DNA of 64,000 bases from Candida dubliniensis CD36. Taxonomy: Eukaryota > Ascomycota > Pichiomycetes > Serinales > Debaryomycetaceae. A program made the position numbers and the translations under genes. Of this stretch, positions 1 through 64,000 are shown one piece after another. Every line of letters starts with the position of its first letter. The stretch's first letter is position 1. Below the pieces are notes generated by a model, which searched no databases, was not told the DNA's origin, and saw nothing but the letters and a program-made list of their open reading frames with translations. Where the stretch lies: contig NC_012862.1 in assembly GCF_000026945.1 (NCBI RefSeq), positions 860,501 through 924,500 of the forward strand, read 5' to 3'.

Positions 1-393
1 TTCAACGAGTATCGAGATGTTTTGAAGTTTATTGGATCAGAGCCATGTGTGCCATTTTTTGGTGTGTACTTATCTGATTTGACATTTGTTTACCATGGCA
101 ACCCTGACTATTTATATAACAGAACAAGACAAGTAAACTTTGCTAAACGTACTAAAACCTCAGAGATTGTTTCGGGAATAGATCGTTTTAAAACTATGGG
201 GTATAATTTCCAGGAGGTCCCTGAGATTCAAAAGTTTCTCGATGCATGGTTTGAGAAGTGTCCTACGATCGATGAACAGTACCAGCTATCGTTGAACTTG
301 GAACCTCGAGAACAACAAGCTGGTACCAGTAATAGTATTACTACTGCAAACACCACCACCATCAAGAGTTTCAAGCCGTTTTCACTAAAGTAG
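1..393 (+). CDS. CSC25: Cdc25-type Ras guanine nucleotide exchange factor, C-terminal end (partial)
   Basis: The frame is open from base 1 to the stop ending at 393, so only the last 130 codons are here and the real start lies outside the window. The residues match the end of a RasGEF catalytic domain: CVPFFGVYLSDLTF, then HGNPDYL, then a helical stretch ending in EVPEIQKFLDAWF. In yeasts this domain is followed by a short tail, here a poorly conserved Gln/Thr/Ser-rich one. Cdc25 proteins load GTP onto Ras at the plasma membrane and so drive the cAMP pathway. That it is Cdc25 rather than another RasGEF rests on the motif match and on the adjacent H2B/H2A pair, which I remember beside C. albicans CSC25. 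Confidence 0.82.
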   Translation, partial: FNEYRDVLKFIGSEPCVPFFGVYLSDLTFVYHGNPDYLYNRTRQVNFAKRTKTSEIVSGIDRFKTMGYNFQEVPEIQKFLDAWFEKCPTIDEQYQLSLNLEPREQQAGTSNSITTANTTTIKSFKPFSLK

Positions 394-655
394 CATTTTG
401 CCAGGAATAGTGTATATGTTAGAGTAGATCCAATCAATAGCAGCGTAAGATATATTTACCCTTCCCCCCCTTAGTTTCTCCTCTGTTGAAGAACTACAGA
501 CTTATAATATAATGTACAAACAATTCAAATTTGTAATCCTTAATTAATAAAGATAATAAAAGAAACATAATACTATAATATAATAACGAACTAAAGTATA
601 AAAAAAAGTGGGGAACTAAAAATACAACTGGGAGACAATACAATATCCATCACAT

Positions 656-1048
656 CTAACTAGAAGCAGATGAGTATTTTGTAACGGCTCTGGTACCTTC
701 TGAAACGGCATGTTTGGCCAATTCACCTGGCAAAATCAATCTAACAGCAGTTTGGATTTCTCTGGCAGAAATTGTGGATTTTTTATTGTAAGCAGCCAAT
801 TTAGAAGCTTCAGTGGCAATTCTTTCAAAAATATCGTTAACAAATGAATTCATGATGGACATGGCCTTTTGGGAAATACCTGTGTCTGGATGTGTTTGTT
901 TCAAAACCTTGTATATATATGAGGAGTAGGTTTCTTTTCTAGTTTTAGTTCTCTTCTTAGCACCATCGGTGGAAGCGGTTTTCTTAGCAGCTGGTTTCTT
1001 TTCAGCTGGAGCTTTAGAAGCTGGTTTCTTTTCTGCTTTTGGGGCCAT
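656..1048 (-). CDS. HTB1: Histone H2B
   Basis: A 130-residue core histone. The N-terminal tail is rich in Lys, Ala and Pro ([21 protein letters not shown]). The histone fold follows from about residue 40 ([16 protein letters not shown] helix, [26 protein letters not shown]) and the C-terminal helix ends in AVTKYSSA. The Lys in that last motif is the position ubiquitinated in yeast H2B. It is divergently paired with H2A 515 bp away, the normal arrangement for coordinated S-phase expression. The ATG at 1048 is the only sensible start. A TATAAAAG box on the minus strand lies about 90 bp upstream (1135-1142). The symbol assumes this is the HTA1/HTB1 locus and not the second histone pair. Confidence 0.96.
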
Positions 1049-1563
1049 TGTGAAGTATTACTTGTATAGTTGTGGAGTGAATCTGATAGAAATAGAAGAA
1101 GAAAAAAAAAAAAGAAGTGGCAAGTAGAAAATGACTTTTATAAAAAAGAAAGTGAAGTTGGACCTATTTATAACGAAACACCAAGTTCCGTGTTTTGAAG
1201 AACAAGAAATCTAAAGAGAGAAGAATTGATACTGGCACGGTCACGACTATTCTCTCTCTCTCCTTCTCTCTTTCTCTCTCTCTTGTTCATTCTCTTTTTT
1301 TTTTTTTCTACTCCAATCACTCTTCTCTCTCGTTTCTCCATACCACACCGCGCTACGTAAATCTGAGACCAGAGGAACAAACAAACAAATCAAAACAACA
1401 CGCATACACGCATAATAGATAGTAGTAATGTTTTAAATAGAACAAAGTTCGCCACTTTGAATAAAACATTCTTATTCTTTTTTTCCTTTTGATTTTATTT
1501 CTTCTTCAGTTTTTTATTGAAACTTAGTTTATTCGTATCAAATAATAGTATATTACAACAACA
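1049..1563. promoter_or_regulatory. Shared divergent promoter of H2B and H2A
   Basis: This 515-bp spacer separates the two histone start codons. On the minus strand there are TATA-like boxes at 1135-1142 (TATAAAAG) and near 1160-1170 (TATAAATAGG), suitably placed for H2B. The middle (about 1250-1325) is a CT-rich microsatellite followed by a T run, a likely nucleosome-excluding element. I did not identify a defined histone UAS by eye. Confidence 0.7.
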
Positions 1564-1962
1564 ATGTCAGGTGGTAAAGGTAAAGCAGGAACTTCCGAAA
1601 AAGCTTCAACTTCAAGATCAGCCAAAGCTGGTTTGACTTTCCCAGTCGGTAGAGTCCATAGATTGTTAAGAAAAGGTAACTACGCACAAAGAATTGGTTC
1701 TGGTGCTCCAGTGTACTTGACTTCAGTTTTGGAATATTTGGCTGCTGAAATTTTGGAATTGGCCGGTAACGCTGCCAGAGATAATAAGAAATCAAGAATA
1801 ATCCCAAGACATTTACAATTGGCCATCAGAAATGATGAAGAATTAAATAAATTGTTGGGTGATGTCACCATCGCCCAAGGTGGTGTGTTGCCAAACATTC
1901 ACCAAAACTTGTTGCCAAAGAAATCAGGTAAAGGTGGTGTTAATGCTTCTCAAGAATTGTAA
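1564..1962 (+). CDS. HTA1: Histone H2A
   Basis: A 132-residue core histone H2A. The N-terminal tail starts SGGKGKAG. The fold runs from about residue 20 ([31 protein letters not shown]) through the helix [21 protein letters not shown] to the docking domain [15 protein letters not shown]. The C-terminus is SQEL, so it carries the SQ[E/D]-hydrophobic signature phosphorylated by Tel1/Mec1 kinases at DNA breaks. As in other yeasts, the bulk H2A doubles as H2A.X. No in-frame CTG codon was noticed, as expected for a highly expressed CTG-clade gene. Confidence 0.97.
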
Positions 1963-2228
1963 GTTTATATTATTGGTGGTTTAGTTTTTCTATAGGTTTT
2001 TTCGTTCATTACATGTATTTTTAATAATTAGTTACCTACAGCAGCTTAATATGTCAGGAAATAAAGATAACAGTGTAGTAATGTCGGTACATCTTACGAC
2101 ATTGTAGAACAATAGGTCAGACTCACAAAAGTCATTCAATTCTCTGAACCAATAGGGAAAAAAAAAACTCCCGGCTTGACTACTTCTTTAAGTCTTCTTT
2201 TTCAGTACCATTACTTTCAACACTCTCA

Positions 2229-2444
2229 ATGATTCCAAAAGTAAATAGATGGAAAATTGGATTGATATCTGGTGCTGTGGTGGTTGGTGCTGGATATATT
2301 ATTCTTAAGACATTCCCCCATATTTTTGCAAAGGAAGAAGATGACGATGACAGCGATAATGTCGTTGTACACAGAGAAGTGGATGAGAATCCTAATAAGC
2401 CAATTGAATTGTTTGAATCGGAAGAAGCTTTTCAAAAGAACTAG
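2229..2444 (+). CDS. Small single-span membrane protein (71 aa), function unknown
   Basis: The 71-residue frame starts at an ATG and ends with TAG. Residues 1-9 are basic (MIPKVNRWK). Residues 10-30 form one hydrophobic, glycine-rich span (IGLISGAVVVGAGYIILKTF). The rest is acidic (KEEDDDDSDN) and ends EAFQKN. A short basic N-terminus, one span and an acidic tail resemble small mitochondrial inner-membrane assembly factors, but I recognise no family. It lies 266 bp downstream of H2A on the same strand. The pattern is too ordered to be a chance frame. Confidence 0.65.
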   Translation: MIPKVNRWKIGLISGAVVVGAGYIILKTFPHIFAKEEDDDDSDNVVVHREVDENPNKPIELFESEEAFQKN

Positions 2445-2580
2445 TGGTGTATACTGTACTTATTTGTTGGTAATATGTATTAATAATATGAATAATATAT
2501 ATTCCTTATAATGCTGTAGAAACTTGTTAGGAGGATTTTCTGGAAGCTTGTTGTTGTTGCACGAGATAGTTTTGTTCTGC

Positions 2581-2585
2581 CTGTC
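2581..2585. repeat. Target-site duplication, left copy (CTGTC)
   Basis: CTGTC immediately precedes the left LTR. The same five bases follow the right LTR at 9186-9190. A 5-bp duplication is typical of Ty3/gypsy integration and shows that both ends of the element are original. Confidence 0.9.
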
Positions 2586-3047
2586 TGTCACACAGCCTAG
2601 TAATTAAGCTTAAGTGAACATCGCACTAACCTCAACTTGTTCGTCCTTTACCTCATGTCTCGAATACACTCTATTGCTCAGATATGAGCTATCTCAACCT
2701 TTGGTTGATTTACCACTTTTGTTTCCTTGATTTCTCTTCTCAAATCTCTTTAAGTTAACTATGCTCTTCTTGTATTAATTAATCCTATCTAACTAGTATA
2801 TAATATAAAATATAAATCACTTCTGTCCACTATTTATATTGTCAATCTCTTAAGAAACAAGGAAATAGATCAGATGTGTAAACATTATTTCCGTCTTTAC
2901 TTGTATTAATTTCCTTTTATCCATTTTGTGTAATTAGTTCTTTATATCGTAAATAATATAACTTAAGGATAAGTTACTATATTATTTAACTGTCACATTC
3001 AGTCTGTCTGAGCGACATTCCTTGTATGTTGATCTGACTGTGTGACA
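2586..3047 (-). repeat. 3' LTR of the retrotransposon
   Basis: 462 bp, reading TGTCACACAG to CTGTGTGACA on either strand because the ends are an inverted repeat. It differs from the other LTR at eight single bases. A purine-rich tract lies just inside it on the minus strand, which identifies it as the 3' copy. Confidence 0.95.
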
Positions 3048-3060
3048 GTACTCCTCCCTC
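3048..3060 (-). other. Polypurine tract
   Basis: On the minus strand this reads CGGAGGGAGGAGTAC directly against the LTR. A G/A tract in this position primes plus-strand DNA synthesis in LTR elements. The last bases (TAC) are not purine-only, a minor departure. Confidence 0.7.
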
Positions 3061-3649
3061 CGAATTGAAAGGTAGTTCTCGTGGGTAATATAATTTTAAT
3101 CGGTGACGAGGATATGGTGTCTTGAGTGGGACTCTGTCGTGTAGTGGATAGTTATCTTTTAAATATGCTATATTTGGTATTATCACACGACAGAGAATCA
3201 GTTGAAAGAATAATTACGTTTGTTGGTAAATCGCACATAAAGAAGAGAATTGTTACTAGAGAGAAAGTGTTGAATTAGTTAAAAGGGTTTAAGTGTGAGT
3301 GTGTGAGTGAATAGAATAATTGGTACACACACGCACAAAAAAGTTGAATTCTATTTAAGTAAAGAAAATCTAGAAAATTAATTATTTAGTTAGAATGGAC
3401 CTCATCCAAGCTTAGGCTGAGATCCAGGAATATACAAATACATACAATCCACATATATTACACTCGTACGGAATAGAGGTATCCCGAAGACTTACACTTA
3501 GTCACTGTGTCCATTATTCCCCATACATCCAATAACATTGATTTACTACTTTTAGCCAACCACCAGAAACTGCGTGAGTATTCACATTGCACGTGAATCA
3601 GTACCGTAAATATCATTGTCATTTAAATTAAATAGCGCTACATTGTGAC

Positions 3650-4135
3650 AGACTCCTGCTAAATCTTTGAGAAAAAAAAAACTCGATCATTTGATGAGGC
3701 GATGCGGTATGGACCGCTCCATTTGGGTTTTAATTTGTCACTCAGTATAGCAGTGGTAGGTTTATCCCATAATAAAACTAAATCATTGAACTGTAATTGC
3801 TATGTGGTTCCATACTTTTTATCAAATAGATATTTGACATATTGTCGCTGTTGAGATGTGGTAATTTCAGCTGATTGTATGTTTTGTTGTCGAAAGCGTA
3901 ATTGATCAAATCGAAATTGGAACATTTCTTCTTGGGAAAGTTCGTAATCTGGAGGTGGGATAGAATATAAAATTGTTAAACTGGTATGACCCATAAATCC
4001 ATATACAAGAAACTGAGGGGTAAGACCTGTTGTCGAACGGACGTTTGTACGATCAACCCAGAGTGCAGTAGCAAGATTATGATACCAAGGATTGGATGTT
4101 GGTAGTTTTTTTCAAGAAATTGATGATTTGGGGGT
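3650..4135 (-). pseudogene. Integrase C-terminal remnant of pol
   Basis: Read on the minus strand from about 4115, one frame gives NLATALWVDRTNVRSTTGLTPQFLVYG, the classic end of a Ty3/gypsy integrase core. Farther on, after an in-frame TAG near 3818, come FNDLVLLWD and KPKWSGPYRI, which match the GPY/F module. The zinc-binding HHCC region and the D,D of the catalytic triad are absent because the upstream part of integrase is deleted. A TGA precedes the remnant near 4115. It cannot encode a working integrase. Confidence 0.8.
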
Positions 4136-6749
4136 TGTGGACATTTTTTGCAGCTGGTTTGGTTGATGTTGTGTAAGTGGAGGTTTAGGTTGAGTTTTGA
4201 GTAATTCATAAAGCTCCGTGGCTATTACACTAAAAGCAGGAATAAGATTGGAATAATAGTTAAATCATCCCATTGCTCGTTGAAGAGCTTTGACTGTTGT
4301 TGGTAATGGCATCTCTTGGATGGTTTTAATTTTATCGTGGATCAATGTCCTAGAACCAGGTTTAATTTCATAACCAAGAAATGTGGCTTGAGTAACAGCT
4401 AAAGTAAGTTTATTTGCATTAATCTTTAAACCAGCACCTTTGAGTAACTGCAAAACTTCTAATACAGTGTCAATATGTTCTTTTACCAAGGCTGATTGAT
4501 AAGTTTCTGAAGCTGATGCATAGATATCGATTGGTGGACCTAATATGGCGACATCATCCACAAAGATGAGTACCTTTTCCGCTACGGGTTTAAGGATTTT
4601 AGTTAGCAAGTTGCTAAAAATGGCGACCAGGTTTGAGAATCCCTGTGGGAGAACTCGATATTCAAGTAACCCTAACGGCGTTTGGAATGCCGTGTATTTA
4701 GCAGCTTCCTTTGAAATACCAACTTGAAAGAAGGCATTACTTATGTCCAAGTACAGATTGAATGCTGTCTGAGCGATTTCATTTATGAGTTCGTCGGTGG
4801 CTGGTGGGTGAGCTGCTGCTGGTACTATATGTTTATTTAACTCTCGTAAATCGATTAATAACCGATAATCTTTTTTATTCTTTTTTTGGTATTAAAAAGA
4901 TTGGATTCCGATATGGGCTATTACTATGATCAAGTTGGTTATCTTCTAGCATTTGCTTTAGTAATTTGATAGCAGCCAACCTTTTGTTGCCAAATGGGAT
5001 GGATTTGCATTGCCAAATGTCATGGTTTTTGATCGGGGAATCGATAGGCTCAGAAATATGTGATTTAATGCGTCCAGGAGTTGTACCTTTAATGTAAAAT
5101 ACATCTGGAATATGCTGTACTTTGTCCATAAAATACTTCTGATCTTGTGGAGATAAGATAGAAGTAGCCATTGCAGTAATTAATTGTCGTGATTGTTCTT
5201 CTGTGAGTTTTGTTGAGTCAACAGTCATATTATGGATTGTGATGTTTGATGTGGTTGATTTTTCAATTATTTCTGTAAAGAATTGATTGTCGTATTGGAA
5301 ACTAAGTTCCAAGTCAAGTGTTGCTGGATTGTACCCTAAAGTCATGAAATATTGGGCTTTTACTGGTCGTCCAAGGATTATTACATTTGGTTGTATGGAC
5401 AGATGAATTAGTGCTTTGAAGTTAATGTCTTTGCCAAAAATATTAGCTGTGATGATAGCCATGCTATTACATTTCATTAGTGGAGAACCAAATCCTTGAA
5501 TATTTGCCTTGATAGATTTGGTAGGTAGTTTGAGTTTATCCACTGTGATTGGTGAAATGATCAGACACTCCGCGGCGGTGTCATATTTAAGGGAAATAGC
5601 ACTATTATTGATTATGGCTGGGATGTAGACAGATGCACATGAGATATCACTGTCGGTTATTGAAAATGATGTGGCTAATTCGGCGATGTTATACGTATTT
5701 GTGCCGTTATTGTTTGGATCCATAAGTTGTATTACCACGTTGTCCTTGATTGTTTGTTTTGTTAATTCCTGATGATCTGCAGATGTAGAATTTGTACTTG
5801 TTGGAATTGTCTCATGGTTAACAATTAAGTTATTATCGATGGGGATTTCTATATCGATGGAAGTGACAGTTGCTTCATTGATTAATTTTGCATTCTGAGG
5901 CCCTTGTCTGGGCACTAAATGTGCTTGGAGTGATCGTGATAGATAAGTCCTGAAATGGGGAACTAAACCTAGCAAAGTAGCTAATGGCATTTCTGCTGTA
6001 AGATCATTATCAATAAGTGATTGCATGATGTTGTTTTGTTCGATTTTGCTTTTATCAAATTGTGAAATTCGAATACTTCGCAAGGGCTTATCTACTTGGT
6101 AGTTAGATTGATTCACTGCTTTGTTAGTTGCTGGCATGTCCTCTGGAGTTAACTCGTTATTTAATTCTGAAGCTGGAGGAGGATTAAAGATGCCGTAATC
6201 AGGTTGATCACGTGTTGGAGACGTTGATGTATTTTGTACCAGTTGTTCCTCTTGTGGAGGTTCGTAAGATTGTAACGATTGATTGATAGAATCATTATCA
6301 TGAGTATTTGATGTGGGGGTGTTATCAGTTGGGTCATCCATTTGGATATCGATTGTTTCTTCTGGATTAATATCCGATGGTTGTGAACTCGTATGTTGAT
6401 TTAATTGAGGCTCAGTTCGCTTTGGTGCGTGAGACCTGCTTACTGGAGGCGTTCGTCTGTTAATATTGGTTGTTGTATTTGACAGCTTAAGACTCTTGGA
6501 TGAGTTTTTAGTTATTGGTACTGTTGCTTTGGTAGCTAAAATGTTTAACGTTGTTGGCGTTGGGTTTTCAGACAGTTGAGTGAGGCCTCGCATTTGAATT
6601 CGAGTCATTGGAGGTAGACTCTTTAGGTTTATTTTCAGTGTTGGATTTTGGTGGAGCTGGAAAGTCAGTTCTATACTTTTTGAGTAAGTATTCTGAAGGG
6701 GATAATTCATAAGGAGTTGTTCCATCCATTTTATAGAAGATATTGTCAC
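4136..6749 (-). pseudogene. pol: protease and reverse transcriptase, frameshifted
   Basis: Pol overlaps gag by 182 bp in the +1 frame and has no ATG of its own in the overlap, so it would be made by +1 frameshifting, as in Ty3. From 6749 to 4875 it is open and includes an aspartic protease site (KYDTAAECLII) and the start of reverse transcriptase (YRNPIFLIPKK). At 4875 it stops. The true frame resumes one base off in an A-rich run (4871-4887) as DYRLLIDLRELNKHIVPA, then LDISNAFFQVG, LPQGF and the catalytic FVDD. A TGA at 4265-4267 interrupts the connection domain (LQRAMG, stop, FNYYSNLIPAFS). About 40 codons later the sequence jumps into integrase, so RNase H is missing. Confidence 0.85.
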
Positions 6750-8604
6750 TGAATTTTACCTTTTCGTTTTTGATAAGTTGTTTCAAGGTGAAACATGCTT
6801 GTGCAGAATGGTTTCTTTTGCCACAACACGTACATGGGGATTTGCCTTTCGTATTTGGGTTCTTATCATTCGAATTGGTAGCTTTTTGATTGTTAGATTG
6901 TGGAGTACTTGATGAGGTAGTGTCCGAGTGATATTTTGCGATATGTCTGAGTTGTTCGCTCACGATTTTCCAAACTTCGTGAAAATCAATTTTTTGAAAT
7001 TCTGGGTTAGATGTGATAGCCGATGATTTATAGAATTGAATACTTTCTAATGTGGCTGATACTTTGGGATTGTCTATGGTCTTAGTTAAATTTGTCATTA
7101 AAGGTTTCTGTTTATTCCAAAGTGAACAATATATTTGATACCAAATACTGGGTGTAATGTTATTAATATTTGATGTTATTGCAAAGTCAATTTGTGCCAC
7201 TAACATTATAGCATTCTTTTCATTTTGAAGATAGTTGTTGACAGAATCAAGGACCGATTCTGCAACGATGGCTGGTTCAGTATCATAAAGCAAATCAATA
7301 ATGATGCCATAGTTGATACCATTGAAATTAGGATTGGTATTATGTGGAATAATAGCTAAATCGCAAGCTCTTTTTAAATCATTATCTTTTGGGTTATTGC
7401 AAGCTAAAACAAAAGCACCCTTTAAAAGCTTATCTGGAATAGAATATTTGGCTTTATAAAATAATAATTCTTTAACATACAATAAAGTATCATGTGTGGT
7501 TTTGATGGATGTTGTTGTTGGATACTCTTTGTGGTTTGATTTTTTCAAACTTTCCTTTTCTTCTTTGGTCCGTTCAATATCAGGGATACTTTCAATAAGG
7601 TCAAGTCGTTCGATGAATAAAGATTCTTTGGATAACAGGGGATTATAGATATAAGGTAATTTCTTTTCGATGATGTTGATGTCGGTAATTTTGACTTTCA
7701 AGTCTTGACATTCAGCATCAATTGCGGAGATACGTTTCCGGACTTCGAAAAATTTTCCTGAACCAAATGGTGGGGAATTGTTGACAAATTGATCAGTCGA
7801 TGGTTGAGAGGTGACGTGTGTATTCATCGAATTAACCATACTGTAAGTGGATTGGTGAGATGGGTTTGGTGAATTGATATGAGTTGGACTTTTCAAGGGA
7901 TTAGTAGTATCAATAGAAGGAACCGAAGAAGGAGGATGAGGCATAGTTGAATTAACAGATTCTGTTCCATTGGAATCTTGCTGGTGGTTTGCTGATGCAC
8001 CTACGTCTTGTGGTGACTGGATAGGAATGGTATCAGCAGCAACAGATTCTGGATGGTCTAAAGCTTCATTAGTTGGGTTTTCTAAGTCAGCATTAGGTTG
8101 AGAACCTGGATTGTTGGTTTGAGTTGGAGGAGGAGAAGCCAGAATATTGTTTTTGTTGGACAAGACATTAGCTGGTTCACTAAACAGGCCAGGAAAACGT
8201 GGCCGAACAGCTTGATTAACCGTTTCTTGAATGAAAGGTTTCAATGTATCAATGATCCGGGTTGTTGCAGTATCAAAGTACATAGCTTTAACATGGTTTT
8301 CAATGGTTGAAATATATTTCGGTAAATGGGCTTCAAATAATTTATCCATCATGGGATGTAATTGCTCATTAACCATTGGTCCAAATTGGTCTGCCATCAT
8401 TTTTGGGAGACGTTGGGATAATAACTCGTTAACTTGTTGATCAGTTTGAGTCAAATTCAAAGTATTACCAACCATGGTGGGGTCGTCATCTTGGACAGTA
8501 GTTGGGTTGTCTTGTCCCAAAGTAGTGATTGGGTTGATTGGAGATAATGGGTTATTTTCTCCTTGAGCGTCGTTGGAGGCGTTCGATTCGGAATTGTTTG
8601 ACAT
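6568..8604 (-). CDS. gag polyprotein of the Ty3/gypsy element (intact, 678 aa)
   Basis: An uninterrupted 678-residue frame starts at an ATG 120 bp inside the 5' LTR. The first ~260 residues are Asn/Ser/Pro/Thr-rich with helical segments. The middle (about 290-560) is a helix-rich capsid-like domain. A nucleocapsid zinc knuckle CTCCGKRNHSAQAC (CX2CX4HX4C) lies near residue 605. Gag forms the virus-like particle and packages the RNA. It is unusually long for a Ty3 gag, in which capsid plus nucleocapsid is about 290 residues. Unlike pol it has no stop or frameshift, so particles could still be made if it is transcribed. Confidence 0.88.
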   Translation of the reverse strand: MSNNSESNASNDAQGENNPLSPINPITTLGQDNPTTVQDDDPTMVGNTLNLTQTDQQVNELLSQRLPKMMADQFGPMVNEQLHPMMDKLFEAHLPKYISTIENHVKAMYFDTATTRIIDTLKPFIQETVNQAVRPRFPGLFSEPANVLSNKNNILASPPPTQTNNPGSQPNADLENPTNEALDHPESVAADTIPIQSPQDVGASANHQQDSNGTESVNSTMPHPPSSVPSIDTTNPLKSPTHINSPNPSHQSTYSMVNSMNTHVTSQPSTDQFVNNSPPFGSGKFFEVRKRISAIDAECQDLKVKITDINIIEKKLPYIYNPLLSKESLFIERLDLIESIPDIERTKEEKESLKKSNHKEYPTTTSIKTTHDTLLYVKELLFYKAKYSIPDKLLKGAFVLACNNPKDNDLKRACDLAIIPHNTNPNFNGINYGIIIDLLYDTEPAIVAESVLDSVNNYLQNEKNAIMLVAQIDFAITSNINNITPSIWYQIYCSLWNKQKPLMTNLTKTIDNPKVSATLESIQFYKSSAITSNPEFQKIDFHEVWKIVSEQLRHIAKYHSDTTSSSTPQSNNQKATNSNDKNPNTKGKSPCTCCGKRNHSAQACFTLKQLIKNEKVKFSDNIFYKMDGTTPYELSPSEYLLKKYRTDFPAPPKSNTENKPKESTSNDSNSNARPHSTV

Positions 8605-8723
8605 AATAGCGCTTGAGTGAATAATAAATGATTCGGGTGTTCTTTTCTAGAAAGTTAAAATTTATCGTAAATTTTCGAAATACTTTGGCGTCTTTATATT
8701 GGAATAAGCCTGAATTAGTTAAT

Positions 8724-9185
8724 TGTCACACAGCCTAGTAATTAAGCTTAAGTGAACATCGCACTAACTTCAACTTGTTCGTCCTTTACCTCATGTCTCG
8801 AATACACTCTATTGCTCAGATATGAGCTATCTCAACCTTTGGTTGATTTACCACTTTTGTTTCCTTGATTTCTCTTCTCAAATCTCTTTAAGTTAACTAT
8901 GCTTTTCTTGTATTAATTAATCCTACCTAACTAGTATATAATATAAAATATAAATTACTTCTGTCCACTATTTATATTGTCAATCTCTTAAGAAACCAGG
9001 AAATAGATCAGATGTGTAAACATTATTTCCGTCTTTACTTGTATTAATTTCCTTTTATCCACTTTGTGTAATTAGTTCTTTATATCGTAAATAATATAAC
9101 TTAAGGATAAGTTACTATATTATTGAACTGTCACATTCAGTCTGTCTGAGCGACATTTCTTGTATGTTGATCTGACTGTGTGACA
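8724..9185 (-). repeat. 5' LTR of the retrotransposon
   Basis: 462 bp, the partner of 2586-3047. It precedes gag on the minus strand and should hold the element promoter. Transcription from it would run away from TAF11, whose start codon is at 9303. Confidence 0.95.
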
Positions 9186-9190
9186 CTGTC
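9186..9190. repeat. Target-site duplication, right copy (CTGTC)
   Basis: Matches the five bases at 2581-2585 on the other side of the retrotransposon. Confidence 0.9.
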
Positions 9191-9302
9191 TTGTCTTGTG
9201 TCTGAAGTCGCGGTCACAAGAAAATCTTTTCCAAGGACAAGAATGTCAACAGAAAACTTGAGCATTGGCAATAACTGTCGTTAGTGGTATTTTGCTAGAA
9301 TC

Positions 9303-10133
9303 ATGTTGTCTGCACCAGAACAAGATACAACCAATTCTCCAGGTACTGAGGGCCCACACACAGAGAATGTGGTTGAGGATGAATATCAAGACGATGAATA
9401 CGTGAGTTTAGATGAGGAAGATGAAGAACTTATCTGGAGAGTGTTTTTTCAAAAACTAGAAAAACACAACAACAAAAACAACAACGATGGCTCCGATCTG
9501 GATGAGTCTGAAGAGTCCGATGGCAGTAGTGAGGAAGAGGAAGAATCTGAGGATGAGGATTTAGACGATGATGAATTTAGTGATCTTTCAGATATTGACG
9601 ACCCTGCTCTAGTGGCCACATACAAGGCTCTAATGTCTGAGAAAGTTAACAAGGATCTTGGGGAAGAGGAGCAAAGAAGACTATTGATATCCAATTTCAC
9701 TGACGATCAAATGGAGAGATTTGAAGCCTATAGACGAATGACTGTAAATAAACCTGGCGTGAAGAAAATCTGCAACGGTATAGTTGGTCACACAATCCCA
9801 CAAATAATTGCAGTTGTTATGGCGGGTGTCTCCAAACTGTTTCTTGGGGAAATCATCTCAAAAGCATTTGAAATCCAAGAACGAAATTCCAAGGGTAGAC
9901 TTTTAATGGATATCGAAACGAAGAAGAAACAGAAGAGAGAGATTATCAGTAGTTTGCAAAGGGGTGAGGAAATCGAAGTTGATGAAAGAAGCTTGAAATT
10001 TGAAGGAGATGAGATACATCCATTGCAACCGGAACATATCCGTGAGGCATGGAGATTGTACCAGCTTGAGAATAGTGTTTTTTCTGGAAGTCGAAAAAGA
10101 AAAATGGGAGACGATGGCCCTTTCTATACTTAG
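9303..10133 (+). CDS. TAF11: TFIID subunit TAF11
   Basis: A 276-residue protein. The N-terminal ~125 residues are very acidic (runs of D, E and S). The C-terminal half has the TAFII28-type histone fold from about residue 130: FTDDQMERFEAYRRMTVNK, then VKKICNGIVGHTIPQIIAVVMAGVSKLFLGEIISKAFEIQ. This matches the TAF11 signature that pairs with TAF13 in TFIID. After the fold comes a basic linker and then PLQPEHIREAWRLYQ, also typical of TAF11. Codon 66 is an in-frame CTG inside an Asp/Ser/Glu stretch, where the CTG-clade reading (Ser) fits better than Leu. The retrotransposon ends 117 bp before the ATG, inside what must be the promoter. Confidence 0.9.
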   Translation: MLSAPEQDTTNSPGTEGPHTENVVEDEYQDDEYVSLDEEDEELIWRVFFQKLEKHNNKNNNDGSDLDESEESDGSSEEEEESEDEDLDDDEFSDLSDIDDPALVATYKALMSEKVNKDLGEEEQRRLLISNFTDDQMERFEAYRRMTVNKPGVKKICNGIVGHTIPQIIAVVMAGVSKLFLGEIISKAFEIQERNSKGRLLMDIETKKKQKREIISSLQRGEEIEVDERSLKFEGDEIHPLQPEHIREAWRLYQLENSVFSGSRKRKMGDDGPFYT

Positions 10134-13100
10134 CTATGGTTTTACTAATGATTATGTCGTTTGTTCAGATTCAAGGGGCCCTCTATTTAGCAAAGATCAC
10201 CCAATTTGCATGAGGATGTCACATATAATGTAATTTGTTGTTACAGCCATAACAGCAGCAGCCTATACTATGTATTTCCTGCAAAATAAACTCAATGTGG
10301 TCTAAAAGGGTGACGATGTTGCCCTAACCCATCGATTGAAACTAATCGGTATTTATATAATCCTAGATTTGAGTATTTAGTATTTACTAGAGATAATATT
10401 CGGTGCACTAGCTCTCTATAGTTTTGTGCATGATTATCGTTATATGATGATGTAAAACAATTACAAAAATAAAGGCGTGGTTAGTTGTTAGGACTAAGAG
10501 TAATATAAAATATAAGAATTGTAAAGTAGCAATGATAAAGGATCCGTCGGACTCTCTGACTTGAAATTTGAAAGGCTGCATGCAAAATATTGCAGATCCT
10601 AATAGTATCTTACTTTTGACAAAATTTGGGTAACGCCAAACCTGTCTAATGATAATGAACATAATTCTCAGTAAATACGTAGATTCAACGACCATACTTT
10701 ATCAACTAATTCTCTCTGATCCCGTTCTTCAGTTATTAGAAAATGTCTAGTTGTGCATGTGTGGGAACTACGATACTGTCAAGCAGGAGGTTATGACATT
10801 ATTTCTCTGTTTTTGGAGTTAGAACTTCTAAGGTCAACTACAATAAGAGACAACTAGCGATCAAGGTCGACTTTCAAAATTCCTGTCCTGGGACTGTAGT
10901 TCTCGTAAAAAGACTACGTTCTTTAAATTAATTACCAATAGGCATGAGAAAAGTTAGTTCAAACCCAAGAATACCAAGTAAACTCAATTTCTTTTCATAC
11001 CGCAAAATAAAAGAAACTCATCACTATATCTCTTTCATTATCAATCCTTCTTTAAACTAAATTTCAAACTAATAGCGTCCCGCCCATAAACCAAATCCTC
11101 TTACGATAATTGGTCTCCCTTACCTTTAGCACCACATGTTGCTATGTATTTTTTGCACGAACAACATTATTTGGTAGAGAACTTTTGCAAAAAACATTAA
11201 AAATGTTTAAGAACACATAGTATCATATATAATTAAATAAATAAAACAAATCTCTAAATTGAGTTGCATCTTCAAACAAATACAATCAAAAGTGGAACTA
11301 AGTAAGCTTTCTAATTGAATATTTCATCCATCATATCACAAATCCTACTGCTAATATCAGCTCAATATATCAAATAGTCCCGTGGGTTCCACATAATTAA
11401 GCAGATAGCTTGGGCACTTATCATCATAACATGCGTATATCTGTATATCAAGCGACAACTTGGATCCTGAACGACACGGTTTCTGCAACTTTTTTAAACC
11501 CTTTCCCCTCTCCCCAACTTTCAAAATAACTAAATACAGTGCCAGTAACAAGATAAAACTATCCTATATAGCACATCTTACTTAAATTCTCTTCCTTCTC
11601 TCAGAACCCACCATACTCACAAGCTTCTTAAAAAACTGAGTCCTCCTCAATAGCACTAGAACACTCTAAACATCTGCTCCCCTAGATTGATGTTGAACTA
11701 TCAATACTAATACCAATACAATTCAAAACCATACTTCCAAATTAACAACTTTTCCTCTTTCGTCTTCCATATCTTACATGTCGTAATTCCTCTCTTACCG
11801 GACTTATGATCAACCTATTACTAAAGGAAAGACACTACTGTAGAGTTCCTGTCAAACGCTCTAAGCTCACCTTCGGCAATAACTACGAACCACTCCAGTT
11901 GAAAACTATAGCAAATCAAGACAGGTAAGTGCTAAATAAATACAATAGAAATATCAAAACCTCTACATTGGCCAATTTACTCTCAAAAGCTGCCGAACCA
12001 CAACACATCCACAAACAAACTTTTCTGAGTAATCTTAAACCATTCCTCTCTAAGCAACCGTCTCCCATAAACTTCACCTTAACCATAATTCATTATTTCA
12101 TCCATTCGAAACACCTATTCCAATATCGGAAGAGGAGAAGTTCACCGAGCTACCAATTTGAGCAAATATAAACCAACTTAAAGATCCATTGCTCCTGATA
12201 AACCAAACCTTATGCGCTAAGACATTTCATTTTACCCAAAGCCATTAGCATCAACCAAAAGCTAACATATCTGCCAAAACTTGATCCGGTAAATCATCCA
12301 TATACTCTAAGTCGAAACCAACGTTTAATTGAACTTATCTTCCCAACAATTTGGCGAGGATGGTTTAAAATTCTCAACGCAACATGCATTATTCTTCTAA
12401 TTGAAAACTCATTATCCAAACACTAAATAACCTCAAAAGAAGTGATAATACTTATCATAATGAACCCTCATACCAACAACCTCTAACCAAAATCACAACA
12501 ACTCCACAAATCCTTTTATAACTTTTTCCCCATCAAAAACAAAGCCAAAAATACCGTGATACTAAATCACATTAATAGAACAAAACATGCCTTCATTCCA
12601 CTATTTTCAAACTAGAAGACTCTCATCTACAAAAATTGTGCTACACTGAGAACTACCATTTGCTTGTCGCCTATATTATCAATTCAAGTACTTCCACCAA
12701 ACCATCATGGCCACATCCACCCACATTGGTTACAAACTAACCATTAAAACAAACTAAATCAAAACATAACTATTATAACAAATAATAGCACTACTAGATC
12801 GTGAGTAGCAGCACAGATTATTCTACAACAAGTTCTCGCTATGAATGTGCTAATTTCTCAGTACACCTACCATCACAACATAATCTACTCCTTTAAGTCT
12901 AAGAACACCTACTGCAAGCCATTACATTAAACATAATTTCAAGACAAAAATTGACGCAGAAATTGTTGTCAACTCTTCTGGAAAAACAACCCTTCTGAAA
13001 CCAATAATAAGCAATAGTATACACTACTTCTACAAGCTGTTTATAATCCTGGAAACAGATAGTTAAATAGAAGCGAGGCATTACTGATTAGATACTGCCT

Positions 13101-15126
13101 GAGAAGATTCCAAACCACCCGACAACTACTACTAATTTCCCTACGACATGAACACATCAAACTACTCGCCCACCAATGTTTAAGTAGTCTAATATATAAA
13201 CCTTATAATTGGTAATTCTTTGATGCTAACCAAGAAGCTTGCAATCAGAAAAGGAAGGAAAGAAATTAATCTTTTCAAACTACAGCAGCCTCGTTTCGCA
13301 AGTTTTCAACAAAAGCATAGCATTACTCTCTTTAGGTATTGAACGTTTCAGTGAAGAATATCTATTTATATACGTTTTGGTTTGTAAAGCGAGTTCACAG
13401 CATAAGCCTCTACATACTCTGTATATGATTATATTAATGCATTATTTTGAAGTATTTACCAGAAGTTTGGCTATTCTATATGTGTGCTTTAGAGGTAGCT
13501 CGTTTGATTTGAACATTGTGGTTGCACTGAAAACCAAAGTTTGTGTAAGTTTTGTCAGTTAAATCTTCTTCTTAGGTTTTCTATTGATATATGTAGTAGT
13601 AAAAATTGTAAACTGATGCCATTACTGATTAATCAACAGTGCAATTCAAATTTAATAGAGTAGTCCAGTTTAGGATATTTCAAGTTGTAGCTGCTCAGCA
13701 TATGGCTTTGTTGTCCTGAATCAATTCTTCTTGGTATAGGGATTAGCTTACTGACAAAGATTAATGTAGGTGAGAGGAGACGGTTTGCTTAAATGAGATA
13801 CTAAAATATTAAACTATTGATTTACACAGATTATTTTTATAGTTAGTAGTCCTATGCACAAAAGTACTTGAATTGGATGAGGGACCACCGTTGAAAAGCA
13901 AATTGATAATGCGAATTGTAGTGATTTGTATTGGTCAATTGATGCACCAGTACAATAGTGAACTTGGAATTTATCTTTTACAAACTATTATTGTAGCTAG
14001 TTAACAAAGTAATTTAATTGCGAGATAGTCTCCGAGTATTTGGGTAATGTATTATTTCAACCCTTGACTATATCCAATGGTCTGGTTATGTTACGGTTAT
14101 TGTTTACGGTAGACGAAATTAACTTGTGGAGCACCTTAAGAGTTGAGGCTTTTTTTATGGTTGTGAGGACTTAGAGGAATCACTAGAAGCGATAGCTTTA
14201 AGGCAATGATGCAATCATAGAACAGTTTGCTAAACTGTAGAAGGTAGCTGGTTGTGTTCATGTGGTTTGTGATAAAGGTTCCATCGGTTAAAACGTTTTT
14301 CCTTGTTGTTGGCATTTTGTGCATAATTATGGAAGAGTAATAACTCCACGCTGTTGATCCCACTGTATACTGAAACGTAGGTTTTCCAGAGGCAAATGAT
14401 TTGCTAGTTTTGAATGTATTGTGAGGTTCAAAATGAAATTGCTGAGACGTTGTATCAAGCTCATTTCAAGTTGTAGTAATGAATTGAACATTCTACAAGT
14501 ATCAAGAGACGTTGGTTCTATTGGAGATATACTAATGTAATATTTAGGTCTGTTTGAGCGTGATTGTGGTAATGACTGACTATCCTCAGATGGTGAGAGA
14601 AGTTTTTCACTTGGTTGCAGTTCAAATAAGGTTTTCACACTGGCAGGGCTGGTAGAAATTGTTAGGTATGACCGAATTACTTTTTTGAGGCTAGTCGGTG
14701 GTTAACGGTTGTGTGCTTTATTTGATTTTGACAGGCTTGATACGATTGCTTCTTATGTTGGCGTGAGCATGTGCCACGGTATCAGTTGTTCATAGAGGTT
14801 AGTAGAGACGATGATGCTTATTAATTTTAAGATACGTGAGTTTTCTGATGTTTGCGCTGTCTGTTGTCGGTTTATGTATGCTGAATCATATAATAATTTT
14901 AATTGGCATCGGCGATGGTGTTTATTCCGAGTCATGAATCAATGACAAACAGTTCAATTCATTTGGGAGAGGTTTATGTAGTGACGGTAACCTACATGAG
15001 TTTAGTTTACTATGCGTTACTGGTAGAGGAATGGTTTAGTTTTTGGTTTGTTTGAAATTGCACAACTGCTTGTGAATTTGAGCGGTAAGCGGATAAAGGG
15101 GGTTTGAGTCTTAGTTTTGGAATGTA
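10134..15126. other. Putative regional centromere (gene-free, skew-switching DNA)
   Basis: Almost 5 kb without a frame that looks like a protein gene; the frames over 60 codons have no family resemblance and most lack an ATG. The plus strand is strongly C-over-G on the left (12061-12120 has 19 C and 1 G; 12541-12600 has 14 C and 5 G). It is G-over-C on the right (14161-14220 has 16 G and 8 C; 15001-15060 has 16 G and 3 C). The change falls near 13.15-13.25 kb. C. albicans centromeres are unique, ORF-free regions with about 3 kb of CENP-A chromatin, and a skew switch at their core has been reported. The flanking genes match my memory of chromosome 3 around CEN3. CENP-A occupancy itself cannot be read from sequence. 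Confidence 0.72.
15122..15126. repeat. Target-site duplication of the solo LTR, left copy (ATGTA)
   Basis: ATGTA precedes the solo LTR and is repeated at 15589-15593. Confidence 0.88.
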
Positions 15127-15588
15127 TGTCACACAGTCAGATCAACATACAAGGAATGTCGCTCAGACAGACTGAATGTGACAGTTAAATAATATAGTAA
15201 CTTATCCTTAAGCTATATTATTTACGATATAAAGAACTAATTACACAAAGTGGATAAAAGGAAATTGATACAAGTAAAGACGGAAATAATGTTTACACAT
15301 CTGATCTATTTCCTTGTTTCTTAAGAGATTGACAATATAAATAGTGGACAGAAGTGATTTATATTTTATATTATATACTAGTTAGATAGGATTAATGAAT
15401 AGAAGAAAAAGATAGTTAACTTAAAGAGATTTGAGAAGAGAAATCAAGGAAACAAAAGTGGTAAATCAACCAAAGGTTGAGATAGCTCATATCTGAGCAA
15501 TAGAGTGTATTCGAGACATGATGTAAAGGACGAACAAGTTGAAGTTAGTGCGATGTTCACTTAAGCTTAATTACTAGGCTGTGTGACA
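15127..15588 (+). repeat. Solo LTR of the same retrotransposon family
   Basis: 462 bp with the same termini as the LTRs at 2586 and 8724 but in the opposite orientation. It is flanked by the perfect 5-bp duplication ATGTA. It differs from the 2586-3047 copy at about ten positions by my count, with a cluster of changes near 15395-15415. No internal retroelement sequence is attached, so it is what remains after recombination between two LTRs of a former full element. With the LTR ending at 9185 it forms an inverted repeat around TAF11 and the gene-free region. Confidence 0.93.
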
Positions 15589-15928
15589 ATGTATTGAAAT
15601 GCACATTGTTCGTTAGTTGATTGCTTTGTATTTATAGTTTTTTTTAGCGGAATAGAGTGTTAACATATGTACATGATTAGCGGGTTATTGTTTAAGGAAA
15701 TGTGAGTTAGATTTAGGTTCTATAAAGGAAAACTATTTAGAATAATCGTGTATGCAAGATGGGAAAGATTTGGGAAGTGGTGAATAATAGGGCTTAGGTG
15801 TTAATGGGGGGGGTGATCCTGTGGCTCTTCAGCTTTCGGTTGGAGTGATGTAAGGTTCATCTCGTGTATGAATAATTCTAATTACCATTTCTTATCTAGA
15901 GGTTATTTGGCCTGTTCCCATTTCGCTC
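15589..15928. other. Spacer between solo LTR and SNG1-like gene
   Basis: It begins with the right copy of ATGTA (15589-15593). The rest is 3' flank of the SNG1-like gene, with G-rich patches (GGGGGG near 15808) but no frame or repeat that I can support. Confidence 0.4.
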
Positions 15929-17428
15929 CTAATGGTGATGTTCTTCAGTTTCAAGCTCTTTTTTTTCATTAACAGCGGCACACACTTGTTGCTCAAAATT
16001 CCTATTGGTTGTGGTTATAAAATAGTAGACAACGAATGGGAATATGAAACTTAATACGGCAAACCAAGCGGCTAAGATACCAAAGTTTCTTCCTAATTGT
16101 CCCTTGTATGTACCAAAAAATACTGTTTTAGTGGCTTCATAGGAGTTATGGATGGGTAATGCGTATCCGTATCTAAAGAATTTTGGAAGCACCGCCATTG
16201 GCGTGAATGTGGGTGTGATATTGGCTATTATCCAGAAAAGCAACCAGAATTGAACGAGTGGAGGATAGACTATGATTAGCAACATTGCCATGATTTCATT
16301 TACAGAGCCGAGAGCCCACATAGTCATAAAAGCAATCATCCAATAAACCACAAACCCCGCCTTCCCGTATGTGACTGTCAAATCAACTTGGAAAGCTAAT
16401 GTCACCAAACAACAAAACAAGCTCAATACCAAGAAGGATAAAATAGATGCTGTGAAGCGATATATCATGTAATGACGTTTCCTTATTCCTAATTTAGACA
16501 CTGCCTTGTGGACTGGACTGAAAAACTCAAACTGTAACAACGTCAAAATTGTCATATAGATTAGAAGATCATGAAAAGGTCCAATTAGAATCGGGTCGTT
16601 CCATGGTACTGGATCCACAATTTCAAATTTAATTGGTTGGGCGAGTAGCTTTAGTTTTTCAGTGGAGTTGATAGTGAGATTGCCAACGATATCAAATGCC
16701 ATGGTGGACTGTTTGCTTAGCCATACGTTTTCCACGTTAGAGATAGAAGGGATGACGAATTGAGTCATTCCATTGAAATCCCTTCCTGTTTCATAAATCG
16801 AGTGAACTGTGTTCTTAACAATATCGTAATTGGTATCACCGTGTGACAAGGCATTGAAATAGTTATAGCTGGCGTTTGGTAACACATGAAGCGATGCCCA
16901 ATATTCTTGATGATGAATTTGGTGCATGATTTCTTCTTCCGCAGTGCGATTGGATTTTAATGCTATCTGAGCAAATTCGGTCGAGTTGTATATTTTCCAA
17001 TTGCCCCTGGTCTTTGCTTCGGGAGTTTGTAGAATTTCCTTCAAATTGTCACCGAAAACTGGGTTCAATCCATTTATTATTGAGTCATCTTCTATCACTA
17101 CCAACATTTTCAAATTTTTTATCCTGCCATTTATCCTATAGAAAGAGCCCCAGTAGATTGAGAATATTCCTAGAACCCCAATTCCCATGATTAAATAGTT
17201 TAAGAAATACTTCAATGCAATCTTCTTTCTTTCCGTTTGAAATTTTTTGCTAAATAGGGAAAGGCCCTTGTTAACTTTACCGACCATATTTCGTGCTGGA
17301 GGTGAGGGTTCGAGTTCACTGCTTGACAAATACTTGTGGTGGTAGTATTGTTGTTGTTGTTGTTGTTGGGGGCCTAAATAGGTCTCATCTTGTGAATTTT
17401 CTTCCAGTTCCAACATCTTAGTATTCAT
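15929..17428 (-). CDS. SNG1-like multispan membrane protein (DUF3533 family)
   Basis: A 499-residue protein. A cytosolic N-terminus with a Gln run (Q7 near residue 20) precedes a first span at about 75-95 (YLIMGIGVLGIFSIYWGSFYR). A lumenal or extracellular loop of about 180 residues follows, with several N-glycosylation sites. A second bundle of about five spans runs from ~280 to the end. One early span, a long loop and a C-terminal bundle are the layout of the fungal Sng1/DUF3533 family, whose S. cerevisiae founder gives nitrosoguanidine resistance and affects lipid asymmetry. The motif NDPILIGPFHDLLIY and the FxYGYALPIHNSYEATKTVFFGT segment near the end are typical. It is the first gene to the right of the putative centromere. 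Confidence 0.8.
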   Translation of the reverse strand: MNTKMLELEENSQDETYLGPQQQQQQQYYHHKYLSSSELEPSPPARNMVGKVNKGLSLFSKKFQTERKKIALKYFLNYLIMGIGVLGIFSIYWGSFYRINGRIKNLKMLVVIEDDSIINGLNPVFGDNLKEILQTPEAKTRGNWKIYNSTEFAQIALKSNRTAEEEIMHQIHHQEYWASLHVLPNASYNYFNALSHGDTNYDIVKNTVHSIYETGRDFNGMTQFVIPSISNVENVWLSKQSTMAFDIVGNLTINSTEKLKLLAQPIKFEIVDPVPWNDPILIGPFHDLLIYMTILTLLQFEFFSPVHKAVSKLGIRKRHYMIYRFTASILSFLVLSLFCCLVTLAFQVDLTVTYGKAGFVVYWMIAFMTMWALGSVNEIMAMLLIIVYPPLVQFWLLFWIIANITPTFTPMAVLPKFFRYGYALPIHNSYEATKTVFFGTYKGQLGRNFGILAAWFAVLSFIFPFVVYYFITTTNRNFEQQVCAAVNEKKELETEEHHH

Positions 17429-18045
17429 ATCTCTCTGATCACACAGAATGTTGACATTAAATACGAATGAAGTGAATTAAAGCAAAGGAAAGCTTTATAG
17501 TTTGTTGTAAAAATCGGACAAAATATGTGTTAGTTCGAAAGAGACAGCTCTTAACGAATGGAATGAAGTAATGAAAGAGTATTAGGAGGATATTTTATGT
17601 GTTTATCACTATTTCAGTTATTACTGCCACAAGTACTCGCATTAATGTTTATTAAATACTTAGTAATATGCTTGTCATAATGCCGCTGTGCAGATATCAG
17701 TTTCACCATTGCTCTGATGATTTTTCACATTTGCTGAAAATGCAATTGGTAGCTGTTTTGTCTCATAGGGTGGTAGGTAGGTAGGTGCAGCTACTTCTAT
17801 GTCTTGTGGTTGCGAGATGGGGCAGAGAGTGGAAGACACATTTATATAGTTATGCCTCATCGACTGTATTGAGGGTCCTTGTGATAAATGTCTCACAGAG
17901 TAAAGCAATGAGTATTGTTCTTTTCTTGTAATTAAATGTGGGTTACTTTTTCTGAAGGAAAACCAAGAACCCAATTGAAAAAAAGTCAATTGTCGTTTTA
18001 CTGGGAGAGTATTTATAAAAAAAATTTCGTTTCTAATTTATAACT
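17429..18045. promoter_or_regulatory. Promoter region of the SNG1-like gene
   Basis: 617 bp between two minus-strand genes. It contains a 104-codon minus frame (17675-17989) with no recognisable domain, which I do not call as a gene. No clear binding-site cluster was seen. Confidence 0.35.
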
Positions 18046-19998
18046 CTAGCAAAAGGTCTTATATAGTCTATACCACCATGGTTTGCTATCCATGACAATC
18101 TTTTCTTCTGCAATTTCTTGTTTTACAGTTTCCAAATCAATTTGTCTTCTGCCAGTATCAATATCTATTTCATCAACGGTCAACCAGAATTTAATGAAGG
18201 GCACATTCAAATACCAATAAGAGTACAATTTATGACCCAACCAACACAAGAATAATATAGGACCACCTAGGTATATTTTGAAAAAACTTTCAACGTCAGC
18301 TTTTCCTGCACCCGGTGGGAACAATGCGGCCCAGAACTGTAGCGCCAATATTGCAATTATGGCGAATATGCCATACCAAGAGCACCATAATGGTGATACA
18401 TACAATAATTCGTCTTTGGGTATTCTTGCTCGATGTTTTAAAGTGCAATTGAATCGCAATTGACAAACATTAATGGATATGTAAGTGAATAAAGCACTTA
18501 GGCCAGATAAACTCAATAGCCAGTCAAATATCTGTGCTGGAACATTTTTGCCTGGTATACAAATCAAGTAAGCTAATAATCCAAAGGCAAACTGAACGAT
18601 CAAACACCCCAATGGGCGTCCACTTCTGTCAATAAAGCTCAAAAACTTGGGACCTTGTTGTAAAGCTCCAATGGCACAAAGAACTCTCGTTGATGCGTAT
18701 ACCGAGGCATTGCCAACAGAAAGTACAGTAAGAATAACTGCCCCGTTCATTATGGACGGCAATGCCTTTATCTTTGCTTGTTTGATGGCAATAACAAAAG
18801 GTGATGCATTAATGTCAGTACCAAAGGCGCCACTATCTTGCAATTCGGGGGTTTTATAAGACACAGCGAATCCAATCATAACAATGGATAATATATAAAA
18901 CACCATGAGTCGGTAGAAAATTTGTTTTCTGGCTTGATTGATTGATTTTTTAGGAGATGCCGTTTCTACAGCAGCTAATCCAAACAATTCCACCCCACCA
19001 TAGGCAAAGGCAACATTTGACACTATATAACACATTTGTTTGAACGGTTCGATAGTATTGAATAAACCTCCTTGTGGCTCTTGCCAATTTTTGGCGCCAA
19101 TATAGGGTTGTCCAGGAACACCGCCAGTGACAATTATGATTGCCAAAATGTTGAATCCAATCACAGCAATTACTTTTATAATACTTACTACCATTTCAAT
19201 TTCTGCATAGCCATAAACTCCAAACAAATTGATAAAGACAATACACACATAAAAAATGGTAACAAATATTGCTGGGTGAATTTTGATTGTCCAATACTCA
19301 ATGGCAAGAGAAGCGGCAACTAGCTGTAACGGAAATGTTACTAACCACTGTAGTGCGTAATTCCATGCAATGGCAAAACTGATTGACTTATCGACGAATA
19401 AAGTAACATATGTTGTGAATGAACCACTCACTGGGAATGCAGTTGCTAGTTCAGCTAAACTCGACATGGTTGCAAATATAACTGACCCTACAAAAATCCA
19501 TACAATCAATAAACCCAAGGGACCTGCATGGGCCAATGAGCTACCAGAAGATATAAGTAGACCACTGCCAATTGATGCACCCAACGATATCCACGTCAAA
19601 TGTCTTGTTTTCAATCTTTTCGACAACGGTGAGCTTGCAGTAATTAATGCATCTCTTTCTAATTGTGTAAAACGTGAATAATCGAAATTCGGATTAGCAG
19701 GATTAAGTTGAAGTTGACTTTCTTGGTCGGTGATATTGTTATACACCGGTGGTAAAGTTGAGTAATCGAATTCTTTAAATGAATTTATAAAATTATTTAG
19801 TAGGTCACGTGGATGATACGACCGGGGATATGGAGAAGAACTGGTAGACTCGGTACTTGAAGTTGATGTGGCTGAATTGTACAGTGACCTATCTGCGTCA
19901 AACGAGGAAATGGTGGATGATAGGGTGGGTCGACGCCCTGGGTTTGCATTATCTGTAGATATCATCTGAAGAGACTGTATTTTTTCAAAATTTGACAT
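18046..19998 (-). CDS. AAP1: Amino acid permease (AAP family, yeast GAP type)
   Basis: 650 residues from the ATG at 19998. The open frame extends a little upstream but only with a TTG, so this Met is the start. A Ser/Thr-rich cytosolic N-terminus of ~130 residues precedes twelve predicted spans. The first span carries the family motif RHLTWISLGASIGSGLLISSG, and GPLGLLIVWIFVGSVIF and SSLAELATAFPVSGSF follow. A later conserved block reads AFAYGGVELFGLAAVETASPKKSINQA. The C-terminus ends in an aromatic FC, as is common in yeast permeases. It should import amino acids with protons at the plasma membrane; substrate range cannot be told from sequence. The symbol rests on its position next to the CTN3-type gene, as I remember in C. 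albicans. Confidence 0.85.
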   Translation of the reverse strand: MSNFEKIQSLQMISTDNANPGRRPTLSSTISSFDADRSLYNSATSTSSTESTSSSPYPRSYHPRDLLNNFINSFKEFDYSTLPPVYNNITDQESQLQLNPANPNFDYSRFTQLERDALITASSPLSKRLKTRHLTWISLGASIGSGLLISSGSSLAHAGPLGLLIVWIFVGSVIFATMSSLAELATAFPVSGSFTTYVTLFVDKSISFAIAWNYALQWLVTFPLQLVAASLAIEYWTIKIHPAIFVTIFYVCIVFINLFGVYGYAEIEMVVSIIKVIAVIGFNILAIIIVTGGVPGQPYIGAKNWQEPQGGLFNTIEPFKQMCYIVSNVAFAYGGVELFGLAAVETASPKKSINQARKQIFYRLMVFYILSIVMIGFAVSYKTPELQDSGAFGTDINASPFVIAIKQAKIKALPSIMNGAVILTVLSVGNASVYASTRVLCAIGALQQGPKFLSFIDRSGRPLGCLIVQFAFGLLAYLICIPGKNVPAQIFDWLLSLSGLSALFTYISINVCQLRFNCTLKHRARIPKDELLYVSPLWCSWYGIFAIIAILALQFWAALFPPGAGKADVESFFKIYLGGPILFLCWLGHKLYSYWYLNVPFIKFWLTVDEIDIDTGRRQIDLETVKQEIAEEKIVMDSKPWWYRLYKTFC

Positions 19999-21946
19999 AA
20001 TGAATAGATTATACAATCATGAAATAGATATGAATAAACAAGTGGGAAATATTCAGATGTTATTTGAGTTAGTAAGCCTGCGATGAAAGAAGGAAGACGA
20101 CTATATCAACAGAAGCATAAAATATCTTAGCAAGGCAACGTGAGAATCTGAGTTGGAGGAATTAGTAGGAAGCAAACAGAAAATGGAAAACAAAAAACAA
20201 AAAGAGTTTATGACCAAGAAGAAAGTATATAAATGTCCAAGCAGTTGATGAAGATGAAGAGGAAGATGACCAACAAAATAAATAAAAAAATAAGACAAGA
20301 AATGAATTAAACTTAAGTGAACAACAAAAAAGTATCTCTTATCAATAAACCCAGCCAAGAATTAAATTGAAAAAGTTGAGATCTCAAACAAAGAAAGAAA
20401 CTAGTAGGACAAAACGGCGACAACAATAGAGATTTTCTTTAGTAAAATTATCACAGATTATCAACAAAAACAATAAACAAGATTTCACGCTCTAAAAAAA
20501 AAAAAAAAAAAAAAAAAAAATAGAAATGAATTCAATAGATGAAAATCTTTGTTTAAAGTTACAGCTAGTCGTTTGAGTGTGTTGCACTACTTGGATATTA
20601 ATATTAACGATGGCATATTATTATTTGATTGTCATCTCATTGAAATGTGAGAACAACAAGAAATAATTATAATTATTATTATTGCGTACAATAACAGACC
20701 AAGAAAATGGTGATGGCTATTTTAGTTTAAATTTGTGTTGGGTTTGTTTTTTGCGTGTGCGCGTATTAGTCGATTGTTTTTGTTATCATCCTATATGTCT
20801 ACAGTATATGTGAAGTCTAATAGATGTTGACTGATATTGTTGAACAAAAATCTGAAAGAGTTTAAGATCAGATCCAAAGTGGATTTATGTATGTATATGT
20901 ACAAAATGGAGTTAGCGGCGCAGTGCCTAGGGACCAAAAATAATACTAACCAATGTGGGAAAAAGGTAACACAATAGAAAACTACTTTAGCCCGTTTAAT
21001 CACTCTTTCAATTCTCACCCACTTCTTCCGTTGATTCGTATACTCTCCTCACATATTGTTGTTGTTGTTGATGTTGATGTTATGTCATATTGAATTTTAT
21101 GATCATACTTTTCTTGCGAAAACAAAATAACAAAGTTTTATAAAAACGCATAAAACCAGAAATAATCATGCAAAAAATAGTCATTCAAAAACACACTTGA
21201 ATTACTTTAAAAGTCTAATTTTTCAACTCTTTTGTTTGGTCAATGTATTAATGTTGGTGTCGCTGATTTTGTCAGTGTCACGTGATTTGTTGTATTTTAT
21301 TGCTTTTATTATTTCGTATGTTATAAAATTCTTGATAATTTGATCTTTTTAATCAAGAATAAAAGCAACTTTTACACGTGTACTTAATTTAGGTTACGCC
21401 TAATAAAAGGTATCTCATAGAAGATGTTCATTAAACTCTTTTCTTTTTTCTGTTTTGCTGTCTTTATATTCTTGTAGGGAATGCCAACGTCGCAGACAAA
21501 AAACTTCCATAATCAATGTTCTGGATCTAGAAATCTACAAATTGTGTATCCAAAAACAAACTCACAAAAAAAAGGCCAAAGTTACATCTTGCTACACATT
21601 TCAAAAACGAATGTAAACACATTCACTTATTAATGGAACAGTTTAGATACTTGTTGCACGTGAAACAGAATTTGATTGGAAATTTCTTCTTTTTTTGGTT
21701 ATAAATTTGGCAGCAAAATGTTATCAATTACAACACAGTGTTAAAATGCAAACTCCATACACAAAATACATAATTACAGTCTTATATTTGGCAACTATAT
21801 CCGTAAACAACGTAACTTATAATTTACATGGAGTAAGTTTTTACAATAGACGATAATTATAAACGCATCGAATTCATTAATTTAAACAGATATAAAGACT
21901 AAATAAGTAAACAAAGAAAAATGGTTTAAAACCAATAGCATGCAAC
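19999..21946. other. Spacer: permease promoter and 3' flank of the acyltransferase gene
   Basis: About 1.95 kb without a credible gene. It holds AT-rich DNA, a 27-bp A run (20494-20520) and short GTT/GAT repeats near 21058-21080. The right part is the terminator side of the 21947-24610 gene. No RNA gene or array was seen. Confidence 0.4.
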
Positions 21947-24610
21947 TCACGAAAGTTTTGACATGTCTAATGACCTCCCAATTGAACTTTTTTTCGTAGG
22001 TTCATTTTTTTGAACATCTTCTTCTAAAACAGATTGCACTGAAGATAAAGTGTCTTGACTATGAGACAATTTATCTCTAATTCTTTCTGAAAGTGATTGC
22101 TTCTCCTTGATATCATATTTTTGTTGCTGTTGTTGTTGTAGCTGTTGTGGTAAGGAGCTATCATGTGATCTACTGGCAATCTTGTGCAAATTGGTAAATG
22201 AATGACGTCTGGAAGACATGGCACTAGAAAGATTAGAATGAACTTGACTATTCAAGTACGATTCATTTCTCGATACCTCATCGGATCTCAATTCTAATTC
22301 ACCAAAATCAAAATATCCATAACCTCCCATCAATTCAAATTTTGAATCGTCTTCGTCGTCATCATCATCATCATCATCATCATCATTAGCATTGTTTTGC
22401 AAAGCCTTCTCTTCTGATCTCTTGTTATGACCAGTGCGGGCAGTTTCAAGAGCAATGTTATCAATTGAAATTTCACTTTTACCAATAGTCAAGGGGATAG
22501 GATGTTTCATTGTGGGGACATCCAAAGAAACATTACTCAATTCATGTTCAATTCTTAATCTTTGAAGCTCATTTTTTCTTTGTTCAGAATCACTTATTGA
22601 TAGTAAGAAGTTACTACTGGCACGCAAGCGAATTTTTATGTCATGAACCACTCGATGGAAAGTATCCAAATACCTTGCTGTCTGTCTATGTTTAGAGCAA
22701 ACGGTAATCAAAACTTTATCACGATGGATAATATATCCAATACCAAACCCTTGATCAATAGCTGGGGTTATTCCAAATAATCGTAATGCCGGATTGCCAC
22801 AATTTGAAACTAATAATTCTGGACTCAGCAATTTATCAATTGATGGATTTAATAATAATGGTAAATTGATTCCATCTTGACATAAATCTTCTGGGATTGG
22901 TGGTAAATGAGTATTAATTTGATTTAAACGAGCTATTACTTTTGGTTTTTTAACCACTTGGACAATTGTCATCAAATGTCTTTCGAACCCTTTCCCCATC
23001 ATGGCATCATGATATTGTGTTTTATGCAATGTACAACATTTTTTAAATACCTCAAACTTCTCCAGTGTACTAGCATTGGTAATATAGAGTTTGACCAAAT
23101 TGGCAAGCGATTGATTTTGAACGGCAACTAATTCAGTCCTTGCATCACGAAACTTTCTGGTAGTGATTGGTTCCAATGTATTAACGATTCGACCATACAA
23201 GGAGTAATAAGCAATTTGAAAACAAATTTGCATGATGGAATCGACCGAAAGATTAAATTTGTTTGTCAAATATGAATCAAGTTTGATGGTATGAGTCATA
23301 TACTCGTGTTGATCAAGCAAATCGGCCAACCTGGTTTCGGAAAGATGAATGACATGTTGTAATGCCTTGGTCTTGTTAAATTCAATTAGTCTTGGTTCAG
23401 GTTTAGTCACACCATCACCGTCTTTACCCATTGAGGCAAACGTAATGTTTGGATCAAACAAAGTATATTCAGAACCATTAATGTTCTTTGCCATTTTCAA
23501 TACCGAGTCAGTATAAATATCACTGATAAACCGTAAAATTGCTGTACTATCCATGGTCATTGATTCCCAAACGATCCCAGCAACAGAGTTTTTCGTTACA
23601 ACTATTTGTAATTTATCATACCAACGTGATGTACAAGTACCAACTTGCACATTATCCAGGGATAAAACCGAAGTACCATGAGATATAACCTGAGTCTTTT
23701 CACCATCAGTGACGGGAGTATTTGAGTCCAAAATCAACACAAACAAGGCATCATCAATTAATTTCAAGTTCTCGCTATTTGATTGTTCTAACTCCAATCG
23801 AGCAAACTTCCAATACTTCAAAGTCTGGGTAGTGATTGACCCAATGGAGTTTCTGATTGAGTTCACGGCATCAACTTTATTTGATTCATCGATTATTTGC
23901 TGCAAAATTTTCGAGAGTTCTGAATCATTGAACCAAATTTTATGCTTCGAATTAGTTTCTTGGTACTCATTTTCGTCAAACTCAGTGAGCACCTCAAGAG
24001 TGTAGAATTGATTATTTGAAATGATTAGAATGTGTCTTGAATCGTTGATGTGTTGATATTTTTTAATTCTAATATCAAAACCATGATCGTCTTGCTCAGG
24101 TTCTCTTGTTGTACCAAACAAATCCATATAACATTTCATCGTTAATGGGTTGCCATTTTTCGGAGTCACATCAGGTTTCAAAGTTTCATTTCTCAATGTG
24201 ATGGCAAACTTCAAACTGGAGTTGACCAAGTTTGCCGCACGTTGGGCTTGGTTAGGAGGATTGATGGTTTTCGAATAGGGGTCTTCTTCCAAAACAAGGT
24301 AAGGGTTTCTTGGTAATATATCACCTCGAATCTCTCCGTATATTGATGGAGTTTTATCATCATTAACAAAGTTCAAATAGTTGTTGTAGTTTTCATTTTC
24401 AGAAATGGCAACAAGATGTTTCTGAATTAGATTAATTATATCATTTCCAACAAACTCTGTTGCCTCATCAACAACCGTGGCATACTCATTTTGCGGTAAT
24501 AATGGTTTCAATGAAGCCAATAATTGTTGTGTAGTAGAAACTAACAGGGGTACTGGTAATTTAGGTAAACTAGCTTCGTTTTCAAAAGTGAAATACTGAT
24601 CCTGTGTCAT
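21947..24610 (-). CDS. CTN3: YAT2-type carnitine acyltransferase homologue; catalytic His apparently replaced
   Basis: 887 residues from the ATG at 24610; the frame extends upstream only with a TTG. The choline/carnitine acyltransferase fold is recognisable: LPKLPVPLL near the start, QAQRAANLVNSSLKF (~105), NPLTMKCYMDLFGTTR (~140) and a late block QICFQIAYYSLYG followed by TTRKFRDARTE. The length and long C-terminal tail fit Yat2 rather than Cat2 or Yat1. The tail has an Asp/Glu run (~750), a Gln run (~840) and many Ser. At the catalytic motif, where family members have E-H-x-x-x-[DE]-G, this protein reads GIVWESMTMDST, with Ser350 in place of His. It may therefore be weak or inactive as an acetyltransferase. 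No mitochondrial presequence or C-terminal peroxisomal signal is evident, so a cytosolic location is likely. Confidence 0.85.
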   Translation of the reverse strand: MTQDQYFTFENEASLPKLPVPLLVSTTQQLLASLKPLLPQNEYATVVDEATEFVGNDIINLIQKHLVAISENENYNNYLNFVNDDKTPSIYGEIRGDILPRNPYLVLEEDPYSKTINPPNQAQRAANLVNSSLKFAITLRNETLKPDVTPKNGNPLTMKCYMDLFGTTREPEQDDHGFDIRIKKYQHINDSRHILIISNNQFYTLEVLTEFDENEYQETNSKHKIWFNDSELSKILQQIIDESNKVDAVNSIRNSIGSITTQTLKYWKFARLELEQSNSENLKLIDDALFVLILDSNTPVTDGEKTQVISHGTSVLSLDNVQVGTCTSRWYDKLQIVVTKNSVAGIVWESMTMDSTAILRFISDIYTDSVLKMAKNINGSEYTLFDPNITFASMGKDGDGVTKPEPRLIEFNKTKALQHVIHLSETRLADLLDQHEYMTHTIKLDSYLTNKFNLSVDSIMQICFQIAYYSLYGRIVNTLEPITTRKFRDARTELVAVQNQSLANLVKLYITNASTLEKFEVFKKCCTLHKTQYHDAMMGKGFERHLMTIVQVVKKPKVIARLNQINTHLPPIPEDLCQDGINLPLLLNPSIDKLLSPELLVSNCGNPALRLFGITPAIDQGFGIGYIIHRDKVLITVCSKHRQTARYLDTFHRVVHDIKIRLRASSNFLLSISDSEQRKNELQRLRIEHELSNVSLDVPTMKHPIPLTIGKSEISIDNIALETARTGHNKRSEEKALQNNANDDDDDDDDDDEDDSKFELMGGYGYFDFGELELRSDEVSRNESYLNSQVHSNLSSAMSSRRHSFTNLHKIASRSHDSSLPQQLQQQQQQKYDIKEKQSLSERIRDKLSHSQDTLSSVQSVLEEDVQKNEPTKKSSIGRSLDMSKLS

Positions 24611-25194
24611 AGTGCAAGTTGACAAAAATCAAACAACTAGAAAATCAAGAATATAAAACTAACTTAGTAAAAGTGAACCTGAACTTGAACTTGAAAGTGG
24701 GAAAATAAGTAGTCGTTTGTGTTTGCTTTTATAATTCCCAAATAGTTGTGTCGATAGGGGAATTTATTCCTATTTCAAATGATTCTATTGGAGTATACTC
24801 AAATTTAATTGGTTGAATATATGTATATTATGCATATATATGTACACAAAGTGTATAGGAGTGTATTTAAATGTGGTGGTGGAGACTCATTCTCTTATTG
24901 TGTGGGGTTAAAACCAAGAAAAAATAATAAATTGAATACAAAACAAGAAAAATAGTTCGGGGTTTTTTCTTCTTCTTCTTCTTCTTCTCGTTTCCTCGTT
25001 TAAAGATTCCAGAATTGATCAAAACTCCGAGAGACCTTTAAAACTTGAAGCATAGAAACTGCTAAGCAAATGTCTTTATTCTTTTTTTTTTTTTTTAGGA
25101 ATGGTTGATCTACTAGAAATGCTATCCAACATCACTATTATAAGGTTATATTCCTACTTAACAAAAAAAAGAGCTGAAAATAAAAAAATAAAAG
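24611..25194. promoter_or_regulatory. Promoter region of the acyltransferase gene
   Basis: 584 bp upstream of the ATG. It includes alternating TATATG/CATATA near 24820-24845, a CTT repeat near 24965-24990 and a T run at 25082-25097. No specific regulator site is claimed. Confidence 0.35.
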
Positions 25195-25291
25195 CTCCAA
25201 TGCGGGGAATCGAACCCCGGTTTGCTCGGCGCTCTGTTCCAGAAAGACCTGAAATGAAAGCGAACAGTGATAGCCACTACACTACATCGGA
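25195..25291 (-). tRNA. tRNA-Glu (anticodon UUC) with an intron of about 25 nt
   Basis: On the minus strand the acceptor arms TCCGATG and CATTGGA pair with one G-T. The D arm is GTGT...TCAC and the T arm CGGGG-TTCGATT-CCCCG. The anticodon stem GTTCG pairs with CGAGC. The loop begins CT-TTC-A, giving anticodon UUC (Glu), and is followed by an intron ending just before the 3' half of the stem. The total is 97 nt, about 72 after splicing. The A and B box regions are intact. A minus-strand T run is not immediate, but AT-rich sequence with TTTTTTATT follows the 3' end. Confidence 0.9.
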
Positions 25292-25593
25292 TAACTTGGT
25301 GCTTTGAAAATTTACAAAAATTAGATATATATATAGAAAGTATGCTAAATCTATATAATTCATTAAAAATACCTATAGATAATATAGTAAACCAACCATA
25401 ATATAAGTTTTGTGCCTTTAAAAAAATAAACGACTCAAACAGATTCTGGTTCAAAGTTTACTGATTCTTTCGCAACCGATGTTTAACATTTAATTCTTTT
25501 ACAAAGAAGAAACTTACATAATACAAATAAAATAACTATACTATTATACTATAGATGTTGAAAATATACATACATCCACCCATTCCTTATGTT
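25292..25593. other. Spacer between tRNA-Glu and zinc cluster gene
   Basis: AT-rich DNA with the 5' flank of the tRNA (minus) and the 3' flank of the zinc cluster gene. Nothing further is supported. Confidence 0.3.
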
Positions 25594-28500
25594 TCAGTAT
25601 TGAGGACTTTGAGACGAAGGTGGTGGATACAATTTACCTTGTGAAGATCCACGTCTGAGATTCATCAAATCATGCGCTGCACCACGATCTTTATCCTCAT
25701 TGCCAAAAATTGGTGGTATTGGTTGATATGGGTTATAATATTGCGGTAATGGTAAATTACTTTTGGAGTCATTTGACAAATTTACTGCATCTGTCATTAT
25801 AGCTGGTGGTATCAGTAGTGATGTTGGAGGCGGTGGAGACACAGATGAAGGATGTTGAATTGGTAGTTGTGGTGCCGCAATTTCAGTTTCAGTTGCAGTT
25901 GCATTTTCAGTTTGAGGCTGGGAATGAAGATGAAGGTGATGATGATGGGTAACAGAAGTTGGTTGAGGAATCCCGTTACCATTACCATTACCATTGCTAT
26001 TACTATTAGTATAGTTGTCGAGTTTTTGCTTTTTGTGTAGTTTTTGTAAACTGTCATTAGATTTATACTTTACAAATTTCAAAATTTTTAGATATTTGAG
26101 ATCTTCATCCAAATCTTCGTCATCCCAATCGATCGATTTGTAATATGCTGGCAGTCGCTTCCTAGCACCATTATAATCATCTTCGTCTTCTTCTTCTTCA
26201 TCATCATCAGATCCATATTGATGATGACGTAAAATGTCGTCTTTCAACTCATCATTGACCAACTTCTTAAACAACTTGTCTTCATGAATTTTCTTTGATG
26301 CTCCTGGCTTATAATTTATAAAAAGTCTAATGAACAAATCAACCGTCCTATTCAATAAATCAAACGTCTCATCCATTTTTTCCCATCCCTGTGGCCGCTT
26401 AATAAACTTCATTTGACAAATTAACAAATACAACATTTGCAATATTATGGATTTCTTCAAATTTATGATGCACAATGATAATCCATTTAACATAGTATTA
26501 AATGGTGATATAGGGATCTCTTTGACCAATTTCTTCAAAGGATTAGTAGCCTTGTTGTGAGAATCAACTTTCCTTCGTTTCACTGAAAAGTCATTAATAA
26601 CAAATCCATCTTCATCAACATCTAAACCTAAACTTTCCATGACGATAGAATTGGATGAGACTTTTGGCTCGTTAATTTTTTCTTCCGCTTTACTTACATG
26701 CTCAAAAATTAGCAAGAAAAATTGCAACACTTCCATTGATAATAAAGAAATTTCTTTATAATATTCAAATGTTAATTCTCGATCAACAATAAAATTCAAG
26801 TAATTAGTTGACCTAATCAATATATAATGGAAATTCAATTGCAACTTAATAAGATGCGATGCTGTATGGATATCAGGTAGCCCAGTCAGATAATAATTAA
26901 TCAATCCTTCTCGTGACAATGCATCACAATTCATATCAAAGTAAAGGTCATTCTCGACAATGTTTATTAGGTTTGGTAAACCCAATTCCATCAACAGTGT
27001 CAATTGAGTCTTTTTATTCTGTAATGATTGTCGCCAAGCTGATAGATTTTTATCAATGATTAGAAATTGGTGATAATTATAATTTAAATTACCGTCATTA
27101 CCTTCACCGTCATCTTCATTTAATATTAAATCTAACCTATGAGGAGTAGTGTGATGTTGGTGGTGGTGATGGGGATGATGATAGTCTCTGTCTTTGTCTT
27201 TGTCTTTGTCTTTGTCTTTATCCTTGTCTTTGTCTTTATCTTTCTTCTTCCTATCTTGTTTGAGATATTGGTAATAATTTGGTGAAAACGATGACGGAAT
27301 GATTATATTCATCAAATTAAGAAATTCAATACTTGGTTTTAATAGAGTATTGAATAAATCATCATTGTCATCTAATAAAGAAGACAATTTTTCTGGTGTT
27401 AATTGGAAATACCGATCAATGGTCACAGGATTAATAACGGTCGTATTTAAACTTGGTTTGAAGCCAAATTTCAAATTGAAGCATTTCAATAAGATCTTGA
27501 AAACCCAAAATATTTTGACTCTATTTCTTCGTTGTTGCTGTTTCAATGCAAGATCATTGAAAAATAAATTCTTAGAATTAAGATTGATTCCCAAAATGCC
27601 AATGAAAGCATTAACCAAAGAAGAAAGAATCAAAGATTTTTCCTTGTTATTAGTTAACAATGAGTAATACAAAAATAACAAATATGTTTGTAATTGACCA
27701 ATTGAAATGTGGAATCCATTAAAATAAGGTAAGAAATCATAAAGTGACTTGATTATTGATTTGTCTCGGTTGATTGAATAATGAGGGTCTGTATGATTTA
27801 ATAGCAAGTTTAAATTTAGAGTTGGATTGTTGATCAGGATCATGGCATAGATTTGAATAATGGTCATCAAATAATTATTGACAATTTGATAATCATTTGA
27901 ATTGGATAAATTAAAACCGTTGATCGAGGAATCGTCGTAGGTAAAAATAAACGGATACATGGTATGGAAGGCATTATAAGATTCCATAAATTCATTATAA
28001 TCAAAAATTGGAATAAAAATGTTATAGTGCAAAAAGAACAATACAATTTGATTATCCATTTCTCTTTTGGATTTGAATATTTTCTTGAAATTGTTGATCA
28101 ATTTAATGAACAAATCATAAACATCAGTTGGTAATTCGTTTCGTAAACCTGTTTCAGTGTTTGTTCCAGTTAATGGATTATATATTAAATCCAAGTCTCG
28201 ATTATGAAACTTATTACTTTTTGTGTAAGAAGGATGATACAAATAACTATCAGGGTCATCTAGCAAATAGTTGTGACTGTTTGTTATTTTCAAGAATGGT
28301 AAATTCAAATTGATTAATAAATGATTGAATTGTGATTCAAAATTTAAATTGTCATTGCCTATAATTATACCTTTATCGTCCAAATTGAAAATTTGATCAA
28401 TGGGATTATTAATTGGGACTGATTGGTTGTTTGTTTGGAATAAAACTTTATCATTACTAGTAGTTGTCGTGGTGGGAATTGTAGATGGTGTTGGAGTGGT

Positions 28501-28890
28501 GTTTACTGTTGTTATATTACTGGTGTCAGCAGTACTAATCAGATGTTTATTTTCTACTGCCTCAAACGAAAGAGCATTGTGGTTGGAAGCACTGCTGTTG
28601 TCACCTAATTTTTCACGCAATTCCCGGTTTTCATCTTCCAACTCTTTGACTTTTGCTTCTAAAAACAGGGTGAACCCCTTGGGGAACGACTTTCTCGATA
28701 ATCGGTCACTGGTTTTGCATTCAACACTAACTTTTTGACAGTTACGACAAGGTGATTGACCGTCACATTTGATTTTTTTTATTCGACATCTATCACAAGC
28801 TTGTGAAACACGAACTCCTGTAGATGTGCTTATTAGTTTGAAATTGGAGGAAACAGTTTTCTCATCAGCTTTTCTATTCTTCTTTGACAT
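25594..28890 (-). CDS. ZCF16: Zn2Cys6 zinc cluster transcription factor
   Basis: 1098 residues. The DNA-binding domain is at about residues 32-60: CDRCRIKKIKCDGQSPCRNC then VSVEC (CX2CX6CX5CX2CX6C). It is followed by the linker SFPKGFTLFLEAKVKELEDENRELREKL, a coiled coil like that after the Cat8 cluster. The middle (about 200-880) is the weakly conserved regulatory domain. Low-complexity tracts include a KD repeat near residue 550 encoded by tandem hexanucleotides (27187-27240), His runs, an acidic block near 900 and a Pro-rich C-terminus. It should be a nuclear sequence-specific activator or repressor; the targets cannot be read here. The symbol comes from the order beside the CTN3-type gene and is less certain than the family. 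Confidence 0.88.
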   Translation of the reverse strand: MSKKNRKADEKTVSSNFKLISTSTGVRVSQACDRCRIKKIKCDGQSPCRNCQKVSVECKTSDRLSRKSFPKGFTLFLEAKVKELEDENRELREKLGDNSSASNHNALSFEAVENKHLISTADTSNITTVNTTPTPSTIPTTTTTSNDKVLFQTNNQSVPINNPIDQIFNLDDKGIIIGNDNLNFESQFNHLLINLNLPFLKITNSHNYLLDDPDSYLYHPSYTKSNKFHNRDLDLIYNPLTGTNTETGLRNELPTDVYDLFIKLINNFKKIFKSKREMDNQIVLFFLHYNIFIPIFDYNEFMESYNAFHTMYPFIFTYDDSSINGFNLSNSNDYQIVNNYLMTIIQIYAMILINNPTLNLNLLLNHTDPHYSINRDKSIIKSLYDFLPYFNGFHISIGQLQTYLLFLYYSLLTNNKEKSLILSSLVNAFIGILGINLNSKNLFFNDLALKQQQRRNRVKIFWVFKILLKCFNLKFGFKPSLNTTVINPVTIDRYFQLTPEKLSSLLDDNDDLFNTLLKPSIEFLNLMNIIIPSSFSPNYYQYLKQDRKKKDKDKDKDKDKDKDKDKDRDYHHPHHHHQHHTTPHRLDLILNEDDGEGNDGNLNYNYHQFLIIDKNLSAWRQSLQNKKTQLTLLMELGLPNLINIVENDLYFDMNCDALSREGLINYYLTGLPDIHTASHLIKLQLNFHYILIRSTNYLNFIVDRELTFEYYKEISLLSMEVLQFFLLIFEHVSKAEEKINEPKVSSNSIVMESLGLDVDEDGFVINDFSVKRRKVDSHNKATNPLKKLVKEIPISPFNTMLNGLSLCIINLKKSIILQMLYLLICQMKFIKRPQGWEKMDETFDLLNRTVDLFIRLFINYKPGASKKIHEDKLFKKLVNDELKDDILRHHQYGSDDDEEEEDEDDYNGARKRLPAYYKSIDWDDEDLDEDLKYLKILKFVKYKSNDSLQKLHKKQKLDNYTNSNSNGNGNGNGIPQPTSVTHHHHLHLHSQPQTENATATETEIAAPQLPIQHPSSVSPPPPTSLLIPPAIMTDAVNLSNDSKSNLPLPQYYNPYQPIPPIFGNEDKDRGAAHDLMNLRRGSSQGKLYPPPSSQSPQY

Positions 28891-30437
28891 GGTTTCGTCT
28901 TTTCTTTATTAGAAGCAAGGCGAACGATTTTTTTTTATTTCTTTCTTTCTTTCTTTCTGACTAATTGGCTGTATTGTTGTTGTTCACTAAATGTCTTTAA
29001 TTAGATGTCAAGTATTTGAAGTTCCTCTTTATTCACTTCGGTTGAATGGAATGATCTGACTCAAAAAAATAGGAGTATGTTTTAGCAAAAGTAGAATGGC
29101 CTTGTATGATTAGATGAGTGATATGTTAGTGGATAATTCAATTTAAGAAGGAATAGAGACAGCACATGGAAAAAAGGGGAGAAGAGGAAAGAAATTTGTT
29201 TTGATTTTTTTTTTTTTTTTTTGGGGGGGGGGGGAGGGGGAAGCAAGTGATTAGAATTTTATGTGTTGATTTGATTGATTGAAATATTGATTTAAAATTA
29301 CAACCAAGCAACAATAATAATAACAATAGTAATAATAAACCACCGCCAAGTTCAAGCTCTTAGATTACTATTTTTTTGTTTAAGCGTGTTTTTAGTTTTC
29401 TAATTCTCTTTCCCCCAGATTTTCGGAATTGTTGTTTTTTCTTTTGTAACTTCCCCTCGGTTAAACGGATGCCAATATTGTGTTTTTAGTTCAACAATAA
29501 CTCAACAGCCAACCAACCAATCAACACACATATAGTATAAACAAGTTCTATCAATTATTACTGGAATAGGTAGTTTATGAGAATAGAATTATTCCAAAAA
29601 AAAAAAAGAGATTCACATTTGTCACTACAAACTTGGCTTACATTTCTATTTGAAAATATCATTTACATTTGGTTGAGATATTAAACTAAAAGACAAGAGA
29701 CATTAAAACGCCATACAATCTCTCAAATGGTGCGTCTCAAATGTGGTACAGGAAAGTAGGTCTGTAAGTCTACGGTATTATTGTTCTCCTTTAATTCTTG
29801 ACATATTCACAACTCACGAGATTTATCTTGTGACATTTTTCGTCCTTCTTCATTCTCTTTTTTTTTTTTTTTTTTTTGCTTTGCTTTCCCCTGTTTTACT
29901 TCTGTATAAATATTCTTCAAAAGCAATAATACCAAAAAACATTAAAAATGGTAATTAAATATAAACTTACATTGTATTATTTACTATCGTATAAATTCTC
30001 ACGTGCTGTTCATGGAAAGTAGTGGATCTGGGGTGTGATGTGTGGGGGCGGGGGAAGAATATAATAATCTGCTGTCAAATATTATTCAATTGACAAGGCA
30101 ACTTCTTCTGGTTTCTCTATTATCGTCTATTTATAATAATACTTTTAATTGGACTTCCATATTTTAACTCTGAAGTAATAAATAGTAGTTTATTAGTTTG
30201 TATTGTTATTACTATTACTGTTGTTATTGGCAAAGTAAAAGAAAAATAGATATCACTATACTATCATTCCCAACTACTACTTTATTCCTTCTAATTACTT
30301 CTCTTTCTTGATTCAATTAATGAGATGTTCATCATCTTGATCTAGTATAAGAAACTAGTAACAATGCAGAGAGAAAGCCTAGGTCGTATGACCACCAAAA
30401 AAAAAAAAAAAAAAAAAAAAAAACCCCACTGATTTCT
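28891..30437. promoter_or_regulatory. Long upstream region of the zinc cluster gene and 3' flank of PEX8
   Basis: 1.55 kb without a credible gene. It holds a TTTC microsatellite (28938-28958), an 18-T run followed by 12 G (29205-29234), a T run at 29860-29878 and a 27-A run (30397-30423). Long upstream regions are common for Candida regulators. I see no RNA gene. Confidence 0.4.
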
Positions 30438-32861
30438 TCAAAACTTACCAGCAAACTTTTGATGTTTATCGGTGAATTGTTTCTCCTCATACCACCATCT
30501 AATTGCTAAATCTCCTCGATTTATATCTAAACTTTCACTAATAACTTTCCATAACATATTGAATAAAAACTGTTGTTCTTTTGAATCGCTTCGAACAATC
30601 AAATCCCAAACCTGGTTTAACCACAGAATAAATACTGACAATGGAAAGTATGGAACCAAATTAATCAATGAAACTATAGTTGCTTCTCTTGCTGTTTCTG
30701 GTGTTAATCGATTATCAAAAAACTCAAATGGATGATTGTCAGAATTGGCCTTCCCAACAAGATCAGGTAAATACTTTTTAATAACTTTCTTTGATGGCGC
30801 TTTGGCTTTATTCTCATCAATAATATCATTGGCCAATTTCCCCTCTTGTTCTAATGTATTCAAAGTAGCATGTGCTTCAATCTCATTGACTGGTTGAGCT
30901 GATGTAAATGACACATTGCTCTCCTCTGTGGATGCCACCAAAGTAATTGATTTGACTTTAATTGGAACCCCTGGTTCAATTCTAGAATATTTGTTTAATA
31001 AAAATATAAAAAATTTCTCTGCCGAATTAATGAAAACAGTTTTCTCTCTATCGTTATAAGTAATGGGGTTAGATAAAATTTTCTTACCAATAGTCTCAAT
31101 AGCAATACTCAATTGGGTTGCTGATATTCTTTGCGGGAATTGTTCAAGCACCAACTCAATATATCGCATAACATCATTTAAATTGACTTTACTGTTATTG
31201 GCAAAATAAAATAGCAATACCGAATGACTAGCTTCCAATAAATCATTATTAGTATACTTTTTAGCGTCAACCAAATTAATCACAATATTGTAAATCTCTT
31301 TATTAAAAATATCTTGTGACCGTTGATGAGAAAGACGATTCAATTGTTGAAAATAGTTTTCCCATACTCCCAACACAAATAATATTTTAGAAGTGTCGAT
31401 ATAATTTGAATTTAACACATCGGGATACATATTGACTTCTTGATAATTACTCATTAAATATAATGTTAATTTTTCAAATCTGATCCCCGTGGTAAGTGCC
31501 AATTCGATGGTTAAATAATAAACAAAATTATAATTATCAAATCCACCCTGTCCAATAGATAATAAAATAAAATTAATATAATACAAATTGGTCATAATTT
31601 GTAATGAAATATCCCTATATTGATATTCAATATTCTTATTATTGTCTACTCGATTACCATAATAATTCCTTTGAGAAAACCAAAAAAAAGTTTTATTGGT
31701 CAATAGTCTACTATTAGCAGTTAAAAATCGACTTAAAACACCTTGAAATATAATTATTTGCGAAAACAATAAATTTTTCATAATAAACCGAAAATTCTGT
31801 ACCAATGGATTATTATTTGTTCCTGATTCAGGTGTATTATTAAAATTATTGAAAACTGAATGATCGTTAGTTTCATGATTCAATTGTTTGTTGAAATTGG
31901 TCATTATAATCAAACTTTCGCTAATAGCTTGGTCATTTAATTGAGTAAAATCTAATGTTGAAAAATAATGCTCAAGTAAAAATGAAATTTTATTCAAATG
32001 TTTAACCACTGGTTTACTCATAATTTCATTCAGTATAATTGATTCGCTATTTTCGTTATGAGGATTCAATTGGAAAAATTTTCGATACACCAACATCGAT
32101 ACATTACGATCAAGAAATATCATTTCAGTCAACTTCTGTATCATAAATACGCTACTGATGTTCTTGGTGTGAACAACAGTATCGCTGGAATTCTTGTAAT
32201 GCCTTTGACTATTCTTAAATACCAAGGCTAAACTCATCAAACTTAAATAATTGATATTATTATCAAGACTTTGAGATAAGCTATAAGGTAATGCATTATT
32301 AAACAATTGATAGATTTCTTTATCCAAATTTGCAAAAAACCATTTATATTCAATAAAATTGACTTCAGTATACAATTGATCACGCAATCCATTAGATAAT
32401 AATATTCCGGTGATTATGGGTAAAATTTTCCAACTATTCATTATCGGATTGTAACGTTGAAAATTTTGTAATTCTTTCAATATGAGGGTGTAAAATTCTT
32501 TGATTGATATTACTGGCATTGAAATCTTTAATTTTTTATCGATGATTAACTTGAAAACTTCTACAATTAAATAATTATCTTCAAAGTCAGAATCACCACC
32601 AAAACAAACAGGGCAATTTAAAAAACTTGCAATAACAAGTCGTAAATTATGTTCGTGTCTAATATAAGGAATGTAATTATATAAATATCCCAATACCTTA
32701 TTGGTTGTAGTATCTGGTTTAGGGTTTCTTAATTCATTAACAAGAAAATCTAGTTCTTGTGGTGATAGATTGGTATCAGGAGTGCCCCCAGGTATTCCAG
32801 GGCCATTCTGCAACAATAATGCTCTACCTTGAGGACCCAAGCTTTGATATAAGTTGGACAT
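30438..32861 (-). CDS. PEX8: Peroxin Pex8 (peroxisomal importomer linker)
   Basis: 807 residues from the ATG at 32861; the open frame continues upstream but with only a GTG start, so this Met is preferred. The protein is all-helical and low in obvious motifs. The end matches S. cerevisiae Pex8: a WLN...W/L stretch, then LLWKVISESLDINRGDLAIRWWYEE, comparable with the LWEMVSSLESSLAIDWWY block. Pex8 sits on the lumenal face of the peroxisomal membrane, joins the docking and RING complexes and helps unload Pex5. S. cerevisiae Pex8 ends in the PTS1 SKL. This one ends AGKF, which is not a PTS1. A GTAAGT overlaps the last codons. Low identity is normal for this family, so the call leans on the C-terminal block. 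Confidence 0.72.
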   Translation of the reverse strand: MSNLYQSLGPQGRALLLQNGPGIPGGTPDTNLSPQELDFLVNELRNPKPDTTTNKVLGYLYNYIPYIRHEHNLRLVIASFLNCPVCFGGDSDFEDNYLIVEVFKLIIDKKLKISMPVISIKEFYTLILKELQNFQRYNPIMNSWKILPIITGILLSNGLRDQLYTEVNFIEYKWFFANLDKEIYQLFNNALPYSLSQSLDNNINYLSLMSLALVFKNSQRHYKNSSDTVVHTKNISSVFMIQKLTEMIFLDRNVSMLVYRKFFQLNPHNENSESIILNEIMSKPVVKHLNKISFLLEHYFSTLDFTQLNDQAISESLIIMTNFNKQLNHETNDHSVFNNFNNTPESGTNNNPLVQNFRFIMKNLLFSQIIIFQGVLSRFLTANSRLLTNKTFFWFSQRNYYGNRVDNNKNIEYQYRDISLQIMTNLYYINFILLSIGQGGFDNYNFVYYLTIELALTTGIRFEKLTLYLMSNYQEVNMYPDVLNSNYIDTSKILFVLGVWENYFQQLNRLSHQRSQDIFNKEIYNIVINLVDAKKYTNNDLLEASHSVLLFYFANNSKVNLNDVMRYIELVLEQFPQRISATQLSIAIETIGKKILSNPITYNDREKTVFINSAEKFFIFLLNKYSRIEPGVPIKVKSITLVASTEESNVSFTSAQPVNEIEAHATLNTLEQEGKLANDIIDENKAKAPSKKVIKKYLPDLVGKANSDNHPFEFFDNRLTPETAREATIVSLINLVPYFPLSVFILWLNQVWDLIVRSDSKEQQFLFNMLWKVISESLDINRGDLAIRWWYEEKQFTDKHQKFAGKF

Positions 32862-33555
32862 CTTATTTTTGATAGAATGGGGTCGACTAGCTAGATTGGA
32901 AGTTGTGGGAATCTTGTATTCATAAGAAAGCAAAAGAAAAAGTGTCTTTTTTGCTTTCGCTCCACATTTTCCAGTCGCATCAAATGGCACTTTCACACGT
33001 AATAAAAAAAAAAAAAACTACTGCGTCTAAAAGAGTGGGGCGAACAAAAATGAAGAAACAACAAGTCGTGTAGATTTCTTCAAACCCAAGTAGTTTTGCC
33101 GAGGAGTTTTATTAATTGGTTTTTTTCAGAATGGTCACCACTTAGTTTGAGTGAAATGCTAGTTTTAATTGTTCATTATCTTCTAGTTGCAACGAATGTT
33201 AATTAATGTGATCTATCGAAAACAAACCACCAATGAAAAGAACGAATTTAAGACGTAGTTTCTGTATATGATTGTTTTTTTTTTTTGCAACCAAATTGTG
33301 ATTTCAATACGACACTCTAGCAGGTATGTATTTGTTCAAGTAGTTTTGTAAAGATTTCTTTCAGAATACCTTATGTTCTGTATAGTGGAAATTATCGTTA
33401 TAATCCTATCAAGTAAGTCATTACCTCCATTTACTGCTAGTTGGTGGTTCTTAAAAAGGAACTAGGTATTCTTTTGAATTAAAAATTATACTATTGGCAA
33501 TAACCTCTATTTTTGCTGCCACCATTAGATAAAAGTTGGGAATTCTTCAATAATT
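32862..33555. other. Divergent spacer between PEX8 and the spliced secreted-type gene
   Basis: About 690 bp. It contains an A run (33004-33017), a T run (33275-33286) and GT[A]TGT/GTAAGT-like sequences at 33323 and 33411 that could be 5' splice sites of an upstream exon of the next gene. No gene is called. Confidence 0.3.
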
Positions 33556-34572
33556 GTGTTGCCAAAAAGAAAAACTTTTCTTTGGTCAATTCTCTCATTC
33601 TACTTGATACTAACAATGCCCTGCCAGGCGTATAATTATAACATTGATAAATATTCAGTTTATAAATCAGGCACGAACTCATGGTATCATTACCCACAAA
33701 GGACTGATTTATCTATAACATTTGTCTATAATGGTGTTCAAGCTGATCAAATTGATGTTACTGTTCATTGGAAAGGTTCGAATTTGGTACGCATATTCTA
33801 TAATCTTCAATGATTATTCATTTTTGTTGGTTTATAATCTTGGATTTTTTGACTAACCAAACAATCAAATCAGGATAATTTTAATCTTTTCAATACCAAT
33901 AAATGTAAAACAACAGTGTTGTGCAGACAACCTTGCATTGGTGTTAAGCAAGTCAATGACAATGGAATTATTTTCAAACGATTCCAAATCAGTTTGATCA
34001 ATGAAGTAACAAACAATTTTGACATGTGTTGTACTATGTTTAAACTATTTAATTTTCAAATCAAGATCAAGGATAATATCAATGAAATCAAGAATAAAAA
34101 AAGTTATGATAACATTCAAGTAAGTAATCCACAAACCGTACCACCAATCCAAACTACTTCTGATTCTCAAATATACTCATTGATGCAATCACAGCCTTGT
34201 GTATCCCAAGTACCAGTTCAGATTACATCACAGAATATGGCTTCGTGTTTTTCATCTTTTCAAACACAACCACTGCAACCACATGTACAAATTATAGAAC
34301 CACTGGTTTACCCATTATATACTCAATCTGGTCATTTTATTCAACAAGGCAATATTCCTGAAACGACTAACAACATTGTATCTACTGATTTGAAAATAAA
34401 TGCAACTACACAAACACTACCAGAAAAATCACAATCCGTTTTCCTTGATGATATAAATGAATTGAAAAAAATTACTAATTCTTCTTTACGATCAGCTATC
34501 AGAACTCTGCTAAAACTGAAAGATTTTTTAGCTTTGATAGATCGATTAGATAAAATAATTACTGATATTTGA
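33556..34572 (+). CDS. Putative secreted or membrane-lumen protein, spliced, start unresolved
   Basis: Two exons in one frame: exon 1 through 33786 and exon 2 from 33874 to the stop at 34572, about 309 codons. The intron (33787-33873, 87 bp) begins GTACGC, has the branch point GACTAAC at 33851-33857 and ends ATCAG. Exon 1 encodes a signal-peptide-like segment (KRKTFLWSILSFYLILTMPCQA) and then a Tyr-rich stretch YNYNIDKYSVYKSGTNSWYHYP. Exon 2 has several Cys, then a Gln/Thr/Pro-rich region and a C-terminal helical segment. No in-frame ATG lies between the upstream stop (33526-33528) and the signal peptide. A short 5' exon, a GTG/TTG start or start loss are all possible; 33556 is only the earliest GTG. 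I recognise no family. Confidence 0.5.
33787..33873 (+). other. Spliceosomal intron
   Basis: 87 bp, GTACGC...GACTAAC...ATCAG. Removing it joins the reading frame NL/DNFNLF without a stop. Retained, it stops within ten codons. The donor GTACGC departs from the common GTATGT. Confidence 0.6.
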
Positions 34573-34908
34573 AAATACAGGAGGTTATTTTCTGAATTAT
34601 CAGTTATCGGTTAGTCAAGACAAGTTTTGCTAATAACAGATTTCCGTCAATTGGAAAATGCTCTAACAAGATATAGCTAGTATCATATAGGTAGCTTGCC
34701 TTAAAAAATAAACTCCTATTTATAATCGTCTGCTGCAGTAAATAACAGTTTCTTCTTTTGCTTTACAAAGTAAAAGTAACAAATATGAAGTAGCTTCGTC
34801 AATTGAAGAAAAGGAATTTGCAAATGCAAGCTATAAAGGAGTCTTTTGGTTAATGTACTAGGATTCATTACAAATTACTCAGTTTCATGCGTCTGCAATT
34901 CCAATAAC
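34573..34908. other. Spacer before tRNA-Ala
   Basis: 336 bp of AT-rich 3' flank and tRNA 5' flank. Nothing else is supported. Confidence 0.3.
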
Positions 34909-34981
34909 GGGCGTGTGGCGTAGTTGGTAGCGCGTTCCCTTAGCATGGGAAAGGTCATGAGTTCGACTCTTATCTCGTCCA
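34909..34981 (+). tRNA. tRNA-Ala (anticodon AGC)
   Basis: 73 nt without an intron. The acceptor GGGCGTG pairs with CTCGTCC with one mismatch; the D arm contains GTAGTTGGTAGC. The anticodon stem TTCCC/GGGAA encloses TTAGCAT (anticodon AGC, read as IGC, Ala), and the T loop TTCGACT is present. The A and B boxes are recognisable and a long T run follows at 34986-34996. Confidence 0.93.
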
Positions 34982-34985
34982 GTTC

Positions 34986-34996
34986 TTTTTTTTTTT
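34986..34996 (+). terminator. RNA polymerase III terminator of tRNA-Ala
   Basis: A T run about five bases after the tRNA end on the sense strand, the normal Pol III stop signal. Confidence 0.85.
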
Positions 34997-35412
34997 TGGC
35001 TTGTCTAGTGTTGAGGAAGGTTGGATGATACACTGCAAGGTCATAGTAACATATCATCTGCTTATAATAAACTTTTGCCAGCAATATTTCACTGCTAATT
35101 AGAATGAGTTATTATTTTTTAGAACTGGAATAGTGGTTAGATTTTTTTTAAGTCATCATTGCTTACATAAATACACCAAAAAAAAAAAACAATGTCAATA
35201 TCCTATTCCAAATATGGTAGCACTAAACAAATGGTTACTTGATTCAAAAGACGTCTGAAAACCTGGAGTTCCTACATTTTATTCGATTGATATGTACATG
35301 ATACTCTATGAATCAAACTATTAACTAGGAACAACAAAAACAGAAGCTTAGAAAATTCATTATAGTTTATCAAGTCAATCACTCTTATTCTTACAGCATT
35401 CTATCATAAAAC
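34997..35412. other. Spacer between tRNA-Ala and HEM13
   Basis: About 415 bp, 3' flank of HEM13 (minus). No gene or repeat is supported beyond short A and T runs. Confidence 0.3.
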
Positions 35413-36384
35413 TCAAACCCATTCAATAGGATTCTTTAAAACTTGCAACAATTTGTCTTCCTCGGATCCTGGTTCAGGATGATGATCGTACACCCAGCTT
35501 GCAGTTGCAGGTAATGACATTAAAATACTTTCAACTCGAGACCCTGGAGTTTGTAACCCAAATTGAGTACCACGGTCCAAGACCAAATTAAACTCAACGT
35601 ATCTTCCTCTTCTAATTTGCTGCCAGTTTCTCTGTTCTGGGGTGTAAGGTGTGTCTTTTCTTTTGGCAACAATTGGGGCATAGGCCGGGATAAATGCATC
35701 AAAACACGATTCAACAATTTTCAAAATTTCATCAGCAGGCTTACTATCGAAATCATCAAAAAAGATCCCACCAATACCTCTAGATTCACCACGATGTTTG
35801 ATAAAGAAATATTCATCACACCATTTTTTATATTTAGGGTACAATTCTGGATCGAACTTATCCAACGCATCTTTATGTTGTTGATGGAACCATTTGGCGT
35901 CCTCTTCGTACAAATAAGATGGAGTTAAATCGGCACCACCACCAAACCACCATGTTTGAGTTTCATTAGTTTCAGGATCACTGGTTTCAAAATATCTATA
36001 ATTGGCATGAGTAGTAGGAGCATGAGGGTTGATTGGATGAATAACCAAGGATAATCCACAGGCGAAAAAGTTGACACTACCATCTTTGGATGATCCCTTC
36101 AAATTGGAATGATCAGCTCTCATTCTTTCAACTGCCTGCGGTGGTAATTTCCCGTGAACAATAGAGATATTTACTCCACCTTTTTCAAATGTAGTACCAT
36201 TCTGTAATACCATTGATTGACCACCACCACCGTTGTCACCTTTTAACCAGGTATCGGTGTGAAATTTAACAGTATCTAACTCGGCAATAGCATCGGTGAT
36301 TTGTTGTTGTTTCAAACGGACAAGTGCTTCCATTCTTTCTCTAATTGGGAAAGACTTATCATGAATTTGTTCAGCGGTGACCAT
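35413..36384 (-). CDS. HEM13: Coproporphyrinogen III oxidase (oxygen-dependent)
   Basis: 323 residues from the ATG at 36384; upstream codons in frame are from TG-repeat leader sequence and begin at a TTG, so they are not used. It converts coproporphyrinogen III to protoporphyrinogen IX with O2, a late step of heme synthesis, in the cytosol of yeasts. Family blocks are clear: [13 protein letters not shown] (~75), [28 protein letters not shown] (~110-140), [18 protein letters not shown] (~150), [11 protein letters not shown] (~210) and a C-terminal [34 protein letters not shown]. Length matches S. cerevisiae Hem13 (328). There is no presequence. Confidence 0.96.
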
Positions 36385-37928
36385 GATTGAGTGTGTGTGT
36401 GTGTATCTGTGGGTGTGTTTGTTTAGGTGGGTTCTAGGAAATTGGATTGTCAGTTTTCTTATATTTTCACTTCCTTTATTTAGACAGGCGAGGGAAAAAA
36501 GAAAAAGAGACAAGAATTGGAAGTGGGAAAAAGCTACTGACTTTTATACAAAAAGAAGATATTTATAGACAAGACAATGTTGTTTTCAATATATGAGACA
36601 ATAATTGCAAAATAATAAAAATTAAAAATTTTTTTTAAAAAAAACAACAACAAATAATTAATAAGACAATTGATGTTATTGCTCGGTTTTTTTTTTCTTT
36701 ATTTGAATTGGGTGTTGTTACTTCAAGTTATCACTTGACGTGTCAAAAAAAAAAAAAAACAACAAATGATCTGCAAATTGAGGATTTTGCAAGTCCTTTT
36801 TTTTGTTGTTGCTGTTGTTGTTATTGCTGTGGGATGATGATGATGATGATAGTTATACAAACGACAACAAACAAAAAAAAAGACTATTGCGAGAGAGGAG
36901 GTGATGGCAGTGATGGTGGCAGTGGTGTGTATGAATGTATCAATTACAAATGAAAAAGAATACTCAACTCAAATCTTTGATGAACTCTGAGAATACGACG
37001 AAGAGTGAGAACAGAGACAAAGTTTCATCGGCATTTTAGTTTAGATATGAACGACCAAAAGTAAAGTTGTGAATGTAAAGCGAAAGTTTCGGGGCTGCTT
37101 TTTTAGTTAGTCGTGTAAAACATCACAATCGTAAAATATCAACTCACTTTTTGAACAAATCTTTTCCATCAACAACAAAGAAAGCCTTTCCATCCATCCC
37201 ACCCCCACCCACTTGAAATGATAATCACACCATTTTAAAGATTTATCTGATTTCGGAGTTGTCTTTCTTTTTGTTTTGTCAATTATTATTACAAATCCAA
37301 TGAATATGATTGGTTCAATATAAACGGGTTACTAGTATTGTTGGGTAGAAATACAAAAACCACTCCATGATTGATCGGATCAGTTGATTAATTGAAACAG
37401 GTTCTTTTATTATTCTTCCCCTTTCTTTCTTCCCTTTTCTTTTGTGTCATAGTACAAACCATTTCTTTCTTTCTTTTTTTTTTAAGCAACTGCTGCTCCA
37501 TTGATTACAGCAATGTTGATTGTTGGTCCTCAATGTCAACTGATGAACCGTTCGTTCATTTACAACATTGCTTTTAGCCTCAAAGAAAAAAAAAAAAAAA
37601 GCGAATAAGTGAATCTGACCGAGCCCAATTCACACCTAGATTCACTTTAATATACATAACCACAACTTACGTCTAAATCGACTTCCCAAGTCTTACAATT
37701 CACAGCTATAGTTATAAAGTCATACGATTTATTATACGATCTAAGCAGAGTTTCTTTTTTTTTTTTCCCGTATTTTTAGTTTCTTCTAATGTATTGCCCC
37801 TAACATAATTATACCTAATATCGTAATAACAAACTAATTAAATTCTATTCTACTTTTAATTCCAATAACATCTTTTTCCTAGCAAGTTTTCCTTTTCTTC
37901 CGCTTTTAATACTACCACAACCAGGTTG
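36385..37928. promoter_or_regulatory. Upstream region of HEM13 and 3' flank of the ABC transporter
   Basis: 1.54 kb without a credible gene. It has a GT repeat just upstream of HEM13 (36386-36402), several T and A runs, GTT/GATGAT repeats near 36800-36850 and pyrimidine-rich DNA at 37410-37490. HEM13 promoters in yeasts respond to oxygen and heme, but I could not pin a site. Confidence 0.4.
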
Positions 37929-40900
37929 TTATTCTTTCTTTTTATGTTTAATTCTACTTTCTCTATTACCTTTGGGAACTCGAGCTAGCCAATAAAGGAA
38001 AATCGCAAGAACAACATTAATAACAATAAATGCATTGAAAATACCGTAGTTTCTCCATCGTTCACTAAATAATGCATTGACCGATTTCAAGAACGTATTG
38101 GTTTCATCCATTGTACAATAGCTACAGGAAACACCTGGCTTTGTATCATTCGCCAGTAATAGATAACCTCCATATATCGTTATGAATGCCAGCATGTATT
38201 CTTGACAAGTTTGACCTGCGGGAGGTTCAATAACCACATATTCATGCTCAGCACATACAACTCTGGTATTGGCCAACCCTGTAGATAATATCGCTTGAAT
38301 CAAATAAGTAAATGGATTGCATCGATACATAAATATCCAGAATCGTGGGAGCTGATTAGGACCAGCTAAGACCCCACAAAACATCAAACATAATGAAAAC
38401 AATAAATTTGCTAAATTTGCAGCAGCATCAGGTAGTTCAAGAAATGAATTACATAAATGTCCCATGGTCGAAACATAAACATAAAACGAGACCTGTAATA
38501 ACCAAGTTAATACTCCACGACTAACTACTTGGTTTGTCGGTTCAGCATTCATGTATAACCCAACAGGATAATACCAGCAAAAATATGCAATTGTACCAAG
38601 AACAATTTGGAAAGGGATTTCCGATGTTATTTGTGCAGCAATGAACGCAAACCAACTAAAAGTCCTGGCAGGCGATTCTCTAACCTCGAATAAATCACGT
38701 TGCTTCACATAATATGGTAACATTTGTTGCATTAAAGTATTGAATGGAATAAATGACATGAAAATTGCAAACATTTGATTCTGTAGCCCTTGGATAGTTT
38801 TGTCGGCTTTGAAAAACGAAAACCCATTGAATAATGAAGACGAAACCACCAAAAAGAGTTTGGAATAAATGTACCCTGGAGTTCGCCAATCTTCTACTAT
38901 AGTTCTCCACGTTACCAACAAATACTGTTTCCAAAGAGGACATGCATATGTTAATCGGGACTCTTTTTCATCACGTCCGTTAGATGACAGCAGTAATGGA
39001 GACAACTTTGATAATTCAGTTTCCATTCTACTAATCTCGTCCTTAACAGCTTTATACTCACTAGAGTTTCTCCATACTTCAAAATAATCTTGCTTAGCAT
39101 GTGACCCCGGTGCAGCACCAACAACTTCTAGCATCCATTCGGCAGGATTGGCTTCCTTAGGACATGGGTCAGCGCCATTTCTTTCAAAATAATCAATCAT
39201 GGTTTGACAGTTCTGTCCCAACTCTCCAAAATACACCGTTTGACCGCCTCTTTGCAAAAATAAAAGTCTGTCAAATTCAGCCATAATAAGAGCAGACGGT
39301 TGATGTATTGTACACAATATAGCTTGTCCATGATCTGCCAATTTTCTCATCAATTTACAAATTGACCAAGCAGTTTGCGAGTCCAACCCTGATGTTGGTT
39401 CATCCAAAAACAACAATAGTTTGGGTTTGGCAACCAATTCTACTCCAATGGTTAATCTTTTCCTCTGCTCAACATTTAATCCTTCACCGGCAACACCAAC
39501 TACTGCATCAGCATAGGTTTTCATATCCAATAAATCAATTATGTATTCAACATATTCGTCTTTTTCTTGCTTGGACACATAGTTGGGTTGTCGCAAATAT
39601 GCTGAGAACCGGAATGCTTCTCTTACAGTTGAAGTCGGTAAATGTAAATCTTGTTGCTGAACATACCCAATCGACCTTGGAAAAGACGAGTCTAGTGAAT
39701 GACCGTTAACCAATCTGGCTCCTTCCGTCACAACACCAACAGTAAGTCTCCCCGACAAGCAATTCAATAGAGTTGTTTTACCGGCACCAGTAGCACCCAT
39801 TAATGCCGTGATTTGTCCAGGAACAACCCAACCATCAACATGGTCTAAAATGATTCGATCCTCTTTTTTTATTCTAATTTGATACGTCAAATCTTTCCAA
39901 AAAAAAATCTCTTGCTGGTTCCTATTACCGGAAAGATCGAGTCTCTTATCGGTGGCAATATCTCCATCTTCTTCTTCTTCTATGTCACTTGGATAAACTA
40001 ATTTGTCATTGCTAAATTGACCTGTTTCAATATCTTCAATACTGCCAGTAGTGGCACCACCAGCTTTTTGACTCTGTCTTTTATGTTTTTTCAACCCACT
40101 TTTGAGAAACAATACAATTTCACCCTTTTGCATTGCTCCCTTATTATACTCAGTTAACCATATATAAACTCCCAAGAATACAATAGCAAACGCAATAGCA
40201 ATACCCAAGTTTCTCCATTTATGGGAATTATAATATTCGTAAGCATATTTCAAGTAGTTGGTCCCGTCAACAAATGGTTCTCCTGGAACTGACCCTACTG
40301 CCGTGCACACTTTATTCTTCGAATCAACGTTCTCATATCCAAGTCCAGACGGAATATACTGCGAACACTCAAATTGACGGTCATAAAACTCATTGACCAT
40401 GATCGACTCAAATATATATCCAACAGGGTTAATATAAGTAATCCACCTGGCCCATCCCAACATACTTGGTTTAGGAATGACAAATCCAGTGTAAATAACC
40501 ATGGCTAACAATAAGATGGTTGAAGGGGTCATTGCTCCTGCCAATGACGTTGTCACAGCACCAATGGTCCGGAAAAAATGGGACATCACCAATGTTGCCC
40601 ATATATTCATCAACCAATAAAAGAAAAACCGGCCTGGGTCACGTCTCAAATTGACCATAAAATAGAAAACAAGGTTGAATGAAACTGATGACGCTAATTT
40701 GATGGGCAATTCAGATATGATACTTGCCAAGGCATCAGCAGAGGGGCAATACAAGGCAAATTTCCGATGCTTTTCAACAACTGGTCGAGTTTCGTACATC
40801 GTCATGACTTCCAACAACGAGGAAAATGCATTAAATAAAACAGAATAAAATAATGCTGCTCCACGATAGTAAAATGATTCTGTTGTAGATGGCAAATTAT

Positions 40901-42470
40901 AAAATACAGATGACAAAATAAGCCCCATTATTATTTGCGCACAGACCCTAAAAATTGCCAATGATGGATTACCTTTTAATTGCTTAAAATCTCTTCCAAC
41001 TAAATACTTAATTTGCATGAAGAAGGAAACTCGATACGGAGAGGAAGGAGGAATATGATTCGATTGTTTGGCAACATGTGCCTGATGGAAAATTTCTTTG
41101 GTGTTCAAGTTTTCACAATCAAGAAAATATCCATCAATTTTCTTCATCAATTCAGCATATTCTGGCGACTGTTTCCAATAACTTTCAAATTCTTGTGGAG
41201 TTCGAGGTACTTTATCTTCAAATTCTGGTAGAGTCTGTCTTTCGGCTGGGTTAGTTAATGATGTTAAAAAATCAGCAGTGGTTTGTCGTGGTTGACATTT
41301 ATACCCCATTCTAACGAAAAAGTCTTTAGCCATTGTGGTTTTACCATAATAAATCTGATAACCCTTATACAAAACACTAACGTTATCGAATAAATCATAA
41401 GCGTCTTGAGAGCATTGGTAGATTGCCACCACCGGAGTGCAGTCTAAAATTTTGGCAGAGGTTCTCAATGCTCGTATAAATTCTAATGCAGTTGCCGAAT
41501 CTAACCCTCTCGTTGAATTATCCCAACACTGGATTTTAGCACCACTTAATGAAACTTCGGCAATGGAGACACGTTTCCGTTCTCCACCAGAGACCCCCCT
41601 CACAATATCGTTACCGACTTTAGTATTTCTCGTGTGGGAAATTCCATATGTCGCCATATAAGCATCAGCCATGTGTTTAGCATAAGTTTCTCTATCTATA
41701 TTCACACCTCGATTTTGTGGAGTTCGCAACCGGGAAGCAAATTCTAAAGTATCACCAACCGTCATATGAGGTATATGGACTTCTGTCTCGGCTGAATAAA
41801 TAACCTCACCTCGGAAATGTTTTTCTATATCATGGGCAGTTAAACCATCGTAGGAAATCTTTGATTCTTTAGCGACATGAAATCCATAGGTGTTGACAGC
41901 AATGGTTTTTAGTAATGTGGAACAACCTGCACCCGGTCTACCCAAAACAACAGTAAGTTCCCCGGGTTTCATAATGGCATCCATTGGTTTCAATATATCA
42001 AAGTATTGAGTCTTGTCATTTTTTCGAAAGTACTTTCTGAAGGCTTCACCACCTAATTTCCAAAGAAGATTTGTGACCGTGGGTTGGTAATCAACATCAT
42101 TTGCAATCCCATATACACGCAAATTTGTATAAACAACACCCAACTTTGAATGCTGCCAATACTCTGGATCTGATTCATAAAGTTTTTTCAAATTCTTTAT
42201 CCACAATTTAGAATCAAATTGATCACAATTTGGATTTAGTTGAGGAGGGAGGTTGTTTGAGTCGCATGGGTTTATACCAGGGACATTACTCATATGCGAT
42301 AGTTGTCGGATCAAACTTGACTTTGTCGAGTCGTCATTATCATTGGTTAAGATCTTAGCTAACTGTCTAATTTCGTTGTGGTCAAACCCTTGATATTCCG
42401 AAGACGCACGAGTTGTTGTAGCTTGATCGCCACCAGACTCAGTTACTTTTGGAGATGGGAGATTAACCAT
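37929..42470 (-). CDS. CDR-family full-size PDR ABC transporter
   Basis: 1513 residues in the reverse half-repeat layout (NBD-TMD)2. NBD1 has the fungal Walker A GRPGAGCSTLLK (~180, with Cys for Lys), signature VSGGERKR and Walker B region CWDNSTRGLDSATA. The first bundle of spans follows (~500-780). NBD2 has the canonical Walker A GATGAGKTTLLN (~900), a degenerate signature LNVEQRKR and LLFLDEPTSGLDSQT. The second bundle runs to the end. This is the asymmetric pattern of Cdr1/Pdr5-type pumps. Similarity to C. albicans Cdr1 is high from the N-terminus, but the start and tail differ, so it is another paralogue. I cannot decide which. It should export xenobiotics or flip lipids at the plasma membrane. 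Confidence 0.93.
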   Translation of the reverse strand: MVNLPSPKVTESGGDQATTTRASSEYQGFDHNEIRQLAKILTNDNDDSTKSSLIRQLSHMSNVPGINPCDSNNLPPQLNPNCDQFDSKLWIKNLKKLYESDPEYWQHSKLGVVYTNLRVYGIANDVDYQPTVTNLLWKLGGEAFRKYFRKNDKTQYFDILKPMDAIMKPGELTVVLGRPGAGCSTLLKTIAVNTYGFHVAKESKISYDGLTAHDIEKHFRGEVIYSAETEVHIPHMTVGDTLEFASRLRTPQNRGVNIDRETYAKHMADAYMATYGISHTRNTKVGNDIVRGVSGGERKRVSIAEVSLSGAKIQCWDNSTRGLDSATALEFIRALRTSAKILDCTPVVAIYQCSQDAYDLFDNVSVLYKGYQIYYGKTTMAKDFFVRMGYKCQPRQTTADFLTSLTNPAERQTLPEFEDKVPRTPQEFESYWKQSPEYAELMKKIDGYFLDCENLNTKEIFHQAHVAKQSNHIPPSSPYRVSFFMQIKYLVGRDFKQLKGNPSLAIFRVCAQIIMGLILSSVFYNLPSTTESFYYRGAALFYSVLFNAFSSLLEVMTMYETRPVVEKHRKFALYCPSADALASIISELPIKLASSVSFNLVFYFMVNLRRDPGRFFFYWLMNIWATLVMSHFFRTIGAVTTSLAGAMTPSTILLLAMVIYTGFVIPKPSMLGWARWITYINPVGYIFESIMVNEFYDRQFECSQYIPSGLGYENVDSKNKVCTAVGSVPGEPFVDGTNYLKYAYEYYNSHKWRNLGIAIAFAIVFLGVYIWLTEYNKGAMQKGEIVLFLKSGLKKHKRQSQKAGGATTGSIEDIETGQFSNDKLVYPSDIEEEEDGDIATDKRLDLSGNRNQQEIFFWKDLTYQIRIKKEDRIILDHVDGWVVPGQITALMGATGAGKTTLLNCLSGRLTVGVVTEGARLVNGHSLDSSFPRSIGYVQQQDLHLPTSTVREAFRFSAYLRQPNYVSKQEKDEYVEYIIDLLDMKTYADAVVGVAGEGLNVEQRKRLTIGVELVAKPKLLLFLDEPTSGLDSQTAWSICKLMRKLADHGQAILCTIHQPSALIMAEFDRLLFLQRGGQTVYFGELGQNCQTMIDYFERNGADPCPKEANPAEWMLEVVGAAPGSHAKQDYFEVWRNSSEYKAVKDEISRMETELSKLSPLLLSSNGRDEKESRLTYACPLWKQYLLVTWRTIVEDWRTPGYIYSKLFLVVSSSLFNGFSFFKADKTIQGLQNQMFAIFMSFIPFNTLMQQMLPYYVKQRDLFEVRESPARTFSWFAFIAAQITSEIPFQIVLGTIAYFCWYYPVGLYMNAEPTNQVVSRGVLTWLLQVSFYVYVSTMGHLCNSFLELPDAAANLANLLFSLCLMFCGVLAGPNQLPRFWIFMYRCNPFTYLIQAILSTGLANTRVVCAEHEYVVIEPPAGQTCQEYMLAFITIYGGYLLLANDTKPGVSCSYCTMDETNTFLKSVNALFSERWRNYGIFNAFIVINVVLAIFLYWLARVPKGNRESRIKHKKKE

Positions 42471-44167
42471 TGGTTGACTGTTAACTGGTTTACTCTAGTT
42501 TTTGAAGTATTTTATTGTCAGCAGTTATTGCTTGACTGCTTTTAAAATTAAATGACAACTAGAAGAATAAAAAGGAAAATAAACACTACTCTAAATTCAA
42601 ATATAAAATAATAATTATTATAAAAAAAAAAAAAAGAAAACAATTTGGAATGTTGAAGCAAGTTGATGTGAGGTTAGTTATGTATATGCGTAAGTGTGTG
42701 GTTGAAAATGGGGTGTTTAATAAAAAGAAATGGAAAACATATCCAACACTTGATGGATTCCAGAAGAAGTTCAGTACATATATATGTAGCAACTAGATGT
42801 TATGGATAAGAATCGTCTAGTATTAGTCTTCTTGGAAGGTAGAATAGTAGTTAATTAACCAATGAGCAAACTGGATCAATAGTCAGTCAGTTTATACGAA
42901 AATTCTTATCACCGTATGGCTTAATAAAACAAAGAAGAAAGTCCGTTGGAGGTGAGTATGTACGTATGGATGGATGTTTGCTCGTCTACTACAATCTTAC
43001 AACACACAATGCCTGTCCCCCCCCCCCCCCCCTTTTTTTTTTTCTTTCTGTCCATTGTTCGTAGTTTGGATACTGCCCCACTTACCACCACACGACGACG
43101 ACGACCACGACCAGCCAATAGCCTCGCATGCTTAAATTCCATTTTGGGAACTGTACCCGAATAAAACGGATTTAAGATACGGGTTTAAGAAAATAATGAA
43201 GCTACATTTTCGGCTAGAGGTCTCTCCAATTGTTCAAATTTATCCGTACGCCAGAAGGAATACAACTACAACAATAGTCATAGATGTTATTAATGTGATT
43301 CATTATAAATTATGATGGGACAATTATACACGTAAATCTTGCAATAACAACTCAATGCATTTGGCGTTTCTTTAGATTGGCGTGTCACTTGACATTATTC
43401 TGAGATTCATTGGTTTTTCTAATCTTCTTGGCTAGCGAAGTAGCCAAATATCAATGAATGCCGAGGTTGAATGAGCTCTATAAAACCCAAACACCTCTAT
43501 AAACAAGTCATAGTTGGTTAAGGGAGCATTATTTCAATTGTGGTTTGATGAACATTAACAATTACGGTATGGAGAGAAGGTGGTAGGTTGTCCTATTATA
43601 CACATACTAAAATTTTGCACGGTAAAACTTAGCATCAAACTAATTCTATTCTTTTTTGCAACTTCAAAATACATTATATCATTGTACAAGTACTTGGTGA
43701 AGGAAAGCAACAAGGAAACAATTTCCTGTATATAAACAATGATACTTTTGCGTGTAGAGAAACCCAAAATTTCAACCAATTAGATAATTGATTTTTCTTT
43801 ATTACTTTTCTGGGTGTAGCTAAAACAGCAGGAGGAAAAAAAAAATTTATTGGTGAGAAACCATACTTTGTACATATAAACTCTCACAGTAGAGTTTCAA
43901 TACTTTTGAACCCATCAATCTGAAAAAAAAAAAAAAATAATCAACCTGCTTCCAAGTAAGAAACAATTTCCAATTGGTACAATTGATAGACAGGAAACTT
44001 ATACTGATTTGTTGTGAATATTCAAAAAAGGAAAAAAGAAAAACTTTACTCGATCCAGTTTAGTATCCTATATTTTAATCCTACTTAATCTAACGTTACT
44101 ACTAATACTACAACCACTTCGATTTCCTCGAAATACATATTCAGAACATACAAATATCAATAATAGA
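42471..44167. promoter_or_regulatory. Divergent spacer between the ABC transporter and QCR6
   Basis: 1.7 kb. It holds a 16-C run joined to 11 T (43017-43043), a cluster of CGG/CCG triplets at about 43158-43185 that might be a zinc-cluster target, and A runs near 42620 and 43922-43937. No gene or known drug-response element is claimed. The minus frame 43555-43779 has an ATG-less, motif-free translation. Confidence 0.4.
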
Positions 44168-44688
44168 ATGTCATTTTTCAGAGACTTATTAGAATCTGTT
44201 GTTCCAACTGCTTATGCTGAAGAAGTATGTACTATGAGTTTATTCGTTTTTTTTTTTAAGCATGTAACTGTCGTTTGAGATGGTTTATTTTGCAAGCACT
44301 TTCAGTAATACTAACTTTTTTTTTTTTTGTTTAGCCAGTTGAAGACGTAGAAGTTGAACAACCAGAAGATGCTCCAGAAGAAGAAGTTTCGGAAGAAACT
44401 GTTGAAGATGACGACGAAGATGAGGATGAAGATGAAGATGATGAAGATGAGGATGAAGAAGAAACCGTTGACCCATTGGACGCTTTGCGTGAGGAATGTA
44501 CCAAGACTGCTGCTTGTAAGCCATTTGATCATCATTTCCACGAATGTATTGAAAGAGTCACTAAAGAACAAGAAGAACCAGATTACGAACACAAACACTA
44601 CAAGGAAGATTGTATTGAAGAGTTTTTCCATTTGCAACATTGTGTAAACGATTGTGTTGCCCCAAGATTATTCAACAGATTGAAGTAA
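44168..44688 (+). CDS. QCR6: Cytochrome bc1 complex subunit 6 (hinge protein), spliced
   Basis: Two exons, 44168-44224 and 44335-44688, give 136 residues. Exon 1 encodes MSFFRDLLESVVPTAYAEE. Exon 2 starts PVEDVEVEQ and runs through a very acidic stretch (~35-65) to the conserved domain DPLDALREECTKTAACKPFDHHFHECIERV, then KEDCIEEFFHLQHCVNDCVAPRLF. The spaced Cys form the hinge-protein disulfides. Qcr6 sits on the intermembrane-space side of complex III and helps cytochrome c and c1 interact. The acidic tract fits its family name. The intron explains why the ORF appears to start late. Confidence 0.95.
44225..44334 (+). other. Spliceosomal intron of QCR6
   Basis: 110 bp with donor GTATGT, branch point TACTAAC at 44309-44315, a T-rich tract and acceptor TTTAG. 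It is phase 0 between AEE and PVE. Confidence 0.95.
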
Positions 44689-46041
44689 ACCAACGAGAGA
44701 TAGTATAACGATTGTGGGAATGGATGAAATGTTTTTGTTTTGAAAATAATAAAGGCATAACCTCGATCCAACATATTCAATTTCAAGTTGTTTTTTTTTT
44801 TATTACTATTAAGTTGCAAGATCCCCTTCCTTTATTTAGATTCATCATTGCATTTTTGTTTTATTTCCTACATTGTTGTCTAATATCCTGTTGGATGAAA
44901 AAATTGAAAAACTTCGGAAAAGAAAAAAGAACTATACATATAACCTTCTTCCCTTTGTCATCATTTTACTAGTCTTTCCATTTAAGACTGAAATACTTAC
45001 GAACACAACTTTTATAAAAGAATATATTTTCCTATGTATTCATATATATATATACAAATAAAAAACTATTGTTATAACTAGTATTTGTCTAGTACTTGTG
45101 GTCAATGACTTGTTTTTGATCACGTGCACCAATCAGTAATTGTCAATTAACTCATAGTGTAAAGAATCTTTTGGGAATGACAATTTTAGCGAGCCTCGCT
45201 CTAGCCAAGTAAAAGAATATTCTCGAAATAATGGTAGAAAAAACTACATCATGAGAGAAATCCTTAATTTAGGAAGCACTTGGGGAAGAAGATAAGGGCC
45301 ACACAAAGCCATATAGTAATCTCCTTCTAGAAACAAGTGCAAATTATGTGAGGGATGGCGAGATTCATCCTACACAATCATTGCTGATGACTCAATTCAA
45401 TTGAACAAATGGAAGCGTACATATGTGTGAGTGTAATTAAGCCGTCCTTGTTGGTGGTAGTAGTACTTCTAAGAATATTGAATAAGCAAGAAGTCATCCG
45501 ACTCAAAATGCATAAGTATTGAAGAAAGAAAAGCCGAGAATTTCCCAACTGCAAAAAAAGAAAAACAGAGAGACAAGAAGAATTTTATTGTGGTTAATTA
45601 ATTGTTTACCATTACACTACTTCTAGATTATTATCTATCTTTCTTTCTTATTTTTCAGTATCCGCACCACCACCACCACCGGACCACTCACTCACTCACT
45701 TTCACTTTCACTCCTCGAATTCATTTTTTTTTTTTTTGCTCTCTCACTCTTTTTTTTTTTTTCGAATTCTATTATCACTAGAATCTTCTTAATCAACTGT
45801 TTGAATTTGAACTTGAAAACTTGAACTTGAATCTGATTTTTGAATATAATCAATCAATCAATATTGAAATCCCTTAACTGAAATCAAAGGTGAAAATAAA
45901 CTGAAATAACAAAGCAAACCATAAAAAAAAAACTACATTGTACATATAATTAATTTTGATTTAAATTTTAAAATATCTGTTATTATAGAATTGGAAAAAG
46001 AAAAGTAATCGAATTACCTAAGAACAAAGTATTATTTAATC
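44689..46041. promoter_or_regulatory. Spacer and long 5' region of the RRM gene
   Basis: 1.35 kb. The left part is the QCR6 3' flank with AT-rich DNA and a TATATATATA run near 45045. The right part holds a CCA/CCG-rich stretch, CACT repeats (45685-45715), T runs at 45727-45738 and 45751-45762, then A-rich leader. Pyrimidine-rich promoters of this kind suit a highly transcribed gene. No coding frame is credible. Confidence 0.4.
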
Positions 46042-46875
46042 ATGTCTACTACTGAAGAAACTAAAGTCACCAAACCAGTCATTGAAGACAGAATCTACGT
46101 TGGTAATGTTGATTTCAAAGCCACTGAAGATGAATTGAAAGAATTATTTCAAGATTTAAAGGTCACCGAGGTTGAAATCCCATTCAAGGAAAATACTCGT
46201 GGCGATAAAGTTTTCAAAAGACATTTAGGATTTGCCTTTGTTCAATTTGAAAATAAGGATGATGCTGATAAAGCCATTGCTACTTACAATGGTCAAAAAT
46301 TCCAAAGAAGAAACATTTTCATCAAAAAGGCAGTTCCACCACCAACTGAAGAAGAAAAAAAGGAACGAGTTGAAGCCTTTAAAGCCAAAAGAGAAGAAAT
46401 CAAAAAGGAAAAAGAACAAAAGAAGGCTGAAGCTAAAAAGAAGAGAGAAGAGGCTGCTGCTACTGCTAGTGCCAATGGTGAATCTACTGATTATACACCA
46501 GCTATCCCAGATGGAACTCCTTCCAAGGATACCATTTTCATCACCAACTTGGATTACAAAGTTAACGTTAAAACTTTGAACAATTTATTCAAGGATTTGA
46601 AACCAAAATGGATCCATGTTCCTTCAAGAAGAGTTCCTTACAACAGAAGAGGTCGTGGTGGCAAGTTTAGAAAACCATTCAACAAGGGTATTGCGTTTGT
46701 CAAGTTTTCTAATGAAGAAACCCAAAAGCAAGCTGTTGCTGAATTTAATGGTAAAGAAGTTAATGGCAGGGAAATTATTGTTGATATTGCTATTGATTCC
46801 AGAATTCCAAAAGAAGGGTCTGCTGAAGATGTTGATGATAGTGACAATGATGAAGAAAAAAGTGATGGCAACTAA
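46042..46875 (+). CDS. SBP1: Two-RRM RNA-binding protein, Sbp1-like
   Basis: 277 residues with RRM1 at about 17-95 (RNP2 IYVGNV, RNP1 LGFAFVQF) and RRM2 at about 160-250 (IFITNL, KGIAFVKF). Between them is a charged helix rich in Glu and Lys, and the C-terminus is acidic. S. cerevisiae Sbp1 has the same two-RRM order, with KDTLYI/RGMAFVTF in RRM2 and an acidic end, but an RGG region in between that is absent here; only a short RGRGGKF lies inside RRM2. Sbp1 represses translation and aids decapping in the cytoplasm. Strong use of favoured codons suggests high expression. Confidence 0.8.
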   Translation: MSTTEETKVTKPVIEDRIYVGNVDFKATEDELKELFQDLKVTEVEIPFKENTRGDKVFKRHLGFAFVQFENKDDADKAIATYNGQKFQRRNIFIKKAVPPPTEEEKKERVEAFKAKREEIKKEKEQKKAEAKKKREEAAATASANGESTDYTPAIPDGTPSKDTIFITNLDYKVNVKTLNNLFKDLKPKWIHVPSRRVPYNRRGRGGKFRKPFNKGIAFVKFSNEETQKQAVAEFNGKEVNGREIIVDIAIDSRIPKEGSAEDVDDSDNDEEKSDGN

Positions 46876-48252
46876 AACAATTACAATGAATACAATTAAG
46901 TGAAATGAAAATTTACAACCATTAGGTTTCTTATTCTTGTTTTGTTATAATTATGCTATGTTGTTGCCTTGCATTCTTACATTTTCCTAATGGGATGTGT
47001 TATTCATATTGTCATTATTATTAGTATGTTGTATTACCTTTTTTTTTTTGTTTGCCAGTTGGTTATTATACTGTATAGTATATATATATATATATAGTCT
47101 TGTGATGTTTTCTATTTGTTTGTTTTGGGCATTGCTTTATAACATAAATAAGGAGTTCTTAATTGAAACTTTTCTTTGTTTATACGCCAATGGTTATATA
47201 AAGATTGTCAAAACAAAAGTAGAAACAAAAATATAAACCAGTTTTTAGCACACACTTTTATTGTTTTGGATGGATTATCCACAAAGCAGAAAATGACAAT
47301 GCTAAGTGGTACTAATATGGTGTTGATACAAATCATAATCAATAAAAACGATGCACAGGAAATAAAAGAGTTGGACTTTGTATTAACTTTCAGGTTCTTC
47401 TCTTCTTTGTGTTTACCTACATGAGTCAGATAAAGAATTATTTTCTTGTTTAGTTTAATTATTCTCTTATTCAAGACGGTCATGTTAGAACGGGTTAACA
47501 AAGATATGTTGAGAGTGACTAAATTATTTTTTGAGCATTTTTAGAAAAAATTTACTATTAAATATATACAATTCCTAGTACACCGTGTAAAATATGCTCG
47601 AAAAAACTCATATTAACTGAGATATAGAGTCAAGAATTGGGTTCGTCAATTGTAGCTATTAAATAATACTTTTTAAAATAACTAGCTATAATTATTGACA
47701 AAACACCTCTGTAACTGGACATAACCGTATACCTCCAATCTATATTTATTACCCCCCCCCCCCCCCCCCACCAACACATAGACCTGCCATACAACAAAAA
47801 ATCCCTGATCCATATTTTAGCAATTGAAATTCTTACACCCAGAAGAAGCATCTAACATTTCGAAAGTACAGTTTATATGAATTTTAAGAGTAGACACAAA
47901 TTTGTTGGACACAAGCTAAAATCTCTTGTTATGGAAATATTATTAATATGATCATTCTTGGTTAACATATTACTATCATTAAGGAGTAGTAGCATTGCTA
48001 CCAGAATACACTATAAATATGGGTGCTGGGGACCTCAACTTACATGGTTCTATGTGATAATACATACAAGTTGATTACCAATGAGGACAATTGGTTTTAC
48101 AGTGTGTGTGAAAACTGTGGTGAACTGGACAGTTTGATTAAATTAGCAAAAGAAGCTTATGCTGAAAAAAAAAAAAAAATACCAAATAATAAACATAAGA
48201 ATGTATATGTAGATATTTATATACATATAACATACAATAATAATACAGTTGT
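46876..48252. other. Spacer between SBP1-like gene and MBP1 (convergent ends)
   Basis: 1.38 kb. It contains TA repeats near 47078-47096, an 18-C run (47752-47769) and a protein-like stretch without a good start at about 48042-48165 (see the gene-fragment entry). The rest is AT-rich 3' flank. Confidence 0.4.
48042..48165 (+). pseudogene. Possible gene fragment with a zinc-ribbon-like CxxC
   Basis: Read from the ATG at 48044, this frame gives MVLCDNTYKLITNEDNWFY, then SVCENCGELDSLIKLAKEAYAE before an A run and AT-rich translation. Composition and the CxxC look like protein rather than noise, but there is no upstream domain, no conserved partner Cys pair and no length. It may be a decayed gene end or an exon. 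The frame continues antisense through MBP1 only by chance. Confidence 0.25.
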
Positions 48253-50808
48253 TCATTTATTTTTGACTAATGATTCTTCCACAGCATCAATCGAAGTTTC
48301 AATTTCATCCATGGGAATTCCACAGCTTAGTGAAATTAATTTGCAATATTTATATAATTTATCAGTTGTTGAATGTCTATTAATGATGGTTTTGGAATTT
48401 GGATTTTCCGGCAAGGGGACGTTTTTGGTTAGTTTGAAAATCTCATCCATAAGTTTCTTCCTTTTGATTATTTCCTCTTGTAGTTCTTTGGCTAGCTCTA
48501 ATTGTTCATGCACATTGCTTTGTTGGTGGTTCTGCTCAATTGCAAAAGATGCAGCATCCAACACTTTTTCATGTAACCTTTCCTTTGTCATTCGATAACT
48601 ATGTTCAACTTTATCTAATTCATCCCGTTGATGCAATTCCTGATATGTTAAGTCATTCATTAATCGATATATTTCTTCTTGGAGAATATGATCACGTTTA
48701 AAATCAAGATATAAATCATTATTATGGCGTGAAGCAGGATCATCATCTGTTGATTGCTGACTATTATCTCTATCTTGTTCCAACTCTTCAATCAAATGAT
48801 CTAATTTAAAAAACGACAATATCTTTCTTTGTGATTCAAGTTTGATTTGATTAATTTGGCTTAACACTTTGAAATACGTTAATATGGCTTCGTCTTTTTC
48901 GCTCAACTCAGAATCAATGGCATAAGCCAATTGCGTCATTTTTTCTGTAAGGATGTTGGCAGTGGTATTTTGCAAATTGATAGCCATTTTGGAATTATGA
49001 AGTTGTGTCTCAAATGATTGATTTTCGTTTGTGTAATCCTCCATAATGTCTTCATCAACATCACTATTGTTATCTAAAATGTTATTTTGATCATGTTCCA
49101 CAGGATCCAATCTGAGTACGTAATTATGCGATGCCAAATAGTCTTCAACAGTACAAGATACCAAGTTTCTTAAACCAAAATTAATAAATCGGTGGTAATT
49201 GATAAATATTTTAATACACTTTTTGTTCAAGTTGTGGGCAGCAATATGAAATGCAGTGTTACCATCTGAATCTTGGTGATTGATAAACTTTGTGATAAGC
49301 TCCTCTCGTGATGAGTAATCTTCCACTTGGTGTCCATTGGACTCTCCCTGTTCGTGATGCTCATCAACAGTCTTTTCCAATAATGATTCTATATAATACT
49401 GAGCAAATTTTTCCCGCTTGTGCTTGCTATCTGTGTCCACTATATGATGCAAAACGGTTTTGTTATTAGAATCCACCAAGAATATTGATTCTTTCAATAA
49501 CTCTAGAATTAGTGGGAAGTTCTGCAATTGGAAAGAATTGTTGAATTTGACCATAAACATTAATGGTGTCTCGCCATTATTATTTCTTACATCTGGATTT
49601 AAGGAATGGGTAAATGTTTTTAACAAAAACTCAACCATGTTCAAATTCCCCATAGAACATGCCCAGTGGAAAATCGTATTCCCATCATTGTCAATTGCTT
49701 GATTTATATGGATTTTAGATAAAGGTAGTGGAGGACTGAGTAATGAATCTGGTATCAGAGATCGTATTTTATTATTGTCATCAAGAAAATATGTCAATAG
49801 GCTCTGAAAATAATCTGAATATATCTGATTTTCCTGGGATAAAGATATACTTGGTTGATGATACGGTTGCAACGGCAGATATTGGTTGTGTTGCTGATTG
49901 GCCCGTTTTTCAAAAGATGTTCTTGAAACTCCAAATAATTCCTTTGATGTCAAGAGATCTGCCTGTGACTCTAATCCATTTCCATTAGTTATTCCGCCAG
50001 GATACTTTCTCCTTTTTGTTGTAAAAGAACTGTTTTGGAAACCATCGCCTCTACTACCATTGTGATACTCTTCGTCATCGTCCGTTTCTACAGAAGCCAA
50101 ATCCTCCTGTCGAAGATTCATATTGTTGGTCATTATCTGTAATGCATCTTGTTCTGTATCGTTTCTCGTAAGTGAAGGTATCCCGTTTATAAATGAGTTC
50201 TTGGCACTGTTATCATTTGAATTAAAGTCAATTAGACTTTTATTTATAGGAGTTGTGTCTGAATGCTGCAAGGATGGTGTTGCACTTAATGTGGCACGTT
50301 TTGGTCTACCTCGTTTTTTGGGCACCGTGGAAGGTGGCACAGATACGCTGCCAAAACTAGTATCAGACAAAGTTGATTGCACTTGCTTTTCCTTTTGCTT
50401 TTTCAACAACAGTGCTTGTCGCTTGGCTACATTCAAAGCAGATGCATGATTATGTTTTGGAGCAGGTGGAGGTACTTCAGTCTGTCCTTCAATATATTGA
50501 AACTCGAAAATGGGTTTTAGAACGTCATAAACACCAAAGTTTTTGGCAATTGCTGCTCCTAAATCAAGCGGAACATAAGTCCCCTGATACTTTCCGTACC
50601 CACCTTGAACCTTTTCATGAATCCCTGTTTGAACATCCTTTTCTAAAATCCTCGTCCGTTTAGCCTTTGGAAACTTGGCAATCTTCAAAATATGTGTGGC
50701 ATTTATCCAAGAGTCCTTCTTGCGTCTCATTATTGGCCCTTCCAGAGTAACAAACTCAAACACGGGGACATTTGAATATGTTGCTGAATAAATTTGAGTG
50801 TCAGACAT
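48253..50808 (-). CDS. MBP1: APSES/KilA-N cell-cycle transcription factor Mbp1
   Basis: 851 residues. The APSES DNA-binding domain is at about 5-110 (IYSATYSNVPVFEFVTLEG, then RRKKDSWINATHILKIA, GGYGKYQGTYVPL). An AT-hook-like KKRGRPKRATL lies near 165. Ankyrin repeats occupy roughly 370-570 (DNDGNTIFHWACSMGNLNMVEFLL; NGETPLMFMVKF; DGNTAFHIAAHNLNKKCI). A C-terminal Swi6-interaction region with coiled coil ends the protein. Mbp1 with Swi6 forms MBF, which binds MCB boxes (ACGCGT) and drives G1/S genes. Motif spacing favours Mbp1 over Swi4. The N-terminal MSDTQIYSATYS starts right at the domain, so the ATG is secure. Confidence 0.93.
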   Translation of the reverse strand: MSDTQIYSATYSNVPVFEFVTLEGPIMRRKKDSWINATHILKIAKFPKAKRTRILEKDVQTGIHEKVQGGYGKYQGTYVPLDLGAAIAKNFGVYDVLKPIFEFQYIEGQTEVPPPAPKHNHASALNVAKRQALLLKKQKEKQVQSTLSDTSFGSVSVPPSTVPKKRGRPKRATLSATPSLQHSDTTPINKSLIDFNSNDNSAKNSFINGIPSLTRNDTEQDALQIMTNNMNLRQEDLASVETDDDEEYHNGSRGDGFQNSSFTTKRRKYPGGITNGNGLESQADLLTSKELFGVSRTSFEKRANQQHNQYLPLQPYHQPSISLSQENQIYSDYFQSLLTYFLDDNNKIRSLIPDSLLSPPLPLSKIHINQAIDNDGNTIFHWACSMGNLNMVEFLLKTFTHSLNPDVRNNNGETPLMFMVKFNNSFQLQNFPLILELLKESIFLVDSNNKTVLHHIVDTDSKHKREKFAQYYIESLLEKTVDEHHEQGESNGHQVEDYSSREELITKFINHQDSDGNTAFHIAAHNLNKKCIKIFINYHRFINFGLRNLVSCTVEDYLASHNYVLRLDPVEHDQNNILDNNSDVDEDIMEDYTNENQSFETQLHNSKMAINLQNTTANILTEKMTQLAYAIDSELSEKDEAILTYFKVLSQINQIKLESQRKILSFFKLDHLIEELEQDRDNSQQSTDDDPASRHNNDLYLDFKRDHILQEEIYRLMNDLTYQELHQRDELDKVEHSYRMTKERLHEKVLDAASFAIEQNHQQSNVHEQLELAKELQEEIIKRKKLMDEIFKLTKNVPLPENPNSKTIINRHSTTDKLYKYCKLISLSCGIPMDEIETSIDAVEESLVKNK

Positions 50809-51367
50809 CCAGTGTATGTAGAAAGTGTAATTATTGTGGTACGTTGATAAATGAAATGAACGAATGCTTTTTTTTTTCCCTAAACTGTTGCTTGTTATCG
50901 TTGTAATTATTGTTGACTTATTACTAAATGTAATAGAAACAAGGAGCGGAGAAGGGGGGGCGTGAGGATTTTTAATGTTTATGCCTCAAATCTATCAGAA
51001 ACAAAAAAAAATTCAATTGTGGTTAATATATTTTGATGTTAATTGTATCAATTGTATTAATGTAATTATAAACTTCTGGTGTCGTTCTATTTTTTTTTTT
51101 TTTCTGTTTCTCTTTGTTTTGAATAAACTCTCTCAATGCAAATGTTTACTGTTTCAAATGGTGTTGTTTTTTGAAATTTGATGAACAAGTTTTTTTTTTT
51201 TTTTCTTCCTTTCCTCCTACACAACTCAATTTTGTACTGCCCTGCTACTGCCATAGTAGTTTTTTTCCGCCACCACCATCACCACCAGTTTATCCATTAA
51301 TAAGATGATAATATAATTATAAACAGTTCTATATAATAAATATTTTACCCATACCATGTCCCTCATT
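50809..51367. promoter_or_regulatory. MBP1 promoter and 3' flank of the tail-anchored gene
   Basis: About 560 bp with T runs (50869-50877, 51091-51103, 51191-51204) and a G-rich patch at 50953-50962. No regulatory motif is claimed. Confidence 0.35.
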
Positions 51368-52330
51368 TCACCCGAATAACACTTTAAACAATCTATAAAA
51401 CACCACACTAATCAATATTAGTAACAGAACTCCAATATACGCAATGTATTTGCTAAGGTACTCCATAGCACTTTTGCTTTTATTAGGTGAATCTTCTGAT
51501 AAGGGTATTGTTACAACATGCTCAGCTGCTTGGTAGCAAATTCCTCTTCTCGATATAATCTCACAATCTCTTGGTGCTACATCTCTTTTCAAAATGGCCT
51601 TGCCTAACAATATACTTGTATACTGTTTTAACGACCCATCGAATGTCAAGAAAACAGTTTCTAGAATAATAGACTCTCTTTCTATTCCACTAGTGACTTT
51701 TTCAACTCTTCTCATATTTTCAAAAGTACTTTCGTCAAATGTAATAATCTCACCTCGTGCCATTTTGTCGACCGGGAAGCTTAATTTTAGAAACTGTTCA
51801 AGTTTGGCAAATGAATCAAGAACAGATTTGGTTCTCACTACAAGTGAAGGAATCAACAACTTTTTGAGATTATCGTAATGCTTGAAAAACAATTCAATAC
51901 ATGACAAGCTTTTATAGACCGTTCCAAAGGCTTGCGATGCAACATCAATAATCAATAATGCAGAAGGAACAATGTCTCCCTCATAAGATATGTCCTCCCA
52001 GCTGGATTTGAATTTCTTGTATTCAAGCATAGTAGTGTATTGGCCAAAGATATCGTTAAAGTCATGCTCTAATTTCAATAAATTTAGTTTCGATTTGTTT
52101 GTCATTAACGTGACATCGTCATAATGGGGGATTTTTCTCAACAAGGTAGCATATATGGTGATGATATCCAGATACAAATGGACTAGATTCTTCAAATTTA
52201 TGATATATCTAAAAACTGCATTATTTAGACAGTACTTGAATATTTTGGGGTGTGTGATTAAAAGCTGTTTGTCTGATTCCAAGAGATTGGAATCTAAAGT
52301 TATTCTTCTATCTCCTATTGTGTATGGCAT
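51368..52330 (-). CDS. Tail-anchored protein of unknown function (320 aa)
   Basis: 320 residues from the ATG at 52330; six earlier in-frame codons begin at a TTG. The body is helix-rich with no recognised motif. The last ~30 residues form one hydrophobic span close to the C-terminus (YLSKYIAYIGVLLLILISVVFYRLFKVLFG), which is the tail-anchor layout, so insertion in the ER, mitochondrial outer membrane or peroxisome is expected. Basic residues near the end (YRLFKV) lean toward mitochondria or peroxisomes. It is divergently arranged with the lunapark gene 510 bp away. I do not recognise the family. Confidence 0.75.
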   Translation of the reverse strand: MPYTIGDRRITLDSNLLESDKQLLITHPKIFKYCLNNAVFRYIINLKNLVHLYLDIITIYATLLRKIPHYDDVTLMTNKSKLNLLKLEHDFNDIFGQYTTMLEYKKFKSSWEDISYEGDIVPSALLIIDVASQAFGTVYKSLSCIELFFKHYDNLKKLLIPSLVVRTKSVLDSFAKLEQFLKLSFPVDKMARGEIITFDESTFENMRRVEKVTSGIERESIILETVFLTFDGSLKQYTSILLGKAILKRDVAPRDCEIISRRGICYQAAEHVVTIPLSEDSPNKSKSAMEYLSKYIAYIGVLLLILISVVFYRLFKVLFG

Positions 52331-52840
52331 GCAACGAAAACGAAACAAAAAAAAAAAAAAAAGTAAAAAAGATTGGTTAAAATGCTAAAATATAAATGTT
52401 AGTGAAAAGGTACAAGATTTTGGTTGAATGTTGAATTCAGTTCTTGGATATCTATTTATGTGTGTGTGTGTATGTATTTTTATTGGATGGTCTATCAAAG
52501 ATAGTTTTTTTTTTTTCTTTAACAAGACGAGCATAATGGTGATGGCGAACTGTGAGACGAAATGATGACGGGAACCAAATAGAGGTGATGAGAGTAAATG
52601 TCGCATGTTCAACTTCTGGTGTCGTCGCGTCATTTTTTGCCTTCTAGAAAAATTTCAATTGCTACACGTAAGTGTCATTTTTATTATTAGTTCTCCGATA
52701 AGTTTACACCTTAAATTTTTTTTTTTCTTTACCAAGAAAGCAACCATTGAAAAACAGATATCATTTGGAACTGCAGTTGATTTGATTCATCGTATTAAGT
52801 ATCTACATTGTCTTTCTTTTTTGTTTTTGGTGATTATATC
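52331..52840. promoter_or_regulatory. Divergent promoter of the tail-anchored gene and LNP1
   Basis: 510 bp with A and T runs (52349-52363, 52506-52517, 52718-52728) and a TG/CA repeat near 52459. No defined site was identified. Confidence 0.35.
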
Positions 52841-53887
52841 ATGGGAGTTTTCAGTATCTTTAGCTCTAAAGAGTCTTTTGATCCGAATGTATTCGAAAAG
52901 GAATTGACTTCAATTACAGAGAATATCAATAGCAACAAACAACAAATTAGCAAGTTACAACTGCGTCTGAAATACTTGAGAAGATCTTTGTCAAGATACT
53001 TGTTCATCATATATCTCTGTATTTTTGGATATTGTTATGCAACCATTCCTTCAAGTACTATTGGTAAAAATCGAGTTCAGTGGTTTATAAGAGGTCAAAC
53101 CAAACAGAACTTGTTGGTATTAATAGGATATCCATTGTTTTCAGTGTTGACTTTAAGGGCAGTCTCGTATATTTTTCAATTCTTCATCAATAATAAACAG
53201 AGTTATTTAAAGAGTCTTCAGAACAAGCACAAGGAAAAGATTGAAGAATTGAAAAAGATTACCAATTTTAACAAAACCAATGAATTGATCAATAAATATG
53301 GAAACGAAAAGCAACCACCAGTATCATTACAAAAACAAGAGTCAGAACCATTTTCAAATCAAAAACAATCAGATCACTTGAGAAACAGAGGTAATAAGCC
53401 AGGAAATCTCCGAGATCAGGCTATGAAGGAATTGAACTTGCCAGAAGATAAACAGTTGCCTTCACTGCAAAAGGGGCAACTGCCAAGTACAAAGCAAGCT
53501 CCAGTTCCAACAATTCCACAACCGCCAGCTCAAAGAACCATTCAAGACAGATTGTTGGACATATTAATAGGTTCAGATAATAGCGAGTCTGTCGAGAATA
53601 GATACGCCTTAATTTGTTTCCACTGTTTTGCTCACAATGGGCTAGCACCGCCACATACTGAAGATCCAGCTGATGTCAAATTTCAATGCTGGAAATGTGG
53701 TGCAATGAACGGTAAAGGTATGTTATTCGAGCAGCCAGATATGAAGTTTGACTCTTCAAAGAATTCATCTTCTGAGTTGATAAACTTGGACGTCAAAGAA
53801 AATGCTGAGAACAAAGCACACGAAAGTTTAGATCAACCAGCTACAACAAACAAAGAAAACGAGGAGAGTACAAAGGAGTTGCAATAA
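52841..53887 (+). CDS. LNP1: Lunapark-family ER junction protein
   Basis: 348 residues from the ATG at 52841 (earlier codons lack ATG). A short N-terminus MGVFSIFSS suits N-myristoylation. A coiled coil at ~15-45 precedes two spans (~46-66 LSRYLFIIYLCIFGYCYAT; ~88-112 LLVLIGYPLFSVLTLRAVSYIFQFF) and another coiled coil (~120-150). A Gln/Pro-rich linker leads to the lunapark zinc ribbon CFHCFAHNGLAPPHTEDPAD followed by CWKCGAMN (two CxxC pairs). This order is the family layout. Lnp1 stabilises three-way junctions of the tubular ER. The C-terminus is acidic and Lys-rich. Confidence 0.9.
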   Translation: MGVFSIFSSKESFDPNVFEKELTSITENINSNKQQISKLQLRLKYLRRSLSRYLFIIYLCIFGYCYATIPSSTIGKNRVQWFIRGQTKQNLLVLIGYPLFSVLTLRAVSYIFQFFINNKQSYLKSLQNKHKEKIEELKKITNFNKTNELINKYGNEKQPPVSLQKQESEPFSNQKQSDHLRNRGNKPGNLRDQAMKELNLPEDKQLPSLQKGQLPSTKQAPVPTIPQPPAQRTIQDRLLDILIGSDNSESVENRYALICFHCFAHNGLAPPHTEDPADVKFQCWKCGAMNGKGMLFEQPDMKFDSSKNSSSELINLDVKENAENKAHESLDQPATTNKENEESTKELQ

Positions 53888-53937
53888 TTAGGTATACATA
53901 TACATAATACTAGCTAGTCAATATACACACGTGTTAT

Positions 53938-54474
53938 CTAAGACAAATCCATAATAGCGTTGACCATGTCACCGTCGTGATTTCTTAAAGCCTTGACAGC
54001 CTTGGCTCTGGAAACTTGGGTTTGTTCAACAACAATTTCAATATCTTTTGGATCCAATCCAGTTTCGTCAACTTCACCTTCATCTTCTTCTTCCTCTTCA
54101 GCTTTTTTGTCGGCCAAAGAAGCCTTTTCTAAATCAGCAGTGATAGCTTCTGGTGATTTGTCTTCGGTTTTACCGGCATCAGCAGCAGCTTTTTGTAAAG
54201 CTTCTTGTTGAGCTTGTTGGGCTTGAGCTTCAGCGATTCTTTGGTTCATGTCGTCAACTTTAGCTTCACCAAAGACAACATAAGTACCAGCAGCAGATCT
54301 GTAGACATCTGGGGAATCAATGGCATAAATCAAGTTTCCTCTTTGTTTGAAAGTGACTCTGGAAATACCTTTGATTTGTTTCAAGTTTAATTTCTTGATC
54401 AATTCTCTAGCTTTCTTTTCGTTCTTTGGAATGACATTAACGTCAGCACCTTGTGGGATTTCTTCAATAGACAT
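53938..54474 (-). CDS. EGD2: Nascent polypeptide-associated complex subunit alpha
   Basis: 178 residues. The NAC domain is at about 12-80 (NEKKARELIKKLNLKQIKGISRVTFKQRG, then IDSPDVYRSAAGTYVVFGEAKVDDM). A linker rich in Gln and Ala is followed by an acidic stretch and a C-terminal UBA domain (DPKDIEIVVEQTQVSRAKAVKALRNHDGDMVNAIMDLS). Egd2 pairs with Egd1 at the ribosome exit site and shields nascent chains. Length equals that of S. cerevisiae Egd2 within a few residues. Confidence 0.96.
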   Translation of the reverse strand: MSIEEIPQGADVNVIPKNEKKARELIKKLNLKQIKGISRVTFKQRGNLIYAIDSPDVYRSAAGTYVVFGEAKVDDMNQRIAEAQAQQAQQEALQKAAADAGKTEDKSPEAITADLEKASLADKKAEEEEEDEGEVDETGLDPKDIEIVVEQTQVSRAKAVKALRNHDGDMVNAIMDLS

Positions 54475-54551
54475 GGTTGTTATAGTTACTTATATAAATT
54501 GGGTTGGAAGAATTATCTAAATGGTTAGGGTTTTCTAACTTTTTTTTTTTT

Positions 54552-54914
54552 TCAGTGAAAAATTGAGGCTGTTCGTCGAAGTAAAAATAGTGTACTGAAA
54601 ACCCTAAGAAAATTTTTCATATTTTTTTTTTTTTGCTTTTCAACCACAACATGTTTACCCGGAAAACGAAACACATCAATACTATAAATACGCCATCTAA
54701 TTATCAAATTTTTTTTTTCTGTTTTTCCCCTTCTTTTTTTCTTTTCTCTGTCGACGTACTTCATAGGATCATTTCTATAGGTCACGTCCCTCTTTGACTC
54801 TTCAAAAGAGCCACTGAATCCAACTTGGTTGATGAGTGAGATTACCCTTGTACCCTCAAAGTGAGAAATAACATGGAATTTTTGCTTGACTGTGATTCTT
54901 TGCAATCTGGTCAT
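54552..54914 (-). CDS. Possible small basic protein (120 aa), unknown
   Basis: The frame starts at an ATG on the minus strand, 440 bp upstream of EGD2. Residues 1-70 look like protein (MTRLQRITVKQKFHVISHFE, then SGSFEESKRDVTYRNDPMKYVDREKKKRR). The rest is translated from the T-rich EGD2 promoter and looks random. If real, it may end through splicing or be shorter. I recognise no family. Confidence 0.35.
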   Translation of the reverse strand: MTRLQRITVKQKFHVISHFEGTRVISLINQVGFSGSFEESKRDVTYRNDPMKYVDREKKKRRGKTEKKNLIIRWRIYSIDVFRFPGKHVVVEKQKKKNMKNFLRVFSTLFLLRRTASIFH

Positions 54915-55807
54915 CTACTTATAATGTTTTGCCTTTGACTTGATTCTTTCCTTTTTTTTTGAGGTTATGCATCTATTATAAAGGAGCGATGATCTTTACC
55001 CTTTTCATTGTGCCTTCTAGGAGGATTTTGAATTGGGTGGGTACAAGTGGCTGTCTGACAAGTTACAGAAATAAATAGACCTAAGATTAATATACATATC
55101 TATTGTTATACATAATATTCTACAATTGTAAGTTTGAATTTCTCAATTTGCAAAGCAAAATATATTATTGCAAGAAAACATTTATGGTTGTTTAATGAAA
55201 CACGTTTGATCACCCTCTGACAGAACAGTTTTTTTTTTTTCACATCAAAATAACCGGTAGCGCAAATGAACAACTTATTATGTACAAAACACATAACACC
55301 TGTTCAAAGCAAATGTATTAACCTTGATTTTAAACTTTCTTAGCCATCTTGAATATCTTGTAAAGTAGGGCGAGCGAGAGGGGAACTATTCATTTGGCTA
55401 TGGTGATAATGATTGTTGTGACGACAAAGTTTAAAATCAGTAAATAGATAATTCCGTGCAATTTCCGTTATTCCGCCCCCCAATTTTGTACGGAATAGGG
55501 AATAGCTTCCATACTCGGAGAAAAAAAAAAACGTCCCTTACCTCAAGGAATTCACAAATGCTATCTCCAACTTGATGCAATTCAAATCGTAGTTTGTTTC
55601 GACAATTCTTAGTGACGATACAGAGATATACAATGCTGTGGTTATGTTCAACAACATTTGGAATACCTTTAAGCTTTATTGGGTTTTCATGTTCAGTTGT
55701 TTTAAACCCTACATCTCATAATCCAATGCACCACACCCTAAAATGGGAACTTGAAAATTTTTAAATGATGCTAATTCCCATTTACTTAAGATATGATTTA
55801 AAAAAGT
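54915..55807. other. Spacer between the possible small gene and the permease promoter
   Basis: About 0.9 kb of AT-rich DNA with an A run (55521-55531) and a T run near 55230. I see no RNA gene or coding frame of substance. Confidence 0.3.
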
Positions 55808-55930
55808 TTATCATTGGTCAGACTGGGGTAATGTACGTTTATCTTATCTATAGTAGCACAGATAGAGACTAAAAGTACCCACCTCTATAAAATGAATAAA
55901 GATAAGAAGAATAATGAAAAAAGTATATAA
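55808..55930 (+). promoter_or_regulatory. GATA-site cluster and TATA upstream of the Dal5-type permease
   Basis: Four GATAA/TTATC elements (55808-55812, 55839-55843, 55844-55848, 55901-55905) lie 100-200 bp before the ATG at 56008. A TATATAA follows near 55924. Clustered GATA sites are the binding pattern of Gln3/Gat1 activators in nitrogen catabolite control, which fits the permease family. Confidence 0.55.
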
Positions 55931-56007
55931 TAGCATGCCCACCTTCCAAAACTCTTCAGTAATCTCTTTCTTAAATTGTGGTTTGTTCACTTATAGCTTC
56001 TTCCAAA

Positions 56008-57588
56008 ATGAAAAGTGAAAAAGACTCAGAAATTCAAGGTATCAACATAGAACCCATTATTTCCTTTTCCAAGGAAGACCTTCAACTTGACAAATCCCAT
56101 GTCTTGACTACTGTTATTTCTCCTTCTGGTAAGGAAGTTGCCATTACCAATGATGTTGACCAGGTTATGAAATTTGTCCTTGACCACCAAAATAAAAAGG
56201 TTGTATTGGACGAAGCCACTGACAAAAAACTCCTTAGAAAGATCGACATGTATATGCTACCAGTGATGTGTTTGTTGTATTGCTTCCAGTTTATGGATAA
56301 GCTGTCGACTAGTTATGCCTCGATATTAGGGTTAAGAGAGGATTTGAATATGGTGGGCGACATGTATAGTTGGACTGCTACTGCATTTTACTTGGGATAT
56401 CTTGCCTTTGAGTTTCCGGCATCAATGCTTTTGCAACGGTTCCCCGTGGCTAAAACAGTGTCGGTTTTCATTATAGTATGGGGAATTATCTTATGTTTGC
56501 ATTCGGTTCCTCAGTACCCTGGGTTTATTGCTTTGAGAACTATTTTAGGAATGTTGGAGCTGAGTGTGACACCTGCATTCACCATCATCACATCTCAATG
56601 GTACAAAAAGGAGGAACAATTTCTTAGAACTTCGTGGTGGTTTGCATTTAATGGGATAGGAACTATTCTTGGTCTGGCTATAGCTTACGGCTTGTACCAG
56701 AACGATGGCAACTATTCTTTACCAACTTGGAAGCTCGTGTTTATAGTTACAGGTTGTTTAACCATATTCTTGGGATTTGTTGTCATGATACATATTCCAG
56801 ACACCCCAACACAGGCTTGGTTTTTAACGGACGAGGAAAAATTGTTGGTGGTTGAACGTATTAGGACTAATCAACAAGGCTTTGGCAACACACATTTTAA
56901 AAGGAACCAGTTCATTGAGGCATTAACTGATTACAGATCATGGTTACTTGTTATTTATGCATTATCAAGTAACATACCCAACGGTGGATTAACCAATTTC
57001 AGTGGTATTTTGTTATATGAAGATTTCCAATACAGTGAATCCAAATCACTCTTGATGCAAATGCCTCAAGGAGCGGTTGAAATTGTTGGATGTGTGTTGC
57101 TTGCCTGGTGTTCTCGATTCATTTCATCGCGATTATTGATGACGGTATTCACAACGAGTTTGACAATCATGTCAGAATGTCTCTTGGCATTTTGCCCAGA
57201 AAAAAATGGAAGATTAGTTGGTTTATATCTTCCCATGCTTGACCCTCTTGGGTTCATTTGTTGTTTATCATGTGTATCTTCCAACTTTGCTGGTCATACC
57301 AAAAAGATCACCACCAACGCAATGTATTTGATTGCCTATTGCACAGGGAATTTGATTGGGCCCCAAACATTTGTTAGTTCTCAAGCTCCACAGTACATTG
57401 GCGCCAAGGTGGGTATGATAGCTGGGAGCAGTGTGGCTTTATTATCATTGCTTTCCTTGTACTTTTCCTATGTTTGGGAAAACAAAAAACGGGATGCAAT
57501 GCCCATGGTTGATATGAGCCACATTGAGAACTATGAATTTGCTGATTTGACTGATAAAGAAAATCCAAACTTTAGATATAGTAAGTAG
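56008..57588 (+). CDS. Dal5-type anion:cation symporter (MFS permease)
   Basis: 526 residues from the ATG at 56008; ten earlier codons begin at a GTG. The N-terminal ~85 residues are cytosolic. The family start LRKIDMYMLPVMCLLYCFQFMDK is at ~80. Twelve spans follow, with LGYLAFEFPASMLLQRFPVAK (~140), the WGIILCLHS and RTILGMLELSVTPAFTIITSQWYKKEEQFLRTSWWFAFNGIG blocks and a cytosolic loop with DTPTQAWFLTDEEK. These are features of the allantoate/nicotinate (Dal5/Tna1) group. Substrate could be allantoate, a dipeptide, nicotinate or another organic anion. The upstream GATA cluster argues for a nitrogen source. Confidence 0.87.
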   Translation: MKSEKDSEIQGINIEPIISFSKEDLQLDKSHVLTTVISPSGKEVAITNDVDQVMKFVLDHQNKKVVLDEATDKKLLRKIDMYMLPVMCLLYCFQFMDKLSTSYASILGLREDLNMVGDMYSWTATAFYLGYLAFEFPASMLLQRFPVAKTVSVFIIVWGIILCLHSVPQYPGFIALRTILGMLELSVTPAFTIITSQWYKKEEQFLRTSWWFAFNGIGTILGLAIAYGLYQNDGNYSLPTWKLVFIVTGCLTIFLGFVVMIHIPDTPTQAWFLTDEEKLLVVERIRTNQQGFGNTHFKRNQFIEALTDYRSWLLVIYALSSNIPNGGLTNFSGILLYEDFQYSESKSLLMQMPQGAVEIVGCVLLAWCSRFISSRLLMTVFTTSLTIMSECLLAFCPEKNGRLVGLYLPMLDPLGFICCLSCVSSNFAGHTKKITTNAMYLIAYCTGNLIGPQTFVSSQAPQYIGAKVGMIAGSSVALLSLLSLYFSYVWENKKRDAMPMVDMSHIENYEFADLTDKENPNFRYSK

Positions 57589-58658
57589 TAGTACGGTTTT
57601 GTGTAGCTGATTTACTTTGAGCAATTCATATATATCAAGTATTAAGACATTTGATACTTTTACAAAGAAATCCTTAGATGTAGATATTGTTTTTCCAAAC
57701 GACTATTTTTCTTGTGATATCTGGTTGCAGAAGAAGATCTAATTTGTCAAATAATGTGAGTACACAGTCATTGCCAGTTTGTACCAGTGCATTAAAATTT
57801 TTGTAGATATCTTTATCATGATAATGGTAATGACTAAACATGCCCTCAACCAAAATAATTGCAAAAAATAGCATAAACTAATTACATCTATTATTGGTCA
57901 ATCTCAGAAATAAGTTGAACAGTTGGTAGCATAGGGCAAATCAGTAACTGAAAGTTACATTCCATCGATTACTAAACCCAAACTGCCAAATGATACATCA
58001 ATAAGCATTGAACTTTCGACCTTCATGATGATTTGGAGGATGTGTGAATTTTTGTGGAACTAGTCCACTGTAAAAGCCTTTCCACAAACCAACAGTAAAC
58101 ACAGTGTGTGTCACACGGCAATTATTAATCAGGTCAGTATGCAATGCAATATAATGCAAAAAATGCCCGTCTTTTTTTTTATGTTTGGGGATGCTTCTCC
58201 AAACCACCACCTCAACATACACATAAAGTCAATAGAATAAAAAAGAAAAGGGAAATATCATCATTAATGCTATATACCTTTTCTTTTTACATTTATCCCT
58301 CGTTTTCTCTTCCTCTGTCTGGAATTCACATTACTAAGTCAATAGTAATATTCATTCTGTCAGCAAACAGCGATGATTATTAATTGCCAATTGTCGCAAG
58401 CCACAAATTCCGTACTCTTCAATAACTCCGCCCCGAAGAATCCATTTGATTTGCGCCTAAATATTATTTTTTTTTGCGGTATCCAGCAACGGTCAAAACG
58501 GCCCAGTTTTAAGTGTTTAGTAATATCAGAAATCATATAAAAAAGAGAAGCCCTGTCAGCTTCCTTTCTTTTTCTTAGTTAGATCCTGTGATTTTTGATT
58601 CAAATAATATTTAAAATTATCAAACCATCAAATAAAGAATTTATTACAACCAACCACA
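57589..58658. other. Spacer after the permease; includes a short protein-like frame
   Basis: 1.07 kb. The minus frame 57674-57874 (66 codons from an ATG) reads like protein (NFNALVQTGNDCVLTLFDKL) but is short and matches nothing I know. The remainder is AT-rich promoter of the gene at 58659, with TATAAAAAAG near 58535. Confidence 0.35.
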
Positions 58659-59060
58659 ATGATAACGACCAGTTTGAAACGATCAAGATCGTTATTGAAT
58701 AAGGTGTTGCCTATCGATATTGAAGGTGATAAACACTCTTCTCCCTCAGTAGTCACGAGAAGTTCTCCACTTTTGAATCACGACTCAGAGTTTTTACACG
58801 TAAGTAGAAACCCAGCACTCAAGAATTCAAATAAAAAGACATCCAAATCACCAACTAGGCAGGGATCTAATAAAAATAGTAAGAAAAGCAATGGACATAA
58901 AAAGCGTCGGAACTCAAGTCACCATAAGGAAAGAACTGAAAAGTCAGAGCTTTCACAGTCAACAAGAGGATCAGACATACTTAATCAAAGAAGTAAATTA
59001 GATTGGATTTTAATCGTGGCTATAGGTACCTTGATCATTCTCATATACATATTGAATTGA
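58659..59060 (+). CDS. Small tail-anchored protein (133 aa), unknown
   Basis: 133 residues from an ATG preceded by A-rich leader. The body is polar, rich in Ser, Lys and Asn, with several RS/KR motifs that look phosphorylatable. The last ~22 residues are a single span ending the protein (LDWILIVAIGTLIILIYILN), so it is tail-anchored with the bulk in the cytosol. No family was recognised. It lies 590 bp before KRE9 on the same strand. Confidence 0.7.
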   Translation: MITTSLKRSRSLLNKVLPIDIEGDKHSSPSVVTRSSPLLNHDSEFLHVSRNPALKNSNKKTSKSPTRQGSNKNSKKSNGHKKRRNSSHHKERTEKSELSQSTRGSDILNQRSKLDWILIVAIGTLIILIYILN

Positions 59061-59653
59061 TGGGAACATATACCGTGAAAGGTATTACTCTCATACCATT
59101 TGGAAAAAGGCCATAATCTACGAATACCCCACAGTATGATAGATGTGTTTAATGTGGTCGGTGCCAATTGTTGATAGCAAAGAAACCCGAATCAAAGAGA
59201 GGGACTACCAAAAAAGTCGTGTGTAATGTTACGAGAAGCAAATATATTACTTGTGTAGCAAATTTTATACCAAGCGTGATATTGAGAGAGTGAGGAAAAA
59301 AAAAAAAAACCTACAACTTCTCGAAACAATCTTTCTTTCATCTTTTTTTTTTTTTTTTTTTTTCTAGGGATTCCTTTAATTCGAAAAGTTAATTGAAATC
59401 GTCAAATCGTCGAGTTTATCAAACTTTCTAAAATAACTATTTCAATAATTTAGGGAAAAGAAGCATTATTTGTTTTGAAGATATTGGATACTTTTTCCTT
59501 TTGAAGTTTGTTTGGTTTAGATTAGTTAATTTATTTTTTTTTTTACATTTGTTATTGACGACTACCACATATTATCGACTTGGGACAACCTCCAGATAAA
59601 ACAAAGCATTTACAACTCATCAAGAACATCTAAACTAACCAACTGAAACACAA
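59061..59653. promoter_or_regulatory. KRE9 upstream region
   Basis: 593 bp with an A run (59296-59309), a 22-T run (59343-59364) and another T run near 59533. No site assignment is made. Confidence 0.35.
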
Positions 59654-60469
59654 ATGAGACAATTTCAGATCATATTAATTTCTCTTGTTGTTTCCATAAT
59701 AAGATCTGTTGTTGCAGATGTGGACATCACATCACCAAAGAGTGGTGACTCCTATTCCGGTAGTTCTGGATCAGCAAGTATCAAGATTGCTTGGGATGAT
59801 TCAGATGATTCAGATTCACCGAAATCTTTGGCTAATGCCAAAGGGTACACAATCTCTTTATGTGCAGGGCCGACTTCAGATGGGAAGATCCAGTGTTTGG
59901 ATCCATTAGTCAAGAATGAAGCTGTTTCAGACAAATCTAAAACTGTTTCCATCAAACAGAATTCAGTACCTAACGGTTATTACTATTTCCAAGTTTATGT
60001 TACTTTCAATAATGGAGGTTCCACTATTCATTATTCACCACGTTTCAAATTAACCGGTATGTCAGGCCCAACTGCCACTTTGGACGTTACCGAAACAGGA
60101 GCAGTGCCAGAGGATCAAGCTTCAGGATTTGATACTGCAACGACCGCTGACTCCAAATCTTTTACAGTTCCATATACCCTACAAACAGGGAAGACGAGAT
60201 ATGCACCAATGCAAATGCAACCAGGTACCAAAGTTACTGCTACAACCTGGAGTATGAAGTTCCCAACCAGTACTGTTACTTACTACTCAACAAAGGCTGG
60301 AACCCCAAATGTGGCCTCTACTATTACACCAGGGTGGAGTTACACAGCTGAATCTGCTGTCAACTATGCCAGTGTTGCTCCATATCCAACGTATTGGTAC
60401 CCTGCCAGTGAAAGAGTGAGTAAGGCCACAATTAGTGCTGCTACAAAGAGAAGAAGATGGTTGGATTGA
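59654..60469 (+). CDS. KRE9: Kre9/Knh1 cell-wall beta-1,6-glucan assembly protein
   Basis: 271 residues with a signal peptide (MRQFQIILISLVVSIIRSVVA, cleavage about 21). The mature start DVDITSPKSGDSY is the family signature. An Ig-like Kre9 domain extends to about 130 (IAWDDSDDSDSP, GYYYFQVYVTFNNGGSTIHYSPRFKLTG). The C-terminal Knh domain follows, with PYTLQTGKTRYAPMQMQPG and the end YPTYWYPASERVSKATISAATKRRRW. It is soluble, secreted and lacks a GPI site. It is required for beta-1,6-glucan in the wall. Length equals what I remember for C. albicans Kre9 (271). Confidence 0.96.
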   Translation: MRQFQIILISLVVSIIRSVVADVDITSPKSGDSYSGSSGSASIKIAWDDSDDSDSPKSLANAKGYTISLCAGPTSDGKIQCLDPLVKNEAVSDKSKTVSIKQNSVPNGYYYFQVYVTFNNGGSTIHYSPRFKLTGMSGPTATLDVTETGAVPEDQASGFDTATTADSKSFTVPYTLQTGKTRYAPMQMQPGTKVTATTWSMKFPTSTVTYYSTKAGTPNVASTITPGWSYTAESAVNYASVAPYPTYWYPASERVSKATISAATKRRRWLD

Positions 60470-61160
60470 ACAAGGGATAGGATGCTTATAATTTAGATAA
60501 TGCTAAACTTTTGGTGTATTTTATTTTATTTTTGATTTTATTTTTGGTTTGGTTTGTTTATAAGTTTGTTATACATGTACTGTGTTTGGTTTGTACAAGT
60601 TGATTGTATTTTTTTTTTCCAAAGTAGACTTGAAGTAGGCTGTGTGGGCGTGTGTTTCGTAGGTAGGTCCATCGACGACGAGGACGAGGACGCGTGGTTT
60701 GTTTGTCTGAGTGAGATTTTTATGTCTATCTATTCGTTCAGTACACAAAATCCATGTTGTGAAAGCCCCCCCTTTCCGTCGTGTGCAGTATTTTTTTTTT
60801 TTTTTAGCCCTGATGAACAAGGAAGTGAAATTTACTGATTAGCTTTAATATATACTATTTTAATTCTCTTTCTTTCTTTTCAAGAAGAAGGCAATAGCAA
60901 AGTATAATATAAACAAACTATTGGAGGTGTTTCCACTGTCACAAATTAAACATCTATACTTTTAATTAATCAAGACAGTACTACTTCAACACACCACTGC
61001 CACCAGAAGTTTGACATCATCATCAATTATCTGCCATTTGTTAAGCCACCACAAGCTTTTAAGGTTTTAAGAAACAATAACGTATAGATCCAACCTTAGT
61101 TTAATCCATTCTAGATACAATCAAGCAGACTATTAATATTTTTCTCTATACTACTACCGC
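60470..61160. other. Spacer after KRE9
   Basis: 690 bp with T-rich terminator-like DNA, a T run at 60791-60804 and an MCB-like ACGCGT near 60690. The latter is downstream of KRE9 and probably coincidental. Confidence 0.3.
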
Positions 61161-61451
61161 ATGTGTATGTATAGACCAAGGTACCAAGAATCCCAGTCAG
61201 AACCAAACAAACTTGAACTTCCTTTACAGATGCCTTCAACTAAATTTGATCTAGAAAAGCAACAACCACAGGCACACAACAAACAACACTGTGAGAATAG
61301 AAGAAATTATCTTTATAGGTTGATTTTCTTATTCAACTTGATTAGTTTACTAATACTAGGGTTGGTATACTATTCCACAGAAGTAAATCCTCAAATTTCT
61401 GTCAATCTAAACGAATTATTTTACAAGATGGAAAAATGTAATGATTTATAA
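61161..61451 (+). CDS. Small single-span membrane protein (96 aa), unknown
   Basis: 96 residues from an ATG; a second ATG at codon 24 (MPSTKFDLEKQQ) could be the start instead. A polar, Gln/Pro-rich N-terminus precedes one strong span (about 53-70, LIFLFNLISLLILGLVYY) and a short C-terminus with NPQISVNLNELFYKMEKC. A basic flank on the N-side (ENRRNYLYR) suggests N-terminus in the cytosol. No family was recognised. Confidence 0.5.
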   Translation: MCMYRPRYQESQSEPNKLELPLQMPSTKFDLEKQQPQAHNKQHCENRRNYLYRLIFLFNLISLLILGLVYYSTEVNPQISVNLNELFYKMEKCNDL

Positions 61452-61766
61452 GCGGGTTCTTTGCATTGATTGCATTTTTTCTTTTTGTTGTAGTTTAAGT
61501 ACTTGTTTTGAATATATATTCACACCTATTGTTGATTTAAGTGGGATATTATGAGAATGGAATTGTGAGCGGAATTTCTATGTCAATTGTATCCTATTTT
61601 GGAAGGTTGCGCGATAGTGATACAGCAACAAGCGCAACAACATCCCCAGTTCCAGCTTTAGGCATATATATATATATATATATACACCATTCAACCCATT
61701 CTAATATTTTATCGAAAAGAAAACCAGAAAACAGTAGCCATTGTCCTCAATTAGGATTAGTCAGAT
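61452..61766. promoter_or_regulatory. Promoter of the ureohydrolase gene
   Basis: 315 bp with a (TA)n run at 61665-61684 that could serve as a TATA region about 85 bp before the ATG. Confidence 0.4.
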
Positions 61767-63032
61767 ATGAAGTTTCACATTTTTGCTTTACTTGCATGTG
61801 TATCATCACAAGCCATTTTCAAATCACCATCACTTCTAGATCAGTTATATGGAGAATTACATGGGAGAACAAACACTGCTCCAAACTTGCAAATACAAGC
61901 AGATGATCCTAATCAGATGACAGTACAAAAGGTTTTATCAATGAGATCCAAATTGAAGTTGCCTGATAAAGATGATACTTCCGATATTGCTGTTGATCAA
62001 AACATGTTTGGTGGAATCTTGACTTATGCCCATTTCAATCATTTTAATTGTTTCATCTCTAACGAAAATAATGAATTTGATAAGCACTCCACCTTAGATC
62101 AACAAACAACCAGGAACATTGATGTTGCGATTGTTGGGGCACCATTTGATACCGGGACATCCTATCGCCCCGGAGCCAGATTCGGACCCGAATCAATCAG
62201 AAGTAATGCTAGACGTTTAGGAAGTGCTTGGAAGTCAACCAAGAAGAGATTCAATTACCCAGTTGACCCTTATGATGAAACTACTCATAATTATTCCATT
62301 ATAGATTGTGGTGACGTGGCTATGACTCCATTTGATAATCGTATCGCTTTAAATCAATTGTATCGTGGGCATAGAAGCATTTCTAAACATCAAGGGAATG
62401 TCAATCAACATCCCAAAATCATCACATTGGGAGGTGATCATACTATAACCATAATGGCAATAAAAAATGTTTATGAACAATTAGGAAGAAAAATTAGAGT
62501 ATTTCATTTTGATTCACATATTGATACTTGGGATCCCAAGAAATTGGGTGGTGGAATCACTGATTATATGTCATTAAATCATGGAACATTCTTACATTAT
62601 GCCACCGAATTAGGGTATATTGAAACAAAAGGTAATTATCACATCGGGATAAGGGCACCATATATTGATGCTAATTACGACAAGCAACACGATGCTGATT
62701 GTGGATTCCATATTATCCAAGCTAACGATATTGACAAGATTGGAGTTCAAGGAATCATTGATGAATTGACAAAGGACCCAGATATCCCAACTTATATATC
62801 GGTTGATATTGATGTATTGGACCCAGCCTATGCCCCAGGAACAGGAACAATGGAGGTAGGTGGATTTACCACCAGAGAATTGTTGGCCATTTTAGATGGG
62901 TTGAAAAATAAGGTTAACGTGATTGGTGGTGATGTTGTGGAAGTGAGTCCCCCATATGATACAAATAGTGAAATCACAAGTTTGGCAGCCACCAGTGTTG
63001 TTGATTCATTGTTGAAGTTAATGATTGTCTAA
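61767..63032 (+). CDS. Ureohydrolase of the agmatinase type with a signal-peptide-like N-terminus
   Basis: 421 residues. The arginase/agmatinase metal-binding motifs are complete: GGDHTI (~233), FDSHIDTWD (~251-259), and SVDIDVLDPAYAPGTGTMEVGG (~350). The family start VAIVGAPFDTGTSYRPGARFGP is at ~123 and VVEVSPPYD near the end. GAPFDTGTSYRPGARFGP and a ~420-residue length fit fungal agmatinase-like enzymes better than arginase. It should hydrolyse agmatine or a related guanidino compound to urea, using two Mn. Residues 1-16 (MKFHIFALLACVSSQA) look like a secretory signal, and ~95 residues precede the catalytic domain. Secretion is inferred, not shown. Confidence 0.88.
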   Translation: MKFHIFALLACVSSQAIFKSPSLLDQLYGELHGRTNTAPNLQIQADDPNQMTVQKVLSMRSKLKLPDKDDTSDIAVDQNMFGGILTYAHFNHFNCFISNENNEFDKHSTLDQQTTRNIDVAIVGAPFDTGTSYRPGARFGPESIRSNARRLGSAWKSTKKRFNYPVDPYDETTHNYSIIDCGDVAMTPFDNRIALNQLYRGHRSISKHQGNVNQHPKIITLGGDHTITIMAIKNVYEQLGRKIRVFHFDSHIDTWDPKKLGGGITDYMSLNHGTFLHYATELGYIETKGNYHIGIRAPYIDANYDKQHDADCGFHIIQANDIDKIGVQGIIDELTKDPDIPTYISVDIDVLDPAYAPGTGTMEVGGFTTRELLAILDGLKNKVNVIGGDVVEVSPPYDTNSEITSLAATSVVDSLLKLMIV

Positions 63033-63889
63033 AGAAAGAAATTCACTTCCCAACATACAAGGTTTCGTTTTGGAGAAAATAAGAACTATATAAGAGTGAT
63101 TCATTTCATGTTGAAGACACAATATGTTGACCTGACCCCAAATTATTATTAGAGATTAATCACGGAATACGAAATTTATTGTTATTTATTTTTTACAGTT
63201 AATATAATATACAAATTATACAATAATATTATTCTAGGTCATGTTATTGACTTCTGTTGGTTTGTAAGTATTTTATTTTACGTGATTTATTATATGAAAT
63301 GAAATACTAATGAATATGGGAAAGGATAAGAAATAATTAACGGAAATTAATAAAAATAATACCAAAAAAAAAAAAAAAATATTCAACCATATGGTCCATC
63401 CAAATGTCAAACTTTTTGATTTGGAACCAATTTCATTTGAGTGTTTTTTTTTGCAATATGCTCGTACATCGTGCTTTTTGGCTCTAGTTTACTTCAATAG
63501 TTTTCTGTTTCCTATCAGGTATAGATATAACAAAAAAGTATCAATAAAAGAGCAATTTAAGAGGGGTTTATATAAATGATAGCAAATTAAATTAAATTGC
63601 TGCTAAATCTAATCTTTCGATGCCCCCCAAAAGTCTTTTCTTTTGTATTCTCCTTTTAGCAGCTTATATAAAAAAATATAATTTCATGTATTAAAGCAAA
63701 GAAAGCAATCCCAAATAGTAATAATAATATAAATAATAATAATATTAATAATTCGGTATAAATAAACTAGAGTCAACCTTCTCCATCTTTTTTTAATATA
63801 GATGAGTTTGGCATTTTCTTTATTTACTACAGGATAAATTTGATATATTAAACCCATCTCCATTTTCCTAACTTTTATTAATAAAAATA
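63033..63889. other. Spacer at the right end
   Basis: 860 bp of AT-rich DNA with an A run at 63364-63378 and AAT/ATA repeats near 63720-63750. The short plus frame 63391-63579 has no motif and is not called. Confidence 0.3.
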
Positions 63890-64000
63890 ATGACATATCA
63901 AACTGGAAGAAAATGTTCACTTGGAATAGAAGAACCTATTGATATTTCTTCCAAGAATGTGCCACTTAATGCATTTTTAATTTATACCACATCGAGAACT
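63890..64000 (+). CDS. Possible start of a gene running off the window
   Basis: An ATG at 63890 preceded by A-rich leader opens a frame that stays open for 37 codons to the last base (MTYQTGRKCSLGIEEP...). Composition looks protein-like, but the piece is too short to assign a family and could be chance. Confidence 0.3.
   Translation, partial: MTYQTGRKCSLGIEEPIDISSKNVPLNAFLIYTTSRT

Follow-up and report, generated by a model that had tools for sequence, protein, structure and literature searches.

A very probable small regional centromere (CEN3) of Candida dubliniensis chromosome 3, and the clustering of retrotransposon LTRs beside most centromeres of this yeast

The centromeres of C. albicans and C. 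dubliniensis belong to the small regional type, for which gene-free gaps of 4-18 kb are given in PMC7263194. PMC2924309 reports a paired flip of GC and AT skew at all the centromeres of both species and describes their centromere synteny as completely conserved. In C. albicans, LTRs occur within ~3 kb of the CENP-A domain at CEN2 and CEN3. As to particular retroelements, PMC4741521 describes a Ty3/gypsy element that both C. tropicalis and C. dubliniensis (Cd36_71790) carry at CEN7, and PMC7263194 describes centromeres with Ty5-like retrotransposons in Debaryomyces hansenii and Scheffersomyces stipitis.

The locus considered here, a gene-free gap in a window of C. dubliniensis DNA (the whole 64-kb stretch that was analysed), is very probably the small regional centromere of chromosome 3, CEN3 (Table 1). 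CEN3 itself is already known, having reportedly been mapped in print in 2008 by Padmanabhan et al., and the present analysis would amount to its confirmation from the sequence alone. The size of the gap falls inside the range of 4-18 kb given for the C. albicans-type centromeres. Open reading frames were called with code 12, ATG starts and a cut-off of 100 aa; those of at least 30 aa that overlap the gap number 20, the longest having 95 aa, and a Pfam scan of three of them returned no match (0/3), while the window gave three Rfam matches and one ARAGORN tRNA, every one of them away from the gap. Thus, the preliminary description, which had claimed no credible gene or RNA over about 5 kb (5.8 kb up to the next gene) and a position between TAF11 and an SNG1-like gene, is borne out by the ORF, Pfam, Rfam and tRNA scans and by the Pfam families of the two flanking genes (TAFII28 for TAF11, DUF3533 for the SNG1-like gene). 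The limits it had set, 10134..15126, do enclose gene-free DNA, and a solo LTR begins right after 15126, but the gap runs on to 15928. The statement that this DNA is not made of transposons holds for nearly all of it, except for about 246 bp (10358-10603) resembling a dispersed repeat, which may be kappa-like; among the matches listed in a genome search with 10134-15126, simple repeats being skipped by the search, none lies outside this repeat. The SNG1-like gene is presumably the orthologue of C. albicans orf19.2812, and no C. albicans-labelled name occurs among the best 120 of the 140 relatives of its product. The distance between orf19.2812 and the CEN3 core is 100 bp in C. albicans; the literature found under the orf19 numbers gives only this distance and expression for orf19.2812, mentions orf19.6923 with no position, includes of the neighbouring numbers just those of histones, and contains no gene order for the CEN3 flanks. 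A further paper on neocentromeres had no passage on CEN3. When set against the small regional centromeres of C. albicans and C. dubliniensis, the locus has the same gene-free gap, unique core, skew flip, occurrence of one per contig found, and nearby LTRs, and at the sequence level no difference in kind was found.

Table 1. Features of the gene-free gap and its surroundings (positions in the window)
Feature	Position	Strand	Details
Gene-free gap with the probable centromere	10134..15928	.	5,795 bp; 0 ORFs of at least 100 aa, 0 Rfam matches, 0 tRNAs
Predicted CENP-A (Cse4) core	11500..15126	.	~1.8 kb on each side of the skew flip; putative extent
Point of skew switch; predicted early-firing constitutive origin of replication	13300..13540	.	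cumulative GC minimum 13330, AT maximum 13322
TAF11, left flanking gene	9303..10133	+	Pfam TAFII28, E 4.2e-27
SNG1-like membrane protein, right flanking gene	15929..17428	-	Pfam DUF3533, E 1.1e-126; relatives named SNG1
Remnant of a dispersed repeat, left margin of the gap	10358..10603 (~246 bp)	.	at least 25 further genome matches, 70-82% identity
Solo LTR, family A, right core edge	15127..15588	-	462 bp; TSD ATGTA; 97% inverted match to 8722-9185
LTR retrotransposon, family A, probable Ty3/gypsy type, broken frames	2586..9185	-	TSD CTGTC; LTRs 2586-3047 and 8724-9185
Solo LTR, family B, nested in the family A element	3135..3650	+	TSD GACTC; matches the family B LTR of CEN7 (98%)

The strand composition of the gap switches near 13,330, the GC skew going from -0.47 to +0.33 and the AT skew in the opposite sense. 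Over 11134-13133 the GC skew amounts to -0.33 to -0.47 and over 13634-15133 to +0.23 to +0.37, with the AT skew reversed, and the smoothed skews cross zero at 13459 and 13534; the parts of the gap that depart from this pattern are the first 500 bp (GC skew +0.12) and the solo-LTR stretch (AT skew +0.12). The best skew-flip score in 10134-15126 is 0.989, whereas the maxima of 300 dinucleotide-preserving shuffles average 0.07 and go no higher than 0.33; in the scan of the 64-kb window the flip scores 0.995 and the runner-up site 0.338. On the basis of PMC2924309, the switch point is predicted to be an early constitutive origin. Such a flip is the mark of an origin that has long been in use and does not by itself show CENP-A. 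The centromere would consist of a chromosome-specific, gene-free core of probably ~3.6-4.5 kb centred near 13,330, which would probably carry CENP-A (Cse4) chromatin and be inherited epigenetically and not via a motif. An origin inside the core would fire early in every cell cycle, so that the leading and lagging strands would keep fixed sides, and these fixed sides, together with strand-biased mutation, would give rise to the flip of the GC and AT skews.

The genome searched comprises 8 contigs (14,618,422 bp), and the skew was scanned in 18 tiles of 10 kb around the expected positions and in the 64-kb window. In these stretches there is one strong flip per contig (8/8, scores 0.69-1.00), the weakest being that of CEN4, where the GC and AT centres are 326 bp apart. 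The background, sampled every 100 bp at 1,491 positions that are all over 5 kb away from every centre, has a maximum of 0.45, and in a 50-bp scan the highest value at that distance is 0.476 (C3:1937850); lesser peaks within 5 kb of the centres reach 0.534 at C5:1033850 and 0.48 at C3:1948850. Some of the centromeres, those on contigs C2, C5, C7 and C8, were sought at LTR matches, the skew score itself being computed with no LTR input. The gap around each flip, in which there is no ORF of at least 100 aa, measures 4,148 bp or more, four of the eight gaps extending past the sequence examined. Comparison of the eight 4-kb cores by blastn (E <= 1e-3) gave no core-to-core match, the CEN5 inverted repeat matching only itself. 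The core described here has no match to the other seven, and the reading of the region as a regional centromere is supported by the gene-free gap, the unmatched core and the paired GC/AT skew flip. The skew footprint and the expected position sufficed for locating one candidate on each contig.

The LTRs beside CEN3 belong to two families, A, which is probably of the Ty3/gypsy type, and B, which is of that type. The two LTRs of the family A element are identical at 454 of 462 positions; its reverse transcriptase piece (4265-4891) matches RVT_1 with E 2e-25, and for a piece that to the eye resembles integrase there was no match in Pfam. The family A LTR has TG...CA ends and 5-bp TSDs, CTGTC at CEN3 and GGCAG at CEN6, where the copy carries the nested family B LTR with the same junctions and TSD (GACTC). 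The solo LTR at the right core edge has the opposite orientation to the LTRs of the left-side element. CEN7 holds two family B elements in opposite orientations; the family B copy there, 2.1 kb from the skew centre, has LTRs that are 100% identical, TG...CA ends and the TSD TTATT. The unbroken family B frame contains RVT_1, RNase H, H2C2 and rve in that order, by which the Ty3/gypsy type is recognised; no chromodomain was found in it, the C-terminal end giving only SH3_Tf2-1 with E 0.02, below the cut-off. Like the published Ty3/gypsy element of CEN7, family B is located at CEN7 and has reverse transcriptase, RNase H and integrase, and we infer that it is the published element, Cd36_71790. However, copies or remnants of A or B were found here at CEN1, 2, 3, 4 and 6 as well as at CEN7, whereas the literature consulted mentions CEN7 only. 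Retroelements mark centromeric positions in D. hansenii and S. stipitis as well, but the copies described here lie beside a unique core and not inside it, and are of the Ty3/gypsy type, not Ty5-like.

LTR sequences or remnants of families A and B occur within 2.6 kb of six of the eight skew centres; the queries were taken from CEN3 and CEN7, both of which are counted, so that four of the six remain when they are set aside. At CEN5 and CENR, inverted repeats lie 1.4-2.4 kb from the skew centres. After merging of sites at 8 kb, 11 of the 26 LTR sites among the matches listed, which are lower bounds, are within 35 kb of a centre, with 1.0 expected (9/24 without the two query sites, 0.92 expected, p 1.4e-7). 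We give about an even chance to the view that this Ty3/gypsy lineage favours the edges of CENP-A chromatin as integration sites, its LTRs tracing the borders of the kinetochore domain. Random insertion followed by passive survival in gene-poor pericentromeres, with no targeting, is also possible, and we give it somewhat less than an even chance: old A/B copies (67-82% identity to the queries) are likewise found near the centromeres, and the unbroken family B frame shows no chromodomain. However, young non-nested copies are already clustered, 7 of 11 among the matches listed lying within 15 kb of a centre with 0.18 expected for random placement of sites treated as points (5/9 without the two query copies); the young list omits nested copies and C2:846522-846989, which is in two parts (97% and 93%) and with which the count is 7/12. 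In addition, among the matches listed none of the 11 Ty1/copia sites and none of 20 sites of the other dispersed repeat (1/21 counting the query copy beside CEN3) lies within 35 kb of a centre, which also argues against retention. If the preferential integration is true, repeated two-sided insertion would build transposon-made inverted repeats around unique cores, as at CEN3 (family A) and CEN7 (family B), and this may be a route between repeat-free and repeat-flanked centromeres. The pattern of repeats at the core edges is a more useful lead than the centromere itself, as it would open to testing the way in which pericentric inverted repeats arose in Candida and could reveal what bounds a motif-less CENP-A domain.

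As to the identity of the gap, it is highly improbable that it holds only a long-lived replication origin in a gene-poor place and no centromere. Skew alone is a sign of constitutive origin activity, and a comparable skew is reported in PMC2924309 at nine telomeric sites of C. albicans, being weaker at two internal origins; the flip described here, however, is chromosome-internal, lies in a gene-free gap of 5.8 kb and is the strongest of the eight that were found singly on the contigs within the scanned tiles and window. Least probable of all is a gap that serves no function in the chromosome, being a graveyard of genes or elements in decay, since, although the family A element and the solo LTR flank the gap and 246 bp of the other repeat lie inside it, the rest is unmatched among the matches listed and a symmetric two-sided skew flip would not be expected from decay.

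Ty3 of Saccharomyces cerevisiae is known for tRNA-linked insertion. Such insertion was considered for the LTRs described here and set aside: of the 18 tiles, 12 were scanned for tRNA genes, which were found in one (L044, near CEN4), and the window tRNAs, at 25195 and 34909, are both far from the LTR insertions. ARAGORN missed one of these two and may likewise have overlooked tRNAs in the tiles. Among the marker genes, the UTP20 family (PF07539), presumed by us to lie near CEN5, was dropped since it maps to C4. In C. albicans, ALS2 is 1,498 bp from CEN6, and one of the seven ALS matches in C. dubliniensis is ~7 kb from the C7 flip. RPL3 and TRK1, which we take to be the neighbours of CEN2 and CENR, respectively, were found near the corresponding flips.

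The gap between TAF11 and the SNG1-like gene, which the preliminary description had called gene-free, indeed holds no ORF of 100 aa or longer, tRNA or Rfam match over its 5,795 bp, the longest ORF being of 95 aa and without a Pfam match. The argument for a centromere is carried decisively by base composition, which was absent from that description. In 500-bp steps over 10634-15133, the GC skew runs through -0.22, -0.33, -0.47, -0.46, -0.34, 0.02, 0.23, 0.31 and 0.37, with the AT skew of opposite sign in every step; the cumulative GC curve bottoms out at 13330, and the cumulative AT curve peaks at 13322. The GC skew is +0.12 in the preceding step (10134-10633) and +0.27, with an AT skew of +0.12, in the step following 15133, which is mostly solo LTR. 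Koren et al. (2010, PMC2924309) describe such a skew pattern for every centromere of C. albicans and C. dubliniensis and attribute it to an origin that has remained active on an evolutionary timescale. The two-sided flip score (1.8 kb per side) reached 0.995 in the gap, the runner-up site in the 64-kb window scoring 0.338 and the best of 300 dinucleotide shuffles of the gap stretch 0.33.

The gap is very probably CEN3 and as such already known, since the centromeres of C. dubliniensis were reportedly mapped through Cse4 binding by Padmanabhan et al. in 2008. The contigs C1-C8 are read here as chromosomes R and 1-7. We take the SNG1-like gene to be orf19.2812 and the opposite flank of C. albicans CEN3 to be the histone/TAF11 block, in agreement with the match to the CEN3 flanks proposed in the preliminary description. 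In C. albicans, orf19.2812 is placed 100 bp from the CEN3 core by Table 1 of PMC4871872.

The scan was extended to 18 tiles (10 kb each) chosen around the expected positions on the remaining seven contigs, and a single strong flip per contig was found within the scanned tiles or the window on all eight, with scores of 0.69-1.00 against a background maximum of 0.45 (1,491 positions spaced 100 bp apart, each over 5 kb away from any centre); in a 50-bp scan the highest background score was 0.476, at C3:1937850. The 4-kb cores of the eight chromosomes showed no match to one another. Inverted repeats of about 1.1 kb and 98-99% identity occur on C1 and C6, where the right C6 arm reaches the end of the tile, and match the pericentric repeats published for CENR and CEN5 (PMC4741521); such repeats are also published there for CEN1, at which none was seen in sequence reaching about 4.2 kb right of the skew centre. 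To the right of the skew centre of CEN4, the skew is broken at a short inverted repeat (48 bp, 94%, C5:1031859-1034128).

Coordinates of the features, with C-prefixed positions on contigs and others in the window; distances are from the skew centre, to LTR sequence or remnants (LTR) or to the nearer inverted-repeat start (IR)
Feature	Position	Strand	Remark
Window	C4:860501-924500		eight-contig genome, 14,618,422 bp
Family A retrotransposon	2586-9185		LTRs 454/462 identical, TSD CTGTC
Family B solo LTR	3135-3650		nested in family A element, TSD GACTC
TAF11	9303-10133	+	left flank of gap
Solo family A LTR	15127-15588		inverted orientation, TSD ATGTA, 1.8 kb from skew centre
SNG1-like gene	15929-17428	-	right flank of gap
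120-aa ORF	54552-54914	-	overlaps U3 snoRNA gene
U3 snoRNA gene	54750-55063	+	Rfam
Flip, CENR	C1:1718300		tile scan; IR 1,964 bp
Flip, CEN1	C2:1598050		tile scan; LTR 2,295 bp
Flip, CEN2	C3:1944800		tile scan; LTR 1,823 bp
Flip, CEN3	C4:873800		window; LTR 1,797 bp
Flip, CEN4	C5:1030400		tile scan; LTR 2,557 bp
Flip, CEN5	C6:497250		tile scan; IR 1,391 bp
Flip, CEN6	C7:1004900		tile scan; LTR 2,512 bp
Flip, CEN7 (C8 presumably chromosome 7)	C8:436900		tile scan; skew centre 436,907; LTR 2,077 bp
Family B retrotransposon, both LTRs	C8:428434-434830	+	one side of CEN7 skew centre
Family B retrotransposon, both LTRs	C8:443910-450317	-	other side of CEN7 skew centre

At six centromeres, LTR sequence or remnants of two retrotransposon families, B of Ty3/gypsy type and A probably so, are found no more than 2.6 kb from the skew centre. 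When 26 points were placed at random 200,000 times, no draw brought points this close to more than three centres. The LTR matches, at least 41 in number (24 A, 17 B), were merged at 8 kb into 26 sites; 11 of these are no farther than 35 kb from a centre (expected 1.0, p 1.2e-9), and 15 lie farther out. Since CEN3 and CEN7 had supplied the query sequences, the count without these two sites is fairer: 9 of 24 (expected 0.92, p 1.4e-7). Merging at 40 kb left 6 of 18 clusters within 35 kb (p 4e-5). As controls, Ty1/copia (RVT_2) had 0 of 11 sites in this range, and a dispersed repeat 0 of 20, or 1 of 21 counting its own copy beside CEN3. The RVT_1 matches, a mixture of gypsy and non-LTR elements, had 5 of 20, at least four of these five inside A or B copies. 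Among young non-nested copies, 7 of 11 lie within 15 kb (expected 0.18, p 1e-10; 2e-7 assuming that one third of the genome accepts insertions), and 5 of 9 without the query copies (p 1.4e-7).

Selective retention near centromeres fits this pattern, but integration aimed at the chromatin flanking CENP-A is favoured, because the young copies show the pattern and the control repeats do not; no chromodomain was detected in the family B frame. Among the matches listed, no copy comes closer than 1,797 bp to a skew centre, as would be expected if the kinetochore keeps insertions out or if cells whose centromeres are broken are lost. A Ty3/gypsy element has been described at CEN7 in both C. tropicalis and C. 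dubliniensis (PMC4741521) and within 50 kb of C. albicans CEN7 (among PMC4741521, PMC7263194, PMC4871872, PMC7292649, PMC1896002 and PMC6896093), and LTRs about 3 kb or less from C. albicans CEN2 and CEN3 (PMC4871872). In the passages of the literature covered, we found no mention of a pattern extending to six centromeres of C. dubliniensis.

At CEN3, the family A element and the solo LTR together provide an inverted repeat of transposon origin (464 bp, 97% identity). The CEN6 copy of the element carries the nested LTR with the same junctions and a different outer TSD (GGCAG); therefore, judged from these junctions, the element had probably already received the B insertion when it moved as a composite, which is more likely than duplication of a segment, and gene conversion between the two copies may also explain the common nested LTR. 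The two CEN7 elements are in opposite orientation, the nearer having identical LTRs and the TSD TTATT. CEN2 carries insertions in layers (C3:1939813-1942886), where a young family B LTR without a matching TSD immediately follows an old A-like LTR fragment and a piece of the gag region (74% identity to A). At CEN6, six family A LTR matches cluster at C7:1002161-1032449, and an ALS adhesin gene adjoins them at 997261. Of seven ALS matches, one is about 7 kb away from this flip, and C. albicans ALS2 is placed 1,498 bp from CEN6 (PMC4871872).

A remnant of the dispersed repeat occupies 10358-10603 of the window and has at least 25 other matches, several of them no more than 14 kb from a contig end; in three pairs the spacing is exactly 1,507 bp. 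The 120-aa ORF is probably spurious, because the U3 snoRNA gene overlaps it on the other strand.
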